64,000 bases of DNA from positions 43,840 to 107,839 of the forward strand of contig NZ_MRCB01000010.1 of NCBI RefSeq assembly GCF_001904635.1. The letters are read 5' to 3'. Position 1 is the stretch's first letter. Each line of letters begins with the position of its first letter. Positions 1 to 64,000 of the stretch are shown in pieces. The notes beneath the pieces were generated by a model. The model was not told the DNA's origin. It saw nothing but the letters and a program-made list of their open reading frames with translations, and searched no databases. The position numbers and the translations under genes are program-made. This stretch comes from Hydrococcus rivularis NIES-593 (lineage in GTDB: Bacteria > Cyanobacteriota > Cyanobacteriia > Cyanobacteriales > Microcystaceae).

Positions 1-75
1 AATCGTATAACCTTATAAGTCCAGCAAAGTTTTGAGATACCATGTTAAAAAGTTTATGATTCACCTGTTAAATTT

Positions 76-444
76 ATGACTTCAGTAAACACCGATAAAA
101 CAGGCAGCGATAAAGTCCTTGAGGCAATGAAAAATTTTGCCGAACAGTACGCTAAGCGTACTGGTACCTATTTTTGTAGCGATCCCTCCGTTACAGCAGT
201 CGTAATTGAAGGACTTGCAAAACACAAAGAAGAGTTAGGTGCCCCCCTATGCCCTTGCCGTCACTATGAAGATAAGGAAGCTGAGGTAAAAAATACCTAT
301 TGGAACTGTCCTTGCGTACCCATGCGCGAGCGGAAAGAATGTCACTGCATGTTGTTTATCACGCCAGATAACGAGTTTGCTGGCGACAAGCAAGAGATAG
401 ATCTAGAGTACATAAAAGAAGTCCGTGCAAGTATGGCTTCCTAA
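76..444 (+). CDS. ftrC: Ferredoxin-thioredoxin reductase, catalytic (beta) chain
   Basis: This 122-residue protein is the catalytic subunit of ferredoxin:thioredoxin reductase, which passes electrons from photosystem-I-reduced ferredoxin to thioredoxins and so light-activates target enzymes. The family signature is complete: CPC at residues 59-61, CPC at 78-80 and CHC at 89-91, giving the CPC-x16-CPC-x8-CHC spacing. By family knowledge four of these cysteines hold a 4Fe-4S cluster and two form the redox-active disulfide. Length is normal for the family. The variable chain gene ftrV is not in the window. A DUF309 gene follows after 8 bases and may be co-transcribed. A thioredoxin at 7506 and a ferredoxin at 33560 are possible but unproven partners. 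Confidence 0.96.
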   Translation: MTSVNTDKTGSDKVLEAMKNFAEQYAKRTGTYFCSDPSVTAVVIEGLAKHKEELGAPLCPCRHYEDKEAEVKNTYWNCPCVPMRERKECHCMLFITPDNEFAGDKQEIDLEYIKEVRASMAS

Positions 445-452
445 GGACAGTA

Positions 453-869
453 ATGCCACCGCAAGCGTTTTGGCAAGGTGTTGAAGAATTTAATCGGCAG
501 GAGTTTTATGCCTGTCACGATACCCTAGAAGCTTTGTGGATGGAAGCCACACAAACGCAAAAAAATTTTTATCAAGGAATTTTACAAATTGCTGTTGGCT
601 GCTATCACCTGGGAAATTATAACTGGCGTGGAGCAGTCATTTTATTAGGGGAAGGAATTAGGCGCCTGCGAGACTACCAACCCATCCACGAAGGCATTGA
701 CGTAGAGCGGTTAGTGGAACAGAGCGATCGCTTGCTCAAAACATTACAACAAATAGAGCCAGATCGAATTGCCGAGTTTGTAGAACGCTTAGACCCCTCA
801 AAAAAGAGTGACGAAAATTTAACTTGCAGCTTGCCAAAAATAATCGCAATTGAGAACGAGCGAGTGTAA
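453..869 (+). CDS. DUF309 domain protein
   Basis: A 138-residue soluble protein. Its first hundred residues carry the DUF309 pattern: a helix with E-F-N-R-x-E-F-Y-x-C-H-x-x-L-E-x-L-W (about residues 12-29), followed by F-Y-Q-G-I-L-Q-I-A-V-G and a G-N-x-x-G-A motif. DUF309 proteins are small alpha-helical proteins, and the paired histidine and glutamate residues have been read as a possible metal site. No reaction is established. The start lies 8 bases after ftrC, so the two probably share a transcript. The last 30 residues are polar and poorly conserved in appearance. Confidence 0.85.
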   Translation: MPPQAFWQGVEEFNRQEFYACHDTLEALWMEATQTQKNFYQGILQIAVGCYHLGNYNWRGAVILLGEGIRRLRDYQPIHEGIDVERLVEQSDRLLKTLQQIEPDRIAEFVERLDPSKKSDENLTCSLPKIIAIENERV

Positions 870-950
870 GTTAAGAAACTGGTAACAGGTCGTTAGTAAC
901 GGGTAACCGATTGATTACACTAGACTTATCTCCACACTCAGTTGGTCGCT

Positions 951-1430
951 ATGTCTATCGCTCGCAAACACCGCTCGTCTTTTCTTTTGGGACTGCCAAT
1001 TTTTTTGGGTAGCATTATGGCTACCTCTGGTTTGCCGACAAATGTTCAAGCTCAAACCTCGCCCTCGTCGGGAAACGCTATGACCGTCCGTTCCGATATT
1101 CAGGAGGCAAACTCGCGCACGGGAGTAATTACGGCGCGAGGTAACGTACAGGTAAATTATCCAGCTAGAAAAATTCAAGCCACCGCCGCGCAGGCACAAT
1201 ACTTTAGCCGAGAGCGTCGTCTGGTTCTGAGCGGGAATGTTTACGTCTTGCAAGAAGGCAATAGCATGAGAGCAGAAACGATGACTTATCTAGTCGATGA
1301 GGGGCGTTTTATTGCGACTCCGCAAGCCAATCAACAGGTAGAATCGATTTACCTCGTTACCGATCCCGAAGCGACTTCTTCCGATCCTGTCAAGGTTCCG
1401 CCCGGTCCGTCGCTCAATCCCCAACCCTAA
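951..1430 (+). CDS. lptA: LptA/OstA-like periplasmic LPS-transport protein
   Basis: A 159-residue exported protein of the LptA/OstA-N beta-jellyroll family, which bridges the inner and outer membranes in lipopolysaccharide transport. The N-terminus is a signal peptide: basic start, hydrophobic stretch to about residue 28, then a V-Q-A-Q cleavage region. The mature part has the family pattern of repeated short strands (V-I-T-A-R-G-N-V-Q-V, L-V-L-S-G-N-V-Y-V, R-A-E-T-M-T-Y), with conserved G-N-V turns. I chose the ATG at 951; an in-frame TTG at 942 would add three residues. The gene is followed after about 30 bases by lptB and then by an LptF/G permease, which supports the assignment. The C-terminal 30 residues are proline-rich and probably disordered. 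Confidence 0.85.
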   Translation: MSIARKHRSSFLLGLPIFLGSIMATSGLPTNVQAQTSPSSGNAMTVRSDIQEANSRTGVITARGNVQVNYPARKIQATAAQAQYFSRERRLVLSGNVYVLQEGNSMRAETMTYLVDEGRFIATPQANQQVESIYLVTDPEATSSDPVKVPPGPSLNPQP

Positions 1431-1459
1431 GAACCTCCGATTGAAAATTTCTAGATATC

Positions 1460-2188
1460 GTGACACTCATCCTGGAGAACATTCATAAAGCTTACGGCAG
1501 ACGATTCGTCGTCAATCGGGTCAATCTTCAAGTGGCACCGGGCGAGATTGTGGGCTTGCTCGGCCCCAACGGTGCTGGAAAAACAACGACGTTTTACATT
1601 GCGACGGGTTTAGTTAAGCCAAATGAGGGGAGAGTCTGGCTCGATCGCAGGGAGATCACTGCCCTACCCATCAACGAGAGAGCGCGTTTGGGGATCGGCT
1701 ATCTAACTCAGCAACCAAGCATTTTTCGCTATCTCAACGTGCGGGAGAATATTGAATTAGCCCTAGAGCAGACCGGCGTACCGTTTCGTCACAGAAGCGT
1801 CCGCCTGTACGAATTACTCAAAGAGTTTCGCCTCGAAAGAGTGGCTGAGACGAAAGGCTTTCAAGTCTCTGGGGGAGAACGGCGGCGAACAGAACTGGCA
1901 AGAGCGCTAGCCGTAGGATTGGAGGGTCCGAAATTTTTATTGTTAGATGAGCCGTTCGCTGGAGTCGATCCCATTGCCGTCGCCGAAATTCAGGCAATTA
2001 TCGGTCAGTTGCGCGATCGCGATATCGGTATTTTGATTACCGATCATAACGTGCGAGAAACTTTGGCAATCGTCAACCGCGCCTATATCATGCGCGACGG
2101 TCAAATTCTTGCCTCTGGAAGCGCTGAAGAACTCTACAATAATCCCCAAGTTCGGCAATATTATTTGGGAGACAAATACTACCTCTAA
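1460..2188 (+). CDS. lptB: LPS export ABC transporter ATP-binding protein LptB
   Basis: A 242-residue cytoplasmic ATPase that powers extraction of lipopolysaccharide from the inner membrane together with LptF/LptG. It has Walker A (GPNGAGKTT, residues 35-43), a Q-loop in L-T-Q-Q-P-S-I-F, the signature V-S-G-G-E-R-R-R near 136, Walker B L-L-L-D-E-P-F-A-G-V-D near 160, and the H-loop I-T-D-H-N near 195. The long L-T-Q-Q-P-S-I-F-R-x-L-x-V-x-E-N-I block and the D-H-N-V-R-E-T motif are typical of LptB rather than of other ABC ATPases. It starts with GTG. It sits between the lptA-like gene and an LptF/G permease, giving a compact operon. Confidence 0.95.
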   Translation: MTLILENIHKAYGRRFVVNRVNLQVAPGEIVGLLGPNGAGKTTTFYIATGLVKPNEGRVWLDRREITALPINERARLGIGYLTQQPSIFRYLNVRENIELALEQTGVPFRHRSVRLYELLKEFRLERVAETKGFQVSGGERRRTELARALAVGLEGPKFLLLDEPFAGVDPIAVAEIQAIIGQLRDRDIGILITDHNVRETLAIVNRAYIMRDGQILASGSAEELYNNPQVRQYYLGDKYYL

Positions 2189-2226
2189 ACGCTAAATATA
2201 AACAGAATGACATAACCGTTAATAGG

Positions 2227-3390
2227 ATGAAGATAGGTGAATATCACTGGTTTAAAAGGCGAATTCCTGGCTTATCAGTCATGGATCGCTACATTATCGG
2301 CGAGCTGTTGTTACCCTTCCTGTTCGGAATGGGTTTGTTTACGTCGTTAGGCATCTCAATCGGCACTTTATTCGATCTCGTTCGCCGAGTCACCGAATCC
2401 GGCTTGCCGTTTAACATCGCGATTCAAATCCTGTTGCTGAAAATACCAGCCTTCGTCGTCTTGGCGTTTCCGATGGCAACCCTCTTGGCAGCGCTAATGG
2501 CTTACAGTCGCCTTGCGAGCGATAGCGAACTGATTGCCTTGCGTAGCTTGGGTCTTAGCGTCTATCGACTGGTGATTCCAGCCCTAGCCCTCAGCTTGGC
2601 GATCGCGGGGTTAACCTTTTTTGTCAGCGATGTTGTTACTCCTGCAGCCAATTATCAAGCTACTGTGACGCTCAAAACGGCGCTGAACGACAAACAACCC
2701 GCGTTCAGAGATAGAAATATGATTTTTCCCGAATACAAAAAAATCGAGCTGCCAAATGGCAATAGACGAAATGTTCTCTCGCGGCTGTTTTATGCAGAAG
2801 AGTTTGATGGCGAGCAAATGCGAGGGTTGACGATTCTCGATCGCTCTCAAGAAGGAATCAACCAAATTGTAACCGCGCGATCGGCAACTTGGAATTTTAA
2901 CGAAAATATCTGGGATTTTTTTAATGGAACTATCTATGTAATCGCGCCTGACGGTTCCTATCGCAATATCGTTCGCTTCAAACACCATAAATTGGCATTT
3001 CCCAGAGCACCTCTCGATCTCACTCAAAAGCGAGATCACGAAGAAATGAGTCTCGCCCAAGCGCGAGAGTATCTAGAAATCGTCAAACTTAGCGGCAACG
3101 AAGAGAAAGTTCGCAAGCTAGAAATCCGCATCCAAGAAAAACTAGCCATTCCCTTTGCCTGCGTCGCGTTTGGGCTGGTAGGAGCCGCTCTGGGCCTTCG
3201 CCCTCAAAATGCCAGCAGGGCAACCAGTTTTGGCATTTGCATCGGATTGATTTTTGGTTATTACATGTTATTGGTTTTGACGCGATCGATAGGGACTAAA
3301 GGGCTTGTATCGCCGTTTATGGCAGCTTGGCTGCCTAACTTTTTAGGGCTGGCTGCGGGAGGATTTTTATTATTCCGCTCCTCTAAGTGA
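2227..3390 (+). CDS. LptF/LptG family LPS export permease
   Basis: A 387-residue inner-membrane protein of the YjgP/YjgQ (LptF/LptG) family. Transmembrane segments lie near residues 25-50 and 65-90, a further hydrophobic segment near 110-135 precedes a large periplasmic domain of about 150 residues, and three hydrophobic segments follow at about 305-385. This is the usual six-helix topology with a central jellyroll domain. The opening M-D-R-Y-I-I-G-E-L-L-L-P-F-L-F-G motif is characteristic. It follows lptB by 38 bases. Cyanobacteria often carry a single LptF/G-type gene that may form a homodimer, so I do not choose between F and G. Confidence 0.9.
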   Translation: MKIGEYHWFKRRIPGLSVMDRYIIGELLLPFLFGMGLFTSLGISIGTLFDLVRRVTESGLPFNIAIQILLLKIPAFVVLAFPMATLLAALMAYSRLASDSELIALRSLGLSVYRLVIPALALSLAIAGLTFFVSDVVTPAANYQATVTLKTALNDKQPAFRDRNMIFPEYKKIELPNGNRRNVLSRLFYAEEFDGEQMRGLTILDRSQEGINQIVTARSATWNFNENIWDFFNGTIYVIAPDGSYRNIVRFKHHKLAFPRAPLDLTQKRDHEEMSLAQAREYLEIVKLSGNEEKVRKLEIRIQEKLAIPFACVAFGLVGAALGLRPQNASRATSFGICIGLIFGYYMLLVLTRSIGTKGLVSPFMAAWLPNFLGLAAGGFLLFRSSK

Positions 3391-3512
3391 GAGAGTGGGG
3401 AGAGTGGGGAGTGTGGGAAGTGTGGGGAGATGGGGAACAAAGGGGCAAGGGGACAATTAACTACTAACTACTAACCACTGTACGGGCGGGTCGATCTAAA
3501 TTGAAAATATTC

Positions 3513-3625
3513 TACCAATTTTCAGGTTTTCGCGATCGACATCCTTCTCCCCTCTCCCAAATAGGGAGAGGGGTTAGGGGTGAGGACAATCGACCATCTC
3601 TGTCATTAATGAATGAAAAATGGTA
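3513..3625. mobile_element. 113-bp TIR element (MITE-like), copy 1
   Basis: This non-coding element runs from TACCAATTTTCAGG to ATGAAAAATGGTA, so its ends are imperfect inverted repeats of about 13 bases (TACCA(A/T)TTTTCA). The middle contains a stem-loop formed by CCCCTCTCCC and GGGAGAGGGG. Near-identical copies lie at 42360 (inverted) and 57836, and a decayed one at 35691. Outer TA dinucleotides are compatible with TA-targeting transposition. The element fills the middle of the 324-bp gap between lptF/G and ffh. The left part of that gap (about 3390-3440) is a purine-rich, degenerate tandem stretch of GTGGGGAG units, and 3458-3480 is a short ACTAACTACTAAC repeat. Confidence 0.7.
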
Positions 3626-3714
3626 TTAGAGATTTACTCACACCTACTGCAAAAACCCGCCCCTACGATCGATCCTTTCATCGAATTACTGGTAACTGCC
3701 TCCTGCCTTCTACC

Positions 3715-5175
3715 CTATAAGGTTCCAAATCCCTTCTTCTTCTTCTCTTTTTTCTTCTTGGGTTTAGAACTGCCGCCAGCATAACCGCGAAAACCTGGCG
3801 GTGGAGTTTGTCCGCCCATGCCGCCAAACATTCCTCCCATACCGCCCATTCCAGGCATTCCGGGCATAGCAGGCATTCCGCCTCGACCCATTTGCTGCAT
3901 CATGTTGCGCATGCGGGTAAAGTTGGAAACGAGCTTGGTAACATCCGATTCCTCGTAGCCGGAACCTCTGGCAATACGACGACGGCGACTGGGCGATTTT
4001 GCCAGTAAATCGGGGTTCGCCCGTTCCTCCGTTGTCATGGAGTTGATCATCGCTTCGGTGCGCTTGAGTTCGGTTTCGCCTTTCTCGATATCGGCACCGC
4101 TAAGCTTACTGAAGCCCGGAATCATTTTCAAAAGACCGCCCAGAGACCCCATATTTTTGAGCAGTCGCATTTGCTTGAGAAAGTCGTTGAAATCGAATTT
4201 GGCTTCTAAGATCTTCGACTGCATCTTTTCGACATCGGCGATGTCAATTTGTTCTTGGGCTTTTTCTACCAGCGTCAGAACGTCGCCCATGTTGAGAATG
4301 CGCGAAGCCATGCGATCGGGATAAAACGGTTGCAGCGCCTCGACTTTTTCCCCAACGCCAACAAATTTAATCGGTTGACCGGAAACTTGCCGTACCGATA
4401 GGGCAGCCCCGCCGCGCGTATCCCCGTCTAGTTTAGTAAGAATGGCTCCAGTAATGCCAATTTGTTCTTGGAAGGTACGGGTTAGGTTAGCTGCCTCTTG
4501 ACCCGTCATCGCATCCACGACCAGTAGCGTATCGTGGGGGTTAACCGTGGCTTTAATGCGGGCTAATTCCGCCATCATATCTCGATCGATCTGCAAACGT
4601 CCGGCAGTATCGATGAGAACGGTATCGACTCCCATTTCTTTGGCTTTTTCTACCCCAGCGCGGGCAATTTCTACCGGGTCGGCATCGCTGCCCATCTCGA
4701 AGACGGGAACGTCTATCTGCTGACCGAGGGTAATTAATTGGTCGATCGCGGCAGGTCGATACACGTCGGTCGCCACCATCAAGCAAGTTTGGTTTTGCTT
4801 GCGCAGGTACAAGGCGAGTTTAGCTGTAGCGGTGGTTTTTCCCGTCCCTTGCAATCCTGCCATCAGGATGACGGTAGGTGGCTTATCGGCTTGGGCGAGG
4901 GGAACGTTGCTTTCCCCCATTACTTTAACTAATTCGTCATAGACAATTTTGATAAATTGTTGACCTGGGTTAACCCCAGAAATCACTTCAGCACCGAGTG
5001 CTTTTTGTTCAACTTCGGCAACAAAAGTTTTTACGACTTGCAGGTTGACATCGGCTTCTAGGAGGGCGCGACGTACCTCTTGAAGCGCATCTTGAATATT
5101 CGATTGACTAATTTTGTTCTGACCGCGCAGTTTTTTCCAGGCATCTTCTAGGCGTTCGGCAAGAGCATCAAACAT
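3715..5175 (-). CDS. ffh: Signal recognition particle protein (SRP54/Ffh)
   Basis: A 486-residue GTPase that binds signal sequences of nascent membrane proteins and docks them at FtsY. Domain order: N helical bundle (1-90), G domain (about 95-295) with G-L-Q-G-T-G-K-T-T (P-loop), D-T-A-G-R-L and T-K-L-D-G-D-T-R-G-G-A, then the M domain (about 325-440) with the basic S-x-x-R-R-x-R-I-A-R-G-S-G RNA-binding helix. The C-terminus is a methionine/glycine-rich tail with repeated G-M-P and G-G-M units ending in a lysine-rich run. The gene is transcribed alone on the minus strand; its start faces accA across a 258-bp divergent spacer. Confidence 0.97.
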   Translation of the reverse strand: MFDALAERLEDAWKKLRGQNKISQSNIQDALQEVRRALLEADVNLQVVKTFVAEVEQKALGAEVISGVNPGQQFIKIVYDELVKVMGESNVPLAQADKPPTVILMAGLQGTGKTTATAKLALYLRKQNQTCLMVATDVYRPAAIDQLITLGQQIDVPVFEMGSDADPVEIARAGVEKAKEMGVDTVLIDTAGRLQIDRDMMAELARIKATVNPHDTLLVVDAMTGQEAANLTRTFQEQIGITGAILTKLDGDTRGGAALSVRQVSGQPIKFVGVGEKVEALQPFYPDRMASRILNMGDVLTLVEKAQEQIDIADVEKMQSKILEAKFDFNDFLKQMRLLKNMGSLGGLLKMIPGFSKLSGADIEKGETELKRTEAMINSMTTEERANPDLLAKSPSRRRRIARGSGYEESDVTKLVSNFTRMRNMMQQMGRGGMPAMPGMPGMGGMGGMFGGMGGQTPPPGFRGYAGGSSKPKKKKEKKKKGFGTL

Positions 5176-5313
5176 AAAGCAGTATTTAGCGTTATTAGTT
5201 TCTCTACTGTAGTGGTTAGGCTTCTTACCAGAATAACGTTTTTAGGGTCTAGTATGAGGCTTGTCTCTTTCCGGTAGTTCTTGGAGACAAGGCAATTAGG
5301 AGGAATAAAGGCG

Positions 5314-5370
5314 ATGGGATTTGTTATTCTTGGAGGTGGTTGCTCAAAAGATGTAGAACCCTATATTTAG
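5314..5370 (+). CDS. Candidate 18-codon small ORF with strong ribosome binding site
   Basis: In the 258-bp divergent spacer between ffh and accA a short frame begins at an ATG preceded by TTAGGAGGAATAAAGGCG, a strong Shine-Dalgarno match. It would encode MGFVILGGGCSKDVEPYI and ends at TAG (5368-5370), 63 bases before accA. I recognise no family. It could be a leader peptide or a chance frame; only the ribosome binding site supports it. Confidence 0.2.
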   Translation: MGFVILGGGCSKDVEPYI

Positions 5371-5433
5371 ATAATTTTTCAACTTCTGTCCGCCTATTAA
5401 AAATCTCTAGAAATCGTCGAGGCAGCCGAAACT

Positions 5434-6414
5434 ATGACAAAGACCAATCGCCGAACCTTCCTGTTGGATTTTGAAAAACCCTTATACGAATTAGAAGCTC
5501 GGATTAACCAAATCCGGGAACTCGCTGAGGAAAATAATGTCGATGTCTCTGAGAAAATCGTCGAGTTAGAAAATCGAGCCGAACAATTGCGCCAGGAAAT
5601 TTTTAGCGCCCTAACCCCCTCGCAACGCCTGCAACTAGCGCGTCACCCTCGCCGTCCCAGCACCCTCGACTATATCCAAGCGATGAGCGACGAGTGGTTC
5701 GAGTTGCACGGCGATCGCGGCGGTTATGACGATCCGGCGATCGTAGGTGGCATCGCTCGCTTAGATGGACGACCCGTAACGATCTTGGGACACCAGAAAG
5801 GTCGAGATACCAAGGATAATGTCGTTCGCAATTTCGGCATGGCTTCTCCGAGCGGTTATCGCAAAGCTCTGCGCCTGATGGAACATGCCAACCAGTTTGG
5901 CATGCCAATTATTACCTTTATCGATACGCCGGGAGCATGGGCGGGAGTAGAAGCCGAAAATCGAGGGCAGGGAGAAGCGATCGCTTATAACCTTCGGCAA
6001 ATGTTCGATTTTGAAGTCCCGATTATCTGCACCGTTATTGGCGAAGGCGGTTCTGGCGGCGCTTTGGGGATTGGGGTCGGCGATCGGCTCTTGATGCTAG
6101 AGCATTCTGTTTACACGGTAGCTTCTCCGGAAGCCTGCGCTGCCATCCTCTGGAAAGATGCTAAAAAATCAGATCGGGCGGCCGTGGCGCTGAAAATTAC
6201 TTCCTCAGACTTAAAAGAATTGGGCATTATCGACGAGATCGTACCAGAACCTTCTGGTGGCGCTCACTCCCATCCCCTTGAGGCAGCAGCGCTTCTCAAA
6301 ACCGCCCTACTGGAAAATTTAGAAAAACTCTCGCAAATGTCCCCTGGGCAGCGACAAGAACTGCGCTATCAGAAATTTCGTCGCATAGGGGCTTTTGAAG
6401 AATGCCTAGAATAG
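5434..6414 (+). CDS. accA: Acetyl-CoA carboxylase carboxyltransferase subunit alpha
   Basis: A 326-residue subunit of the heteromeric acetyl-CoA carboxylase. With AccD it transfers the carboxyl group from carboxybiotin to acetyl-CoA, the first step of fatty acid synthesis. The N-terminal coiled region ([14 protein letters not shown]) and the ClpP/crotonase-fold core are intact: [28 protein letters not shown], and the glycine-rich [11 protein letters not shown] oxyanion segment. Length fits the family. accB, accC and accD are not in the window. Confidence 0.97.
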
Positions 6415-6458
6415 AAAATAGGTTGATTAATAGAATTTAAGAAAGTTAATATCGATAA

Positions 6459-6475
6459 AGCGGGCATTGCCCGCT
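6459..6475 (+). terminator. Hairpin downstream of accA
   Basis: AGCGGGCA and TGCCCGCT form a perfect 8-bp stem with a one-base centre, 45 bases after the accA stop. There is no clear T-run after it, so it may be a weak terminator or an mRNA-stabilising hairpin. Confidence 0.45.
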
Positions 6476-6599
6476 CTATTGGGCAAACGGGAGATCGTCA
6501 AGCTCCCAATCCCATCGAGATAAACTTTTAATAGGCAGGTCAATCAATTAAACCTGCATTGCTACTACTTTTGTAAATTCCGAGAGGATAGACAGCGCC

Positions 6600-7373
6600 A
6601 TGGGATTATTCGATCGCCTTAGCCGAGTTGTCCGAGCTAATCTTAACGATATGGTAAGCAAGGCTGAAGATCCAGAAAAAGTTCTGGAACAAGCCGTTAT
6701 CGATATGCAAGAGGACTTGGTGCAGCTACGCCAAGCCGTTGCTAGGGCAATTGCGGAGCAGAAACGTACCGAGCAAAGGTACAACCAAGACCTAGGAGAA
6801 GCCAACAAGTGGGACCAACGGGCGAGACTCGCTCTTTCTAAAGGAGACGAGAACCTAGCTCGCGAAGCTCTGATGCGCAAAAAATCCCATATGGATACGG
6901 CAACCGTTCTCAAACAGCAACTCGAGGGGCAAGTCGCTCAAGTCGATAGCCTCAGAAAGAATTTGGTGGCTCTAGAAAGCAAGATTTCTGAAGCCAAAAC
7001 CAAGAAAAATATGCTTCAGGCACGGGCTAGAGCGGCTAAAGCCAACGAAGAACTGCAAAAGACTCTGGGCAATATCGATATCAACAGTGCCACGGGAGCC
7101 TTCGAGCGCATGGAGACCAAAGTGCTAGAAATGGAAGCTCGCTCTCAGGCATTTGGGGAATTGAGCGGTTATGGTATAGAACAACAGTTCGCTCAGTTAG
7201 AAGCGGGCAGCGACGTAGACGACGAACTGGCAATGCTCAAAGCTCAGATGATAGAAGGGTCGAAACCTCCAGAAGCCTTACCTCAAGCTTCAGAAACTAA
7301 ATCGTCTTCTGCCTCCGACTCGGTTGTCGATGCCGAGCTAGAAGAACTGCGCTCGAAGCTCAAAGATGTATAG
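6600..7373 (+). CDS. vipp1: PspA/IM30 family membrane-associated protein (Vipp1)
   Basis: A 257-residue, almost entirely helical protein of the PspA/IM30 (ESCRT-III-like) family. Residues 1-25 form the amphipathic membrane-binding helix (M-G-L-F-D-R-L-S-R-V-V-R-A-N-L-N-D), followed by the long coiled-coil hairpin to about residue 150 and shorter helices to 215. After a disordered serine/proline linker, a conserved helix (V-V-D-A-E-L-E-E-L-R-S-K-L-K) ends the protein. That C-terminal extension separates Vipp1, which is required for thylakoid maintenance, from bacterial PspA. It stands alone between accA and a thioredoxin gene. A second PspA elsewhere in the genome cannot be excluded. Confidence 0.92.
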   Translation: MGLFDRLSRVVRANLNDMVSKAEDPEKVLEQAVIDMQEDLVQLRQAVARAIAEQKRTEQRYNQDLGEANKWDQRARLALSKGDENLAREALMRKKSHMDTATVLKQQLEGQVAQVDSLRKNLVALESKISEAKTKKNMLQARARAAKANEELQKTLGNIDINSATGAFERMETKVLEMEARSQAFGELSGYGIEQQFAQLEAGSDVDDELAMLKAQMIEGSKPPEALPQASETKSSSASDSVVDAELEELRSKLKDV

Positions 7374-7505
7374 AGACTAAGGAGTAGGAAATGGGGAAAC
7401 GATAGCGCTTTCCCGTTACCTGCCCCTTATTTTTCATTTTTTTGAGAAGCGAGAACGGCTAGCTGAGATAATTAATAATCGAGCACAAAAGAACCAATAA
7501 CTGAT

Positions 7506-7832
7506 ATGGGTAGTGTCCTAGAAATCACAGATACTGAATTCGAGAAAGAAGTATTTAGCGAAGACAAACCCGTTCTCGTCTATTTTTGGGCGAGTTGGTG
7601 TGGTCCTTGCCGCCTAGTCTCGCCGTCAATCGATTGGGTTGCCAATACCTACAGCGATCGCTTAAAAGTCGTTAAACTAGAGGTAGATGCTAATCCAGAT
7701 GCAGTTGCTAAATGCAAGGTCGAAGGCGTTCCTGCCCTCAGACTTTTCAAAGACAAAGAACTTGTGAAATCGCACGAAGGCGCGATCGGCAAACAGCAAC
7801 TCCAGACATTGGTGGATGGTTGTCTGAATTAA
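7506..7832 (+). CDS. Thioredoxin
   Basis: A 108-residue thioredoxin-fold protein with the active site W-C-G-P-C at residues 31-35 and the cis-proline motif G-V-P-A-L-R-L-F near 75. It reduces protein disulfides, and in cyanobacteria it can be fed by ferredoxin-thioredoxin reductase or NADPH-thioredoxin reductase. The sequence departs from classical m-type thioredoxin: L-V-S-P-S-I-D-W replaces the usual I-A-P-x-x-x-x-x, so it may be one of the less studied cyanobacterial classes. An aminotransferase follows after 86 bases of simple repeat (TTATTGGTTATTAG type). Confidence 0.9.
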   Translation: MGSVLEITDTEFEKEVFSEDKPVLVYFWASWCGPCRLVSPSIDWVANTYSDRLKVVKLEVDANPDAVAKCKVEGVPALRLFKDKELVKSHEGAIGKQQLQTLVDGCLN

Positions 7833-7918
7833 GTTATTGGTTATTAGTTATTGGTTAGTAGAGTTTTGCCCTAACTAATAACTACCAACAACTAACGATT
7901 AACCAACATCTCACAAAA

Positions 7919-9094
7919 ATGAAATTCGCCGAACGGTTAAAAGCCATACAAACCAACGTGTTTGCCGATATGGATCGGGCGAAGGCAAAGGCGAGGGCAG
8001 CAGGAAAAGAAATTATAGACTTGTCCCTGGGTTCGTCCGACTTGCCCGCTTCAGACCATGTTATTGCCGCGATCGAACAGTCGCTGCACGATCCCAGCAC
8101 TCACGGCTATTTGCTCTATCACGGAACGCAAGCGTTTCGAGAAGCCGTGGCTCGCTGGTATACTAACCGATTTGGCATTCCCGTCGATCCGGCAACAGAA
8201 GTTCTTTCCCTGATTGGCTCCCAAGAAGGAACGGCGCATTTGCCCCTAGCGCTGCTCGATCCGGGAGATTTTGCCCTACTCCTCGATCCCGGCTATCCTT
8301 CTCATGCAGGCGGCGTTTATCTCGCTGGCGGACAGATTTACCCGATGCCGCTATGGGCAGAAAATCAATTTTTACCCGTCCTCGAAGACGTTCCTACACC
8401 AGTTCTCGCACAAGCTCGCATGATGGTGCTGAGCTATCCCCACAATCCTACCAGCGCGATCGCGCCTTTGTCTTTTTTCGAGCAAGCGGTCGATTTCTGT
8501 CGCCAGCATAACCTCGTCCTAGTCCACGATTTCCCCTACGTCGATATCTTTTTTGACCAGACGAATCCTCCCCCGTCGATTTTGCAAGCCGATCCTCATA
8601 AAGAAGTTTCTATAGAATTTTTTACCTTCTCCAAGTCTTACAATATGGGCGGGTTTCGCATCGGTTACGCGATTGGCAACCCTCAGCTCATTTTGGCACT
8701 CAGACAAATCAAAGCCGTCGTCGATTTTAATCAATATCGAGGCATTTTACAGGGAGCGATCGCAGCTTTAGAAGGTTCTCAAGCATCGGTCAAAGAAACC
8801 GTTGCCACCTTCCAAAAACGAAGAGATGCTTTCATTGGTGCCCTGCATCGCATTGGCTGGCAAGTCCCTACACCCAAAGCTACCATGTATATCTGGGCAA
8901 AATTACCCGAACCCTGGCAGAATAACTCTGTCGAATTTTGTACCCGATTAGTCGCTGCCACTGGAGTAGCGGTTTCTCCCGGTTCGGGATTTGGAAAATG
9001 CGGCGAAGGTTACGTTCGTTTTGCCCTCGTACAAGAACCAGAAATTTTAGAAATCGCAGTCGAAAAAATAGCCGGATTTTTACAAAGAGAGTAG
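7919..9094 (+). CDS. Class I/II PLP-dependent aminotransferase (LL-DAP/aspartate aminotransferase type)
   Basis: A 391-residue fold-type-I aminotransferase. The PLP lysine is K239 in F-S-K-S-Y-N-M-G-G-F-R-I-G-Y; other landmarks are L-S-L-G-S-S-D-L-P (substrate loop, about 36-44), Y-P-H-N-P-T-S-A (about 169) and the C-terminal G-x-G-F-G-x-x-G-x-G-Y-V-R-F-A-L arginine motif. The closest recognised group is the DapL/AlaC-like branch often annotated as LL-diaminopimelate aminotransferase, but aspartate or alanine aminotransferase specificity cannot be ruled out from sequence. It is probably monocistronic. The 252-bp gap that follows holds no recognisable gene. Confidence 0.85.
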   Translation: MKFAERLKAIQTNVFADMDRAKAKARAAGKEIIDLSLGSSDLPASDHVIAAIEQSLHDPSTHGYLLYHGTQAFREAVARWYTNRFGIPVDPATEVLSLIGSQEGTAHLPLALLDPGDFALLLDPGYPSHAGGVYLAGGQIYPMPLWAENQFLPVLEDVPTPVLAQARMMVLSYPHNPTSAIAPLSFFEQAVDFCRQHNLVLVHDFPYVDIFFDQTNPPPSILQADPHKEVSIEFFTFSKSYNMGGFRIGYAIGNPQLILALRQIKAVVDFNQYRGILQGAIAALEGSQASVKETVATFQKRRDAFIGALHRIGWQVPTPKATMYIWAKLPEPWQNNSVEFCTRLVAATGVAVSPGSGFGKCGEGYVRFALVQEPEILEIAVEKIAGFLQRE

Positions 9095-9346
9095 ATAATT
9101 GGTTGGGAGAAAGTTATTCTTTGGCATCAGACAAAGAGTAGTCTCTCTAAGGTGATTGACCGTAATGCTAAGCGATTGACTGTCAGCCGTCCGCGATCGT
9201 CTTCACCAATTCTGGTAAGGTACATAGTAAGTTTTTGCTGAAATAACGAGTTTGGCTACTAAAATACCTACATAAACCTCCATAAACCTCAAAGAATATA
9301 TTTACTTTTGCTATAAAAGACAAAGCGGAGTTGGACGAGAATAGTT

Positions 9347-11071
9347 ATGTCTTCCCCCTCGATAATCGGAACCACATCCAGCAAGATATTTAATGTCAAG
9401 AGTCTTTTTATTCTTGCCTCTATAGGGATTCATGCTTTTGTTCTAGGAGTAGGATTGCCAATCTTCCCAAATACCTGGCAAAAAGACAAATCAACGAACC
9501 CGCGAGAAGTGGGATTAATAGAATTAAACCCCGCCGAGCAAAGCCGTTTGCCGAATCTCGATCGGCCCTCCTTAGAAGACATACCGCAATATCCCAATCC
9601 ATCTTCTCTCAATGGCTCCTTTTTCGACTCATCTTCTCTGCCTTCTCTGCCACCATCTTATCCCAGCACGAGCAATCTTCCTTCTCTGCCGCCTCCTCCC
9701 GATACCATAGCGCTTGGCAATAACTTACCCGTCGTCGTTCCTCCGCAACAGTCAATACCAGCCTTGCCGTCTTTGCCGAGAGCATTGCCCTCACCGAGTA
9801 CATTGCCCACTTTACCCTCCCAACCACCTAACTTCCAATATCCTCCCACCTATCCCTCCAATACCTCGACATCGACACCGATTCAGCCCCCTCCAATTAA
9901 CGAACTCAGAACTCAAAGACCCGATTTCGGCGAACTCAGACCGCCAATTCCGGCTGATGAATTGATTAATAGGAGAGATTCTGTCGTTACTAGAAGCGGT
10001 ACGCCAACGGACAATCCTGCTGAAACCTCTCAACAGGCAATGGTTAATGGCAATGGAGGACAAACCAATGCCGCAGTCAATGATAGAGCAGCCCTGCAAG
10101 AGAGACGCATCAAACAATTAGTTGCTGAAAACATCCGAGGGGCAGAGAGTCTCATCGCGGATAAAGAAAATACGACCGACGAAGAAGCTAGGGAAAATGA
10201 GGTGAACTGGAGAGTCAGGGTAAAAGTCGCGCAACCGACAGAGATTACCCTTGAAGGAACGTATCCGAAAGCAGCTTGTATGAGAAAGCTAGAAGGGACG
10301 ACCGTTTATGGCGTAATGGTCAATTCCCAAGGAAGAGTGGCAAGTTCTCCGTACCGTCCCTATTTAATCAGAAGCGCGGGCTATCCCGTTCTAAATCAGC
10401 AGGCACTCAATGAGATTAAAGAGCGCAGTTTCACCAATCAAACCGGACAAACGCAACCTTACCGAGTAGTCGTGAACTATAAATACGATCCAAAGGTATG
10501 TCCGTCTTTAGCTGTAGCCCCACCAGAGTCTACCGAGAATAAACCGACTGGAGAACCGTCGGCAACGCAAAAACCCACCCCACCAGCTACCCCCGGAAAA
10601 GCACCAGAAGCGACTGGTGCAACCACCACGCCCGCACCCGAACCAGCAACCGGAGAAACGACGCCACCGACGCGCAATACCTGGCAACAGGTGCCACAAG
10701 AGACTGAGGCGACTACTACACCCGCACCCAAACCAGCCCCAGCAGAGACGACACCACCGACGCGCAATAGTTGGCGGCAAGTTCCGCAGGAGTCTGAGGC
10801 AACTACCACGCCCACTCAGTCTAAGCCACAACAGGAAAGCCTCAGCCCTGCGCTAACGGCTCCTCGGAAAACTCCAGAAGCGAATGAGACAGAAACATCG
10901 ATCAAGCCCAAGCCACAATGGGAACCTGCTCCTGCATCTGCAAGCTTTAGAAAGAACCCAGAATCTCGCCCTCTCGGTACGGTCGCTCCTCGGAAACTTC
11001 AAGAAGATTCTAATAATTCTCGCGAAACCTCTTCGGACGAGCAAAAGCAATCAACGGAAGATAACGATTGA
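9347..11071 (+). CDS. TonB-like energy-transducing protein with C-terminal Pro/Thr-rich extension
   Basis: A 574-residue protein. Residues about 15-40 form one membrane anchor containing a histidine (I-G-I-H-A-F-V-L-G-V-G), as in TonB. A proline-rich spacer follows (about 60-215). Residues about 290-385 look like a TonB-C fold: Y-P-K-A-A-C-M-R-K-L-E-G-T-T-V-Y-G-V-M-V-N-S-Q-G-R-V, then S-x-G-Y-P-V-L-N-Q-Q-A-L. TonB normally ends here, but this protein continues for about 190 residues of Pro/Thr/Glu-rich sequence containing a 30-residue near-repeat (about 10620-10800). ExbB/ExbD genes are not nearby. The role is inferred: transmission of proton-motive force to outer-membrane receptors or a structural envelope link. 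Confidence 0.7.
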   Translation: MSSPSIIGTTSSKIFNVKSLFILASIGIHAFVLGVGLPIFPNTWQKDKSTNPREVGLIELNPAEQSRLPNLDRPSLEDIPQYPNPSSLNGSFFDSSSLPSLPPSYPSTSNLPSLPPPPDTIALGNNLPVVVPPQQSIPALPSLPRALPSPSTLPTLPSQPPNFQYPPTYPSNTSTSTPIQPPPINELRTQRPDFGELRPPIPADELINRRDSVVTRSGTPTDNPAETSQQAMVNGNGGQTNAAVNDRAALQERRIKQLVAENIRGAESLIADKENTTDEEARENEVNWRVRVKVAQPTEITLEGTYPKAACMRKLEGTTVYGVMVNSQGRVASSPYRPYLIRSAGYPVLNQQALNEIKERSFTNQTGQTQPYRVVVNYKYDPKVCPSLAVAPPESTENKPTGEPSATQKPTPPATPGKAPEATGATTTPAPEPATGETTPPTRNTWQQVPQETEATTTPAPKPAPAETTPPTRNSWRQVPQESEATTTPTQSKPQQESLSPALTAPRKTPEANETETSIKPKPQWEPAPASASFRKNPESRPLGTVAPRKLQEDSNNSRETSSDEQKQSTEDND

Positions 11072-11076
11072 TTATT

Positions 11077-11110
11077 AGAAAATACAAGAGAATTTTCTCT
11101 TTCTTTTTTT
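11077..11110 (+). terminator. Probable terminator after the TonB-like gene
   Basis: AGAAAAT (11077-11083) pairs with ATTTTCT (11092-11098), and the stem is followed by a T-rich run (CTTTCTTTTTTT). It lies 5 bases after the stop codon. Confidence 0.5.
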
Positions 11111-11177
11111 ACCAAAGAAATGCGATCGCTTCTCATCTTTTCTTATTTTTATTATAAAGAGCGATCGCGCTAAAGAA

Positions 11178-12164
11178 CTAAAGCAATCTTTTCTGTTTAA
11201 TCTCTTTTTCTGTAATTAAAATCATCTCGTTAAGACTAAAAGTTGTAATATTGATGCAGGTTCTATTAATAGAAATCTTATATCTCTTTTCTAGAAGACG
11301 TAATATATGCGTAATATCAGTTACTGTTAAATTTAAAGATAGTAATGGAGCATCTCGATTTAACTCTTGAATTCCATAATTATTTTTCAACAACTCTAGA
11401 AGATAAATCTCAAGTTCATCTGGACTAACAAAACTGCTTTTGGAACTTTCTTCGTTCTCTTTTATACTTTTGATCTTTCTAGCAGGCACACCTCCCCATA
11501 TTTCATCAGGGGGAATAATCGTACCAGGCATAACAACAGATTTATTTTGCACAATCGCTCTGTCGCCTATTCTAACATTAGCCCAAACTGTAGCACCTTC
11601 ACCAATCAAAACGTTATTGCCTATTTTCACTTCACCTAAAAAAGTCGTAGAACCATCACCAGAATAATGACCGAGAACAAGACAGCCCCACCCAAGCAAG
11701 CTATTTTTTCCAATTGATACTAAATAAACGTCTTGTAAAGAATCAGGACTTGTGATTAGTGCGCTACTGTCTATCTTAGTTCCACTAATTTTATAAAAGA
11801 GATAACCTGGAAAAGGAAAGATCAATAGCCATCGTGCAGGTGTTCGTCTTACAAAAGTATTAAGAGCAATTAAGGTTTGATATTTAAGTGCATCCTTTTG
11901 AGTTTCAATCTTGCCTAATCTTGGCTTAGGAAGAAGTCTTGTTATAATAGCGCTAAGAAATAAGATCGTTAGAGGATAAATATATAATCCAAGAAGAACT
12001 ACTATAGTTGCTATCACTATATTACTTTCTTGAAGCGATTTCCTAAATAAAGTAACGGGAATGACTAATGAAGTAAACTGGATAAATAATTCAAGGAAAA
12101 GATTGATAGGAAACCCCAAAACATAAAGACTATTCATGCTTTTTTTATTTTTAGTCTTTGTCAT
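11178..12164 (-). CDS. Membrane-anchored left-handed-beta-helix acyltransferase with ACP-like C-terminal domain
   Basis: A 328-residue protein in three parts. Residues about 15-85 hold two hydrophobic segments. Residues about 130-235 are a hexapeptide-repeat (LbH) acyltransferase-like domain: repeated I/V-G-x-x-x-x-I/L units, I-G-N-N-V-L-I-G-E-G-A-T-V-W-A-N-V-R-I-G-D-R-A-I-V, then W-G-G-V-P-A-R-K-I typical of these enzymes. Residues about 248-320 resemble an acyl carrier protein (helix, D-x-P-L-L-S-L, L-L-E-K-R-Y-K-I-S-I), but the serine that would carry phosphopantetheine is not at the expected place. The first two parts recall the membrane acetyltransferase-like modules of Pls-type synthetases (inference). 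It is AT-rich and grouped on the minus strand with two glycosyltransferases. Confidence 0.7.
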   Translation of the reverse strand: MTKTKNKKSMNSLYVLGFPINLFLELFIQFTSLVIPVTLFRKSLQESNIVIATIVVLLGLYIYPLTILFLSAIITRLLPKPRLGKIETQKDALKYQTLIALNTFVRRTPARWLLIFPFPGYLFYKISGTKIDSSALITSPDSLQDVYLVSIGKNSLLGWGCLVLGHYSGDGSTTFLGEVKIGNNVLIGEGATVWANVRIGDRAIVQNKSVVMPGTIIPPDEIWGGVPARKIKSIKENEESSKSSFVSPDELEIYLLELLKNNYGIQELNRDAPLLSLNLTVTDITHILRLLEKRYKISINRTCINITTFSLNEMILITEKEIKQKRLL

Positions 12165-12204
12165 GATGTTACCCCACTATTCAGCTAAAGTAGCTTAATT
12201 AAAC

Positions 12205-13854
12205 TCATTCTAATTTCCAAAGAAAAAGATCGCTTTTCCAAGGATTTATTTTACTTCCATCGAAAACTAAATTGGTCTTAAATTTTTGTTCTTTTTCAAG
12301 TCTTTCTCGCAAGATTTCAGAGGGATTAAGCAAGAAAAGATCGCTGAAGGAATTAGAAATTGAAGGAATTTTAGTTAAATCCTCTATCTTAGATATTAAT
12401 TGAAATTTGACTTTTGGATCTAAAACATGACTAAGTGATAAAATATTAATATAGTGACTGCCTCCAGAGTCGCTAATAACTAAGGGGGATTGAGTTTGAT
12501 TAATAATCCTTGCTATAGGGATATTGTCTATATTGAAATATTTATTCCACCATAAATTACTTTGAGAACTAATTGTACAAGATATAACTCCACATGAAAT
12601 AAGAGCAAGCATAATAATTTTCCCTATCTGTTGTTGCCGAAAACTATTAGATACAGCACTAATTTTAATAGCTAATAAATAAGCGACAGCTAGCAGTATA
12701 CACATATAGTTAGGTATTTGGAATCTTGGTATCACCGCTCTAATGCCACCTATAAACAAATCTGGCAAGAGAAAAATTAGGCTATTTACTGCAATCAAAG
12801 AAACGATAAACAACCAAACTCGTTTAGGGCTTTTTAAGCAGAGAAAATAAATTGAATAGCCAACTAAAAATAAAATCGATAAGAAGAGTGGTAAACTAAT
12901 TATTCCCAGGATTACATCTATAGGTTGATAGGTATTTGGAAGTGCTTGCCAAAGAAGCTTATTAGGCACGTCAAAAAAAACGCGGATGATATTTGATAGA
13001 AAACCAACAATTACGAATACATAAGGTATTTTTCTTAAAGAAGCCCATTCAGTTGCACTATAACTTGCATAAAAGTAATTAACAATTACATATATCCAAG
13101 GTGCAAAAGTTAGCAGTCCAACAATAGAGGCAATCAGATAAGCACTTAAGGTTTTACTCAATCGGATGCCTTGCGTCCCAACTACGTAAATCCCATGTCC
13201 AATGGCAACCAATCCAGATAAGACAGTAGTATAAAATGCTAATGATAAGGTAAGTGAATAAAATACCCAACTAAATATAGTTTTGACGCGAATGGCTCGC
13301 AGCAATGCAGCACTTGTTAGCGGTATAATTACTGTCCATAAACTGTATAACCGTGCTTCTTGAGCATAGAGCATAAAAAATGGCGAGACAGCCATAAGTG
13401 CAATGGCAATCCAAGCTACGAGAGGCAACCCAAATAGTTCTATACATAGCCAATAAAGACAAGGAAATACTAACAGACTAATGACAGCAGATAGGCTTCT
13501 AATTCCTGTTATGGAATCGCCAAACCACTGTACCCAAGAGCGTAGCATTACATAGTAGAGGGGAGGTAGCTGAGGCTCCTCAATAGCTAATCCTTTGATA
13601 GTGTCAGCTAAAGTCTTTTCAGGATTCAGGTGTTGATACCTTTGCAAATCTTTGAGACTAATTACTTTACCGTTAAAGATTTGTTGCCTAATCTCTTGCT
13701 CCGTGTAGCCAGAAATTCGTAGAGAGGTAGCAGCTTCTTCAATCGAGTAAACTTTGCCATCAAGGTTAGCAAAGCGAAAAAACACACCTAATACTAGCAG
13801 AATAATAATTAAAAAACGTAACCAGTTTGGGGGAAGTCTCAAATTTTGATTCAT
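12205..13854 (-). CDS. Polytopic GT39/ArnT-type glycosyltransferase
   Basis: A 549-residue integral membrane protein with about ten to twelve hydrophobic segments. The N-terminal R-F-A-N-L-D-G-K-V-Y-S-I-E-E-A (about residues 27-41) corresponds to the first periplasmic loop of GT-C enzymes, where an acidic residue is catalytic. L-P-P-L-Y-Y-V-M-L-R-S-W-V, G-I-R-S-L-S-A and S-P-F-F-M-L-Y-A-Q-E-A-R-L-Y-S-L are classic motifs of the GT39-like glycosyltransferases that use polyprenyl-phosphate sugars. The acceptor is unknown. It lies 40 bases upstream of the acyltransferase and 23 bases downstream of a GT1-type gene, so the three are probably an operon for decorating a glycolipid or cell-surface glycan. 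It is visibly AT-rich. Confidence 0.85.
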   Translation of the reverse strand: MNQNLRLPPNWLRFLIIILLVLGVFFRFANLDGKVYSIEEAATSLRISGYTEQEIRQQIFNGKVISLKDLQRYQHLNPEKTLADTIKGLAIEEPQLPPLYYVMLRSWVQWFGDSITGIRSLSAVISLLVFPCLYWLCIELFGLPLVAWIAIALMAVSPFFMLYAQEARLYSLWTVIIPLTSAALLRAIRVKTIFSWVFYSLTLSLAFYTTVLSGLVAIGHGIYVVGTQGIRLSKTLSAYLIASIVGLLTFAPWIYVIVNYFYASYSATEWASLRKIPYVFVIVGFLSNIIRVFFDVPNKLLWQALPNTYQPIDVILGIISLPLFLSILFLVGYSIYFLCLKSPKRVWLFIVSLIAVNSLIFLLPDLFIGGIRAVIPRFQIPNYMCILLAVAYLLAIKISAVSNSFRQQQIGKIIMLALISCGVISCTISSQSNLWWNKYFNIDNIPIARIINQTQSPLVISDSGGSHYINILSLSHVLDPKVKFQLISKIEDLTKIPSISNSFSDLFLLNPSEILRERLEKEQKFKTNLVFDGSKINPWKSDLFLWKLE

Positions 13855-13877
13855 CTTAATGCTTTTTAATCCATCAG

Positions 13878-15137
13878 TTAAGTTGGAAAGGCTCCGTTCA
13901 AAAGTGCCTCAGTACGGCTTAAAATGGTTTCTCGCGCGTCGAAAGAAACCAGTTTTTTTTGAAATGCTTTTATAGAAGCATGAATTTCTGAATCTTCGAG
14001 TAAACTCAAAGTGATTCTTACAAGCTTATCTATATTGAGTCGGGAAGGACGGAAAAAATATCCTAACTTGTTTCGGGCGATCGCTTCTGCATAAAAGTGC
14101 TGGTTGGCATGGGCTGGTAGGGCAATCAGTGGAACTCCACAAGACAAGGCTTGGTAAGTAGTCATTGCACCACCGGGATAGACCATAAGATTAATGTTAG
14201 GAAGGAGTTTGCTGTCGTTGACAAAATCGAAAACAAATAGATTTTTGGATTCTACTGGCATCTCAAAAGAGCGCTTGCCACGAGAGACGATCGCTTGCAG
14301 ATCGCGTTCTAGGAGTTTCTCAACGTACGATTTGAGGAAGTCTGTGGGCAGAGACTCCTGGGTGCCTAGCGACACGTAGATTGTTTTTTTGTTAGGATCG
14401 AGGCGGAAAAGTTCATGGGGCAACGGCTCTGGGCGTTCCCATAACAAGGCTCCAGTGTAAAGATCGCCGGGACGTAAAGGCTCAATTGGAACTAGATCGG
14501 GGAGGTCGCAGAGCAAGCAAATATCTCCCTGACTTGCATAGTCAAAAAATGTTGGCAGTGGCTCTAAACCATAAGCGATAGATGCCTCTCGCAGAGAAAT
14601 AGAAATTTTTTGAATTGTTTGCCTATTGATGACTTCACCCAGTCTAGTTCGCTGGGAGATAAAATCAAGCAGCCACAGAGGAGCAGCAAGAGTTTTGGCA
14701 AAGGGATCTGGCACGGTTCTATCGGAAACAAAATTCGGATGACAAGTCGCATCAGTCATCCCAACAGAAGGAATGCCATATTTTTTAGCTAACTGAAGGG
14801 CAGTAAACCGAAATTCAGAGACAATTAAGCAGGGTTGAAAGCGCTTGATTAGCAGATCGTCCTGAGTAAAATAGGCGATCAGATCTTCTGTTGTATACAT
14901 CATGCCGCCTTGACGCAAGCGCTGGTAAATAGCAGTTGGCTCGGCAATTTCGATGCTGGCAGTTTTAAATCCCTCAGCAGCAAACAAAGAAGATGATTTA
15001 TCCGGACAGGCAATTACAATATCGTGATTTAATGACTTCAGCCACTTGGCAACTATTAAGGATCGGGCAATATGTCCATAACTGATCCCTTCACAAAAGA
15101 ACAGTATGGGATTAATAGCTCGGAAAACAGCGTCCAT
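13878..15137 (-). CDS. GT1-type (MGT/YjiC-like) glycosyltransferase
   Basis: A 419-residue soluble GT-B glycosyltransferase. The N-terminal half has the acceptor-domain pattern (G-H-I-A-R-S-L-I-V-A-K-W-L near residue 21). The C-terminal half has I-Y-V-S-L-G-T-Q-E-S and the nucleotide-sugar motif Y-P-G-G-A-M-T-T-Y-Q-A-L-S-C-G-V-P-L-I-A-L-P near residue 340. In the usual motif the first residues read H-G-G; here Y-P-G-G replaces it, so the histidine that contacts the diphosphate is changed. The probable role is transfer of a UDP- or dTDP-sugar to a lipid or secondary metabolite. It is the first gene of the three-gene minus-strand group. Confidence 0.85.
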   Translation of the reverse strand: MDAVFRAINPILFFCEGISYGHIARSLIVAKWLKSLNHDIVIACPDKSSSLFAAEGFKTASIEIAEPTAIYQRLRQGGMMYTTEDLIAYFTQDDLLIKRFQPCLIVSEFRFTALQLAKKYGIPSVGMTDATCHPNFVSDRTVPDPFAKTLAAPLWLLDFISQRTRLGEVINRQTIQKISISLREASIAYGLEPLPTFFDYASQGDICLLCDLPDLVPIEPLRPGDLYTGALLWERPEPLPHELFRLDPNKKTIYVSLGTQESLPTDFLKSYVEKLLERDLQAIVSRGKRSFEMPVESKNLFVFDFVNDSKLLPNINLMVYPGGAMTTYQALSCGVPLIALPAHANQHFYAEAIARNKLGYFFRPSRLNIDKLVRITLSLLEDSEIHASIKAFQKKLVSFDARETILSRTEALLNGAFPT

Positions 15138-15190
15138 TCAATAGATTTACGTAAAAAATCTTAAATAAGTGCCAAAAACGCTAAAAACCC

Positions 15191-15214
15191 AAGTATAGGT
15201 AACCACCTATACTT
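15191..15214 (-). terminator. Hairpin downstream of the PEP-CTERM gene
   Basis: AAGTATAGGT and ACCTATACTT form a perfect 10-bp stem with loop AACC. On the minus strand it is followed by GGGTTTTTAG, so it can terminate the gene at 15291-15995 before the glycosyltransferase operon starts. Confidence 0.6.
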
Positions 15215-15290
15215 GAGTACTGTTGGCAACAATGAAAGTCAAGTAGTTTAGTCGGTCGGTCTGGGATTAGACCAAATTTTACTGTTCTTC

Positions 15291-15995
15291 CTATTTCATT
15301 TGCTTGAAAGTTTTCTTGCGCTTAAGCAGCGAACCAGCTCCTAAAGCTACACCGAGTAGACCAACAACACCCGTAGGTTCGGGAACTTGTGCTGCTGGAA
15401 TTGTAAAGGTGCCTGAGTAGGATGCATTTCCTATTACAACGCCAGAATCGTCGATTTGATCTAGGCTACTTAAAACGGTAGTTGAGGAGATAGAAACAGG
15501 GAGTTGTCCTGTGATGAAGGCAAAATTGGTGGGAGTGCGATCGCCACCATTCACAAAAGCCCCTTCAAACTCAAAAATATTGGGTCCAGTGTCTTGCCCC
15601 GTCCGAGTAAACGCTGTGAAATTGTATGTAGTGCCATCGGCAAATTTAAGTAATGTGGTTTCAGAAACATTGACTTTTACACCTGTTGGAAAAGGTGCGG
15701 GACTAAACAAATCAAAAATCTGGGCTCTACCACTTAAGGAAGATAAGCCGCCTTGACCTGTGACTTCGACTTCTCCAGGACTACCAGGACTTGGAAGGGA
15801 ATTATTTGGGCCGGGGTTGCCCACTGTAAAGTCAATGGCGTTTTGCGTGTAAAAGGCGTTCCCAAATCTTTCGCTACTTACATCTAGCTGTCCCGGACCA
15901 ACAAAAATAGCTGCTTCCGCTGGGATGGCACTGACTAACACTCCTGCTGCCACTAAAGGAAGACCGGATAAAAGAGCAATATGTTTTACTTCCAT
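15291..15995 (-). CDS. PEP-CTERM sorting-domain protein
   Basis: A 234-residue secreted protein. Residues 1-29 are a signal peptide (hydrophobic core L-L-S-G-L-P-L-V-A-A-G-V-L-V, cleavage near A-E-A-A). The C-terminus has the PEP-CTERM tripartite signal: V-P-E-P-T-G-V, the hydrophobic V-G-L-L-G-V-A-L-G-A-G-S-L-L, then K-R-K-K-T-F-K. By family knowledge such proteins are processed by an exosortase and delivered to the surface or extracellular matrix. The middle (30-205) is a beta-rich, glycine/serine/threonine-rich domain of unknown function without cysteine. Its exosortase is not in the window. Confidence 0.85.
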   Translation of the reverse strand: MEVKHIALLSGLPLVAAGVLVSAIPAEAAIFVGPGQLDVSSERFGNAFYTQNAIDFTVGNPGPNNSLPSPGSPGEVEVTGQGGLSSLSGRAQIFDLFSPAPFPTGVKVNVSETTLLKFADGTTYNFTAFTRTGQDTGPNIFEFEGAFVNGGDRTPTNFAFITGQLPVSISSTTVLSSLDQIDDSGVVIGNASYSGTFTIPAAQVPEPTGVVGLLGVALGAGSLLKRKKTFKQMK

Positions 15996-16317
15996 GAATA
16001 CTTATCCTCCAAGGTAAATAATTACCTTACCTACGTTAAATCACTGACATCAATAGAATAATCACGGTTAAGTGAAAAAGCAAGTCTTGTCAAGCAACTT
16101 CATAAACTCTTTAAATATAAAATAAATTTTTCAAAAACTCCTCAAAGGCTATTAAGTCAATTGTGTTAGCGAGTATTAACCATTGCTCATTGCTGAAAAA
16201 ACAAGGACGAATGATGCAAAATATTACGGACTTTTGTTATGGAAGAATTATAGTTTTGTATTGAGTCAGCGATCGCCATTATTATTCAGTTACGTAAAAA
16301 AGTGCGATCGCGCCTAC
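15996..16317. other. 322-bp intergenic gap, promoter side of the PEP-CTERM gene
   Basis: The gap contains two HIP1-like sites, an AT-rich stretch (16100-16140) and the ribosome binding region of the PEP-CTERM gene (AGGAT near 16010 on the minus strand). No coding frame or structured RNA is convincing here. Confidence 0.4.
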
Positions 16318-17541
16318 TTATCTCACCCGATCGCTAAACAGTTTAAAGTAAGCAGAGACGCAGAACTCCTTGATAGGAAAAGCAATAAACGTCAAAGGAT
16401 TGATTGTCACGATGATATTGCGAACGTCCCGTTGAGCGAGATTAACAATCTGCTTCGCCACCCAATCGCCGGACATCACGCCAAAAGGATTGAGATCGCT
16501 TTTAAACGGTCCCAGAATCAGCTTGCGCACGATACAGGGAGCATCCAAGCGACGCAGAGTTATCAAGTCTCCTAGCGATCGCTTGCTCAGTTCGTAGAGA
16601 GGACTAAAAGCAGGACTGACTTCTGCTTCTGAGGTATTAATCCAAACTTCTTTGCGAGCGATGTCTTCGTTAGTGCGGACGGTTTTAAAAAAGAGTTCCA
16701 TCAATCGCCAACCTGAAAAGGTATTGATTTCGTAAGATTGGGCAACAGCTTCCTGGGTTCTCTTCCCAAAGCCGTTAATGCCGTGGTTGATAATCAGTAT
16801 ATCTATCGACTCTAGTAGTTCTGCTAGCTCGGATTCTTTGCCAACTTGCCACTTAAGGGTTTTTATTGGCGTATTTTCCCCGTTGATATCGAGAGTTACC
16901 GTTCGTTCCTTGGAAGTCAGGGCAATGACCTTTGCACCCCTCAGATGAAGGTGTTTTAAGAGCGATCGCCCTAACGTTCCCGATGCTCCGGTTACAGCGA
17001 TGGTTTTTCCCTTGAGGGAGAGGGCAGTCCCCATGAGCTTATCGACTATAGTAAACGTACCGCTATAATAAGCCTTTTGATTGTCAAAATGATGTCGCCA
17101 GTGGTAGGGCCGATTGACCAACCAGCGAGCGGGTAAGCGGGTAAAAGCTCCCGGACGATGGGTGACATCGGTTAATTCGTCGGCGTAGGGAATACCACTT
17201 CCTCGCGCGATCGCGCCGAATAAAAAACTTAGCGTATAAAGAGAACCCATCCAAGCCGTCCATTGATGGGGCAAATCCAACGCTGTTGCGATCGCCCAAG
17301 GCAGAAGACTGAATAACAGCATAACTAAAGCTTCTGGTACGTCATTGTACCAATGGGCTTGTCGGTATATCTGCTCGCTAACAGCCGATAAATCCGGGCG
17401 AAACACGCGATGATGCCAAACATGCAGGCGATACAATAGCTGCCAATGATGAGAAAGAGCGTGGTAAAAGTCTCGAACGATTTCCACCCAGAAAACCGAA
17501 CCAACTGCCAAAGTTGTCGCCGTTATGATTGCCGTCGTCAT
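16318..17541 (-). CDS. Fatty-acid-hydroxylase (sterol desaturase)/short-chain dehydrogenase fusion
   Basis: A 407-residue bifunctional protein. Residues 1-165 form the membrane-bound di-iron hydroxylase-like part with histidine clusters: F-Y-H-A-L-S-H-H (about 26-33), H-V-W-H-H-R-V-F (about 40-47), D-V-T-H-R-P-G-A and P-Y-H-W-R-H-H-F (about 145-152). Residues about 178-407 form an SDR domain that opens with T-G-A-S-G-T-L-G-R-S-L (Rossmann motif) and has I-N-H-G-I-N-G. The usual Y-x-x-x-K appears as Y-E-L-S-K. Cyanobacterial genomes carry this fusion under the name bifunctional sterol desaturase/short chain dehydrogenase, with no established substrate. It is divergent from mgdA across a 268-bp spacer. 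Confidence 0.85.
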   Translation of the reverse strand: MTTAIITATTLAVGSVFWVEIVRDFYHALSHHWQLLYRLHVWHHRVFRPDLSAVSEQIYRQAHWYNDVPEALVMLLFSLLPWAIATALDLPHQWTAWMGSLYTLSFLFGAIARGSGIPYADELTDVTHRPGAFTRLPARWLVNRPYHWRHHFDNQKAYYSGTFTIVDKLMGTALSLKGKTIAVTGASGTLGRSLLKHLHLRGAKVIALTSKERTVTLDINGENTPIKTLKWQVGKESELAELLESIDILIINHGINGFGKRTQEAVAQSYEINTFSGWRLMELFFKTVRTNEDIARKEVWINTSEAEVSPAFSPLYELSKRSLGDLITLRRLDAPCIVRKLILGPFKSDLNPFGVMSGDWVAKQIVNLAQRDVRNIIVTINPLTFIAFPIKEFCVSAYFKLFSDRVR

Positions 17542-17809
17542 AAAGTAATTAATCGAGCAGAGCGAAATTTAAATTTTAATCAAGAAATTTAAAGCTAGCG
17601 TTTTTTCGAGCGAAAGTGGCAACACTAAAGATTGCAATAGCCATTATACGAGCAATTCAGACCTGCTCGAGCCAAAGGAAATTCACAAATATCAAAGAAA
17701 GTTAATAATCTTGGATAAAATAGACCCAAGATAACCCTAAGCGCAGCTAGTGTAGCAAAAGTCTGCCAAATTGTAATTAAAGCCAAACATCCAACTGCCA
17801 AAATCGATT

Positions 17810-19240
17810 ATGCCAGAAAAATATTGGTCAGAAAATGAATCCGAGCAAGAGTTAGATCCCATTGGTTCCCTCTTATCCGAATGGGTCGATCCAGAAGACG
17901 AAGAGGAAGAATTTAGAAGCGATTTTTTTAAGGGATTGTCGGGGCGCAGAAAGAAAGCCGCTTTCGTGTTGATGGCGGTTTGGAGTACGACGATCGCGCT
18001 TCACCTGGTTACCTGGGGAACCTGGGTAATCATGGGCATGACTGGACTGATGGTTATTCACGGACTGCGATTGGTGTCAGCCAAAGCAGAACCTACGCCA
18101 GACTCATTATCGGATGAAGCGTTAGCCAATGCGCCTTCTGTTTCCTTGCTAGTTGCTGCCAAAAACGAAGAATCGGTGATAGGCAATTTGGTGACTATGC
18201 TATGCAATCTAGACTATCCAACCGATAAATATGAAGTTTGGGTGATTGACGACCACAGCAGCGACAAAACGCCGCAAATTTTAGAAAAACTGGCACGACA
18301 ATATCCTCAACTGCGGGTCGTTCGCCGTCCTGCGGGCGCGGGTGGCGGTAAATCGGGAGCGCTCAATCAAGTTTTACCCCAGACTCGGGGAGAGATTATC
18401 GGGGTATTCGATGCAGATGCAAAAGTCACGCCAGACTTGCTCAGACGGGTGCTGCCAATATTTGAAGCACAAGAGATAGGCGCAGTCCAAGTACGCAAAG
18501 CGATCGCCAACAGCGCCGTCAATTTCTGGACGCGGGGACAAATGACAGAAATGGCGCTAGATAGCTATTATCAGCAGCAGCGCATCGCAGTCGGAGGCAT
18601 CGGCGAACTGCGGGGAAACGGTCAATTTGCTCGTCGTAGCGCCCTACAACGGTGCGGTGGTTGGAACGAACAGACCATCACCGACGATCTCGATTTAACG
18701 ATTCGCCTGCACTTGGATGATTGGAAAATTGGCTTTTTACTCGATCCGGCCGTAGAAGAAGAAGGCGTTACCAGCGCGATCGCTCTGTGGCACCAGCGCA
18801 ACCGTTGGGCAGAGGGCGGATATCAGCGCTATCTCGACTATTGGCGATTGATTCTCAGCCAGCGGATGGGATTTAAGAAAAAGCTAGATCTGCTTTACTT
18901 CGCATTGACGCAATATATTCTCCCAACCGCAGCCGTACCGGACTTTGTGATGGCGATCGCTCGCCATCGCTTGCCAATGCTGAGTCCGTTAACGGGCTTT
19001 ACGATTTCTCTTGCATTTTGGGGAATGTTGGTAGGATTGCGTCGCACTCGCAGCGAGGAAAAATTAAGCTTTTTCAATCTACCGACCATTACCTGGCAAA
19101 CCCTGCGGGGCACGATTTACATGCTCCATTGGCTGGCGATTATCCCCAGCATAACAGCTCGCATGTCCGTGCGACCAAAGCGGCTCAAATGGGTGAAAAC
19201 AGTTCACGAAGGAACCAGTGAAGAAAGCTTTGAGTTCTAG
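17810..19240 (+). CDS. mgdA: Beta-monoglucosyldiacylglycerol synthase (GT2)
   Basis: A 476-residue membrane GT2 enzyme that transfers glucose from UDP-glucose to diacylglycerol, the first step of galactolipid synthesis in cyanobacteria. The acidic N-terminal segment (D-P-E-D-E-E-E-E-F-R-S-D-F-F-K-G-L-S-G-R-R) and two membrane helices (about 50-90) match the Sll1377-type enzyme. GT-A motifs are present: V-A-A-K-N-E-E-S (about 117), D-D-H-S-S-D (about 146), D-A-D-A-K-V (about 204), D-D-L-D-L-T-I-R-L (about 288) and Q-R-N-R-W-A-E-G-G (about 325). Hydrophobic helices follow. Length agrees with the family (about 475-480). Confidence 0.93.
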   Translation: MPEKYWSENESEQELDPIGSLLSEWVDPEDEEEEFRSDFFKGLSGRRKKAAFVLMAVWSTTIALHLVTWGTWVIMGMTGLMVIHGLRLVSAKAEPTPDSLSDEALANAPSVSLLVAAKNEESVIGNLVTMLCNLDYPTDKYEVWVIDDHSSDKTPQILEKLARQYPQLRVVRRPAGAGGGKSGALNQVLPQTRGEIIGVFDADAKVTPDLLRRVLPIFEAQEIGAVQVRKAIANSAVNFWTRGQMTEMALDSYYQQQRIAVGGIGELRGNGQFARRSALQRCGGWNEQTITDDLDLTIRLHLDDWKIGFLLDPAVEEEGVTSAIALWHQRNRWAEGGYQRYLDYWRLILSQRMGFKKKLDLLYFALTQYILPTAAVPDFVMAIARHRLPMLSPLTGFTISLAFWGMLVGLRRTRSEEKLSFFNLPTITWQTLRGTIYMLHWLAIIPSITARMSVRPKRLKWVKTVHEGTSEESFEF

Positions 19241-19241
19241 C

Positions 19242-19589
19242 CTACCAATTGCGATCCGCCAGCTTGAGTAATGCTATCCACATATCTGGCGGATTGGCAT
19301 AGTAATTAATTGTCTCAACCCGATAGCAACAAAAGTCAAAGCCATTTGACAGGATCAGGCAATCGCCGCCTTCTATTCCTTGTCCTCGTCCTGTCATATA
19401 ACCCTTATTTCCTTCCTCGATCGGTTCGAAGATGTAATCGTCTCCCCAGATAGAGGGGCTGTAATCGTGGGTTTTGGGCTTCCGTCCGGCTGGGCGAAAG
19501 CAAGAATGAACTCTCGATCTATTGACAAAATTCTCAAACATAAGTAAGACATGGTTGGTGAATTGATTTATGTTTTCCTCAAGCCTCAT
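19242..19589 (-). CDS. Hypothetical protein translationally coupled to tamB
   Basis: A 115-residue protein I do not recognise. It contains S-C-F-R-P-A-G-R-K-P-K-T-H-D-Y-S-P-S, then an acidic segment and a G-x-G-Q-G-I-E-G-G-D-C-L-I-L motif, a cysteine pair F-C-C and a final helix. Its ATG (19587-19589) overlaps the tamB stop codon as TAATG, which favours real, coupled translation. It is convergent with mgdA, ending one base after it. Confidence 0.6.
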   Translation of the reverse strand: MRLEENINQFTNHVLLMFENFVNRSRVHSCFRPAGRKPKTHDYSPSIWGDDYIFEPIEEGNKGYMTGRGQGIEGGDCLILSNGFDFCCYRVETINYYANPPDMWIALLKLADRNW

Positions 19590-22500
19590 TAGAATCGTTG
19601 TTCGTATTCGATAATAGCCCTGCTATCGTCCGAGAAATTAGTAGAGCCTCGGATTACGGTATTGCCATTGATGCGGTATTGAAGCCCAAACTGAGGCAGT
19701 CGGTCGGTATTCAAAATTTTCATGGCGGAAAAAGAAACATCTTTTGTGAGATCGATTCCGGCTTCAGCCGCTATCCCGATTTGATTTCTGGAGATTCGCT
19801 CTTGTTCGTCAATTAAAGGCGTCGAGAAGATGCGAAACTCGCTAAGACCCAAGCGATCGCTTATCGCTCCCTGTATAGTGCCAGAGACGGCTGACCCAGC
19901 TAAATTAGCCAAACCCAGGGTGGTATCGCCGCGACCGAGAGTATTGACAAAACCTCCGCCTAAAAGGGCGATAATCTCTCGCTGGCTGCGAGGAGGAGTG
20001 CTGGTTAGTTCGAGGCTATTGGTCAGTTGACTGGCATACCCTTGTATCCTGGCTCGAATGCGAACGGTTTGCAAACTATCTAAGCTAGCCGTAAATGGAT
20101 CGATAATTTCAGTCGAGGAAGGATTGGTCAGTACTGGGTCGCGAGTTGTCTCGGTTGCTGAAGTCAATAGCTGAACATTCAAATAGGGGTCTAGCCCCCG
20201 CTTAGGAGAAAACTGAGCACTGTTGTCCGCTCCTTTATCCAAACGGAACTGGGAAGCGAAGAGGTTGACTTGACCGCTTTTGAGCGTAATTTTACCTTGC
20301 GGGCGAGGTTGAGAGAGGCTGCCATTTAAGGTTAAACTCCCCGCTGCTAAGAAATTTAAAACGGGAGGTCGCACGATTTGGATATTGTCAGCTAAGGTGA
20401 GTTGTAGGTTGTTAAATACTGTGGATTTAAAGCCAAATTCACCGTTATTGCTGCTATTTCCCTTGTCACCGTTTTCTGTAGCGTTCTCTTCTCCTAAGAG
20501 AACTTGACCGTTAAATAATCTCAGTCTGCCGCCAATCTCCGGTTCTAGGAAGCTCCCCGCGATCGCGACTTCTCCTCGCACGCCGCCTCGATAGAGTCCT
20601 TTGAGGTTGAGAGCGAGGTTATCTAGAGTCACCGTTAGAGGATTTGGCTGGGGCGTAGATTCGACGAGGGGTAAAGTGCCAGCTAGTGCGACTTCACCGC
20701 CGCCGAATTTTCCTTTGAGACTTTCTACCTCAAGGCGGTCAAAATTGAAAAGAATTTTCCCGTTAACTTCAGTTAAAGGCTCTTCGGGAATAACTTGAGC
20801 GCCTATCGTCGCATTGTTAAACTTGGCGATTCCTTCTGCTCGTAACTGACTGGGGCGACCAAGTTGGCGATCGAATCGACCAGAAATATTCAGCGCTATC
20901 TCTCCCTCGCCATCAATCCAGGAGAGGGCATCTTTGCTGAGAATATCCAACAGTGCCATTCCTTCATTTTTCACTTGTAGATTTAGTTGCAGGCGATCGC
21001 TGTCTGGTTTGACGGTGGCAAAAGGCATTTGATAGAGAATAGAGCCTTGTAGGATTATTGGCTGAGCTTGGCGATTCAGTTTGCTGCTGGCTTGAAAATC
21101 GAGGCGACCGTTGTCGTAGGTAAAACTGCCTTGGGTGGTAGAAAGCGCAGTTTTATTGATGGTTGCCTTGGCGATCGCTAATTCTCCTTTTGCTTGTGGA
21201 TTATCTCGACTGCCAGCCAGCTTTACATCTCCGTTGAGCAGTCCCCCAACAGTAACGGTTGGAGGCAAATCGACAAATTCTGAGAGCAGTTGGAGGGGCA
21301 CGTTTGCCAGTTGCAGTTGACCGGAGGGAATTTTGCCCCCCACGCTGCCAGAGAAGGCAAATAGACTTTCTCCTGATTGAATTTTCAAAGGTGCGAGCGA
21401 GACGATCCCATTATGGAAGCCGCCTTTGAGATCGATCTGGTTAAAGGCAAAATCTCGCCACTGCCACCCCTTCCCTTGAAAGTCAAAGGAGGCTTTTAAA
21501 CCGCTATTGGGAGCATTGCTGACGACAAGATTGCCGTCAAAAGTGCCTTTCAATTCTGCTAATTCTGGCAAAGGAGAAGCTTCTTGACGCTGTTTGCGCT
21601 GCCTTCTCAAGAGCGTTTCAATTTCTGCAATATGGCTCAGTTGGTTCAGTATAGAGCTTTCTGGCGTGCCAACGGAGAAAAGGGGGCGATTGGGGACTGG
21701 AGATTCCTGGACTTCTGTATTCTGACTCCTGCCCTGGAACTTCACTTCCGACTCCGCCGCGCACGTAACCCCCCTTTGATAAGGGGGGGTAGCGTCCGAG
21801 CAGCGCCGACTTCCGACTTCATAAAGATCGGCTGCTTTATCGTAATCGGGGGCTTTGAGTCCGCGAGTTAAGTCCGATAGTTCAAAGATTTGTAAGGTTT
21901 CGAGAACGTCTTGGATTTGTCCGCCAGAAACGGCAACTTCGGCTTGCCATTGCCAACCTCGCTGCGCGTTCGTCAGACTGCCGTTGAGGAGATATTGACT
22001 GTCATTTTTCTGAAATCGAGCATTTTGGAGAATCAAATTGCCATCTAGATAGCGGAAGTTGGCGGTTAAGCGATCGCCGCTGAGACTGCCAAAACGAGGA
22101 TTCGCAATTTTCACTTGCTCTCCAGATAGTTCTGAGGTGTTGAGATTGAGGGCAAAGTCGCCCGATAGTTCTCCTGACAGCGGTTGGGCGAGCAAGGTTT
22201 CAGGTAAAGCGAATTGCGAGGCTTTGGCTATGTTTTTGAATAAGCCAACTCGTACATTATCTGCCTCTATCTGAAGCCATTCGTTTTTCCGAGTGCCCCT
22301 AACGCTCATCCGATCTAAGGCGAGATCGAAAGAGACGGGTTGGCATTTGGGATCGAGTGCTAGTTGAATTTCGTCTTCCGTGCCTGCTAGCGCAAGCTCT
22401 ATTCCCTTTTCTGGCAGTCCTTTGACCGTTCCTTTGAGAGAGCGATCGAACTCAAGCCCTGCAACTTGCAGATTACCAATTGCTAAATTTCCATTAATCT

Positions 22501-24970
22501 TGGGCGATCGCAGCGTTCCTGCAATAATGCCGTTAAAATCCAAGCTGCCCGAATAATCGAACCTAGCTAGACTGGCTGGCACAGAGAGAGAAAAAGCCTT
22601 CAGATCGGCTCTATTGGCAGCTACTTGTAACTCGAATCGCTCGATCGCGGCGGTAGTTCCCAGTAACTCAGTTGCAATGTCTGCCCATCCGCTAGCCTGA
22701 AGTCCCTTAGCTGTGGCTTGTTGAATGTCCAATCGCCGACCGTTCCAGCTTATGGCTGTCGTCAACGGTTGTGCGATCGCGCTGATGCCGTGGCTAAATC
22801 TCAATTCTCCACTGGCTTGAATGTCTCTGAGAGTGGGATTTTCCAGACTGCCAAGTACCTGCAAATTTCCTGCTAAAGTTCCCCGTCCGTCCTTGGAGAA
22901 CTGTTTTAAAGGAACTCCATCGGAAATGACTGCTGCCTTGAATTTACCATCAGCTAGTTGTAAATTCTCGGCCGCGACGATCGCGCCTTTCGATAGGACT
23001 AGATTCGCCGTTCCATTTCCTCGAACAGTTTTCAGTAAATCCTCTACCCTTCCTGCTAGGTTAAAAGTTCCATTGAGGATCCCTGCAAATTCTGAAGGAA
23101 TGTTCGGAAAAAGCTCGGTAACTTGGATGCCTTGCGCTTTTAGATCGCTTGTCCAGCGTCCATTTGCCAAGGTTAACTCATTTGCGGTTGCTACCCCTTG
23201 CGCGATCGCAACGCTAGCCGATCCCGTGGCGCGAATAGTCTCTAGTCGAAAAGAATCGAGCGTTCCAGCAACAGCGAACGCACCATTTAAACGCCCTTGA
23301 TGTAGTTGGGACGGCAAAGCTGGATTGAGACTAGCTAAACTAACCCCAAAAGCCTGCACGTTTCCTTGCCAGCGTTGGTTGGCAAACTGAAAATTCCTGG
23401 CGCTGACGCTTCCGCCACCCAATCGGAAATTAGCCAAACCAGTTGCTTGCAGCTTTTCTGGATTTTCTAGCGTTCCTAAAAACCGTGCTTGACCGGAAAC
23501 CAGTCCGGGATTGACGGGTAAATTGGTTTGATAGAGACGTGCGATCGCTTGGGCTGGAACGTTAGTCGCCTGAAGGTCGAAAATGTATTTGGAATCCTGC
23601 CTCTTCCCCTGTGCCTTCCGACTTTCAAACTGAATCCTTCCCGTCCCCGTTAACTTTCCGCCTACGGTAGGAATGGCTTGAAATCTGCGAATAAAAAGAT
23701 TAGAGTCGATGAGTTGTAAATTGGCGCGGCTACCGGGGCGAAAGTCTACGCGATCGACGCGAGTCGATCGCGTCGTCACGACATCGAGAGTCAGTTTCGG
23801 GCGTTCGAGCAATCCCGAAACCCGAATGTCTGCTTTAATTTCCCCTAAAATGGGTACGGGTGGTTTTTTGAGTCTTAAGGCTTCAACAACTTGTTGTATC
23901 CGAATGGGTTGCGTTTTGGCTTTGAGTGCATAGCCTTTTTGCAGGTCGATAATCCCATTGGCAACCCCAGGAATAGACCCAAAAACAGAAGTGACATTTT
24001 CTAGGCGAATCTCGGTTCCTTGAAAGCGCAGTTGACCGTTGCTGCGAGCGAAGGGTTGGGTCAATGCGGGTATCTGTGCGGTTACTTGTTGCAGGCTGGC
24101 AACTCCATTGACGCGAGGAATTTGTTTGTGTCTAAGTTTGACTTCTAGGTTAGCACCGATTTTTCCCGTCGAAATGTCGAAAGGAAGGGCGAGCAAATTA
24201 TCGACATCAGACGCTTGCAGCTTATTTCCCCGAACGATTAGGTTAATCGCTTCTGTTTTTGGGATGCCAACTCCTGAAACCTCAAGTTCTCCTCCATTGG
24301 CAAGTTCTCCAGATAGGTCAAACTCGATAATTTTCCCGGCATCGATAAAGTCTGCTTTTCCCGTATCGATTAATACTTTAACGGGCTTTTGTACTTTACC
24401 TGCTGGCGATCGCGCTGCTAAGATGACTTCTGCCTCTTGCAGTTGCAGAGTCTTGATGTTCACTTTGAATCCGCCTTCCGAACCCTCTCTTTTGGTTGAA
24501 TCAAACTGAGTTACCAACCAATTTCTTTTTTTGCCTTGCTCTAGATAAATATTGGGTTGAATCGCAGTAACGTTAAGCTGTAATTCTCTTTTGGCAAGTA
24601 ATAGGAAGGGATCGAAGGTTATGTCCACAGCAGTAATAGAAACTTTAGCGGGATCGGTGGGGGTTGATAAGATTTCGCTAGCACCTAAGCGCGCGCCAAA
24701 TAGCGAAATGCCCTCAAGCGAACCGAGTTTGACTGGGCGATTAAGAAAATCTGTCAGTTCCGTTTCTACTAGAGGAACTAGCTGGCGCTGAATAAAAAAC
24801 CATCCGTAGGCAAGTCCGCCACCGAGACTGACCAAGACGAGACTTCCGCCCCAGACCGACAAGCGCCGCTTCCATTGCGATCTTTTAGGGAGTTTTGGAT
24901 CTGGCTTTTGAGTTAACTTGACTTCCGGTTCATTATTTTCCTTGTCTGAATCGGATTTGTCTGTCATCAT
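19589..24970 (-). CDS. tamB: TamB/DUF490 translocation and assembly module protein
   Basis: A 1793-residue AsmA-like bridge protein. Residues 1-30 are polar and cytoplasmic, residues about 38-58 are the inner-membrane anchor (V-W-G-G-S-L-V-L-V-S-L-G-G-G-L-A-Y-G-W-F-F), and the remainder is long beta-taco repeats. The last 400 residues are the TamB domain (L-T-L-A-D-N-I-Q-I, G-x-I-x-L-x-x-G-x-V-x-L, S-T-P-P-R-S-Q-R-E-I-I-A-L-L-G-G-G), ending in the family-like Y-E-Q-R-F. Related proteins transport lipids between the membranes or assist outer-membrane protein assembly. Around residues 1048-1105 a low-complexity stretch carrying an intergenic-type palindrome interrupts the pattern (see 21768). 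The partner BamA/TamA/Omp85 is not in the window. Confidence 0.92.
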   Translation of the reverse strand: MMTDKSDSDKENNEPEVKLTQKPDPKLPKRSQWKRRLSVWGGSLVLVSLGGGLAYGWFFIQRQLVPLVETELTDFLNRPVKLGSLEGISLFGARLGASEILSTPTDPAKVSITAVDITFDPFLLLAKRELQLNVTAIQPNIYLEQGKKRNWLVTQFDSTKREGSEGGFKVNIKTLQLQEAEVILAARSPAGKVQKPVKVLIDTGKADFIDAGKIIEFDLSGELANGGELEVSGVGIPKTEAINLIVRGNKLQASDVDNLLALPFDISTGKIGANLEVKLRHKQIPRVNGVASLQQVTAQIPALTQPFARSNGQLRFQGTEIRLENVTSVFGSIPGVANGIIDLQKGYALKAKTQPIRIQQVVEALRLKKPPVPILGEIKADIRVSGLLERPKLTLDVVTTRSTRVDRVDFRPGSRANLQLIDSNLFIRRFQAIPTVGGKLTGTGRIQFESRKAQGKRQDSKYIFDLQATNVPAQAIARLYQTNLPVNPGLVSGQARFLGTLENPEKLQATGLANFRLGGGSVSARNFQFANQRWQGNVQAFGVSLASLNPALPSQLHQGRLNGAFAVAGTLDSFRLETIRATGSASVAIAQGVATANELTLANGRWTSDLKAQGIQVTELFPNIPSEFAGILNGTFNLAGRVEDLLKTVRGNGTANLVLSKGAIVAAENLQLADGKFKAAVISDGVPLKQFSKDGRGTLAGNLQVLGSLENPTLRDIQASGELRFSHGISAIAQPLTTAISWNGRRLDIQQATAKGLQASGWADIATELLGTTAAIERFELQVAANRADLKAFSLSVPASLARFDYSGSLDFNGIIAGTLRSPKINGNLAIGNLQVAGLEFDRSLKGTVKGLPEKGIELALAGTEDEIQLALDPKCQPVSFDLALDRMSVRGTRKNEWLQIEADNVRVGLFKNIAKASQFALPETLLAQPLSGELSGDFALNLNTSELSGEQVKIANPRFGSLSGDRLTANFRYLDGNLILQNARFQKNDSQYLLNGSLTNAQRGWQWQAEVAVSGGQIQDVLETLQIFELSDLTRGLKAPDYDKAADLYEVGSRRCSDATPPYQRGVTCAAESEVKFQGRSQNTEVQESPVPNRPLFSVGTPESSILNQLSHIAEIETLLRRQRKQRQEASPLPELAELKGTFDGNLVVSNAPNSGLKASFDFQGKGWQWRDFAFNQIDLKGGFHNGIVSLAPLKIQSGESLFAFSGSVGGKIPSGQLQLANVPLQLLSEFVDLPPTVTVGGLLNGDVKLAGSRDNPQAKGELAIAKATINKTALSTTQGSFTYDNGRLDFQASSKLNRQAQPIILQGSILYQMPFATVKPDSDRLQLNLQVKNEGMALLDILSKDALSWIDGEGEIALNISGRFDRQLGRPSQLRAEGIAKFNNATIGAQVIPEEPLTEVNGKILFNFDRLEVESLKGKFGGGEVALAGTLPLVESTPQPNPLTVTLDNLALNLKGLYRGGVRGEVAIAGSFLEPEIGGRLRLFNGQVLLGEENATENGDKGNSSNNGEFGFKSTVFNNLQLTLADNIQIVRPPVLNFLAAGSLTLNGSLSQPRPQGKITLKSGQVNLFASQFRLDKGADNSAQFSPKRGLDPYLNVQLLTSATETTRDPVLTNPSSTEIIDPFTASLDSLQTVRIRARIQGYASQLTNSLELTSTPPRSQREIIALLGGGFVNTLGRGDTTLGLANLAGSAVSGTIQGAISDRLGLSEFRIFSTPLIDEQERISRNQIGIAAEAGIDLTKDVSFSAMKILNTDRLPQFGLQYRINGNTVIRGSTNFSDDSRAIIEYEQRF
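21768..21790. repeat. Palindromic repeat inserted in frame within tamB
   Basis: ACCCCCCTT and AAGGGGGGGT form a stem typical of cyanobacterial intergenic palindromes. It lies inside the tamB coding sequence, flanked by CTGACTCCTG-type low-complexity DNA (about 21690-21760). Reading frame is kept, so an intergenic-type repeat seems to have been absorbed as a linker. Confidence 0.5.
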
Positions 24971-25065
24971 AAGCCTTTCCCACCCTTTGTAACAGTCTGA
25001 CTAGCCAGTCGGCAACATTGCCTTTCAATTATAAAGAGTGAAATTTCGTGCTTAAGTTTCGCTAA

Positions 25066-25206
25066 TTACGTTGATTGATATCCCACATACCCACTCATCG
25101 TTCCCATAATAACTAACAGCAATACTAACCACAGAGAATGTCTCTGCCCGTCTTTTGTCCGAAAGTCTTCGACTTGCCGCAGTTGTTCGATTAGATTCGC
25201 ACTCAT
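25066..25206 (-). pseudogene. N-terminal remnant of an ISAs1-type transposase
   Basis: The frame from the ATG at 25204-25206 encodes 46 residues, M-S-A-N-L-I-E-Q-L-R-Q-V-E-D-F-R then R-H-S-L-W-L-V-L-L-L-V-I-M-G-T-M-S-G-Y, and stops at 25066. This pattern (conserved D-x-R-x-x-x-G-x-R-H, then a hydrophobic run ending in M-S-G-Y/A) matches the start of H-repeat/ISAs1 transposases. The catalytic domain is missing, so it is a scar. It sits in the 404-bp gap 24971-25374, whose right part (25260-25370) is G-rich low-complexity sequence with no gene. Confidence 0.6.
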
Positions 25207-25374
25207 AACTTTTTCTCCCCCACAACACTTGCAATTTTACTGGTTTTAGGGAATGAAACAGCCCTGGGGGGATAGGGGGATAGCGAAGCGCTCCGAGCAT
25301 CGATGACAATTGCGAATTGACAATTGCGAACCGCCCCGCAGGACGTTAGTCCGAGGAGCGGCGAATTGGTATAA

Positions 25375-27906
25375 CTATCCCGACTGTTCGGGCAACAGCA
25401 CTGCTAGTTCGACTAGGGGATAATCTTCTGTGGTCATGGGTAAATAGTCTCCCCGCTGCCATAGAGGTAGCTGGTCGTCGAAATTCTCTGAATCTGGGTT
25501 GCTAGACTGACCGGGAGGATTGACGTACAGAGAGTTTTCTGGATTGCTCAGATCGACGATTTGACGGTAGCTCGGTCCAGCTTCCATGCTGAAGTCGCTG
25601 GCATTGTAGGGACCGATATTGACGGTGTAGCGATCGCCACCGTAAGAAACCTGTAAATTAGGACTCGTTTGAGCTGGATTCGATGGCACAAAGCTTGCTC
25701 GGTGAATATCTCCCCAAGCCCGAATCGGTTCTCCAAGCCTTTCGATGGCATCTTCTAAAGCTCGTGCTGCTTCATCAAAAAGACCTGGCTCGCTGCCGGG
25801 GCGATCTAAGACGGGATCTCCTGCTTGAATGGCTTGGGATAGAAAAATCGGGCGATCAAAGTATTCCTGTCCGACTTCTGCGGCTGGCAATCTGGTCAGT
25901 TCGGTGTACCAAGCTTCAAAAACAGAGGCTTCTACCGAATCGGGCTGTGTGTCGCCATCCCAAGCGAGCAGGCGATCGCGCCACGTCTGCCCTGCCTCGG
26001 AAATAGGTTCAAGTCGTTCTAAAATCGGTCTGAAGTCTCGATAGAGCAAGCTTACTTGGTCAAGCTGAATCGCTTGCATATCTTCCAAGGAAAGCTTATC
26101 CTTGCTTAAAATCAACTCGCGGATACGCTCGGCTCGATAAGGAACGGCAAAATTTCCGTTAATTTCGTAAGGATAATTGGCAGGAGTCAGTTTATTATTC
26201 GCCGTGACGATAAATCCAGATTCGGGATTGTAGACTTGGGGAGCCTCTTCAAAAGGAATAAACCCTCTCCAATCAAACTCTCCCGTTCCCGGTACTGGAT
26301 AGAGTCCAGAATGGTCTGGCTGACGAATGGGGAACTTTGCCGCAGCGATGTAGCCGATGTTGCCATCGACATCAGCATAAACAAAGTTTTGGCTCTGAGC
26401 TGAAGCAGCATCGTCAAAGTCGAGCGCTTCTCTAAATTCTTGCCAATTTTGCGCTTGAATAATTCCTAGAGCTGATTCCACCGTTCCGTCTACTGGCTGC
26501 AAAGCAATCGATTGGAGCGCGATCGGTTGGTTTATCCCTACAAGATCGGAAACAACGGGTCCGTAGACAGTTTCTTGGACGGGCAGAGAAACTGGCTCTG
26601 CACCTCTGACTTGAATCGTTTCTTCTCGGATTTGATAAGGTCGAACTTCACCCCGATAAACATAACCCGATCCGTTCTCCGTCTCGTCTAGTAGATAGTA
26701 ATCCTCGCCATCTACTTGTGTATTGGTAACTCCCCAAGCAATATCTTGATTGCGCCCGATTAAGATCCCAGGAATTCCTGGGAAGCTAACGCCAATGACT
26801 TCATCTTCAGGCGTTTCCAAGTGAGATTGATACCAAAGCGAAGGTTCCTGCAACGGCAAATGGGGATCGTTGGCAAGGAAAGGTTTGCCCGTTGTCGTTC
26901 TGCTGCCCGATATTACCCAGTTGTTGGAAGCTTCTATCGGATTGGAGAACAGCGTCTCGACTTCCTCCATCATTTCCATTTTTAATGAATTTTCTTGAGG
27001 AAGTTTTGCGATCGCCCCTTGAAGTTCTCGTTGCCCTATAGAAGCAGTTGACGGTTGAATATCTTCAGGCTGCAAGATGGTTGGAGCATCTTCGGGATAG
27101 GGATTGATGAGTTTTTCAATGCGATCGCGACTTAATCCTCTTTCTAGCAATCGGGCGCGATCTAACTCTTCTCCATCGGTTACGCCAATGCGATTCTGCT
27201 CTTGAGCGATAACGAGAGTATCGGTTGGCTGCCAAGGTTCGGGTTGGTATCCCAAGGCTTGAAATTCTGGGGGCAAGTCAGGATTAGTGGCGAGGTAAGC
27301 GTTAACGCCAGCGCTATAGGCATCAATCGCAGCTTTTGCTTCTGGAGCTAGGTTTTGGTAAGCTGTCGCTGCTAGTTGGCTTAGTCCTAGTGTTCGATAA
27401 AACCTATCTGAATTTAGGGTATCTGCGCCGAATACCTCCGAAAGCCTCCCCGAAGCGAAGCGACGCGCAAGATCTATCTGAAACAACCGATCTTGGGCGT
27501 GAACGTAGCCCTGGGCGAAGGCTGCATCTTTTAAATTCAGTGCTTTAATATGGGGAATGCCTGAAGCGTCGCGCTCTATAGCTACCGGGTTCTGCAATTC
27601 CGGCAATTCGGAGATCTCTGCCTCAGAACTGAGTCGAGCATCGAGTCGTTCGAGAATGCCAACAAGTGGATCTTCTCCAGATTGCCCAGTTAGCGAATCG
27701 CTGTTTGCCTCTGATGCCGCCAAACCCAAATTAGCTGTGTCAAGGATATCGTTATTCTCTTGCGTTGGCAGCCGTCCGATTTCTGAAACGCGATTTGATT
27801 GAAGGTCGGCACCTGTGGGAAAGATAGAGCTGAATGCGTTTTCCGTCTCGATTAGTCCGCGCTGCGCGATCGCGTCTAGTAAGACAGTACTCTCGTCTGC
27901 AATCAT
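25375..27906 (-). CDS. Penicillin acylase family Ntn hydrolase (possible N-acyl-homoserine-lactone acylase)
   Basis: An 843-residue precursor of an N-terminal-nucleophile amidase. The alpha-chain region begins with P-V-A-I-E-R-D-A-S-G-I-P-H-I (about 107-120) and A-Q-G-Y-V-H-A-Q-D-R-L-F-Q-I-D. The predicted autocleavage site is before S327 in A-S-N-N-W-V-I-S-G-S-R-T, with F-L-A-N-D-P-H-L-P-L after it, as in the family. The first 106 residues are acidic and polar and no signal peptide is visible, unusual because most relatives are periplasmic. Size and class recall the Nostoc/Anabaena AHL acylase AiiC, but the substrate cannot be read from sequence. It stands alone. Confidence 0.87.
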   Translation of the reverse strand: MIADESTVLLDAIAQRGLIETENAFSSIFPTGADLQSNRVSEIGRLPTQENNDILDTANLGLAASEANSDSLTGQSGEDPLVGILERLDARLSSEAEISELPELQNPVAIERDASGIPHIKALNLKDAAFAQGYVHAQDRLFQIDLARRFASGRLSEVFGADTLNSDRFYRTLGLSQLAATAYQNLAPEAKAAIDAYSAGVNAYLATNPDLPPEFQALGYQPEPWQPTDTLVIAQEQNRIGVTDGEELDRARLLERGLSRDRIEKLINPYPEDAPTILQPEDIQPSTASIGQRELQGAIAKLPQENSLKMEMMEEVETLFSNPIEASNNWVISGSRTTTGKPFLANDPHLPLQEPSLWYQSHLETPEDEVIGVSFPGIPGILIGRNQDIAWGVTNTQVDGEDYYLLDETENGSGYVYRGEVRPYQIREETIQVRGAEPVSLPVQETVYGPVVSDLVGINQPIALQSIALQPVDGTVESALGIIQAQNWQEFREALDFDDAASAQSQNFVYADVDGNIGYIAAAKFPIRQPDHSGLYPVPGTGEFDWRGFIPFEEAPQVYNPESGFIVTANNKLTPANYPYEINGNFAVPYRAERIRELILSKDKLSLEDMQAIQLDQVSLLYRDFRPILERLEPISEAGQTWRDRLLAWDGDTQPDSVEASVFEAWYTELTRLPAAEVGQEYFDRPIFLSQAIQAGDPVLDRPGSEPGLFDEAARALEDAIERLGEPIRAWGDIHRASFVPSNPAQTSPNLQVSYGGDRYTVNIGPYNASDFSMEAGPSYRQIVDLSNPENSLYVNPPGQSSNPDSENFDDQLPLWQRGDYLPMTTEDYPLVELAVLLPEQSG

Positions 27907-28120
27907 TTCTATCTCCTCTGTCTTTTGCTTGTCTCTATCTGCGAAACAAAAAACGATTTATTGTTGCCAGAAATTTAGCGATCGATTCGATTTTTCCTAG
28001 AATCTCAAAGAGCGATTGCTATTGTCTTGCCAATTCTTGCCATGTTTTGCGAGTTCTTGCTCTGCGAGCAAAACTTGTTTTGCGGGTCATAGCAAATCTG
28101 TTTAATTAGTAATCCCGATC

Positions 28121-28137
28121 GCGAGCAAGATGCTCGC
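28121..28137. repeat. GCGAGCA-type hairpin repeat
   Basis: GCGAGCAAGATGCTCGC is a short palindrome followed by ACTA. The same hairpin occurs at 31969-31985, and related forms lie at 31937-31953 and 44038-44054. It is a dispersed extragenic palindrome in the 250-bp gap between the acylase and cutA. Confidence 0.6.
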
Positions 28138-28156
28138 ACTAATCAATTATGGTTAA

Positions 28157-28486
28157 CTAAGACCGCACATTCTCGCCAATCCAATTCAAGTAAGACTGAG
28201 AACCCGCTACAATCGGTAAAGCAATAATTTCTGGCACTTGGTAGGAGTGTAGTTCTTTAATTTTTGCCTCTAGCACTGAAAATTGAGATAGATTGGTTTT
28301 AATAAGCAACTGCCATTCTTCTTCTGAATTGACCTGGCCCTGCCAAGTGTAAATCGATCGCACTGGTAGCAAGGTAACGCAAGCGGCTAATTTCAACTCT
28401 ACCAAAGCCGATGCGATCGCTTCTCCTTCTGCTTGAGAAGAAGCCGTTACCAGTACGATTCCGTAATCAGTAGCCTTTTGTTTCAT
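28157..28486 (-). CDS. cutA: Divalent cation tolerance protein CutA
   Basis: A 109-residue trimeric ferredoxin-like-fold protein of the CutA1 family. It shows Y-G-I-V-L-V-T-A-S-S-Q-A-E-G-E-A-I-A, A-A-C-V-T-L-L-P-V-R-S-I-Y-T-W-Q-G and the C-terminal H-S-Y-Q-V-P-E-I-I-A-L-P-I, all family landmarks. CutA is linked to copper tolerance, though its exact role is unsettled. I prefer the ATG at 28484-28486 (M-K-Q-K); an upstream in-frame TTG at 28501 would add five residues that overlap a dispersed repeat. Confidence 0.93.
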   Translation of the reverse strand: MKQKATDYGIVLVTASSQAEGEAIASALVELKLAACVTLLPVRSIYTWQGQVNSEEEWQLLIKTNLSQFSVLEAKIKELHSYQVPEIIALPIVAGSQSYLNWIGENVRS

Positions 28487-28490
28487 TACA

Positions 28491-28549
28491 GGTTGTCCCA
28501 AAAGTATAGTATGTTATGTTGAGCGTCGCGATCGCGAGGCGAAACATCT
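28491..28549. repeat. Dispersed repeat D, copy 1
   Basis: The unit GGTTGTCCCAAAAGTATAG followed by ATGTTGAGC and GAAACATCT recurs with few changes at 55626-55673. The two copies differ in the segment between GAGCG and GCGAAACATCT, where this copy has extra HIP1-like sequence. Confidence 0.55.
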
Positions 28550-28569
28550 TAATACAATTCACAATTAAT

Positions 28570-28601
28570 AATTAACAATTAACAATTAACAATTAACAAT
28601 T
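28570..28601. repeat. Heptanucleotide tandem repeat
   Basis: About four and a half copies of AATTAAC in tandem. This is the short tandem repeat class (STRR) often seen between cyanobacterial genes. It lies in the 214-bp spacer upstream of the aminopeptidase gene. Confidence 0.75.
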
Positions 28602-28715
28602 CGCATTGAGCATCTGTAGCGTTCTTTTTTAGTTATCTTTACATAGTTTGTTTTTTCTCGCCGACTTACTTATCATAAAAAATACAATTGTTATCGCATG
28701 TAATGCTAGTAACTG

Positions 28716-30092
28716 ATGCAGCTTGAAGATAGTAGCAACTCTCTCCAAGCAACCCTGCGCCAACGACGACAGCGCCTAGCTTGTATAATCAAAACCCCCG
28801 TTATTCTCTGGTCGGGACGCGCTCCGGATCGCAATTTCCCTGCCAATCGCTATCCGTTTCGCGCTAGCAGTCATTTCCTTTATTTTGCAGGTTTTCCCCT
28901 CGATAACGCCGCCATTCGCCTGGAAAATGGCAAGCTGGAATTATTTCTCGATGATGCTTCCCCAGAAAGTGCCCTCTGGCACGGAGAAATGCCCAAACGC
29001 AACGAGATCGCCGCCAAAATGGGGGCGGATGCTGCTTATCCCCTTGCTGAGTTAGCCTCGCGAACTGCCAATGCTGCCACCGTTGCCGTGCAAGATATCA
29101 AAACCTATCAACAGCAATGCCAACTTTTAGCAAGAACGGTAGCGCCAGCCAACGCACCGGAAGGGATCGATCGCGAGTTAGCCAAAGCCATTGTTTCTCT
29201 GCGATTAAGCCACGATACCGAAGCCCTAGCAGAAATTCGCCAAGCCGCTGCCGTATCGGTAGAAGCTCACCTAGCGGGAATAAAAGCAACTGCTAGGGCA
29301 AAGACGGAAGCGGAAGTTAGAGGGGCAATGGAAGAAGTAATAATTGCCCATAACATGCAATGTGCCTATAGCAGTATCGTGACGGTGCATGGAGAAGTAT
29401 TACACAACGAACGGTATTACCACCCCTTGCAATCTGGAGACTTATTGCTAGCCGATGTCGGCGCAGAAACGCCCATGGGTTGGGCTGCCGATATTACCCG
29501 CACCTTCCCGGTTTCGGGAAAGTTTTCTTCCACCCAGCGCGATATCTACGATCTGGTATTGGCGGCGCACGACACTTGTATTGAAAAAATGCGTCCTGGG
29601 GTAGAGTACCGAGATATTCATTTACTGGCTGCCTCAGTTATTGCTGAAGGATTAGTCGAGTTGGGCATTTTGCGGGGAAACCCTACTGATTTAGTGGAAA
29701 TGGACGCTCATGCGTTGTTTTTTCCCCACGGTATCGGTCATCTTTTGGGATTAGATGTCCACGACATGGAAGATTTGGGCGATTTAGCCGGATATGAGGC
29801 AGGGAGAACGAGGAGCGATCGCTTTGGTTTAGGCTATTTAAGATTGGATCGCCCCCTACGTGCGGGGATGGTCGTCACCATAGAGCCTGGATTTTACCAA
29901 GTTCCCGCCATTCTAAATTCCCCCGAATTTCGCGCTAAATATCAAGATGTCGTCAATTGGCAGCGTTTAGAACGGTTTAGAGACGTGCGGGGAATTCGTA
30001 TCGAAGATGATGTCCTCGTTACGGAATCTGGGACGGAAGTTTTAACCGCTCGATTGCCGAATGCTGCCGAGGAGATTGAGGCACTATTTTAA
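28716..30092 (+). CDS. pepP: Xaa-Pro aminopeptidase (aminopeptidase P family, M24B)
   Basis: A 458-residue metallopeptidase that removes an N-terminal residue preceding proline. The N-terminal AMP-N domain (about 1-135) has F-R-A-S-S-H-F-L-Y-F-A-G-F. The pita-bread domain carries the five metal ligands in L-L-A-D-V-G-A-E, A-A-D-I-T-R-T-F-P, H-G-I-G-H-L-L-G-L-D-V-H-D, T-I-E-P-G-F-Y and R-I-E-D-D-V-L-V. Length is standard. Its 3-prime end overlaps fmdB by 4 bases in convergent orientation. Confidence 0.93.
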   Translation: MQLEDSSNSLQATLRQRRQRLACIIKTPVILWSGRAPDRNFPANRYPFRASSHFLYFAGFPLDNAAIRLENGKLELFLDDASPESALWHGEMPKRNEIAAKMGADAAYPLAELASRTANAATVAVQDIKTYQQQCQLLARTVAPANAPEGIDRELAKAIVSLRLSHDTEALAEIRQAAAVSVEAHLAGIKATARAKTEAEVRGAMEEVIIAHNMQCAYSSIVTVHGEVLHNERYYHPLQSGDLLLADVGAETPMGWAADITRTFPVSGKFSSTQRDIYDLVLAAHDTCIEKMRPGVEYRDIHLLAASVIAEGLVELGILRGNPTDLVEMDAHALFFPHGIGHLLGLDVHDMEDLGDLAGYEAGRTRSDRFGLGYLRLDRPLRAGMVVTIEPGFYQVPAILNSPEFRAKYQDVVNWQRLERFRDVRGIRIEDDVLVTESGTEVLTARLPNAAEEIEALF

Positions 30093-30376
30093 TACCTCGG
30101 TGGAGAATGACCGAGCATCCAAGGTCGCCCGCTTTGGGGACTTTGATACTTAGGTTTTTCGGGTTCTTGCTCTCGCTTGACTAACTTAGGTTCCCTGGCA
30201 TTTCTTTTCTTCACTTGGAAGCTACCGACATTTAAATTGATATTAGGAGGTGAGAAAAGGCGCTTGGCAACTCCTTCGCAACTGGGACACAGCATTGGTT
30301 CGCTGCTCAGTTCGGCAATCGTGCGCCAAGCTTCAAACTCTCCGCAGGAGTCGCACCGAAACTCATAAAGTGGCAT
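30089..30376 (-). CDS. fmdB: FmdB-family zinc ribbon protein
   Basis: A 95-residue protein. Residues 1-42 are the FmdB zinc ribbon: M-P-L-Y-E-F-R-C-x-x-C-G then C-P-x-C with four metal cysteines (8, 11, 30, 33). The tail is basic and disordered. FmdB was named as a putative regulator of formamidase; here it lies 18 bases downstream of fmdA on the same strand, consistent with an fmdAB operon. Many FmdB homologues occur without formamidase, so its regulatory role is inferred. Confidence 0.88.
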   Translation of the reverse strand: MPLYEFRCDSCGEFEAWRTIAELSSEPMLCPSCEGVAKRLFSPPNINLNVGSFQVKKRNAREPKLVKREQEPEKPKYQSPQSGRPWMLGHSPPRY

Positions 30377-30394
30377 AAGATACGCTCTTAGTTT

Positions 30395-31582
30395 CTAAGT
30401 TGGCAATATATTTTTGTCAAAAATTTCTGTTGGCAGGGCTAGGGTACAGCAAGCGTTGGGAATATCGACAATGCCGCTGACTCGACCTTCTACAGGCGCG
30501 CAACTGAGGAGTAAGTATGCCTGCTCTCCCGTATAGCCAAATTTCTTCAAATATTCGATCGTGTTCAAACAAGCGCGGCGATAGGCAACGTGAGCGTCTA
30601 AATAATATTGCTCCCCGGTAAATTCGTCTACGGAAATTCCTTCAAAGACTAAATACTCGGAGTAGCGAGGTTCCACTGGTCCCGGTTTGAAAATGGGATT
30701 AACCATGCCGTATTTTTCTACGCCGCCTTTAATGAGATCGACATGGAGGTCGAGATAACCTGCCATTTCAATCGCGCCGCAGAAAGAAATCTCTCCGTCT
30801 CCCTGAGAGAAATGGATATCTCCCATCGAGAGTTTCGCGCCTTCTACATACACTGGGAAATAAATGCGCGATCCCTTCGAGAGGTTTTTGATATCGCAGT
30901 TGCCGCCGTGTTCGCGAGGCGGTACGGTACGTGCCCCTTCTGCCGCTACGCGATCGAATTCTGCCTCTTTAAGAGAACCCAGAATGGCATTTTCTGGGTT
31001 GGGGAGGGCAGCTAGAGGTGGAATCTGCGGCTTCCACGGAGGACCTCCCTTTTCTACCAATGCCCTCTCCCGCGAGTTCCACTTTGCTAGCAGTTCGTGG
31101 GAAGGGGCGCAACCAATCAAACCGGGATGGGAAATGCCCGCAAAGCGAACTCCTGGAATGTGCCGGGAACTGGTATAGATTCCTTGAATATCCCAAATCG
31201 CTTTGGCTGGATTGGGGAAATGATCCGTCAAGAAACCGCCGCCATTGTCCCTAGCAAAAATTCCGGTAAAGCCCCATTCATCTCCTGGTAGGGGTCCGAT
31301 ATCGAGGAGATCGACCACGAGAATATCTCCGGGTTGAGCACCGTTAACGTGAATGGGACCGCTGAGAACGTGAACTACACTGAGTTTTACATCGCGAATA
31401 TCGTTGGGGTCGTCATTATTTTTAATTTGTCCGTCAGTCCAGTCTTTGCACTCAATGCGGAAGACATCGCCGGGATTGACTGAAACGACGGCAGGAATAT
31501 CGGGATGCCAACGGTTGTGACCTACTAATTCCTGCTCGTACATGGGCTTAGTTAGGTCAACTTTGAAGAGAGTTTTTGGCAT
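30395..31582 (-). CDS. fmdA: Formamidase (FmdA/AmdA acetamidase-formamidase family)
   Basis: A 395-residue amidase that hydrolyses formamide or a short aliphatic amide to the acid and ammonia. The family pattern is clear: H-N-R-W-H-P-D-I-P, V-N-P-G-D-V-F-R-I-E-C-x-D-W-T-D-G-Q-I, G-P-I-x-V-x-G-A-x-P-G-D, R-E-H-G-G-N-C-D-I-K-N-L and G-D-I-H-F-S-Q-G-D-G-E-I-S. The start is supported by GAGGAGC eight bases upstream. It is followed by fmdB. The upstream gap is long (to 32198) and contains a Fur-type box about 290 bp from the start. The likely role is nitrogen scavenging. Confidence 0.93.
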   Translation of the reverse strand: MPKTLFKVDLTKPMYEQELVGHNRWHPDIPAVVSVNPGDVFRIECKDWTDGQIKNNDDPNDIRDVKLSVVHVLSGPIHVNGAQPGDILVVDLLDIGPLPGDEWGFTGIFARDNGGGFLTDHFPNPAKAIWDIQGIYTSSRHIPGVRFAGISHPGLIGCAPSHELLAKWNSRERALVEKGGPPWKPQIPPLAALPNPENAILGSLKEAEFDRVAAEGARTVPPREHGGNCDIKNLSKGSRIYFPVYVEGAKLSMGDIHFSQGDGEISFCGAIEMAGYLDLHVDLIKGGVEKYGMVNPIFKPGPVEPRYSEYLVFEGISVDEFTGEQYYLDAHVAYRRACLNTIEYLKKFGYTGEQAYLLLSCAPVEGRVSGIVDIPNACCTLALPTEIFDKNILPT

Positions 31583-31871
31583 AGAAATTGCTCCTCGGTT
31601 TGCTAACTTTATCTCAAGCTAAATTGTTTTTTAATAGCCTGAAATTTTTGAACGAAAAATCATCGAGCAAAAGCTAATAATTGAAACCAAAGCATTTTGC
31701 CCTAAGAATAAATTTGACAAAAATATAGTATTTTTGCCTAAATTTACCGATTTGACTCAATTTACTTCTAAAGATTTAGCTAGGCTATCTTCTCTTATCA
31801 AAAATAGCCTTAATGTCAATTTTGCTACAAAGATCCTTTATTTTTGTTTAAAAGTTTATAAATAATTAAAA

Positions 31872-31886
31872 TGATAATTATTATCA
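31872..31886. promoter_or_regulatory. Perfect 7-1-7 Fur/Zur/PerR-type box
   Basis: TGATAATTATTATCA is a perfect inverted repeat with a one-base centre and equals the TGATAATnATTATCA consensus of Fur-superfamily regulators. It lies in the 616-bp gap between fmdA (start at 31582, transcribed leftward) and the psaJ-like gene (end at 32199). The controlled gene is uncertain: fmdA is the nearest gene whose 5-prime end faces the box. Confidence 0.55.
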
Positions 31887-31936
31887 AATTTATTTTAAAA
31901 AATAGTTATTATTGCAATCTTATTGGGTGTGCGAGT

Positions 31937-31985
31937 GCGAGCGTTTTGCTCGCGTGTGTTTAAAAATCGCGAGCAAGATGCTCGC
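31937..31985. repeat. Pair of GCGAGC hairpin repeats
   Basis: Two palindromes lie side by side: GCGAGCGTTTTGCTCGC (31937-31953) and GCGAGCAAGATGCTCGC (31969-31985), the second identical to 28121-28137. The rest of this 616-bp gap holds the Fur-type box, AT-rich DNA (31600-31870) and an open frame of 40 codons after the repeat (31990-32138) that matches nothing I know. Confidence 0.55.
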
Positions 31986-32198
31986 ACTACCGATAAACGT
32001 TTAATAGAAATTGGTTTTACAAACTTTGACGAACTGTCGATCGCATTGCACTCCTGCCAAGAGCCTGTTGTAAAAGATGAGGATGCGATCGCACTCGCTC
32101 AAACTACTTTACAACAGGCTCTTATAAAAAAGTTTTAGGACGAGAAAAACCGTTCTTTGGATAGATGATAACGTTTTTACTCGATCGCCTCATGATTT

Positions 32199-32351
32199 TT
32201 ATGGCAGAGGATGAAAAAGAAGATCGGGGAAAAAGTAGTTAAACACTGCCCAAGTAGAGAAAGCAACCGATACTGATAAAACAGCAAGAACTAGTGCAAG
32301 GGACAGATATTGAAGGAAATAGCCTAATTGGTTGTTTGACTTCTTCAGCAT
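32199..32351 (-). CDS. psaJ: PsaJ-like photosystem I subunit IX
   Basis: A 50-residue single-span membrane protein. A polar start M-L-K-K-S-N-N-Q-L-G-Y precedes one hydrophobic helix (about residues 13-37). The end reads F-N-Y-F-F-P-D-L-L-F-H-P-L-P, which matches the C-terminus of PsaJ (N-R-F-x-P-D-L-L-F-H-P in Synechocystis and plastids). Usual PsaJ is about 40 residues and opens with a L-x-x-Y-L-S-T-A-P motif; here Y-L-S-L-A is found after ten extra residues. A GGAG ribosome binding site lies nine bases before the ATG. PsaJ is normally encoded beside psaF; this gene stands alone, so it is probably a divergent paralogue. Confidence 0.72.
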   Translation of the reverse strand: MLKKSNNQLGYFLQYLSLALVLAVLSVSVAFSTWAVFNYFFPDLLFHPLP

Positions 32352-32489
32352 AGTTTCGCTCTCCAAAGCAAATTGATGAATTAACTAACAACTTAATTGC
32401 TAATAATTACCCGCACTTCTAGCTAAAGAGAGGATTAATAGGAAATTCTTTGGCAAAATTAAGCTCAAAAATACATCTAAGGATTTTTC

Positions 32490-32585
32490 ATGACTAATCC
32501 AAAGGAAGTTTTACATTCGATAGATTTCCCTATTAATACAGTTTTGGATAACAAAACTTATTTGCGATCGCTTGAATTTATATAG
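32490..32585 (+). CDS. Candidate 31-codon small ORF
   Basis: An ATG preceded by AAGGA at six bases opens a frame of 31 codons (M-T-N-P-K-E-V-L-H-S-I-D-F), stopping one base before the stop of the convergent gene at 32587. It shows no known motif and may be chance. Confidence 0.2.
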   Translation: MTNPKEVLHSIDFPINTVLDNKTYLRSLEFI

Positions 32586-32586
32586 C

Positions 32587-33144
32587 TCAGATTTGAGCGG
32601 TCGCCGTCCAAATCGTCCATCCATCTATCAGCAATAAAAACAAAGTAAATACCAACAAAAATAAATACATCCAAGGTTGCGATAGCGGTCGAATATCGGT
32701 AGTATCGATCCCTGTTTTTTCCTCAACGATTTTTACCAAACGAGCAAATCCTGCCACTCGCATTGGTAATAAATACGCTTTATCTGCCCCATGAGTAACG
32801 AAATAATAAACCAATCCGCCTTGTCCGGTAGTACGCAGTTTTAAATCCTTAATTTCCGACCAAGATAGCGACCATCCCTTGCGAAAAAATAGAGAAAACC
32901 AACGAGGATAAGTTACTTGAATTTTCTCTTCATCTAAAAGGACTTGTTCGCTTAATGCTCCATATAAGAAAATTAACCCAATAGCTATTCCCACCCATAA
33001 AATTAGAGGTGAAATGGGAGCAGATGTAACTTTTGTCAAGAAAGGTAAGGGAATAGTCAAGGCAATATATAAACTCATTAGAGTAATGCGAATTAAGGAA
33101 GAAATGCAAAAGGTGAACGGTAAATTAAAATGATTTTCTGTCAC
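32587..33144 (-). CDS. Hypothetical membrane protein, PH-like core
   Basis: A 185-residue protein with hydrophobic segments near 18-40 and 46-65 and a C-terminal one near 158-182. The middle (about 70-150) has alternating strands, including I-Q-V-T-Y-P-R-W-F-S-L-F-F-R-K-G-W-S-L-S-W-S-E-I-K-D-L-K-L-R-T-T-G-Q-G-G-L-V-Y-Y-F, the pattern of bacterial PH-like membrane proteins. I do not know a function. Confidence 0.65.
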   Translation of the reverse strand: MTENHFNLPFTFCISSLIRITLMSLYIALTIPLPFLTKVTSAPISPLILWVGIAIGLIFLYGALSEQVLLDEEKIQVTYPRWFSLFFRKGWSLSWSEIKDLKLRTTGQGGLVYYFVTHGADKAYLLPMRVAGFARLVKIVEEKTGIDTTDIRPLSQPWMYLFLLVFTLFLLLIDGWTIWTATAQI

Positions 33145-33242
33145 GATTTTTTACAACTTGGTTACTTTACACTATTTGACATTTTCTCGTAGGTATTTGT
33201 GTTATACCAGAAATGTCAAGGGTCGATAATAAAGGAGGGAAT

Positions 33243-33458
33243 ATGTTTTTAATACATAAGCCTCATGGCGAGTTAGTAGAAGTTCTCACAATAGAAAACT
33301 TGTACGATCCGTGTCAAAACCAGATTATAGGGAGATATCACTGTGGGGAAGAATTGCAAGAACCTGAAACCTTTATGAAATCGGAGCTAATGTTTCCGTC
33401 GGGTGAATCGCTTCCTGTGTGTTGGCTAGATCCGAATTATCGCCAGAAAGCCGCTTAA
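33243..33458 (+). CDS. Small conserved hypothetical protein
   Basis: A 71-residue soluble protein (M-F-L-I-H-K-P-H-G-E-L-V-E-V-L). The start is fixed by AAAGGAGGG just upstream of the ATG at 33243, rather than an in-frame ATG at 33213. The motifs L-x-D-P-C-x-x-x-I-x-G-R-x-H-x-G-E-E-L-Q-E-P-E and S-G-E-x-L-P-x-C-W-L-D-P look like a small cyanobacterial family of unknown function. No catalytic or membrane motif is seen. Confidence 0.75.
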   Translation: MFLIHKPHGELVEVLTIENLYDPCQNQIIGRYHCGEELQEPETFMKSELMFPSGESLPVCWLDPNYRQKAA

Positions 33459-33559
33459 TTTTCTCTATTGTGAATAAGAATTTAAGAAATTCCTATTGAA
33501 CTGCCGGGATAACCTACGATCGCAAGTAGATTTTCCTAGCAGTTTTTTAGGAGTCTAAA

Positions 33560-33913
33560 TTATTGTTGTTCGACGGTTCCTTCAGGTGTCCAGACGTAGC
33601 GATCGCCCTGTCCCCAAAACCCGTTATATTTGGTGATGCGGACATCTCCTCGCACTTTCGTTTGACATGCCAAACGACGATTTTTGGTAGGAGAATGGGG
33701 AGGCAGCGATCGCCTGGTTTTGTCTTTCCAGTTAGGTTCGGATACTTCACCTTCGATTTCTACCGCGCAAGTTCCGCAACTGCCAATCCCCATGCAGTTG
33801 ATAATTTTGGCATTGCCGTTATAGAGATCGATACCATTTTCTATTAACACTCGGCGTAAGTTGGCACCTTGAGGGCAGGTAATAGTTTTTCCTTGGGCTG
33901 TTACTGTAGGCAT
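33560..33913 (-). CDS. 2Fe-2S ferredoxin
   Basis: A 117-residue ferredoxin-fold protein with cluster cysteines C40, C46, C49 and C83 (C-x5-C-x2-C-x33-C). The first gap of five residues (C-M-G-I-G-S-C) differs from the C-x4-C of PetF and is adrenodoxin-like. The C-terminus carries the unusual tail Y-N-G-F-W-G-Q-G-D-R-Y-V-W-T-P-E-G. It is therefore a secondary electron carrier, not the main photosynthetic ferredoxin. Its partner is unknown. It is divergent from cimA with a 66-bp spacer. Confidence 0.88.
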   Translation of the reverse strand: MPTVTAQGKTITCPQGANLRRVLIENGIDLYNGNAKIINCMGIGSCGTCAVEIEGEVSEPNWKDKTRRSLPPHSPTKNRRLACQTKVRGDVRITKYNGFWGQGDRYVWTPEGTVEQQ

Positions 33914-33979
33914 TGGCGACTACCTTCTCAAAAACTGCGTTTCTTTCCTTTACATAAGTTTACATATTGTAACGATTTC

Positions 33980-35605
33980 ATGAGTACAGCTAACCAGATT
34001 TGGCTTTACGATACCACTCTCAGAGATGGCGCACAGCAAGAGGGAATCTCCCTATCTGTGGAAGATAAACTGAGAATTGCGCAAAAACTAGACGAAATGG
34101 GAATTCCCTTTATTGAGGGAGGCTGGCCCGGAGCCAATCCAAAAGACGTACAATTTTTCTGGCAGCTAAAAGAGCAACCTCTGACGCAAGCTGAAGTCGT
34201 CGCCTTTTGCTTCACTCGCCGTCCCAACATCCTCGCCGCAGAAGATAAAATGCTGCAAGCGATTCTCGCTGCGGGGACTCGTTGGGTGACGATTGTTGGT
34301 AAATCCTGGGATCTCCATGTCACTGAAGGATTGAAAACCAGCCTAGAAGAGAACCTCAACATGATACGCGATACGATCGCGTATCTTCGCTCTCAAGGAA
34401 GGCGAGTCATTTACGATGCCGAACACTGGTTTGACGGTTACAAGCATAACCCTGACTATGCTATGCAATGCCTTAAAATGGCTAGGGATGCAGGTGCAGA
34501 ATGGTTAGTTTTTTGCGATACCAATGGCGGCACGCTTCCCCATGAAATAAGTCAAGTTGTCAAAGAAGTTGTCAGAAGTTTATTAGAAGACTCAGCTACG
34601 ATTCCCCAACTCGGCATTCATCCTCATAATGATGGAGGTACAGCGGTTGCCAACGCGATCGCAGCCGTCTTAGAAGGTGCGACCATGGTACAGGGAACGA
34701 TCAACGGTTATGGCGAACGCTGCGGCAATGCCAATCTCTGTACGTTAATCCCCAATTTGCAGCTGAAACTCGGCTATCGCTGTCTCGAAGATTGGCAACT
34801 TGCACAACTAACTGCAACTAGCCGTTTAGTGAGCGAGGTTGTCAATATGGCTCCCAACGATCGCGCGCCTTTTGTGGGACGTTCGGCATTCGCTCACAAA
34901 GGCGGGCTTCACGTTTCAGCCGTCCAAAGAAATCCGATTACTTACGAACACATTGAGCCAGAATTAGTCGGCAACGAACGTCGAATTCTCATCTCCGAAC
35001 AATCGGGATTGAGTAATGTGTTGTCTAAAGCACGTAGTTTTGGGATCGAGTTGGATAAGCAAGATGCCACTTGCCAACACATTCTAGAACGCCTCAAAAC
35101 GCTAGAGAATGAAGGATATCAATTTGAAGCCGCAGAAGCGAGTTTTGAATTATTGATGCGCGAAGCTTTGGGACAGCGATCGGAGATGTTTCAGGTGAAA
35201 GGGTTTCAAGTACACTGCGATATGTTAAAGTGGACGGACATGCCTTACAGTAACGCTCTGGCGACGATTAAGGTAGTCGTTAAAGGAGAAGAGATCCTGG
35301 AAGCAGCAGAAGGAAACGGGCCCGTCTCGGCATTGGATAATGCATTGCGGAAAGCGTTAGCGAAGTTTTATCCAGAAATCGCCAATTTCCATCTAACCGA
35401 TTATAAAGTCCGAATTTTAGATGGCAGTTCGGGAACCGCAGCTAAAACCCGCGTTTTGGTAGAGTCGAGCAATGGCAAAGAACGCTGGACGACGGTAGGC
35501 GTTTCGACCAATATTTTAGATGCTTCCTATCAGGCAGTAATTGAAGGAATAGAATATGGTTTGCTATTAAAATCGACAGCAAAAACTGCTGTAACTTCAA
35601 TTTAA
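33980..35605 (+). CDS. cimA: Citramalate synthase
   Basis: A 541-residue enzyme of the DRE-TIM metallolyase family. It condenses pyruvate and acetyl-CoA to citramalate, the threonine-independent route to isoleucine known in Cyanothece. The barrel has L-Y-D-T-T-L-R-D-G-A-Q-Q-E-G-I-S-L at the start, F-C-D-T-N-G-G, H-P-H-N-D-G-G-T-A-V-A-N, G-x-G-E-R-C-G-N-A-N-L, and a C-terminal regulatory domain. R-D-G-A-Q-Q-E-G and the long linker favour CimA over LeuA. I place the start at the ATG at 33980; an upstream in-frame extension to 33869 would overlap the divergent ferredoxin gene. Confidence 0.92.
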   Translation: MSTANQIWLYDTTLRDGAQQEGISLSVEDKLRIAQKLDEMGIPFIEGGWPGANPKDVQFFWQLKEQPLTQAEVVAFCFTRRPNILAAEDKMLQAILAAGTRWVTIVGKSWDLHVTEGLKTSLEENLNMIRDTIAYLRSQGRRVIYDAEHWFDGYKHNPDYAMQCLKMARDAGAEWLVFCDTNGGTLPHEISQVVKEVVRSLLEDSATIPQLGIHPHNDGGTAVANAIAAVLEGATMVQGTINGYGERCGNANLCTLIPNLQLKLGYRCLEDWQLAQLTATSRLVSEVVNMAPNDRAPFVGRSAFAHKGGLHVSAVQRNPITYEHIEPELVGNERRILISEQSGLSNVLSKARSFGIELDKQDATCQHILERLKTLENEGYQFEAAEASFELLMREALGQRSEMFQVKGFQVHCDMLKWTDMPYSNALATIKVVVKGEEILEAAEGNGPVSALDNALRKALAKFYPEIANFHLTDYKVRILDGSSGTAAKTRVLVESSNGKERWTTVGVSTNILDASYQAVIEGIEYGLLLKSTAKTAVTSI

Positions 35606-35637
35606 TTAAATATTTTTTTTACACTACAAAAAAGCAA

Positions 35638-35685
35638 CGATCGCTATCTTGTTCTACCTTTTAAACGACATAGCGATCGCTTTTT
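35638..35685 (+). terminator. Terminator after cimA
   Basis: CGATCGCTAT (35638-35647) pairs with ATAGCGATCG (35670-35679), followed by CTTTTT. The stem is built from HIP1-like sequence and has a 22-base loop. Confidence 0.55.
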
Positions 35686-35690
35686 GCTAA

Positions 35691-35780
35691 TACCAATTTT
35701 CAGGTTTTCGCGATCGACATTCTTCTCCTCTCTCCCAAATAGGGAGATCGACTATCTCTGTCATTAATGAATGAAAAAAA
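35691..35780. mobile_element. TIR element copy 2 (decayed)
   Basis: It begins TACCAATTTTCAGGTTTTCG, like the other copies, but lacks about 20 bases of the central stem and has lost the terminal TGGTA: ATGAATGAAAAAAAATAT replaces ATGAATGAAAAATGGTAT. The ATG of the following small gene lies inside its right end. Confidence 0.6.
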
Positions 35781-36003
35781 ATATAGCGATGAATACGTGG
35801 AATGTATAACGGGTAGAGGAATGCCCCAATTACTGATTAGTAGATTTACAGGCAAACCAACTTCAATCGACAGCGGTAGAGAAGATTTACGCAACCTTCA
35901 CGGCAGCAAACATATGTTTAACAAGTATTATCCCTCGCCAGAAATGCAGATAGATGCTGCTAAAGCACTTGAGAAAGTATGCAAAAAATATTTATTTAGA
36001 TAA
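35767..36003 (+). CDS. Hypothetical, probably 5-prime-truncated gene
   Basis: A 78-residue frame ending 27 bases before the FkbM gene start. The only start codon is the ATG within the right end of the neighbouring TIR element, and there is no ribosome binding site. The protein (Y-V-E-C-I-T-G-R-G-M-P-Q-L-L-I-S, S-G-R-E-D-L-R-N-L-H-G-S-K-H-M, a final K-A-L-E-K-V-C-K-K-Y-L-F helix) matches no family I recognise. It may be the tail of a longer gene cut by the element. Confidence 0.4.
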   Translation: MNEKKYSDEYVECITGRGMPQLLISRFTGKPTSIDSGREDLRNLHGSKHMFNKYYPSPEMQIDAAKALEKVCKKYLFR

Positions 36004-36030
36004 AAATCGGAATTGGGGAAAATATATTCA

Positions 36031-36783
36031 ATGCTGAATGAAACCAATTTGCTCGAAAATAACTCCAACAAAGAATTTTTTAGTAAGTTAGCTAAAATTT
36101 TGCGATCGCAGATGATTATAGTCGATATTGGGGCTAATTCGGGAAAGTATACCTTTGAAGTAAATAAAGCTCTGACTAGTGGTAGTATCTATGCTATTGA
36201 ACCCGATCCAATTAAGTTTGAAAAACTGAAAGAAAAGTGTTCTCAGTGGGAAAAAGACTCTGATAATAAGATACATCTTTTACAGATAGGGATCGGCGAT
36301 CGCAACGGACAAAGCAATTTTTTCTTCTCTAATTCTCCTACTCATAGCATTTTAAAAGAAAATATCTCTCAAGTTAAGCAAGAACTAGACGATGCGATCG
36401 CTTGGGAAGAAATTACAGTAGATATCTATCAGCTTGATACTTTATTTAAACCGATTAAACCAGACATTATTAAAATTGATGTAAAGGGTAAAGAGTTACC
36501 AATTCTTCAGGGCTGTGTAGGTATTTTAAAAACTGGAAAAGCTAAATTTTTAATCCAATTTAGCCATCAAGATTCTTCTGAAATTGAGACAAGTAAAAAG
36601 AAGATATACGAATTCATGAAATCCTTTGATTACTATCCAAGCAACTTCTATGGCATGATTCTTTTTCGCAACCCGAAGCAAGATCATAAATCTCGTCTTA
36701 TAATCGATACTTTTAAGTCAGCTACGCGCCGAATTATATCCCCTTCTCTCCGTCACTGGATTCGTGAGTTTATCAAAAAATAA
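36031..36783 (+). CDS. FkbM-family methyltransferase
   Basis: A 250-residue SAM-dependent methyltransferase. The SAM motif is I-V-D-I-G-A-N-S-G-K-Y-T-F (about 31-43), followed by Y-A-I-E-P-D-P. Then come I-G-D-R-N-G-Q-S-N-F-F and the FkbM landmark I-K-I-D-V-K-G-K-E-L-P-I-L-Q-G, where the usual residue after V is E. These enzymes O-methylate sugars or polyketides. I chose the ATG at 36031; an in-frame TTG at 36013 adds six residues. It is AT-rich compared with cimA and the photosystem genes, as is the sulfotransferase downstream, suggesting an acquired surface-glycan segment. Confidence 0.82.
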   Translation: MLNETNLLENNSNKEFFSKLAKILRSQMIIVDIGANSGKYTFEVNKALTSGSIYAIEPDPIKFEKLKEKCSQWEKDSDNKIHLLQIGIGDRNGQSNFFFSNSPTHSILKENISQVKQELDDAIAWEEITVDIYQLDTLFKPIKPDIIKIDVKGKELPILQGCVGILKTGKAKFLIQFSHQDSSEIETSKKKIYEFMKSFDYYPSNFYGMILFRNPKQDHKSRLIIDTFKSATRRIISPSLRHWIREFIKK

Positions 36784-36785
36784 AT

Positions 36786-36819
36786 GTTAAGTCCGATTTA
36801 ATTCAAGATCGGACTTAAC
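36786..36819 (+). terminator. Terminator-like hairpin after the FkbM gene
   Basis: GTTAAGTCCGAT pairs with ATCGGACTTAAC in a perfect 12-bp stem with a 10-base loop, three bases after the stop. An AATTTAATATT tail follows, without a strict T-run. Confidence 0.55.
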
Positions 36820-36977
36820 AATTTAATATTAACTATATTTTTCTTTATATTTTTGTATTAAAACTTTCGAGAGATTTGATTGAAGTTTTTTAGATTTTAT
36901 TTTAATTGCGATCGCTCGGTCGTCTCCAAAAATTTTAAATTTTTTGGCAATTTGATAAAGTTTATACTGATATCGAT

Positions 36978-37988
36978 TCAGAACCTTACTCTATCCTCAT
37001 CAATAATTTTTAGATATTTTAAAACTTTATTGACGTGCTGTTCTGGAGATGCTACAAATTGCTCGTACTCAATAACTAATGGGGAGATTTGACGCTGCTC
37101 AAAAAATTCTTCCCAAAAACATTCTTCTTGCAAAAGCCATTGGTAATAGCTGTGTAATTTTTCGAGATCGGCATCTTTTATTTTAATCTCGTTGAGACTA
37201 GCTTGATAAGCTTTATACCTTTTATCGGTATCAATATGCCAAGTTTTTGTTTTTTGGGCAATGTATCCTGAAGCTGCCTGTGCGATTTTATCTCGCCTGA
37301 TTAAATAAATAAAATTGAATCGAGCAAGTATTTCATCAAGATCCAAATTATTTTGCTCTCGAAAGGGAAAAAAATGAGATATAAATTTGGTTCCAAAAAC
37401 TCCATTTTCGGTAGTCCGATAGGTCATCAAATTCCGAAGATATCTAAGGCAATCGAAATGACAATTTTGTGTAAGGACTTGACTAGGCTGTCGTAAATGT
37501 TCTTCGGGAAATCCAGCAATTTGCGTTGCTGTTAAAGCCTTACACAAAACCGTCGAACCCGATCGCGCGGTGGAGGCGATCGCATAGGCAATTTTAGGTA
37601 CAATAAATTTACTGTCAGATGCCTGTAACAATGGACGATCTGACGCAACATTGACAAAAAGATCGGAAAATAACTTTAAAATAGGAGTTTCTAGATTTAA
37701 TTGCTCAAGCTTTTGTTTGAGGCGATCGAAAATGAAATGCTCGTCATCAATAGATGCAACGATAATAGCTTGGTAATTTAATAGATCGTCGCGACTGTAA
37801 TTAAACCCATCTGAGTTTTCAGACAAGCAGTAATAATCATAATGACTATTAGTATTACTGCGAGCGAAAAAATTTTGTAAATATTGAATCGTTTCTTCTT
37901 CGCCAACAAAAAGTAAATTGCCGCGATCGCTCAGTTTTTTTAGTAAGCGAACTTCAGCAATGCGATCGAAGATTTCCTCTACTTTCAT
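36978..37988 (-). CDS. Stf0-type sulfotransferase
   Basis: A protein of about 336 residues. The C-terminal two thirds is a PAPS-dependent sulfotransferase: A-S-T-A-R-S-G-S-T-V-L-C-K-A-L (5-prime phosphosulfate loop), G-F-P-E-E-H-L-R, F-G-T-K-F-I-S-H, Y-L-I-R-R-D-K-I-A-Q-A-A-S (3-prime phosphate motif) and P-L-V-I-E-Y-E-Q-F. This matches the Stf0 group, first known for trehalose sulfation in mycobacteria. The N-terminal 115 residues have no clear match. I start at the ATG at 37988; an upstream in-frame start at 38033 would add 15 residues. It follows the D1 gene on the same strand but behind a strong terminator. Confidence 0.82.
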   Translation of the reverse strand: MKVEEIFDRIAEVRLLKKLSDRGNLLFVGEEETIQYLQNFFARSNTNSHYDYYCLSENSDGFNYSRDDLLNYQAIIVASIDDEHFIFDRLKQKLEQLNLETPILKLFSDLFVNVASDRPLLQASDSKFIVPKIAYAIASTARSGSTVLCKALTATQIAGFPEEHLRQPSQVLTQNCHFDCLRYLRNLMTYRTTENGVFGTKFISHFFPFREQNNLDLDEILARFNFIYLIRRDKIAQAASGYIAQKTKTWHIDTDKRYKAYQASLNEIKIKDADLEKLHSYYQWLLQEECFWEEFFEQRQISPLVIEYEQFVASPEQHVNKVLKYLKIIDEDRVRF

Positions 37989-38053
37989 ATTAATTTTTCT
38001 TCGCTTGCAGGTTTTTATCATTATATAGCGCAAAACTTACAAGTCTTGCGCTC

Positions 38054-38084
38054 AAAAAAAGAGCGTTTCAACTGGGAAACGCTC
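38054..38084 (-). terminator. Rho-independent terminator of the D1 gene
   Basis: GAGCGTTTC and GAAACGCTC form a perfect 9-bp stem with loop AACTGG (38061-38084). On the minus strand it is followed directly by seven T residues (38054-38060), 29 bases after the psbA stop. Confidence 0.9.
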
Positions 38085-38112
38085 AAATTTAATCGAGTCA
38101 TTGGAGGATTAC

Positions 38113-39183
38113 TTAACTGATTGAAACAGCTTCACCACCTGCCAAAACCAGTGGAAAGTGATGGGTATTCGGCGCGTGCATTGCTCTCAAACCCAAATTG
38201 GCGCGATTAATTAAGTCGGCATCGGTATAAATTGGATGACCGTGGCTGTCGAGAATGGATTGGTTGAAATTGAAACCGTTGAGATTGAACGACATCGTGC
38301 TAATACCCAGTGCAGCACACCAGATACCTATCGTGGGCAATGCAGCGAGCAAAAAGTGGATGGCACGGTGATTGCGCATGGCCAGACTGGGGATGAGAAG
38401 GCGACCCAGATAGCCAACATGTCCAGCAAGCAGATTATAGGTTACTTCTTTTTGACCGAACTTATAACCAGCATTTATCGATTCCTCATTTGTAGTTTCT
38501 CGAATCAAACTGGATGTGACCAAAGAACCATGCGTAGCAGCTAACAATGCGCCGCCAAATATGCCAGCAACTCCTAACATGTGCAGCGGATGCATCAAGA
38601 TATTGTGATTGGCTTGGAATGCCAACATAAAGTGGAACGTACCGCTGATGCCCAGAGGCATTCCTTCTGCAAAAGCCCCTTGACCGATGGGATAAACCAG
38701 GAATACGGCTGTGGCGGCTGCGGCAGGTGCCGAGAATGCCACGGAAATCCAAGGACGCATCCCCAAGCGATAGCTGAGTTCCCACAGACGACCCAGATAG
38801 CACCAAATGCCAATCAGGAAATGAAGAATAATTAGTTGATAGGGACCGCCATTATAAAGCCACTCGTCCATGGAAGCCGCGTCCCAAATCGGATAGAAAT
38901 GTAAGCCAATCGCAGCAGAAGTGGGAACGACGGCAGCAGTAATAAGATTGTTACCGCCCAATAGAGAACCGATTATGGGTTCCCGAATGCCGTCCATATC
39001 CACTGGGGGAGCGACGATAAAGGCAATGATAAAACAAATGCTGGCAGCGAGAAGGGTAGGAATCATCAAAACACCAAACCAACCAATGTAGATGCGATTG
39101 TCGGTACTCGTTACCCAATTGCAAAATCCTTCCCAAATCCTGCCAATGTCTAATTCGCGGCGACGTTGAATAACGCTGGTCAT
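38113..39183 (-). CDS. psbA: Divergent photosystem II D1 protein (rogue/sentinel type)
   Basis: A 356-residue D1 homologue with all five helices. In Synechocystis PsbA2 numbering it keeps H118, Y161 (YZ), H190, H198, H215, H252, H272, H332, H337 and A344. It lacks manganese-cluster ligands: D170 is E (A-F-A-E-G-M-P-L-G), E189 is N (F-Q-A-N-H-N-I-L), E333 is A and D342 is V ([15 protein letters not shown]). Pheophytin contacts are changed (130 is L, Y147 is F), and the QB pocket has S264 to A plus one inserted residue after H252. W131 is kept, so it does not look like chlorophyll f synthase. The second ATG (39183) has better spacing from AGGAG; the first (39189) adds M-A. It is monocistronic with its own terminator. 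Confidence 0.93.
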
Positions 39184-39423
39184 AGCCATTAGCTCCTACT
39201 ATGAAAACTACAAGAAGATTTTTGGAAATTTCAACTAAAAAACTCTTGGAAAATTCTAGGATTTTTTATCTTAATCTACATCTATTGTAAAATGAGCATT
39301 AAAGAGATAATAGCCATATTATTGCTTTTTGAATTAATTTTTATCAATTGGTAAAAGTTTTTAAAAAAGTCAACCAATCTAAATTTTTTTATAAAAAACT
39401 TAATATCTAGAGTTTTTTTTTCG

Positions 39424-40302
39424 TTAAATTCTACCTTTTAAAGCTTCTAACTCTTCTCGTAGCGATCGCGGTTGATAACCTATAGCAAAAGCTTTAGAGC
39501 TATCTAAAGAAGTATCGGGAGAACGAGGAGCAGACATCGGTACGTCTTTTTGTTGACAAGTTTTGATGTTTTCTTGCGGAAGTTCCAATATTTCTGCCAA
39601 TAAGCGACCGAATTGATAGCGAGATACTCTTTCTTTCCCGCCTAAATGAAGCAGTCCTACAACTTTTTTTTCTATGGCTAATAATAATCCATTAGTTGCC
39701 GTCGAACCGCTGATAGGCGTTCTAAACTCATCGGTAAATAAACTGAGTTCTTTTCCGGCTTTGAGAATCTCGATAAAAGGTTGAATAAAACTACCGGCCA
39801 CCGGAGAAGCAACGCCAAACATTAACGGCATTCGACAAATGGCAGTCTTAGGATAGCATTCTAACATTCCCCGTTCGGCGAGGACTTTTTGCTCGCCGTA
39901 ATAGCTAATTGGAGAAACGGGATCGGTTTCTCGATAGGGAGGATTTAGGCCGTTAAAAACTAGGTCAGTGGAAGTAAAAACGCAAGGAATAGCGCGATCG
40001 CTACACAAGCGGGCAATATTTAGGGAAGCCGTAACATTAATGGCATAAGATTCATCGGGATGCTCTTGACAAAAATTTGGCTTGGATTGAGCGGCGGTAT
40101 GAATGACGGCTACTGGTTGAATGTCTGTAAATAACTGTTTGAGGGCATGAAAATCTGTTAGCTCGACCTTGAGAAGCGTAACGCCGGGAATTTCAACCGC
40201 ATGGGCCAAATAAGTCCCGCAAACGTCCCATTTTTGTCGGGCTTGCTGACAAAGATTCCAGCCCAAAAAACCGCTAGCTCCTGTGACTAAAAGTTTTTGC
40301 AT
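39424..40302 (-). CDS. RmlD-like NAD(P)-dependent sugar reductase (extended SDR)
   Basis: A 292-residue Rossmann protein: L-L-V-T-G-A-S-G-F-L-G-W-N (4-16), V-I-H-T-A-A-Q-S-K-P, a S-T-D-L-V-F-N-G segment and Y-Y-G-E-Q-K (catalytic Y-x-x-x-K). The S-T-D-x-V-F-x-G pattern is typical of dTDP-4-dehydrorhamnose reductases and their relatives, although no other rhamnose genes are near. It could equally be a general sugar-nucleotide reductase. The gene ends 234 bp from the D1 start, and the gap between is AT-rich promoter sequence. Confidence 0.85.
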   Translation of the reverse strand: MQKLLVTGASGFLGWNLCQQARQKWDVCGTYLAHAVEIPGVTLLKVELTDFHALKQLFTDIQPVAVIHTAAQSKPNFCQEHPDESYAINVTASLNIARLCSDRAIPCVFTSTDLVFNGLNPPYRETDPVSPISYYGEQKVLAERGMLECYPKTAICRMPLMFGVASPVAGSFIQPFIEILKAGKELSLFTDEFRTPISGSTATNGLLLAIEKKVVGLLHLGGKERVSRYQFGRLLAEILELPQENIKTCQQKDVPMSAPRSPDTSLDSSKAFAIGYQPRSLREELEALKGRI

Positions 40303-40394
40303 AAGAACTGGTCATTGGTCGCTAATAACCGAACACTGTTAAGTGTAACTCTGCCATAATTCTTAATAGGGACGATTCGGTTATTGCTGGGGCA

Positions 40395-41600
40395 ATGAGT
40401 TTATCTATGAAACGGCTAGGCGTATATTTGAGTTTGCTAGCGATCGGCGCGGGCGCAGGAGTAGGAGGAGGTTATTACTTACTCTCCCAACAATCTAAAC
40501 AGACACAAGAAACGCCCCAGATAGTTCCCACCGCTTTTAGTAAAGCCTTGCCGATTCCATCGGGTTCGGCATCCCAAGAGAATTTAAACTTTATTGCCAG
40601 GGCAGCACAAAAAGTAGGACCCGCCGTCGTGCGTATCGATGCAGCCCGTCAGGTGAGCCAACAAGTCCCGGAGTCGTTCGATCAACCCTTTTTCCGACGA
40701 TTTTTCGGTCAAGACTTGCCGATTCCCAGAGAATATATAGAGAGAGGAACGGGATCGGGATTTATTCTTAGCGCCGACGGACGCTTGCTCACTAACGCAC
40801 ATGTAGTCGAAGGCGCAGCTCGCGTTAAGGTAACGCTCAAAGACGGTCAGATATATGATGGTCAGGTAGTGGGAATAGACAAGGTGACCGATGTAGCGGT
40901 GGTGAAAATTAATGCCAGCGACTTACCGACCGTGACGCTTGGCAATGCAGAAAACTTGCAACCGGGAGAATGGGCGATCGCAATTGGCAATCCTTTAGGT
41001 TTAGATAATACCGTCACGGTGGGAATTATTAGCGCTTTGGGTCGCTCTAGCAGCGATGTCGGCGTCCCCGACAAACGAGTCAGATTCATCCAAACCGATG
41101 CCGCGATCAATCCCGGTAACTCTGGCGGTCCCCTTCTCAACGCCGCAGGCGAAGTGATCGGGGTCAATACTGCGATTCGGGCAGACGCTCAAGGGTTGGG
41201 TTTTGCTATTCCCATCGAAACCGCCCAGCGAATTGCCGAACAACTGTTTACAAAAGGAAAAGTGGATCATCCTTACCTGGGAATCCATATGGTTACGCTG
41301 TCTCCCGAATTGCGAGAAGAACTCAATCGAGATAAAGAACTCAACTTAAATATCACTGCGGAGCGAGGTGTATTAGTCATCCGCGTCGTCCCGAACTCGC
41401 CCGCAGCAAAGGCGGGTTTTCGAGCGGGAGATATTATTGAGAGAGTCAGCGGTCAAAAGGTAGCTACGGCTGCTGACGTACAAGAACAAGTCGAAAAGAG
41501 CCAAATTGGAACGACACTAAAAGTCGAGGTCAATCGAGATGGCGACACGAAAACCTTGACCGTCGAACCCGGTGCGTTTCCGGCGGAGCAAGAAAACTAA
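40395..41600 (+). CDS. HtrA/Deg-family serine protease with PDZ domain
   Basis: A 401-residue protease for damaged envelope or lumenal proteins. Residues 7-31 form a signal/anchor helix. The trypsin-like domain has the triad H136 (T-N-A-H-V-V), D166 (V-T-D-V-A-V-V) and S243 (G-N-S-G-G-P). One PDZ domain spans about 290-395 (G-V-L-V-I-R-V-V-P-N-S-P-A-A-K-A-G-F-R-A-G-D-I-I). Cyanobacteria have three paralogues (HtrA, HhoA, HhoB); sequence reading alone does not tell which one this is. It is convergent with the YdcF gene, 4 bases apart. Confidence 0.94.
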   Translation: MSLSMKRLGVYLSLLAIGAGAGVGGGYYLLSQQSKQTQETPQIVPTAFSKALPIPSGSASQENLNFIARAAQKVGPAVVRIDAARQVSQQVPESFDQPFFRRFFGQDLPIPREYIERGTGSGFILSADGRLLTNAHVVEGAARVKVTLKDGQIYDGQVVGIDKVTDVAVVKINASDLPTVTLGNAENLQPGEWAIAIGNPLGLDNTVTVGIISALGRSSSDVGVPDKRVRFIQTDAAINPGNSGGPLLNAAGEVIGVNTAIRADAQGLGFAIPIETAQRIAEQLFTKGKVDHPYLGIHMVTLSPELREELNRDKELNLNITAERGVLVIRVVPNSPAAKAGFRAGDIIERVSGQKVATAADVQEQVEKSQIGTTLKVEVNRDGDTKTLTVEPGAFPAEQEN

Positions 41601-41604
41601 TTTC

Positions 41605-42273
41605 CTAACGCTCACAGGCATATCCTTTTTCTTTCCACACTTGTAAATCGACATTCGCCAACTCTTTGACATCAAAGCAAGGTGGCTGAATCAATTGGCT
41701 AAAAAATGACCAAACTATGCTGCGAGTTACATCTAATGTGGTTTTCAGTGTTGACTCTCGATTGCCTGGAACTCCCTTTTCTTGGACAGGATCTATTTCG
41801 ACTGCCATTCCTTGAGCGCCTAGTAAAATTTTGGACATCCATTCCGCCCGTTCTATATGACTGCCAGAAGTAACTAATTTAACCTTGTGAGCGTTCCAGC
41901 GACGTAGAATTGGCGCGCTGAAAAAGAAATTGCCAAAAGTTGAATCGGCACATCTTTCCAACCAAATTTGCTCCAATCTAGCGCCCGCTCGTTGAAAAAT
42001 GAATAAAATACAGGGATCGTCAGAACCATGAGAAATTAAGAAGGGAATATCTGGATAGTCCTTTGTCAACCATGCTGCATGAATTTCTCGTTGGATACTA
42101 CCCCCCAGTACCAACACGGCATCTACGGGTTTCGAGGCATTGGTTGGCAATCGCACGGCAATATTGAATAACAAACTAGCTAGCATCGCGCCTAAGATAA
42201 CGATCGCGACTACTTTGAGCAGTCTTTTTCGTTGCTTGCGAGCTAATTTGCGGCGCAAATCCAGCTTTTTCAC
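41605..42273 (-). CDS. YdcF/DUF218 family protein
   Basis: A 222-residue protein. A very basic start (K-K-L-D-L-R-R-K-L-A-R-K-Q-R-K-R) precedes a membrane anchor (about 20-42). The DUF218 domain opens with D-A-V-L-V-L-G-G-S-I-Q-R-E-I and has L-I-S-H-G-S-D-D-P, E-x-x-A-D-S-T-F-G-N and K-L-V-T-S-G-S-H-I-E-R-A. Relatives such as ElyC/SanA act in envelope integrity, and others bind nucleotides; the role here is unknown. Confidence 0.85.
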   Translation of the reverse strand: MKKLDLRRKLARKQRKRLLKVVAIVILGAMLASLLFNIAVRLPTNASKPVDAVLVLGGSIQREIHAAWLTKDYPDIPFLISHGSDDPCILFIFQRAGARLEQIWLERCADSTFGNFFFSAPILRRWNAHKVKLVTSGSHIERAEWMSKILLGAQGMAVEIDPVQEKGVPGNRESTLKTTLDVTRSIVWSFFSQLIQPPCFDVKELANVDLQVWKEKGYACER

Positions 42274-42359
42274 GATTACAATAACCAGAAGTGACCAAGA
42301 TAAACTTTACCATCGTTACACTTCTGTTGACCTTGTAAGACCGCGATCGTGTGTAGCTA

Positions 42360-42472
42360 TACCATTTTTCATTCATTAATGACACAGATAGTCGATCGCC
42401 CTCACCCCCAACCCCTCTCCCTATTTGGGAGAGGGGAGAAGAATGTATATCGCGAAAACCTGAAAATTGGTA
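42360..42472. mobile_element. 113-bp TIR element, copy 3 (inverted)
   Basis: It runs TACCATTTTTCATTCATTAATGA to CCTGAAAATTGGTA, the reverse complement of copy 1 with a few changes and the same length. Its CCCTCTCCC/GGGAGAGGGG stem is intact. It occupies most of the 301-bp gap 42274-42574. The rest of that gap has a direct repeat of AGGCATATTAAT (about 42509-42534). Confidence 0.7.
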
Positions 42473-42574
42473 TTATCGGCAATACCCAGTCAATTGCGCG
42501 AACAATTAGGCATATTAATTTAGGCATATTAATATAGTTTAGTTTTCGACCTCAAAGAATCTCCGAAAAAAACT

Positions 42575-43881
42575 GTGGCTTTATCTCGACGAAATTTTTT
42601 AACTTTAGCGGGTGCAGGTGCTGCTACTTTTGCCTTAGCTTCTCTTCTGAGAAATTATTATGTAAGGGCAACTACAGGTCAATCTCTATTGGCTAAAGGG
42701 TTTGGCGAACTGATTCCCGATCCCAATGGGATTTTAGATCTTCCAAAAGGATTTCAATATCGCATTCTTTCGCAAACGGGAAAGCTGATGAGCGATGGTA
42801 ATCCCGTGCCAACCAGTCATGATGGCATGGCAGCTTTTCCTGGCAAAAATGGAGCAACAATTTTAGTCCGCAATCACGAACTCGATCCCGGACAAACTCC
42901 CGCAGTTATGACAGAAAATACTAATAAATACGATCGGCGATCGAGTGGGGGAACGACGACTTTGATTGTGGATAAAGATCGTCAAACCATTAAAGAATTT
43001 GTGTCTCTTGCTGGTACGAATCGTAACTGTTCTGGGGGTGCAACGCCTTGGGGGTCGTGGATTAGTTGTGAAGAAGACGATTTAGCGCCACAATTTTACG
43101 ATCTCAGCAATTCGGCAACAGAATCTATCAAACACGGCTATAATTTTGAGGTTTTTGCTAATGGGAAAATTGCCGACCCATTCCTCTTGTCGCAATGGGA
43201 CGTTTTCGACACGAAGCGATCGCAGTCGATCCAAAAACGGGCTATATTTATCAAACCGAAGATCGAGAAGATAGCTGTATTTATCGCTTTCGTCCTAAGC
43301 AAAATGGTAACTTAAAAGCAGGGGGAATTTTAGAAGCTTTAGTTATCAAAAATATGCCTGCGGTAAATACTAGCCTCGATTTTCCGATGGGCAAACCTAA
43401 AAAAGTAGAGTGGGTCAAAATTGAAGAGGTAGATCCCAAAGAAGATACGCTGCGCTATGAAGCACAATCGAAAGGAGCAGCTATTTTTAAGAGAGGGGAA
43501 GGAATTTGTTTTGGAAATGGCGAAATTTATTGGACTTGTACCAACGGAGGAAAGGCAGGAGCAGGGCAAATTTTTCGCTACAATCTTGCTTCTAAAACGG
43601 TAGAATTATTTGTTGAATCGCCAGGAATGGAAGTCTTGGATTATCCCGATAATTTAATCCTGACTCCTTTCGGTCATTTGATGGTTTGTGAAGATGGATT
43701 GGGCGAACAATTCTTAGTAGGAATTACCCCCGAAGGGGAATACTATCATTTTGCTCGCAATGCTTTTAATAATAGCGAATTTGCCGGAATTTGTTTTGCT
43801 CCCGACGGGAAAACTATGTTTGTTAATATTTACGATCCTGGAATTACTCTGGCAATTTGGGGGGAGTGGAATCAATCATAA
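42575..43881 (+). pseudogene. PhoX/DUF839-type phosphatase with a frameshift
   Basis: Two overlapping frames encode one DUF839 protein. The first (from GTG at 42575) has a twin-arginine signal (L-S-R-R-N-F-L-T-L-A-G-A-G), then V-P-T-S-H-D-G-M-A-A-F, L-V-R-N-H-E, S-S-G-G-T-T-T-L and G-G-A-T-P-W-G-S-W-I-S-C-E-E. The second continues from about 43183 with I-P-L-V-A-M-G-R-F-R-H-E-A-I-A-V-D-P-K-T-G-Y-I-Y-Q-T-E-D and runs to 43881. A single missing base near 43177-43182 (G-C-C-G-A-C-C-C-A-T-T) explains the break. Joined, the product would be about 435 residues, a Tat-exported, calcium-dependent phosphoesterase by family analogy. A sequencing error cannot be excluded. Confidence 0.8.
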
Positions 43882-43893
43882 AAGATTTGATAA

Positions 43894-44040
43894 CTAACGA
43901 GGAATGCGCCAAGCAAGACGCTCGAAAATAATAACATCTTTAATAGCTAAATAAATGATTAAAACATGAAGCAAAAATATAGCAAACTGTAATATAACAA
44001 TCTTATTTGATTTGTGAATATCTATTTTTAATGTAGTGCG
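43894..44040 (-). pseudogene. Possible relic of a small membrane protein gene
   Basis: Reading leftward, this frame encodes K-I-D-I-H-K-S-N-K-I-V-I-L-Q-F-A-I-F-L-L then a continuing hydrophobic stretch and F-E-R-L-A-W-R-I-P-R, ending at 43894. No ATG or GTG is available, and the upstream side is replaced by a dispersed repeat (44033-44100). The coherent helix and charged ends suggest a truncated gene, but the evidence is thin. Confidence 0.3.
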
Positions 44041-44100
44041 ACCATCTTGGTCGCAAGCGGGACGTATGTCCTAACGGACACGCTACGATGAACGCACTAC
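44033..44100. repeat. GTAGTGCG inverted-end repeat with hairpin
   Basis: The ends GTAGTGCG and CGCACTAC are inverted repeats, and inside lies the hairpin GCGACCATCTTGGTCGC. Related sequence appears near 49010-49070. It is a dispersed extragenic element in the 454-bp gap 43882-44335. Confidence 0.55.
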
Positions 44101-44176
44101 AATTTTTACAACTAATTAATGACAAAATATGAATAGACTTTAATTATACTACTTTTCAAAAAAAATGACAGCTTTT

Positions 44177-44253
44177 GTAGGTTGGGTTGAACGACAGTGA
44201 AACTCAACACATATTTATTTTTCGTTGGGTTTCGTTACCTCAACTCAACCTAC
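44177..44253. repeat. GTAGGTTGGGTTGA inverted-end repeat
   Basis: The element starts GTAGGTTGGGTTGA and ends TCAACTCAACCTAC, inverted repeats with one mismatch over 14 bases; total 77 bp. This type of palindromic repeat is common between cyanobacterial genes. Just beyond it (44282-44296), ATGAAAATTGGTATTA resembles one terminus of the 113-bp TIR family. Confidence 0.6.
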
Positions 44254-44335
44254 CATTTCTTGTGATGTAGGTTACAACTAATGAAAATTGGTATTAGATA
44301 AGGTTAATTTTAAGTAACATACACGAATAGAAAAG

Positions 44336-45286
44336 ATGCGAGAACTCTATCCACCAATCGAACCTTACAATGAAGGCAAGTTAAAAGTTTCCGATTTACA
44401 TACCATCTATTTTGAACAGACAGGCAATCCTCAAGGAAAACCCATTATTTTTCTTCATGGCGGACCGGGTGGTGGCATCGATCCTACTTATCGGCAATAT
44501 TTCGATCCCCAACAATGGCGAATCGTTCTTTTCGATCAACGGGGTTGCGGAAAAAGTACGCCTCATGCTGAGTTGCAGGAAAATACTACTTGGGATTTAG
44601 TCGGCGATATCGAAAAACTGCGCGAACATTTAGGAATTGAAAAATGGGTAGTTTTTGGAGGGAGTTGGGGGAGTACGCTGTCTCTTGCCTATAGTCAAAC
44701 TCATCCTCAACGTTGTCAGGGATTAATTTTACGAGGGATTTTTCTACTGCGAAAAAAAGAATTGTTTTGGTTTTATCAAGAAGGTGCCAGTAATATTTTT
44801 CCCGATGCTTGGGAAGAATATCTTAAACCCATTCCTCCTGAAGAAAGAGGCGATCTAATTTCGGCGTACTATAAACGGTTAATTAGCGAAGACGAAGAAA
44901 TCAGAATGCAAGCTGCGCGTGCTTGGTCGATTTGGGAAGCAAGTACGAGTAAACTTTTTCAATCTGAGGATCTGATTCAAAAATTTGGAGAAAATCAATT
45001 TGCCGATGCATTTGCCAGAATTGAATGCCATTATTTTGTCAATGGTGGCTTTTTTAAAAGTGAAAATCAACTGTTAGAAAATATCGATCGCATTCGTCAT
45101 ATCCCAGCAGTCATCGTGCAAGGACGCTATGATGTAGTTTGTCCGATGATAACAGCTTGGGAACTACATAAAGCATGGCAAGAAGCAGAATTTATCGTCG
45201 TTCCCGATGCCGGACATTCTATGACAGAACCAGGAATTCGCAGTGCTTTATTAGATGCTACAGATAAGTTTGCTAATTTAACCTAG
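44336..45286 (+). CDS. pip: Prolyl aminopeptidase
   Basis: A 316-residue alpha/beta-hydrolase peptidase (family S33) that releases N-terminal proline. H-G-G-P-G-G-G (41-47) is the oxyanion region, F-D-Q-R-G-C-G-K-S (66-74) is diagnostic, the nucleophile is S110 in G-G-S-W-G-S, and the acid and histidine lie in G-R-Y-D-V-V-C-P and D-A-G-H-S. Length is normal. The end overlaps cobL by 14 bases in convergent orientation. Confidence 0.95.
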   Translation: MRELYPPIEPYNEGKLKVSDLHTIYFEQTGNPQGKPIIFLHGGPGGGIDPTYRQYFDPQQWRIVLFDQRGCGKSTPHAELQENTTWDLVGDIEKLREHLGIEKWVVFGGSWGSTLSLAYSQTHPQRCQGLILRGIFLLRKKELFWFYQEGASNIFPDAWEEYLKPIPPEERGDLISAYYKRLISEDEEIRMQAARAWSIWEASTSKLFQSEDLIQKFGENQFADAFARIECHYFVNGGFFKSENQLLENIDRIRHIPAVIVQGRYDVVCPMITAWELHKAWQEAEFIVVPDAGHSMTEPGIRSALLDATDKFANLT

Positions 45287-46514
45287 CCGTAATAATCGTG
45301 ACGGGATTTAATGGAGAAAAACGAGTCATATTTCCGATGGGAACGGAACGGGATATTTGTACTTGTAATAAACGATAACTCCAATCGCGATCGCGCAACC
45401 AAACTAAACTACTATTTAAATGTTCTAAAGTTGCTAAAGCTAACACTAGAATCCCATCAGAAGCTATTTTTTTTTGACACGTTTCTAAAATATCAAGTAA
45501 ATTCCCACCGCTACCTCCAATAAAAATCCGATTGGGTTCTGGTAAATCAGTTAGTAGATCTGGTGCGTTTCCATGAATTGGGATAACATTAGAAACTTGC
45601 AAGCGTAGACAATTTTTTTCAATCAAATTAATTCCCATTGCTGTTTTTTCGATCGCATATATTTGCGAGGAAGGACACAGACGAGCTATTTCAATCGAAA
45701 CCGAACCCGTCCCAGCACCAATATCCCAAATAATTTGTCCGTCTTTTAATCCTAATTCTCCCAAAATACAGAGACGAGTTTCTCTTTTGGTCATTAATCC
45801 AGGTCGATCTTGAAAATTTAGAAATATGCTATCTGGCAATCCTAATAAAGGTAGATTTTCAACATTTAATGGTCGTTCTTTCTCCTCAGACTGACGCAGT
45901 AGAATAACGATATTGAGATCGGTAAAATTATTAGCTGGTAAATCGGCTAATTCTATTGCTGAAAACTGAGAAACTTTTTCTTGAGAATCTTCTAAATTTT
46001 CACAAATCCAAAAATCATATCGCGTCGGCAAATCCAACCCTAAATAAAAACGAGCGATCGCGCTTGGATTATTCTTTTCATCTGTCAAAATAGCAATTTT
46101 TTCAACCCCTTGTTGTAACAGAGGGGTTAACTCTTCTAAAGACCGTCCGTGAACGCTAATAACTTTTGCATCTTGCCAAGGAACTTTAATGCGATTAAAG
46201 GCTAATTGTACTGACGTAAGGTGGGGATGAAATCTTAATTGTTCTGATGAAAATTTTTCTAATAGCAATCGTCCCAATCCAAAAAACAAAGGATCGCCGC
46301 TAACTAAAATGACGACTCGTTCGTCTACATGCTGTTGGATTTCTTTAATGACTTCAAGAAAATTGCCGAAAACTAATTTTTTAGCTGGATGTTTGGGAAA
46401 ATAACTTAAATGGCGAGCGCTTCCAACCAATAAAGTTGCATTTTCTACAATCTCTCTAACGTTCTCTGATAGTCCTGTCGCTCCATCTAATCCAATTCCA
46501 ACAACTTCTATCAT
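45273..46514 (-). CDS. cobL: Precorrin-6Y C5,15-methyltransferase (CbiE-CbiT fusion)
   Basis: A 413-residue bifunctional cobalamin enzyme. Residues 1-200 are the CbiE tetrapyrrole methylase (M-I-E-V-V-G-I-G-L-D-G, L-V-S-G-D-P-L-F-F-G-L-G). Residues about 220-413 are the CbiT decarboxylating methyltransferase (T-K-R-E-T-R-L, I-W-D-I-G-A-G-T-G-S-V-S-I-E, G-G-S-G-G-N-L). It methylates C5 and C15 of precorrin-6B and removes the acetate side chain. It follows cobH by 17 bases on the same strand, forming a small cob operon. Confidence 0.95.
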   Translation of the reverse strand: MIEVVGIGLDGATGLSENVREIVENATLLVGSARHLSYFPKHPAKKLVFGNFLEVIKEIQQHVDERVVILVSGDPLFFGLGRLLLEKFSSEQLRFHPHLTSVQLAFNRIKVPWQDAKVISVHGRSLEELTPLLQQGVEKIAILTDEKNNPSAIARFYLGLDLPTRYDFWICENLEDSQEKVSQFSAIELADLPANNFTDLNIVILLRQSEEKERPLNVENLPLLGLPDSIFLNFQDRPGLMTKRETRLCILGELGLKDGQIIWDIGAGTGSVSIEIARLCPSSQIYAIEKTAMGINLIEKNCLRLQVSNVIPIHGNAPDLLTDLPEPNRIFIGGSGGNLLDILETCQKKIASDGILVLALATLEHLNSSLVWLRDRDWSYRLLQVQISRSVPIGNMTRFSPLNPVTIITARLN

Positions 46515-46531
46515 TATTTAATTTATAATAA

Positions 46532-47152
46532 TTAAAAATTCTCCCACGCTAGCACTAATAACGCATTTAAAATTGCAGCAGCAACGGACGATCCTCCCTT
46601 GCGTCCTTCTACTCGAATTTGGGGGACGCTCAGCCGTGCCAAAGCTTGTTTCGACTCTACCACAGAAACAAATCCCACGGGCGCACCAATAATTAATCCT
46701 GGTTTAAGGTTTGACTCAGAAATGCGATCGCATAATGCTAGTAAGGCAGTGGGTGCATTACCAATCACATAAATTCCCTGGGGGTATTGCTCAAAGCATC
46801 TTAAAATCCCCGTTTCCGTACGGGTTTTGCCTGCGTCTGCTACGGACACCTGTTCTACAGCAGCTATCAGAAAGTTATTAAAAGTTTTTGCTACCATGGT
46901 TGTTATACCCTGCTTAACCATGCCGACATCGGTAATGATGGGCACTTTACGGCGCAGGCAAGCAATAGCGGATTCGATCGCGTCGGTACTGAATCTTAAT
47001 AACTCGGCAAATTCAAAATCAGCGGTGGTGTGAATAACCCGACGGGCGATCGCATATTCCCAAGAATTTAAGCTATGATTGCCAATCTCTTGGTCGATAA
47101 TCGCAAAACTCTGTTCGAGAATGGGATGATTTAACCGCTCCCCGTCGCTCAT
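46532..47152 (-). CDS. cobH: Precorrin-8X methylmutase
   Basis: A 206-residue CobH/CbiC enzyme that moves a methyl group from C11 to C12 to give hydrogenobyrinate or its cobalt form. Landmarks are R-V-I-H-T-T-A-D-F-E-F-A (catalytic histidine region), I-I-T-D-V-G-M-V-K-Q-G-I, N-A-P-T-A-L-L-A-L, G-A-P-V-G-F-V-S-V-V-E-S-K and the C-terminal G-R-K-G-G-S-S-V-A-A-A. Length is normal. It is the promoter-proximal gene of cobH-cobL. No cobalamin riboswitch is evident upstream. Confidence 0.95.
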   Translation of the reverse strand: MSDGERLNHPILEQSFAIIDQEIGNHSLNSWEYAIARRVIHTTADFEFAELLRFSTDAIESAIACLRRKVPIITDVGMVKQGITTMVAKTFNNFLIAAVEQVSVADAGKTRTETGILRCFEQYPQGIYVIGNAPTALLALCDRISESNLKPGLIIGAPVGFVSVVESKQALARLSVPQIRVEGRKGGSSVAAAILNALLVLAWENF

Positions 47153-47373
47153 AATCTTCCGATTTTTAGGATTTATAGCGTTTTACTGGAAAATTTTTGG
47201 AATTCAGTTGCCCAGTTGACACTCTAATTACTGTCCCACTCGCTGTTACATAACTTAATAGATTCGGAAATAATAAAAATAAATATTACGTAAACTTCGT
47301 CAAGTTCCGAAACCCAACCCCAATCCGCTGAATCTTTCAGCAGGCGCACAAAAACATAGTCCTCTAATCTGCT

Positions 47374-48627
47374 ATGGTATCCATTGCTCGTAAGAACCTA
47401 CTCGAAGACTTGCCTCGCTTCTTAGTTGCCCAGGCAGGTATCATGTTTGCCGTTAGCCTAGTAACAATCCAAACAGGCATTCTCAACGGTTTTTCTCGCT
47501 CTACAGCCCTCCTCATCGATCGCTCGAAAGCAGACATCTGGCTAACTTCCGATCGGATGGTTCAATTCGAGTATACAGAACCATTGACCTACGCACAACT
47601 AGAAGAGGCAAAACAAGTAGAAGGAGTCGAACGGGCAGAACCTATTACTCTTACTACGTCGAGATGGTATCCAGCCAACAGTACCGAAAGTAGTTCCGTG
47701 CGCATCATTGGTTTCGACCCAAACGGGACACTCTTTCAGCCAGGAGATATTACGCAAGGAAACCTAAAAGCGGTATCTAACCCCTACACTATCATGGTAG
47801 AAGGAAGTCGCATAGAGGAACTACACATCAACTCCATCGGTCAGATGGGTAAAATCGGCAGCTTGCCTGCTCGCGTAGACGCAGTTACCGAGAATACTCA
47901 ATCTTTAGTAGCGTCTCCGTTTGTCTTTACATCTCTTGAGAATGTCAATACCTACATGAGTGCTGGGTATACCTCTAGGGTTAACTGTCAGGCAAACGAA
48001 AGCGGAAAGTTCGATTGTACGACAATTTATGAGAAGGCTTCTGATGCCGAAACTAAGCAGTCGCAGATGCCTCCACTCAAAGCCTTGAGCTTAACCGACC
48101 CCGTTACCTATATTTTGATAAAAGCTAAACGGGGTCAAAACATGGAAGCGCTCAAAAAGCGCCTGCAAGAAACAATCCCCGGAACGACTGCCTATACTAA
48201 GGCAGAGATGTCGCAAAAAACGAGAGATTACTGGAAAGTTCGCACGGGCGTTGGCGTGATTTTGGGCATCGGAGCGGCAGTTGGGGTAATCGTCGGCATG
48301 GTCGTCGTGAGTCAAATTCTTTATTCTTCCGTATCCGAACATATTAAAGAATTTGGTACCCTCAAAGCAATCGGCGCGTCGGATAAACTGCTTTACGGGG
48401 TCATCGTAGAGCAATCCATCTGGATGGCAGTTTTAGGCTACATCCCAGGAATGCTGATCTGTTTGGGTTTGAGCGCAGCCGTCGCCGAACAGGGAATTAT
48501 CATTTTGATTACTCCGGGGGCGGCAGTTGGCGTGTTTGGTATTATCGTCGCCATGTGCATCGGTTCTGCGTTTCTCGCCATTCGCAAAGTAACGCGAATC
48601 GACCCCGCGATGGTTTTCAAAGGCTAA
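47374..48627 (+). CDS. DevC/MacB-type ABC transporter permease (FtsX family)
   Basis: A 417-residue membrane protein. It has one N-terminal helix (about 20-40), a periplasmic region of about 240 residues, and three C-terminal helices (about 290-315, 345-370, 380-405) with the FtsX motif S-x-x-E-H-I-K-E-F-G-T-L-K-A-I-G-A-S. The architecture matches DevC, the permease of heterocyst glycolipid export, and related exporters. The membrane-fusion (DevB) and ATPase (DevA) partners are not adjacent, so the substrate is unknown. The internal segment R-V-N-C-Q-A-N-E-S-G-K-F-D-C-T-T carries a possible disulfide pair. Confidence 0.85.
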   Translation: MVSIARKNLLEDLPRFLVAQAGIMFAVSLVTIQTGILNGFSRSTALLIDRSKADIWLTSDRMVQFEYTEPLTYAQLEEAKQVEGVERAEPITLTTSRWYPANSTESSSVRIIGFDPNGTLFQPGDITQGNLKAVSNPYTIMVEGSRIEELHINSIGQMGKIGSLPARVDAVTENTQSLVASPFVFTSLENVNTYMSAGYTSRVNCQANESGKFDCTTIYEKASDAETKQSQMPPLKALSLTDPVTYILIKAKRGQNMEALKKRLQETIPGTTAYTKAEMSQKTRDYWKVRTGVGVILGIGAAVGVIVGMVVVSQILYSSVSEHIKEFGTLKAIGASDKLLYGVIVEQSIWMAVLGYIPGMLICLGLSAAVAEQGIIILITPGAAVGVFGIIVAMCIGSAFLAIRKVTRIDPAMVFKG

Positions 48628-48668
48628 TCCTGGTTAGTGGTTAGTAGAGACACTTCAAAACCCTACGT

Positions 48669-48696
48669 GTAGGGTGGGCATATTTGCCCACCCTAC
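48669..48696. repeat. Perfect 12-bp hairpin repeat
   Basis: GTAGGGTGGGCA and TGCCCACCCTAC form a stem with loop TATT, 42 bases after the permease stop. It is a common cyanobacterial extragenic palindrome and may also stop transcription. Confidence 0.6.
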
Positions 48697-48712
48697 AATT
48701 TATATCAAATCC

Positions 48713-48895
48713 GGTTGAACTGAGATCTTGCACCATTCTCAACAACTGTTGTTGTAATGAATTTTCCGTGCGATCGAAAAAGTCCTCTAAAGAAGACCCA
48801 ATAGAAATTTCAGTCGATTTTAATCGAGTTGAGCTTTGAGCCTAGAACTTGAGTTCTAGGCGTTGATGCCAAAGATGCAAGATCTGAGGTTGAAC
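48713..48895. repeat. Inverted-end element of about 183 bp
   Basis: The left end GGTTGAACTGAGATCTTGCA and the right end, read in reverse complement, share CT(G/C)AGATCTTGCA plus a related GTT(G/C)AA block. An internal hairpin CCTAGAACT/AGTTCTAGG is at 48841-48860. No coding sequence is seen. After it, 48900-49080 holds low-complexity and GCGAGCGAGG-type repeat sequence. Confidence 0.35.
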
Positions 48896-49094
48896 AAACA
48901 CAATAAGTAGCGCGAAAGTCCTTCGCTATCCCCTTCGCTATTGCTGGGGGCAACACTTCGCTTCGGCTCCCCGGGACGATTCGCATCTAGCTCGCGTTCG
49001 AGCAGGCATGACAAGCGAGCGAGGCGTATGGGCTTACGCGCACGCTACGATGAGCGCACTGCACTACAGATTACGATCGATTAAACGGTTTAAT

Positions 49095-49249
49095 CTGGTT
49101 GAGTGACAAATCTTTGTCCCCTCATCCCTAAATCCCTTCTCCCATAAGGGGAGAAGGGACTTCAGGCAAAAGTTTTAAGTTTAAAGCTCCTCTCCCGCTC
49201 TGGGAGAGGGGTTGGGGTGAGGGCAATTTGAGTTTTGTCACTCAACTAG
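49095..49249. mobile_element. 155-bp TIR element (MITE-like), second family
   Basis: The ends CTGGTTGAGTGACAAA and TTTGTCACTCAACTAG are inverted repeats with one mismatch over 16 bases. The element contains two stem-loops (CCCTTCTCCC/GGGGAGAAGGG and CTCCTCTCCC/GGGAGAGGGG). TTTAAT occurs at 49089-49094 and 49254-49259, which might be a target duplication, although the right copy is four bases beyond the TIR. It sits just upstream of the deacetylase-like gene. Confidence 0.5.
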
Positions 49250-49286
49250 GGGATTTAATATTATTTAGTTGATATTTTCTGTAAGA

Positions 49287-50213
49287 ATGAGTTTACCGAT
49301 CGTCTACCATCCAGACTACGTTGCGCCATTGCCAGAGGGACATCGCTTTCCGATGTCTAAATTCAAACTCCTTTACGAATTGCTACTCGCCGACGGTATC
49401 GCTCAACTCGACTGCGTTTACCATCCAGAAGTCCCGTCGCGGGAGTTAATTGAATTAGTACATTTACCAGAATACGTGCGAGCCTATTGCGAGGGAACGC
49501 TAGATCCGAAGGCACAGCGCCGCATCGGGTTGCCTTGGAGTCCCGCTTTAGCCAATCGGACTTGTGTTGCGGTCGGCGGAACGATTCTGACAGCTCAACT
49601 GGCTTTGCAATATGGATTGGCTTGCAATACGGCAGGGGGAACCCACCATGCTTTTCCGGGTTATGGTTCGGGGTTTTGTATTTTTAACGATTTGGCGATC
49701 GCAACTCGCGTCTTGCAACAACTCGGACTGGTCAAAAAAGTCCTCATTGTCGATTTAGACGTTCATCAAGGCGATGGAACGGCTTGTATCTTTCAAGACG
49801 ATCCCAGCGTTTTTACTTTCTCGATGCATTGCGAAGCGAATTTCCCCAATAACAAGCAAAAAAGCGATCTCGACGTGCCGCTACCCGTTGGTTTGGATGA
49901 TGACGGCTATTTACACGTCCTGGCTAAATATCTCCCCGATGTACTCTCCCAAGTTCAACCCGATTTGGTGTTTTACGATGCTGGCGTAGACATTCATGCG
50001 AGCGATCGCCTGGGGAAATTAGCCCTAACGGATCTGGGAATTTATCGCCGCGAAATGCAGGTTTTGACTACCTGTTTGGCAGCTGGCTGCCCCGTTGCTT
50101 GCGTCATTGGCGGGGGATACGCCGACGATCTCCAAGGATTAGTCGCTCGGCATTCGCTCGTGCATCGAGCCGCTAAAGTAATTTACCAGCAATGTTTGGC
50201 AGTACCTTCGTAA
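49287..50213 (+). CDS. Histone-deacetylase-family zinc hydrolase
   Basis: A 308-residue protein of the arginase/deacetylase fold. Motifs include the family opening P-L-P-E-G-H-R-F-P-M-S-K-F, G-G-T-H-H-A-F-P-G-Y-G-S-G-F-C-I-F-N-D-L-A-I-A (catalytic histidines), V-D-L-D-V-H-Q-G-D-G-T-A (zinc ligands) and Y-D-A-G-V-D-I-H. Bacterial members deacetylate small acetylamines or acetoin-like compounds, or have unknown targets. I use the ATG at 49287; an upstream TTG at 49269 would add six residues. Confidence 0.93.
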   Translation: MSLPIVYHPDYVAPLPEGHRFPMSKFKLLYELLLADGIAQLDCVYHPEVPSRELIELVHLPEYVRAYCEGTLDPKAQRRIGLPWSPALANRTCVAVGGTILTAQLALQYGLACNTAGGTHHAFPGYGSGFCIFNDLAIATRVLQQLGLVKKVLIVDLDVHQGDGTACIFQDDPSVFTFSMHCEANFPNNKQKSDLDVPLPVGLDDDGYLHVLAKYLPDVLSQVQPDLVFYDAGVDIHASDRLGKLALTDLGIYRREMQVLTTCLAAGCPVACVIGGGYADDLQGLVARHSLVHRAAKVIYQQCLAVPS

Positions 50214-50223
50214 CCAAAACAAT

Positions 50224-50565
50224 TCACGTTAATATGCTCGGAGCCATTCTCAACAAGCGTTGGAAAGTAGATGGATAGTTAGCCGTCCAAAGGTTTAGAG
50301 TCAAACAAGTACTCGCCAATCCCAGCAAAATAAACGTGACGGGGGTAACAACCCCGATGGCAAACCAAGTTCCCACGTGCAGGACTAGGATCGAAGCCAA
50401 GCAAGCCGCGATCGCTACCGACCAACGAATATGAGATTGAGGGCGAGTCAGTAAAACCATCGCTAAAGTTTGTAAAGTTATCAGCAGATTGGCTGGAACG
50501 AGAAAAGCGCAGATGGCAATGCAATGATGGTGGGAAAAATTCAAAACCGATATAAAATCTAGCAT
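50224..50565 (-). CDS. Conserved hypothetical membrane protein
   Basis: A 113-residue protein with about three hydrophobic segments and the motif F-S-H-H-H-C-I-A-I-C-A-F-L-V-P-A-N-L-L at residues 10-28. I recall similar small proteins in cyanobacteria without a function. It is convergent with the deacetylase-like gene. Confidence 0.7.
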   Translation of the reverse strand: MLDFISVLNFSHHHCIAICAFLVPANLLITLQTLAMVLLTRPQSHIRWSVAIAACLASILVLHVGTWFAIGVVTPVTFILLGLASTCLTLNLWTANYPSTFQRLLRMAPSILT

Positions 50566-50695
50566 GATTTTTATCTGACAAATTTTTTAGGGTAGCTAAA
50601 AGCTTGGCTGGGAAGAGAAATCGCTGGCGATCGCAATTTTTTTCCTCGCTTCGGGCATACTAACGCTAATGTGACATAAAAAAATCATTCGAGCG

Positions 50696-51214
50696 ATGGA
50701 TTCAATCTTAGATTATCTGGCTTCTCAGTCCGAGCGCGTCGTTTCGCAGTCTAACAAAAACGCGATGGAGTTGCTAGTTGCCCAAGAAATCAAAAAACAA
50801 CTAGAGCCTTGTTCGGCTCAAATCAAAGAGTTAGTCAATCAAGTCGAGGTAGCAACCTATGCTCTCAATCGTTTGCCCTCTCTCTACGCTTCGAGCGAAG
50901 AAGGTTTAGCTTGGCAAAAACAACGGGGTCAAAAAGAAATGCAACAGTTAATTACAGCCACTGTTCGCGAAGCGCTAGAAGTGGTTCGGAAAGACCCCGC
51001 TAGATTTTCCACGCCGCTTCTGCCGCCCGAACGCCAGGAAATCCAAGAAGCTAGAGAAGCCCTACAAGAGCTGTTAGATTGGCTTTGGATGTATCAAAGC
51101 GAAATTCCTCGCAACGATGCTTCTTGGCACGAACTTATCAAAATAGTCAAGCAAATTGTCAGTCAAGCCGTCAAAAAAGAAATTGATGAAAGCGAAACTC
51201 AATCGCTAAGCTAA
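50696..51214 (+). CDS. ComFB-family protein
   Basis: A 172-residue soluble protein. Residues 23-75 match the late competence protein ComFB fold: N-A-M-E-L-L-V-A-Q-E-I-K-K-Q-L, then T-Y-A-L-N-R-L-P-S-L-Y-A-S-S-E-E-G. Cyanobacterial ComFB-type proteins have been described as cyclic dinucleotide receptors linked to competence and pilus function. The C-terminal helices are rich in E and Q. It is followed by a clear terminator and is probably monocistronic. Confidence 0.75.
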   Translation: MDSILDYLASQSERVVSQSNKNAMELLVAQEIKKQLEPCSAQIKELVNQVEVATYALNRLPSLYASSEEGLAWQKQRGQKEMQQLITATVREALEVVRKDPARFSTPLLPPERQEIQEAREALQELLDWLWMYQSEIPRNDASWHELIKIVKQIVSQAVKKEIDESETQSLS

Positions 51215-51246
51215 TCCAGTTTTAAATAAATTTTTATTTTTTTACT

Positions 51247-51277
51247 AAGCCACTTCCGTCGTTAGGGGTGGCTTTTT
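51247..51277 (+). terminator. Rho-independent terminator after the ComFB gene
   Basis: AAGCCAC (51247-51253) pairs with GTGGCTT (51268-51274) and is followed by a T-run ending in TTTTTATC. Confidence 0.8.
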
Positions 51278-51504
51278 ATCGATCTTCATAACTCAATTCC
51301 AGAAAAATTAATCCTTTATAAAAAAGTTGCGTGTGAACTTTCAGCCACCATTAATCGTGAAACCCTAGTTTCAGAAAGTGAGATAACTATAGCTTATCGG
51401 TTTAGCTTGTATGGTGAGAGGAGTAGCTTAATAACCCAAAATTTCCTTTCTTCTCGTCTTTAAAAGAAGGGAGATGAATCGATCTGTCAAAAAAAGGAAA
51501 AACC

Positions 51505-52653
51505 ATGAAGATAGCTATTGCCAAAGAAATTGAAATTGGAGAATTTCGGGTGGCGTTAGTACCAGATACCGTCGCTCGATTAGTCAAAGGAGGTTTTGAA
51601 GTCTTAGTTCAGACTGGAGCGGGTGCGGGAGCGCACTTCTCTGACGCTGCCTATGAAGCGACTGGCGCTAAACTAATTGCCGATCCTGCCCAACTTTGGG
51701 GAGAAGCCGATCTCCTGCTCAAAGTTTCCCCTCCCAGCGAACGAGACGGACAGCCAGAAATTAATTGGCTCAAACCCGGGGCAGCTTTACTCGGAATGCT
51801 CGATCCGCTAGGCGATCCCGCTGGCATCAAAAAATTAGCCGATCGCCAAATTACTGCGTTTAGCCTAGAGCTAATTCCCCGCACCAGTCGCGCTCAAAGT
51901 ATGGATGCGCTGTCATCTCAAGCTAATATTGCTGGCTACAAAGCTACCTTGCTAGCTGCTGCCTATTTGCCCAGAATCTTTCCCATGATGACCACCGCCG
52001 CAGGAACCATTCCCCCTGCCAAAGTATTAGTTATCGGCGCAGGGGTAGCCGGGTTGCAGGCGATCGCGACTGCCCGCCGTTTGGGAGCCGTGGTAGAAGC
52101 CTTTGATATCCGTCCGGCAGTCAAAGAAGAAGTCCAAAGCGTCGGCGCTAAATTCATCGACATTACTTTAGAAGAAGACGCGGTGGCAGACGGTGGCTAT
52201 GCCAAAGAAGTTTCGACTGCCAGCCAAGAACGAGTTCGCGAAGTCCTGACCGAACACGTCAAACGAGCTGATGTCGTCATCACCACAGCACAGGTTCCTG
52301 GCAAGCGAGCGCCTCTAATTGTTACCGAATCGATGGTTGCTCAGATGAAACCGGGTTCTGTCATCGTGGATATCGCTGCCGAACAAGGTGGGAACTGTGC
52401 CTACACCGAACCGGGCAAAGATGTCACGCAACATGGCGTTACCATCATCGGCCCGATTAATCTGCCCGCTTCCGTGCCCGTTGATGCCAGTCAGATGTAT
52501 GCCAAGAATGTACTGACCTTGGTGCAGTACCTCGTCAAAGATGGCGAGTTAAAACTCGATTTTGCGGATGACATTATCGATAGCGCCTGTGTGACCCATG
52601 CAGGAGAAATTCGCAATTCGCGAGTTCGCGAGGCTTTGTCAATCCCCGTTTAG
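51505..52653 (+). CDS. pntA: NAD(P) transhydrogenase subunit alpha, part 1
   Basis: A 382-residue soluble NAD(H)-binding domain (dI) of proton-translocating transhydrogenase, which couples the proton gradient to hydride transfer from NADH to NADP. It has an alanine-dehydrogenase-like N-lobe, then V-I-G-A-G-V-A-G-L-Q-A-I-A-T-A-R-R-L-G-A-V-V-E-A-F-D (NAD motif, about 173-198) and V-I-V-D-I-A-A-E-Q-G-G-N-C. The transmembrane part is separate (52703), as is usual in cyanobacteria. It is the first gene of the pntA1-pntA2-pntB operon. Confidence 0.96.
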   Translation: MKIAIAKEIEIGEFRVALVPDTVARLVKGGFEVLVQTGAGAGAHFSDAAYEATGAKLIADPAQLWGEADLLLKVSPPSERDGQPEINWLKPGAALLGMLDPLGDPAGIKKLADRQITAFSLELIPRTSRAQSMDALSSQANIAGYKATLLAAAYLPRIFPMMTTAAGTIPPAKVLVIGAGVAGLQAIATARRLGAVVEAFDIRPAVKEEVQSVGAKFIDITLEEDAVADGGYAKEVSTASQERVREVLTEHVKRADVVITTAQVPGKRAPLIVTESMVAQMKPGSVIVDIAAEQGGNCAYTEPGKDVTQHGVTIIGPINLPASVPVDASQMYAKNVLTLVQYLVKDGELKLDFADDIIDSACVTHAGEIRNSRVREALSIPV

Positions 52654-52702
52654 CCTCTCAGGGACAACAAAATCATTGACAGACAAAGGAATGAAAGGGT
52701 CT

Positions 52703-52996
52703 ATGAGTCCAGAATTACTTACAGGTATCGTTGTATTCGTGTTGGCATCATTTGTTGGTTTTGAAGTAATTAACAAAGTTCCGCCAACGCTACATACGCC
52801 TCTCATGTCAGGATCGAATGCAATCTCCGGCATCTCCATCGTCGGGGCATTACTCATGACTGGAGCCAAGGAATGGAGCCTGGTAACGATTTTAGGCTTC
52901 ATTGCCGTCATTTTGGCAACCATCAACGTCGTAGGCGGCTTTTGGGTAACAGACCGAATGCTGCAAATGTTTAAGAAGAAGGAGGCGAAAGCATGA
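52703..52996 (+). CDS. pntA2: NAD(P) transhydrogenase subunit alpha, part 2
   Basis: A 97-residue membrane subunit with about three helices (M-S-P-E-L-L-T-G-I-V-V-F-V-L-A-S-F-V-G-F-E-V-I, then T-P-L-M-S-G-S-N-A-I-S-G). It supplies part of the proton channel. GAAAGGG is well placed before the ATG at 52703; another in-frame ATG at 52691 is possible. Its end overlaps pntB by 4 bases (ATGA type). Confidence 0.95.
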   Translation: MSPELLTGIVVFVLASFVGFEVINKVPPTLHTPLMSGSNAISGISIVGALLMTGAKEWSLVTILGFIAVILATINVVGGFWVTDRMLQMFKKKEAKA

Positions 52997-54402
52997 GCGA
53001 CTATTTATTAACCGGGATCGAGCTGGCTTATCTAACAGCGGCGGCTCTGTTTATCCTGGGCTTGAAACAACTCGGTTCGCCTGCCACGGCTCGTCAGGGG
53101 AATGTAGTGGCGGGAGTCGGCATGTTAATCGCGATCGTTGCCACTCTGCTCCATCAGTCGATCCTGAGCTATCAGATGATTTTAGTAGGTATCGTCATTG
53201 GCTCTCTGATTGGAGCAATTTCTGCCCAAAAAGTTGCCATGACTGCCATGCCCCAGATGGTCGGGATTTTCAACGGCGTGGGCGGTGCAGCCTCGGCACT
53301 GGTTTCTGTCGGCGAATTTTGGCGACTACTCAAAACCACTGGCACCGTGCCGCTAGATGCTACGATTATTGCCATTCTGGGGGTTTTAATCGGCGGCGTG
53401 ACGTTTACAGGTAGCGTCATGGCATTCGCCAAGTTACAAGAGCTTGTTACTGGCGCCCCTGTGACTTTTCCCTTCCAGCAGCCTTTCAATACTTTTCTTC
53501 TCATTAGCTTCCTAGTCAGTAGCGGCTACCTGCTGGTTCGCCCAGAAAATCTAGCAGTTTTCCTAACTTTGGTCGGGATTTCTCTGGTACTTGGCGTTAT
53601 GTTCGTTCTGCCCATCGGCGGCGCTGATATGCCAGTGGTCGTCTCGCTGTTGAACTCCTTCTCCGGGTTGGCTGCTAGTGCGGCGGGCTTTATCTTGGCG
53701 AATAATATGCTCATCGTCGCTGGTGCTTTGGTGGGAGCTTCTGGCATCATCTTGACCGAAATCATGTGTAAAGCCATGAACCGCTCTCTTACCAACGTTC
53801 TCTTTGGTGCGTTTGGTAGCGATGGCACGGTTGTTGCTGGCGGATCGGGAGCGCAGCAGGATAAAGTCGTTCGCTCTGTCGATCCTGAAGAAGGGGCAAT
53901 GATGTTGGGCTATGCCCGTTCTGTTGTCATCGTTCCCGGTTATGGGATGGCAGTAGCTCAGGCACAGCATGGAGTTCGAGAACTTGCCGATTGCTTGGAA
54001 AAAATGGGCGTAGAGGTTAAATATGCCATTCACCCCGTTGCGGGACGAATGCCGGGACATATGAACGTGTTATTGGCAGAGGCAAATGTCCCCTACACCC
54101 AACTCTACGATATGGATGATATCAACCCCGAATTCGATCGCACCGATGTCGCTTTAATTATCGGCGCGAATGATGTTGTCAACCCAGCCGCTCGACACGA
54201 TACAAGTAGCCCTATCTACGGAATGCCAATCCTAGATGTAGATAAGGCGCAACATGCGATCGTCATCAAGCGCAGCATGAGGACAGGTTTTGCCGGAGTT
54301 GATAATGAGTTATTTTACAAGGATAAGACTCTAATGCTCTTCGGCAGCGCTCAAGATGTTGTAGCTCAGTTGGTTGCGCAGGTGAAAGATCTGTCTAATT
54401 AA
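52993..54402 (+). CDS. pntB: NAD(P) transhydrogenase subunit beta
   Basis: A 469-residue protein. Eight to nine helices (1-275) form the rest of the proton channel, and the C-terminal 180 residues are the NADP-binding dIII domain: V-I-V-P-G-Y-G-M-A-V-A-Q-A-Q, H-P-V-A-G-R-M-P-G-H-M-N-V-L-L-A-E-A, G-A-N-D-V-V-N-P-A-A and R-S-M-x-x-G-F-A-G-V-D-N. Length is typical. The start overlaps pntA2, indicating coupled translation. Confidence 0.97.
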   Translation: MSDYLLTGIELAYLTAAALFILGLKQLGSPATARQGNVVAGVGMLIAIVATLLHQSILSYQMILVGIVIGSLIGAISAQKVAMTAMPQMVGIFNGVGGAASALVSVGEFWRLLKTTGTVPLDATIIAILGVLIGGVTFTGSVMAFAKLQELVTGAPVTFPFQQPFNTFLLISFLVSSGYLLVRPENLAVFLTLVGISLVLGVMFVLPIGGADMPVVVSLLNSFSGLAASAAGFILANNMLIVAGALVGASGIILTEIMCKAMNRSLTNVLFGAFGSDGTVVAGGSGAQQDKVVRSVDPEEGAMMLGYARSVVIVPGYGMAVAQAQHGVRELADCLEKMGVEVKYAIHPVAGRMPGHMNVLLAEANVPYTQLYDMDDINPEFDRTDVALIIGANDVVNPAARHDTSSPIYGMPILDVDKAQHAIVIKRSMRTGFAGVDNELFYKDKTLMLFGSAQDVVAQLVAQVKDLSN

Positions 54403-54408
54403 GGATTT

Positions 54409-54432
54409 GGGCGGGCAATCCCCGCCCTTTTT
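54409..54432 (+). terminator. Rho-independent terminator of the pnt operon
   Basis: GGGCGGG (54409-54415) and CCCGCCC (54421-54427) form a 7-bp stem followed by TTTTT, six bases after the pntB stop. Confidence 0.9.
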
Positions 54433-54487
54433 ATTCTCAAAAATCTTTACTTTTTGCAACAGAAACTACCAACAACAGTTGCCTTTA

Positions 54488-55060
54488 CTAATCAATTTGC
54501 TGCCAAATTTTAATAAAATAGTCGGCGTTGCCACTGATAATTGTTTTTCCATCTGGACTAATCGCAATCGACATAACTTCGTCTGAATGTCCTTTGAGAG
54601 TGCATATTTCTTGAGTATTATTAATTTTCCAGAGCTTAATCGTCTTATCCCAACTCCCACTAATTAAAGTTTTCCCATCTGAACTGAAAGTAACCGCAGA
54701 AACTCTGTCTGTATGTCCGCTTAAAGTAGCAATTTCTCTTCCCGTTGCCAGATCCCATAATTTAATCGCGCGATTGTTCCATTTGGACTGATGGTAACTG
54801 ATGAAATTTCAGCAGAATATCCCCTCAGTTCATAAAGTTCTTTTCCCGTACTTAGCTGCCAAATTTTTACTGTTTTGTCAGCACTACTGCTAACCAGGGT
54901 TTTTCCGTCGGGACTAATTGCTACAGACAAAACTTCATCTGCATGATTAGAAAACCAGTTACCGAGAGTGCGAACATTTTTAGTTTTTAAATACCAGATT
55001 TTAATACTTTTATCGCTGCTGCCACTGACTAGAAAATTGCGATCGCTCGGACACTTCTCA
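54488..55060 (-). pseudogene. WD40-repeat remnant, frameshifted
   Basis: Read on the minus strand, this segment encodes about three and a half WD40 blades in two frames. Part one, to about 54778: N-F-L-V-S-G-S-S-D-K-S-I-K-I-W, V-L-S-V-A-I-S-P-D-G-K-T-L, S-A-D-K-T-V-K-I-W-Q-L, S-V-T-I-S-P-N-G. Part two from 54776 down to the stop at 54488: N-R-A-I-K-L-W-D-L-A-T-G, G-H-T-D-R-V-S-A-V-T-F, W-D-K-T-I-K-L-W-K, G-H-S-D-E-V-M-S-I-A-I, I-K-I-W-Q-Q-I-D. At the junction the usual K-T-L-A-S-G-S stretch is missing, so a deletion changed frame. It directly abuts the DnaJ-TPR gene and was probably its C-terminal part. Confidence 0.75.
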
Positions 55061-55540
55061 ATATTGCTTTTTTAACTTTAATTCTGCTGCTTTTTTTAGA
55101 TCGGCTTCAGCTCTTCTTTCAAAGCCTAATTTAGAGAAAATAAAGCCGCGATATTGATAGGCTTTAATACAATTGGAATCGAGACGAATGGCGACAGAAA
55201 ATTCCGCGATCGCGTCTTGATAAAGTTCTTTTTGGGCATAGTTAACTCCCTCTTGATAGTGAGTTTCGGGAGTCGATCGCTGAGTCGAAAATTTCGATCC
55301 AACTTTTGAAGTTGACGCAGTTGTTGAAGAATTTACGCTTGGTTGATAATTCCTCAGTACCTCATAGGCTTCGAGAATTTTTTTAAATTTCTCTGCCGCC
55401 TCTTTTTGTTCCCGAGAGTTATTGGGAAAGCGATCTGGATGCCAAGTTTTGGCAAGCTGGCGATAAGCTTTTTTAACCTCTTCTGGAGAGGCATTTGGGA
55501 TAAGTCCAAGAATTTCGTAGTACCAATGGTATTGACTCAT
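55058..55540 (-). CDS. DnaJ-domain protein with TPR-like tail (probably truncated)
   Basis: A 160-residue protein. Residues 5-65 are a J-domain with the H-P-D motif (W-H-P-D-R-F-P) that stimulates Hsp70. Residues about 92-155 form one to two TPR helices ([26 protein letters not shown], then A-Y-Q-Y-R-G-F-I-F). The stop is followed at once by WD40 sequence in another frame, suggesting the original product was a longer DnaJ-TPR-WD40 protein. Confidence 0.8.
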
Positions 55541-55625
55541 TTTTGGAAGTTTTATGGCAATCTCCTTTTACGTCACTACAACAATTGGAAAAATAATATC
55601 TGTCCGATCTCGCTCTACCCTAACC

Positions 55626-55673
55626 GGTTATCCTAAAAGTATAGAATGTCATGTTGAGCGAAGCGAAACATCT
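55626..55673. repeat. Dispersed repeat D, copy 2
   Basis: GGTTATCCTAAAAGTATAG, then ATGTTGAGCG and GAAACATCT, matches the sequence at 28491-28549. It lies in the 237-bp gap before the ABC-2 permease. Confidence 0.55.
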
Positions 55674-55777
55674 CAATAGACTTCTGGCAAAGGTCATTAA
55701 GATCAAAAATTTAAAAAGTTTTTTTGGTTCTGGTTAAATATTAAGTAATATTAACAATTTGAGATTGACTATTACCC

Positions 55778-56617
55778 GTGAAATCACAACCGTTACCACC
55801 ACTGAGCCATAATTCGAGCAAACCGATAAAAGACCCGCAATTACCAACGATCCTAGCAGATAGCCTAACCGTCTTTTGGGGAGAATGGTTGAAGTTGCGA
55901 TCGCGCATCGTGCAAATCGCTTCAACGGGATTAATCTCGCCTTTAATTTACATTTTCGCCTTCGGTTTGGGATTGGGCGGCGTCCTCGATCGCGCAATGA
56001 AACCGCCAGTAGGAGATAATTACCTAGAGTTTATTTTGCCAGGAATGGTCGCGCTGTCTTCTATGACCATCAGCTTTGGAGGCACGACTTTTTCAATTTG
56101 CGGAGAACGCCTTTTTACTAAAACCTTTGAGGAAATCTTGCTTCTGCCAGTACATCCGCTTGCCTTACATCTTGGCAAAATGTTGGCAGGAATCGCGCGG
56201 GGACTGATGACTTCGGGTTCGGTTATTTTGGTGGCAGTGCTGTTTACTGGAAAAATCGGTAGTTTTCTCAATCCTTTATTTTTGTTGCTACTAACGCTCA
56301 ATTGTGCCGTTTTCGCAGGGTTGGGAGTAATTATAGGATTGCGAGTTAAGTCTCTCGAAAGCGTAGGACTTTACAACAATTTTCTGATCGTTCCCATGTC
56401 CTTCTTAGGTGGAACCTTCTTCGATCCCACTACCTTGCCAGTCGCCCTTAAAATAATAGTCTATTGCCTGCCTCTAACCTATACCAGCGTCGGTTTGCGT
56501 GCGGCGGCGTATTCTTCCTTGTCTCAATTCCCTTGGTATTCCCTTCCTATCTTACTGATTGCCGCGATCGCGCTTTCTGTGGCAGGGGCTTATCAATTTT
56601 CCCACCAGCAGGATTGA
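55778..56617 (+). CDS. ABC-2 type transporter permease
   Basis: A 279-residue membrane protein with six predicted helices and the ABC-2 pattern: W-L-K-L-R-S-R-I-V-Q-I-A, I-S-P-L-I-Y-I-F-A-F-G-L-G-L, L-P-G-M-V-A-L-S-S-M, E-E-I-L-L-L-P-V-H-P and P-M-S-F-L-G-G-T-F-F-D. The start is GTG at 55778. The ATPase is not adjacent, so the substrate is unknown; relatives export polysaccharides or drugs. Confidence 0.87.
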   Translation: MKSQPLPPLSHNSSKPIKDPQLPTILADSLTVFWGEWLKLRSRIVQIASTGLISPLIYIFAFGLGLGGVLDRAMKPPVGDNYLEFILPGMVALSSMTISFGGTTFSICGERLFTKTFEEILLLPVHPLALHLGKMLAGIARGLMTSGSVILVAVLFTGKIGSFLNPLFLLLLTLNCAVFAGLGVIIGLRVKSLESVGLYNNFLIVPMSFLGGTFFDPTTLPVALKIIVYCLPLTYTSVGLRAAAYSSLSQFPWYSLPILLIAAIALSVAGAYQFSHQQD

Positions 56618-56794
56618 AAGGGACTAGGGAGTGTGGGGAGATAATTAACGACTAACCACTAACTACTAACTAATCCCCAATCCAAGATCTAAAATCCTTT
56701 CATCTCCAATCCAAAATCCGCCGTTCTCCTTGAAGCGGTTCAAGGAGCGTGCGGCGGCTTCGCCAAAATCGAAAATCCAAAATCAAAAAACTGG

Positions 56795-57688
56795 TTACTG
56801 ATGAACTTCTTTTTGGATCTCGGCTAACATCATGCGTAAAGCTTGGTCGTGCAGCCAACCGACGAAACCGCTGTAGAGACAGTTTTCCTCGCGATCGGCT
56901 ACAAAAATATGCTGGATTTGCAATGGATTGTTCCAAGTTCGAATCGTAATGCCATTGTTGAAAGTGATATGGATCTTCGATCGCCAGAAATCTCTGGGAT
57001 GGGTATCCGTCATCCCTGGAAGCGATTGCAAGCGTTGAATTAAGTGTTTTGAGAAATCGGGTTTTGGAGCGACCGTTACGAGCGGATTAGCCCAAAAATC
57101 GCGAATGAGATCTACTAGATCGGGATGATTTTTCAGGGCGGCGTGAGAGATTCCTTTTAGACAGACAAACTTGACGGGATCGAACTTAGTTGTCTCGACG
57201 GCAATCGTGCCATCGCTACCGCTGTCGATATCTCCAGCGATGACTAGCGTTGGAATTTTTGCGGCGATTCGTTGCGCGATCGCTCTGCGATTGATGCCCA
57301 AATCCCTTGCGATGCCAATACCGATGCCTAGCGGATCGATCGCGCGGGCAAGATCTGCTCCTCCCACCGGAGAGGCAACTAATACTAATGACTCTACCTT
57401 CGATCGCAGTTTCGGGTAGCGATCGAGAACTTCGAGCCAAATTAAGCCACCCATTGAATGACCGACAATCCTAATGGAGGCGTCGGGATAGCTGGCAACT
57501 GTCTCGATTGCAACTCGTGCGACATGCTCGATGAGGGGTTCGATCCACAGCCAGGTTTTCAAATAGCCCAGATTGGGAGCAATAACGAGAGTTTTTGGCG
57601 TGGCTAAGGCTTTTTTGGCAAATTGAGCGATCGCGCGGTTGGTATCTGCCCATCCGTGTTGGGCAAAGAGAATGTAATCTGAGGACAT
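56795..57688 (-). CDS. Alpha/beta hydrolase (lipase-like)
   Basis: A 297-residue protein. The nucleophile elbow is G-H-S-M-G-G (S78), the oxyanion region is A-Q-H-G-W-A (9-14), and a conserved G-D-I-D-S-G-S-D-G loop and G-I-S-H-A-A-L (histidine) follow. The last 75 residues (from about 222) form an added beta-rich domain not typical of small hydrolases. The substrate is unknown. The 177-bp gap to its right-hand neighbour at 56617 holds CCAAAATCC-type low-complexity repeats. Confidence 0.82.
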   Translation of the reverse strand: MSSDYILFAQHGWADTNRAIAQFAKKALATPKTLVIAPNLGYLKTWLWIEPLIEHVARVAIETVASYPDASIRIVGHSMGGLIWLEVLDRYPKLRSKVESLVLVASPVGGADLARAIDPLGIGIGIARDLGINRRAIAQRIAAKIPTLVIAGDIDSGSDGTIAVETTKFDPVKFVCLKGISHAALKNHPDLVDLIRDFWANPLVTVAPKPDFSKHLIQRLQSLPGMTDTHPRDFWRSKIHITFNNGITIRTWNNPLQIQHIFVADREENCLYSGFVGWLHDQALRMMLAEIQKEVHQ

Positions 57689-57835
57689 AAAAGATTCGAT
57701 AGGGCTAGAGAATTTCCTGGCGCGATCGCGCGGATATTAGACTTCTTGCTGAAGTTGGGAAAGGGAAATTAAATTTTGTGCTTGAAAGCAGGAGGTCTAT
57801 TCTTATTATGCAAGAGGCTGACGAGAATTGGCTTA

Positions 57836-57947
57836 TACCAATTTTCAGGTTTTCGCGATCGGCATTCTTCTCCCCTCTCCCAAATAGGGAGAGGAGTTGG
57901 GGGTGAGAGAGATCGACTCTCTGTGTCATTAATGAATGAAAATGGTA
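57836..57947. mobile_element. 112-bp TIR element, copy 4
   Basis: It runs from TACCAATTTTCAGG to ATGAATGAAAATGGTA, nearly the same as copy 1 with one fewer A at the right end and an intact central stem. It sits in the 438-bp gap 57689-58126. The remaining gap holds a HIP1 cluster and the palindrome at 58070. Confidence 0.7.
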
Positions 57948-58069
57948 TTAACTGCCAGTCCAGTTGTGCAGTTGTGCGATCGTTGCCAAAAATCGAAGCG
58001 GCGATCGCATTTGAAGCCGCCTCTTGTCATCGATACTCAAAGCTTGCACCTTTCCACCAATTCTATGAC

Positions 58070-58105
58070 GATAGCCAAAGTCCTCTTAAGAGGACTTTGG
58101 CTATC
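58070..58105 (-). terminator. Perfect 36-bp palindrome after the giant repeat gene
   Basis: Two 18-base arms (GATAGCCAAAGTCCTCTT and its complement) meet without a spacer, 21 bases downstream of the stop at 58127. No T-run follows, but such a long perfect hairpin could stop transcription or protect the mRNA end. Confidence 0.5.
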
Positions 58106-58126
58106 AGCTAGGAACTTCATCCTGGC

Positions 58127-61100
58127 TTAGATAGGCATAATCGCGACTCGGATAACCGCATCGTTATAGTCGGCATCGCCGCCATTGACGAGATCCTCGA
58201 AACCGAAGGTATTGTCTCCGAGCAATCGCAGATGATCGAAGCCATCCGCATTTGACGCTAGGAAGGGGAAGTAAGCTTGCGATTGGAAACCGTCAGCAAG
58301 AATATAGGGTGCATAGAAAATACCGCCTTCAATATTGACTGTCGCAGAAGTCGTGTCTTTGTCAAACTGACCGACATTTTGAGCTAGCGCCGCCTCTGCA
58401 TACCCTGGCTGACCTGGAGTTATCAAAGCGCCGGTTAGGGGATCGCGCACCGCTCCAGTAGCATCTTCTAGGCGATAAAGACCTACAATATTGTCGTAGG
58501 AAGCTTCTTGGAAGATAGATATCTGAGCTTGCAAGGTTTGCCCAGTCAACTCGCTCAAATCCAGCAGTTCCCGTTGACCATCTCCTTGCAGTTTACTGCC
58601 GATGGGAACGGGTTTGTCGGTCACTTCCACGGTCAGCCGCATGTCGTTAAAGTCGCGATCGCTCCTCCGACCGCGATCTTCCCAACCGAGAGAGAAAGCA
58701 CCCTCGACTTTACCGACTTCGAGATGGTTGAAATTATCGTTATTGGCTTCAGCCGTAGCAAAGAAGACGTTATCGGGAATCTCGCCTGCATCGATGCGAG
58801 CGAGAGTTGCATCGACAGTACTATCCTGTACGAAGAAGAAATTCAGGAGGTCGTCAGATCGGAAGCCTTCCATGATGCGGGTGGGATTTTCGCCGAACAA
58901 TTGGGAATACCCACTCAAGGAGGAGAAGATAACGCGACCCGATCGCAGTGCCGTCTCTACGTAACCCGCTTCGCCCGGAGCAATGCCGTCAATGGTACCG
59001 TTTTCATCATCGACTGCAAAGAAGCCTACCTCGCTGACTAAATCTGCCTGGTTTTCAGTGAGAGTAAATTTGAGCCGCACTTCGGGCGCTACATTGACGT
59101 TGACCGTCGCGGTTTCTTCGTTACCGTCGGGATCGCTAACGGTGTAGGAGAAGGTATCGGTGAACGGTTGGAAGTTACCTCTGATGGAGAATAGACCTCG
59201 ATTGCCCGATCGATTGAGGCTAAAAACGCTTTCTCCCTGGTTGTTAGGCGCGTAGAAAAGGCGATCGTCGCTGGGATCGTCGGGCGTGCCATTGTCATCG
59301 ATCCTGACCGTCCCTCGCAGCCCTTGCGTCACGCTGACGATGCGCAAGGCTTGTCGGTTGGGATCGCTGTCGTTGCCCAAGACGTTAATGAATATGCCTG
59401 CACCAGGAATGACAGAAACATCGTCATCGGCAGCATTGGGTCGATTGGGGTCTACCTTGACAGAAACAATCGCTTCATAAGAATTGCCCAACGCATCGAT
59501 CGCGGTGTAAGTAAATTCGTCTTTCCCTTCAAAACCGGGATTGGGCGTATAGACGAGAAAGTCGTCGCTGGGATCGTTGGGAGTACCATTGTCATTGATG
59601 GTAACGGTTCCGTTGGCTGGGTTGGTAACCGAACCGATCCTCAGTCCCCTGCTATCGTTGTCGAGAACTCGAATATTAACGGGTTCGTTCGGCGGCGTGG
59701 CAATACTGTCGTCTTTGGCAGGAGAGGGATTTCTGACGGCGACAGCCACGTTAGCGGTAAACTCGTTACCTTGAGCATCTCTGGCGGTATAGCTAAAGCT
59801 ATCGCTGCCTGTGAAGCCAGGATTGGGCGTATAGACGAGGAAGTCGTCTGTAGGGTCGTTGGGCGTGCCGTTGTCGTTAATGGTAACGGTCCCGTTGGCT
59901 GGATTGGTAATCGAGCTAATTCTTAGTCCCTCAGCATCGTTATTGAGAACGTTGAGGAAAATCGGCGTATCCCTAAGCGCCCTGCCGCGATCGTCTGCGG
60001 CTTGGACTAGGGGGGGATTAGAGTCTCGATCGGGAAGGCGATTATCAGTGCGATCGGGGATGCCGTTGCCGTCTTGGTCGAGGTTGGGATTGAGGGGCAC
60101 CCCTCCTGTTGCCGGATCGACGCTATCGGCTAGTCCGTCGCCGTTGCTGTCGCTGAAGTTATCCACTTGGCCGTCATTGTTGGCATCGACTCCGCCGGCT
60201 TCGACGAGGTCGAACTGTCCGTCGCCGTCGCTGTCGAGGTCTTGGAAATCTCTGATGCCATCGCCGTCGCTGTCGGGCGCGGACAGGGGCGTGCCATTGG
60301 TGGTTGGATCGACGCTGTCAGCTAGTCCATCGCCGTTGCTATCGATGAAGTTGTCGATAATTCCGTCGCCGTTAGCATCGATGCCTCCTGCTTCTATAAC
60401 GTCGGTAATGCCGTCGTTGTCGCTGTCGCGATCGCGGAAATCGCTGACGCCATCGCCGTCGCTGTCGGGCACGGGCAAGGCTGTTCCTCCAGCAGCCGGA
60501 TCGACGCTATCGGCTAAACCATTGCCGTTGCTATCGTTGAAGTTATCTATTCTGCCGTCGCCGTTAGCATCAACTCCGCCCGCCTCGACGAGATCGCTAA
60601 TGCCGTCGTTGTCGCTGTCGAGGTCGAAACTGTCGGGAATCCCATCGCCGTCGGTGTCTCTGGTAGGATCTCCTTGTTGTTCGATGCTATCTAAAATGCC
60701 GTCGTTGTCGTCGTCGAGGTCGGCGCTATCGGGAATGCCATCCCCATCAAAGTCTCCATTATCTAGGCGGTCGGCTAGTCCATTGCCATTGCTGTCGAGG
60801 CTGGGATTGAGAGGCACCCCGCCCGTTTTGGGATCGATGCTATCTGCGAGTCCATCGCCGTTGCTGTCACTGAAATTATCGACAATGCCATCGCCGTTAG
60901 TATCAACTCCGCCCGCTTCGACGAGATCGGCAACGCCATCGTTGTCGCTATCGCGATCGCGAAAATCTCTGATGCCATCGCCGTCTGTATCGGGTACGGA
61001 TAAGGGAGTGCCTCCAGTTGATGAGCTAACTCTGTCTGCTATACCGTCTCGGTTACTATCGATGAAATTATCGATAATGCCATCGCCGTTAGCGTCGATG

Positions 61101-64000
61101 CCTCCGGCTTCTATGACATCGGTAATGCCGTCGTTATCGCTGTCGAGGTCTTGAAAATCTCTGACGCCATCGCCATCGGTGTCGGGTGCGGGCAACGGAG
61201 ATCCTTCTACGCTGTCGGCTACTCCATTCCCATTGCTATCGCTGAAGTTATCGACAATTCCGTCGCCGTTAGCATCAACTCCGCCCGCCTCGACGAGATC
61301 GCTAATGCCGTCGTTGTCGCTGTCGAGGTCGAAACTGTCGGGAATCCCATCGCCGTCGGTGTCTCTGGTAGGATCTCCTTGTTGTTCGATGCTATCTAAA
61401 ATGCCGTCGTTGTCGTCGTCGAGGTCGGCGCTATCGGGAATGCCATCCCTATCAAAGTCTCCATTATCTAGGCGGTCGGCTAGTCCATTGCCGTCTTGGT
61501 CGAGGTTGGGATTGAGGGGCACCCCTCCTGTTGCCGGATCGACGCTATCGGCTAGTCCGTCGCCGTTGCTGTCGCTGAAGTTATCCACTTGGCCGTCATT
61601 GTTGGCATCGACTCCGCCGGCTTCGACGAGGTCGAACTGTCCGTCGCCGTCGCTGTCGAGGTCTTGGAAATCTCTGATGCCATCGCCGTCGCTGTCGGGC
61701 GCGGACAGGGGCGTGCCATTGGTGGTTGGATCGACGCTGTCGGCTAATCCGTTGCCATTGCTATCGCTGAAGTTGTCGATAATTCCGTCGCCGTTAGCGT
61801 CGATGCCTCCCGCTTCGACGAGATCGCTAATGCCGTCGTTGTCGCTGTCGAGGTCTTGAAAATCTCTGACTCCATCGCCGTCGGTATCGGGAAGGGATAG
61901 GGGTACTCCTCCCGTTTTGGAATCGACGAGATCTGCCAACCCGTCGCTGTTACTGTCGCTGAGGTTATCTAAAATGCCATCGCCGTTAGCGTCGATGCCG
62001 CCGGCTTCGACGAGATCGGCAATGCCGTCATTGTCGCTATCGAGGTCTTGGAAATCTCTGACGCCATCGCCGTCGGTATCGGGGACGGGCAACGGAGATC
62101 CCTCTATGCCATCGGCTAATCCGTTGCCATTACTATCGCTGAAGCTATCGATAATTCCATCACCGTTAGTATCAACTTCGCCGGCTTCGATTACATCGGC
62201 AATGCCGTCGTTATCGCTGTCAAGGTCTTGAAAATCGCTGATTCCATCGCCATCTGTGTCGGGCACAGACAGGGCTGTTCCTCCCGCCGCTGGGTCAACG
62301 CTGTCTGCCAGTCCATTGCCGTTGCTGTCGCTGAAGTTATCGACAATTCCGTCGCCGTTAGTATCAACTCCGCCGGCTTCGACGAGATCGCTAATGCCGT
62401 CGTTGTCACTGTCGAGGTCGAGGTTGTCGAGAATCCCGTCGCCGTCCGTATCGCGATTCGGATCTCCGTTTTGCTCGGTGTTATCTAAGATGCCGTCATT
62501 ATCGCTGTCGAGGTCGCGATAATTGGCTACGCCGTCGCCATCTGTATTAAGCACGGGTAGAGGCGTACCTCCTGAACTCGGATCGACGCTGTCTCCCAGT
62601 CCGTTAGCATTTCCGTCGCTAAAATTATCTATCTCGCCATTATTGTCGGTATCGGTTCCGCCTGCTTCGAGCAAATCGAAAAGACCGTCGCCATCGCTAT
62701 CTAAGTCTTGGAAATCTGGAACTCCATCGCCGTCGCTACTGGCAAGGGTATAGTTGAGACTGCCGGAGTCGGAAGTAGTTTCAACGGCATCGGCAAGACC
62801 GTTGGCTCCGAAGCCAGAGTCTATAATTCCATCATTATTGCTATCGAGAGCTGCGATTTGAGCATCGCTCAGACCGCTTTCGCGTAGATCGGTAATGCCG
62901 TCGTTGTCGCTATCGAGGTCGATACTGTCGATAATCCCGTCGCCGTCCGTGTCACGGTTAGGATCTCCATTTTGCTCGACGGCATCAGGAATGCCATCAT
63001 TATCGTCGTCGAGGTCATTGACATTGATAATGCCGTCTCCATCGGTATCTGCACTAACGTTGATAGTGCTGGTAACGGGGCTACTGGTTGCGGTTCCGTC
63101 ATTGGCAGTAAAAGTGAAAACGCGATCGCCATCTGTTGGCGTTGGCTTATTGTTTTGGTAGGTAATGCCCCGCAACAAAGCTGTGAAATCGGCATTGGGA
63201 ATAATCCCCCCGCCTTGTTTGGTAATAGTAATCGTACTGCTGCTAACGGAGATATCAATAGGCGTATTTCCTGCCGTACCACTAGCGCTGCCATCGACTA
63301 GAGGAACTGCTGTTCCGCCGATGGTTAGAATTTCATTAGCTCCATCGGCTACGCCAGACAGGGCAATGGTTATTGTTTGAACCTCGTCGCCGTCGGGGTC
63401 AGTAGCCGTCGCTTCTGTAGGACTGGCAATGTTTACGGCAATGCCGCTTCCAATAACGGTATTACTGAAGTTTTGACCGCTGGCGCTGCCGTTGAGGTCG
63501 AGAGCGGGCGGGTCGGGCTGGGCGTTGACGGTGATGGCAATGCTGTCGGTATCAGTGCCACCGTTGCCATCGTCAGTTTGGATTTGAATGCTAGCCGAAC
63601 CATTGAAGTTGGGACTTGGGGTAAAGATAAGTCCATTGAGGGCATTATTAACATCTGCTAGTGGACCGCTGACGGTTACAGTGTCCGTGCCATTGCCAGT
63701 GACGGTAACGTTAGCAGTACTGCCTAGCGTCAGGATACCGTTACTGGCAGTAAGGGTTACTGTTGGGCTGGAGTTAGCATCGACATCGGTAATGCTAATC
63801 CGGTTGCTATTGGCACTGTTGAAAGTGAGAGGATTGTCCTCGTTAATAGTCCCTGTAGCACTCTGAAGATTGTTGACGGGCGGATCGTTAACGCCCGCGA
63901 TCGCAACGTTAACTGTCGCAGTATTTGTACCCCCACCCGCACCGTTCGAGATAGTATATTGAAACGTCTCGGTAGCTGTTTGACCAACCGCGAGGGTTTG
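58127..64000 (-). CDS. Giant extracellular calcium-binding repeat protein (TSP3 repeats, DUF4114), 5-prime end outside the window
   Basis: The frame is open from the stop at 58127 to the window edge (1957 residues visible), with no stop and no credible start; a TTG at 63178 is internal. From the N-terminal side: cadherin/VCBS-like domains (about 63060-64000; N-G-T-D-T-V-T-V-S-G, T-D-P-D-G-D-E-V-Q-T), then several dozen thrombospondin type 3-like repeats (about 60040-63060; D-T-D-G-D-G-I-x-D and D-L-D-S-D-N-D-G-I), three bacterial Ig/cadherin-like repeats (about 59090-60040; N-P-A-N-G-T-V-T-I-N-D-N-G-T) and two DUF4114 domains with D-x-D-F-N-D and D-A-D-Y-N-D. TSP3 repeats bind calcium. The likely place is the cell surface or outside; adhesion or S-layer function is inferred. 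Confidence 0.88.
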   Translation of the reverse strand, partial: QTLAVGQTATETFQYTISNGAGGGTNTATVNVAIAGVNDPPVNNLQSATGTINEDNPLTFNSANSNRISITDVDANSSPTVTLTASNGILTLGSTANVTVTGNGTDTVTVSGPLADVNNALNGLIFTPSPNFNGSASIQIQTDDGNGGTDTDSIAITVNAQPDPPALDLNGSASGQNFSNTVIGSGIAVNIASPTEATATDPDGDEVQTITIALSGVADGANEILTIGGTAVPLVDGSASGTAGNTPIDISVSSSTITITKQGGGIIPNADFTALLRGITYQNNKPTPTDGDRVFTFTANDGTATSSPVTSTINVSADTDGDGIINVNDLDDDNDGIPDAVEQNGDPNRDTDGDGIIDSIDLDSDNDGITDLRESGLSDAQIAALDSNNDGIIDSGFGANGLADAVETTSDSGSLNYTLASSDGDGVPDFQDLDSDGDGLFDLLEAGGTDTDNNGEIDNFSDGNANGLGDSVDPSSGGTPLPVLNTDGDGVANYRDLDSDNDGILDNTEQNGDPNRDTDGDGILDNLDLDSDNDGISDLVEAGGVDTNGDGIVDNFSDSNGNGLADSVDPAAGGTALSVPDTDGDGISDFQDLDSDNDGIADVIEAGEVDTNGDGIIDSFSDSNGNGLADGIEGSPLPVPDTDGDGVRDFQDLDSDNDGIADLVEAGGIDANGDGILDNLSDSNSDGLADLVDSKTGGVPLSLPDTDGDGVRDFQDLDSDNDGISDLVEAGGIDANGDGIIDNFSDSNGNGLADSVDPTTNGTPLSAPDSDGDGIRDFQDLDSDGDGQFDLVEAGGVDANNDGQVDNFSDSNGDGLADSVDPATGGVPLNPNLDQDGNGLADRLDNGDFDRDGIPDSADLDDDNDGILDSIEQQGDPTRDTDGDGIPDSFDLDSDNDGISDLVEAGGVDANGDGIVDNFSDSNGNGVADSVEGSPLPAPDTDGDGVRDFQDLDSDNDGITDVIEAGGIDANGDGIIDNFIDSNRDGIADRVSSSTGGTPLSVPDTDGDGIRDFRDRDSDNDGVADLVEAGGVDTNGDGIVDNFSDSNGDGLADSIDPKTGGVPLNPSLDSNGNGLADRLDNGDFDGDGIPDSADLDDDNDGILDSIEQQGDPTRDTDGDGIPDSFDLDSDNDGISDLVEAGGVDANGDGRIDNFNDSNGNGLADSVDPAAGGTALPVPDSDGDGVSDFRDRDSDNDGITDVIEAGGIDANGDGIIDNFIDSNGDGLADSVDPTTNGTPLSAPDSDGDGIRDFQDLDSDGDGQFDLVEAGGVDANNDGQVDNFSDSNGDGLADSVDPATGGVPLNPNLDQDGNGIPDRTDNRLPDRDSNPPLVQAADDRGRALRDTPIFLNVLNNDAEGLRISSITNPANGTVTINDNGTPNDPTDDFLVYTPNPGFTGSDSFSYTARDAQGNEFTANVAVAVRNPSPAKDDSIATPPNEPVNIRVLDNDSRGLRIGSVTNPANGTVTINDNGTPNDPSDDFLVYTPNPGFEGKDEFTYTAIDALGNSYEAIVSVKVDPNRPNAADDDVSVIPGAGIFINVLGNDSDPNRQALRIVSVTQGLRGTVRIDDNGTPDDPSDDRLFYAPNNQGESVFSLNRSGNRGLFSIRGNFQPFTDTFSYTVSDPDGNEETATVNVNVAPEVRLKFTLTENQADLVSEVGFFAVDDENGTIDGIAPGEAGYVETALRSGRVIFSSLSGYSQLFGENPTRIMEGFRSDDLLNFFFVQDSTVDATLARIDAGEIPDNVFFATAEANNDNFNHLEVGKVEGAFSLGWEDRGRRSDRDFNDMRLTVEVTDKPVPIGSKLQGDGQRELLDLSELTGQTLQAQISIFQEASYDNIVGLYRLEDATGAVRDPLTGALITPGQPGYAEAALAQNVGQFDKDTTSATVNIEGGIFYAPYILADGFQSQAYFPFLASNADGFDHLRLLGDNTFGFEDLVNGGDADYNDAVIRVAIMPI
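60066..60319. repeat. 254-bp exact duplication inside the TSP3 array, copy A
   Basis: Identical to 61488-61741 over 254 bases, offset 1422 bases (474 codons, in frame). Recent segmental duplication or gene conversion within the giant gene. Confidence 0.85.
60555..60787. repeat. 233-bp near-exact duplication inside the TSP3 array, copy A
   Basis: Matches 61260-61492 with one mismatch (position 60745), offset 705 bases (235 codons). Its second copy runs straight into the second copy of the 254-bp repeat, so the 61260-61741 block is a junction of two duplicated segments. Confidence 0.85.
61260..61492. repeat. 233-bp near-exact duplication, copy B
   Basis: Second copy of 60555-60787, with one difference at 61450. 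Confidence 0.85.
61488..61741. repeat. 254-bp exact duplication, copy B
   Basis: Second copy of 60066-60319, overlapping the preceding duplication by five bases. Confidence 0.85.

Follow-up and report, generated by a model that had tools for sequence, protein, structure and literature searches.

The locus and its D1 protein

The DNA analyzed here, referred to as the window, is a stretch of 64,000 nt from Hydrococcus rivularis NIES-593 (assembly GCF_001904635.1, contig NZ_MRCB01000010.1, forward-strand positions 43,840–107,839). A psbA gene lies on its minus strand. The reading frame is uninterrupted and comprises 358 codons from the first ATG, or 356 from the second ATG at 39183, which had been taken as the start in the preliminary description of the locus. 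The encoded protein scores 610 bits against the NCBIfam psbA model, the cut-off of which is 596.05. In the list below, codons 170, 189, 333, and 342 were read directly from the DNA as well as from an alignment with other D1 proteins, and the remaining codons were taken from the alignment, their places being counted off from the start codon. Residues are labeled as Mn ligands or as contacts of pheophytin, QB, bicarbonate, and iron according to their usual assignments in PSII.

38113–39189, minus strand: psbA by NCBIfam, 358 aa, assigned to the rogue/sentinel class (Group 2) by alignment and tree
38785–38787, minus strand: codon for L130, pheophytin contact
38734–38736, minus strand: codon for F147, pheophytin contact, F in some standard D1s too
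38692–38694, minus strand: codon for Y161 (YZ), kept
38665–38667, minus strand: codon for E170, standard D170
38608–38610, minus strand: codon for N189, standard E189
38605–38607, minus strand: codon for H190, kept
38443–38445, minus strand: codon for V244, standard E244, bicarbonate contact
38416–38418, minus strand: codon for the V inserted after H252
38389–38391, minus strand: codon for P261, standard Q
38380–38382, minus strand: codon for A264, standard S264, QB contact
38176–38178, minus strand: codon for H332, kept
38173–38175, minus strand: codon for A333, standard E333
38161–38163, minus strand: codon for H337, kept
38146–38148, minus strand: codon for V342, standard D342
38140–38142, minus strand: codon for A344, kept, with eight residues beyond it

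Three of the six D1 ligands (positions 170, 189, 332, 333, 342, and 344) are lost in this protein, one is exchanged from D to E, and two are kept; the full standard set D170/E189/H332/E333/D342/A344 is not present. All the replacements named in the preliminary description (D170E, E189N, E333A, and D342V) were found again, together with the retention of Y161, H190, H332, H337, and A344, and so were L130, F147, A264, and the single inserted residue, a valine between H252 and G253. Its statement that most of the ligands are gone is slightly strong, with three lost and one conservatively exchanged. H198, H252, and both non-heme iron ligands, H215 and H272, are also present. Additional substitutions are E244 to V, F255 to L, and M214 to T.

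The gene is flanked by sulfotransferase-like and rmlD-like genes and by HtrA. No nif, hox, or sqr gene lies beside it in the window, and no functional tie to its own flanking genes was seen. The rogue genes of G002 (a complete genome from this genus), of G012, and of one Prochloraceae genome also have an rmlD-like gene nearby. Upstream of the gene (39190–39600), the sequences of the window and of G002 agree almost base for base, apart from about 60 bases that the window lacks. At 42575–43881 on the plus strand, a phosphatase-like gene appears as two overlapping ORFs in different frames, and in G002 it is a single open frame.

Placement among D1 proteins

The insertion after H252 is present in 63 of 80 loci, the best of 151 in a scan of genome contigs, and in eight rows from the host genome and its relatives. 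These 71 rows, defined by that column, are the rogue set within an alignment of 115 rows; some of them are near-copies of each other, and L012 and L048 appear to represent one gene. The other 44 rows are 42 real standard D1s, the host ChlF-like protein, and one hand-typed reference sequence. For the tree, a row was retained if it filled at least 280 columns and was no more than 94% identical to one already kept, leaving 81 rows, or 80 without D2 (56 rogue, 22 standard, and 2 ChlF-like). Thirteen trait columns were excluded: the insertion and 12 positions belonging to the ligands or to the pheophytin and QB sites.

In the tree without D2, all 56 rogue rows, the window protein among them, lie on one side of a branch with 100/100 support, and the standard and ChlF-like rows lie on the other; this tree has no root and does not give the order of the D1 groups. 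The window protein is placed in a set of six rows with support of 98/80. In a quick tree with D2, its six-row fork contains G012, G015, and three Crocosphaera, and the rogue rows do not form one group (two changes). Rooting by D2 was rejected: its branch has a length of 10 and attaches among the rogue rows, breaking the rogue group, and this split is taken as a long-branch effect.

Assignment of the window D1 to the rogue/sentinel class (Group 2), and not to ChlF or standard D1, has three supports at the level of sequence: the tree, the pattern of residues, and the insertion shared throughout the class. The preliminary description had proposed this class, and the D1 phylogeny that it suggested as a check puts the protein inside the rogue clade and not among the standard D1s. 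Identification of the clade with Cardona's Group 2 rests on its pattern of residues and on its having Crocosphaera watsonii WH 8501 as a member, the tree having been built without 51142 PsbA4 and Gloeobacter kilaueensis. The partial loss of the D1 ligands of Mn4CaO5 that marks Group 2 is found in the window protein (N189, A333, V342, and E170, with H332 and A344 kept); its E at 170 also agrees with an excerpt of Cardona (2016, PMC4773611), by which Group 2 carries E170 or D170. Excerpts of other papers define atypical D1s by the absence of some ligands (PMC6492235) and attribute a rogue D1 to Pleurocapsa sp. PCC 7327 (PMC5061849).

The host genome (5.14 Mb in 67 contigs) has seven reaction-centre genes. 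Standard D1s lie on contigs C1 and C52, and a full-ligand D1 with A80, L158, and A286, which we take to be marks of Group 3, lies on C14. Contig C9 encodes a D2, a ChlF-like protein, and a D1 of the far-red type together with proteins that by eye resemble CP43, CP47, and ApcE, which makes this a far-red cluster; the far-red photoacclimation cluster is located at 7203–18583 of locus L130 on that contig. An ordinary D2 was not found in the host assembly, probably owing to an assembly gap. The far-red cluster might suggest that the window gene is a second chlorophyll f synthase (super-rogue, Group 1). This is hardly credible, since a ChlF-like protein with Q-D at 127–128, presumably the mark of ChlF, is already encoded in the cluster, whereas the window protein has L-G there and is encoded on contig C2, and since the 100/100 branch separates rogue from ChlF-like rows.

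G002 holds the counterpart of the window gene at 99% identity. Because the two copies agree at 19 of 19 tabulated sites and share the insertion, sequencing error is unlikely to be the source of the changed residues. Purifying selection acts on the window gene, as seen from dN of 0.003 and dS of 0.113 between the two copies (dN/dS 0.023). That it is a nonfunctional copy in decay is very improbable. The median dN/dS of the class is about twice that of standard D1 (0.105 over 135 rogue pairs versus 0.046 over 146 standard pairs, for pairs with dS between 0.1 and 1.2), and two drafts of the same genus, G001 and G003, yield nothing rogue-like (best matches 70% and 68%), as decay might predict; however, the ORF is intact, dN/dS against the same-genus copy is low, and YZ, H190, and H337 are conserved across the clade.

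Donor and acceptor sides across the class

None of the 71 rogue rows retains D342, three retain E333, and four retain E189. A carboxylate stands at 170 in 68 (39 E and 29 D), H332 is present in 69, H198 in 70, and H337, Y161, H190, and H118 in all. Position 344 is A in 38 and S in 31. Two Crocosphaera rogue D1s (L048, 6001–7050; L057, 6001–7038) terminate at A344 and would need no C-terminal processing.

The near-constant carboxylate at 170, H332, and H337 could form a one-metal site at which rogue PSII oxidizes Mn(II) or another metal, with the electrons passing via YZ. Loss of D342 in all rogue rows and of E333 and E189 in nearly all would fit such a site, and oxidation of a metal (Mn) by a rogue-like D1 has already been proposed (PMC8047818, in excerpt). 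This reading is nevertheless judged decidedly improbable: the altered QB region would impede net electron output, and in the three remaining rows residue 170 is A, V, or T.

Class switches were defined as positions at which one residue is shared by more than 90% of the 22 standard rows but by less than 15% of the 56 rogue rows. They number 26 among the 233 columns with standard-row agreement, and 15 of them fall within 242–278, the QB region, which has 33 of the 233 columns (Fisher p 2e-8, the bounds having been picked after the list of switches was known). The ligand stretches are not significantly enriched (160–190, 3 of 26, p 0.75; 325–344, 4 of 26, p 0.09). S264 is retained in 2 and E244 in 4 of the 71 rogue rows. 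Several replacements are near-fixed: P261 occurs in 56, P334 in 54, and L255 in 53 of the 56 rogue rows, and all three are found in the window protein.

The suggestion in the preliminary description that the resulting PSII is electron-transfer inactive is supported only in part. Remodeling of the QB region is indeed class-wide. On the other hand, Q130 occurs in 20 of the 71 rogue rows (L in 40), the charge-separation residues H118, H198, and the Y161-H190 pair are kept, the window protein retains the iron ligands H215 and H272, and the near-fixed new residues look like redesign as much as decay. F147, which had been read as a sign of lost pheophytin tuning, did not survive comparison: it is found in 56 of the 71 rogue rows, yet also in 7 of the 22 dereplicated standard rows, including two full-ligand D1s of the host genome, and it was rejected both as a class mark and as a sign of loss.

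A further reading is that rogue PSII works as a light-driven enzyme like ChlF, in which P680+/YZ would oxidize a substrate and the QB pocket would take another acceptor or ligand. The invariant H118, Y161, and H190, the nearly invariant H198, the fixed P261 and near-fixed L255, and the class median dN/dS of 0.105 are all consistent with it, and an unidentified enzymatic function has been suggested in print on the grounds that PsbA4 is scarce (PMC9640542, in excerpt). Yet no substrate is known, and some relatives have lost a non-heme iron ligand, at 215 in 3 of 71 rows (Q in L012 and L048, Y in L110) and at 272 in 6 of 71 (Y, N, S, or G in L081, L082, L084, L094, L079, and L015), which fits a loss of function at the acceptor side. 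An enzyme of this kind seems unlikely, though it retains some weight. An AlphaFold2 model (31-row alignment) had a mean pLDDT of 46.3 and was set aside. The 53 distinct sequences of solved structures matched at E ≤1e-100 are, by name, all standard D1/PsbA, and none is named rogue.

Existing explanations of rogue D1s, in the excerpts at hand, center on missing features of the oxygen-evolving site. The present comparison finds the class-defining changes, including the insertion and near-fixed residues, concentrated at the quinone-acceptor side. The purpose of rogue D1 thereby becomes testable as plastoquinone reduction, herbicide binding, or binding of another ligand, and the apparent redesign of the acceptor side across the class is the point that merits further attention. 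The pattern was not found in a literature search that did not cover Murray 2012, Cardona 2015, Wegener 2015, and Sheridan 2020, and no claim of novelty is made.

Genomic context and proposed role

Co-occurrence was assessed in 388 evenly drawn genomes of the taxonomic class with a rogue profile (A1) of 109 columns. A rogue D1 is present in 48 of them (best E ≤4.5e-54; 3.8e-49 for the next genome), and nifH exceeds the cut-off in 115. The two coincide more often than expected, with nifH in 31 of the 48 rogue genomes versus 84 of the 340 others (Fisher p 9e-8, ignoring descent), and still do so when family f24, whose 100 genomes have neither gene, is left out (p 2e-4, ignoring descent). Nitrogen fixation as the whole explanation was rejected, as 17 of the 48 have no nifH over the cut-off. 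The host itself has two nifH over the cut-off, one HoxH, and two genes for sulfide:quinone reductase (SQR).

An SQR match, in one case a fragment, was obtained in 28 of the 48 rogue genomes. In 14 of the 48, belonging to seven genera and five families with six from one genus, SQR lies within 12 kb of a rogue D1, the distances ranging from 1.4 to 10.8 kb; the claim of linkage rests on this count, and its chance estimate ignores shared descent. Neighbors were also compared over 52 rogue regions, which include second copies, two of them (L188 and L189) with intermediate profile scores; clusters resembling psbA or antisense readings of psbA were excluded. An SQR cluster was found in 13 regions, an ArsR-like regulator in 13, a rhodanese-like protein in 13, and a Rieske-like protein in 14 (names by eye). 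None of the four occurs in 24 control regions, which form a weak control, with 14 of the 24 loci having 6-kb flanks, most coming from other genomes, and a psbA-cluster ORF in 21 of 24.

SQR also lies on contigs with D1 genes of another type. In the host, the two are about 26 kb apart on contig C14 (30673 and 58356), the D1 being the full-ligand protein with A80, L158, and A286, and in genome G026 (C2:67009–71859) an SQR lies 2.5 kb from a D1 of the same description (L127). Metal ABC transporter-like genes (ATPase, permease, and binding protein, named by eye) are found in 4–5 of the 52 rogue regions (L182, L186, L188, and L189) and in 1–3 of the 24 controls.

HoxH is present in 30 of the 48 rogue genomes and within 12 kb of the rogue D1 in 2 of 48, so that hydrogenase linkage was rejected as a rule of the class; counted by locus, hox genes lie near the rogue gene in 6 of 70. 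In Leptolyngbya sp. Heron Island J (L083, 1335–10001), genes for HoxU, HoxY, HoxH, a protease, HypA, and HypB, the rogue psbA, and HypF follow one another, the rogue gene and the hydrogenase genes lying on one strand (names by eye). A second rogue psbA of this strain (L070) is near an SQR gene. The repeated proximity of SQR and the hydrogenase run of this one strain point past nitrogen fixation. Rogue D1 could conceivably be the core of a second, anaerobic PSII and no dead placeholder, a light-driven oxidoreductase whose QB pocket is rebuilt for a different acceptor or ligand and which works with sulfide and hydrogen metabolism; the insertion after H252, P261, L255, and the repeated chromosomal association with sulfide and hydrogen genes are the grounds for this suggestion, which is offered tentatively and at low probability.

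The reading preferred here, with a probability of about 0.72, is that rogue D1 would provide an oxygen-safe variant of PSII for dark or low-oxygen metabolism, in which plastoquinone transfer is altered. Rogue D1 would join D2, CP43, and CP47 to give a PSII with the charge-separation core and YZ-H190. With E189, E333, and D342 gone, the standard Mn4CaO5 cluster would be unable to form, and the rebuilt QB region (the insertion after H252, S264A, F255L, E244V, and Q261P) would change the transfer to plastoquinone. The cell would produce such a protein in darkness or low oxygen and so keep PSII assembled with no release of O2, allowing oxygen-sensitive metabolism to proceed. We infer an assembled PSII that would evolve no oxygen and pass electrons to plastoquinone poorly or differently.

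Support for the oxygen-safe variant comes from the single rogue clade (100/100), the ligand losses, the QB switches, the dN/dS of 0.023, the co-occurrence with nifH, the nifH, HoxH, and SQR of the host, and the SQR linkage in 14 of 48 genomes. Excerpted reports that count in the same direction are that Cyanothece 7822 synthesizes PsbA4 in darkness (PMC4320622) and that Synechocystis with 51142 PsbA4 as its sole D1 shows no photosynthesis (PMC9640542, citing earlier work). Counted against it are the 17 of 48 genomes that have no nifH over the cut-off, the position of the window gene away from nif, hox, and sqr, and near-fixed residues such as P261, which would be superfluous in a mere blank. 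Further points against it, again from excerpts of PMC9640542, are that PSII is active in the dark in Cyanothece 51142 and that deletion of psbA4 in this strain has mild effects, with slightly faster growth of the mutant without nitrate. The mild phenotype of the deletion disfavors a simple placeholder and keeps an enzymatic role under consideration. In a low-oxygen sulfidic mat, the top psbA transcripts were of type 3 and not type 2 (PMC8651085, in excerpt), which gives no help for the rogue class.

The window gene is a new member of a class already described, and a sister genome carries an almost identical copy. Its closest known counterparts are other rogue/sentinel D1s, among them PsbA4 of Cyanothece ATCC 51142 and PCC 7822 and the rogue D1 of Crocosphaera watsonii WH 8501, the last of which was compared directly. 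Analogous to the window protein, to which it is 78% identical, the rogue D1 of Crocosphaera watsonii (L048) has the insertion after H252 and has lost E189, E333, and D342. It differs in stopping at A344 and in having Q215, whereas the window protein has a short tail beyond A344 and both non-heme iron ligands. Standard D1s (Groups 3 and 4) have the family and the cofactor core in common with the window protein, at about 68%–73% identity. Unlike it, they have all ligands, S264, and E244 and no insertion in 42 of 42 real rows. ChlF (super-rogue, Group 1) resembles the window protein in missing Mn ligands while keeping YZ and H190. The host ChlF-like protein, in contrast, has Q-D at 127–128, has no insertion, has lost H332, H337, and A344, and falls outside the rogue clade.
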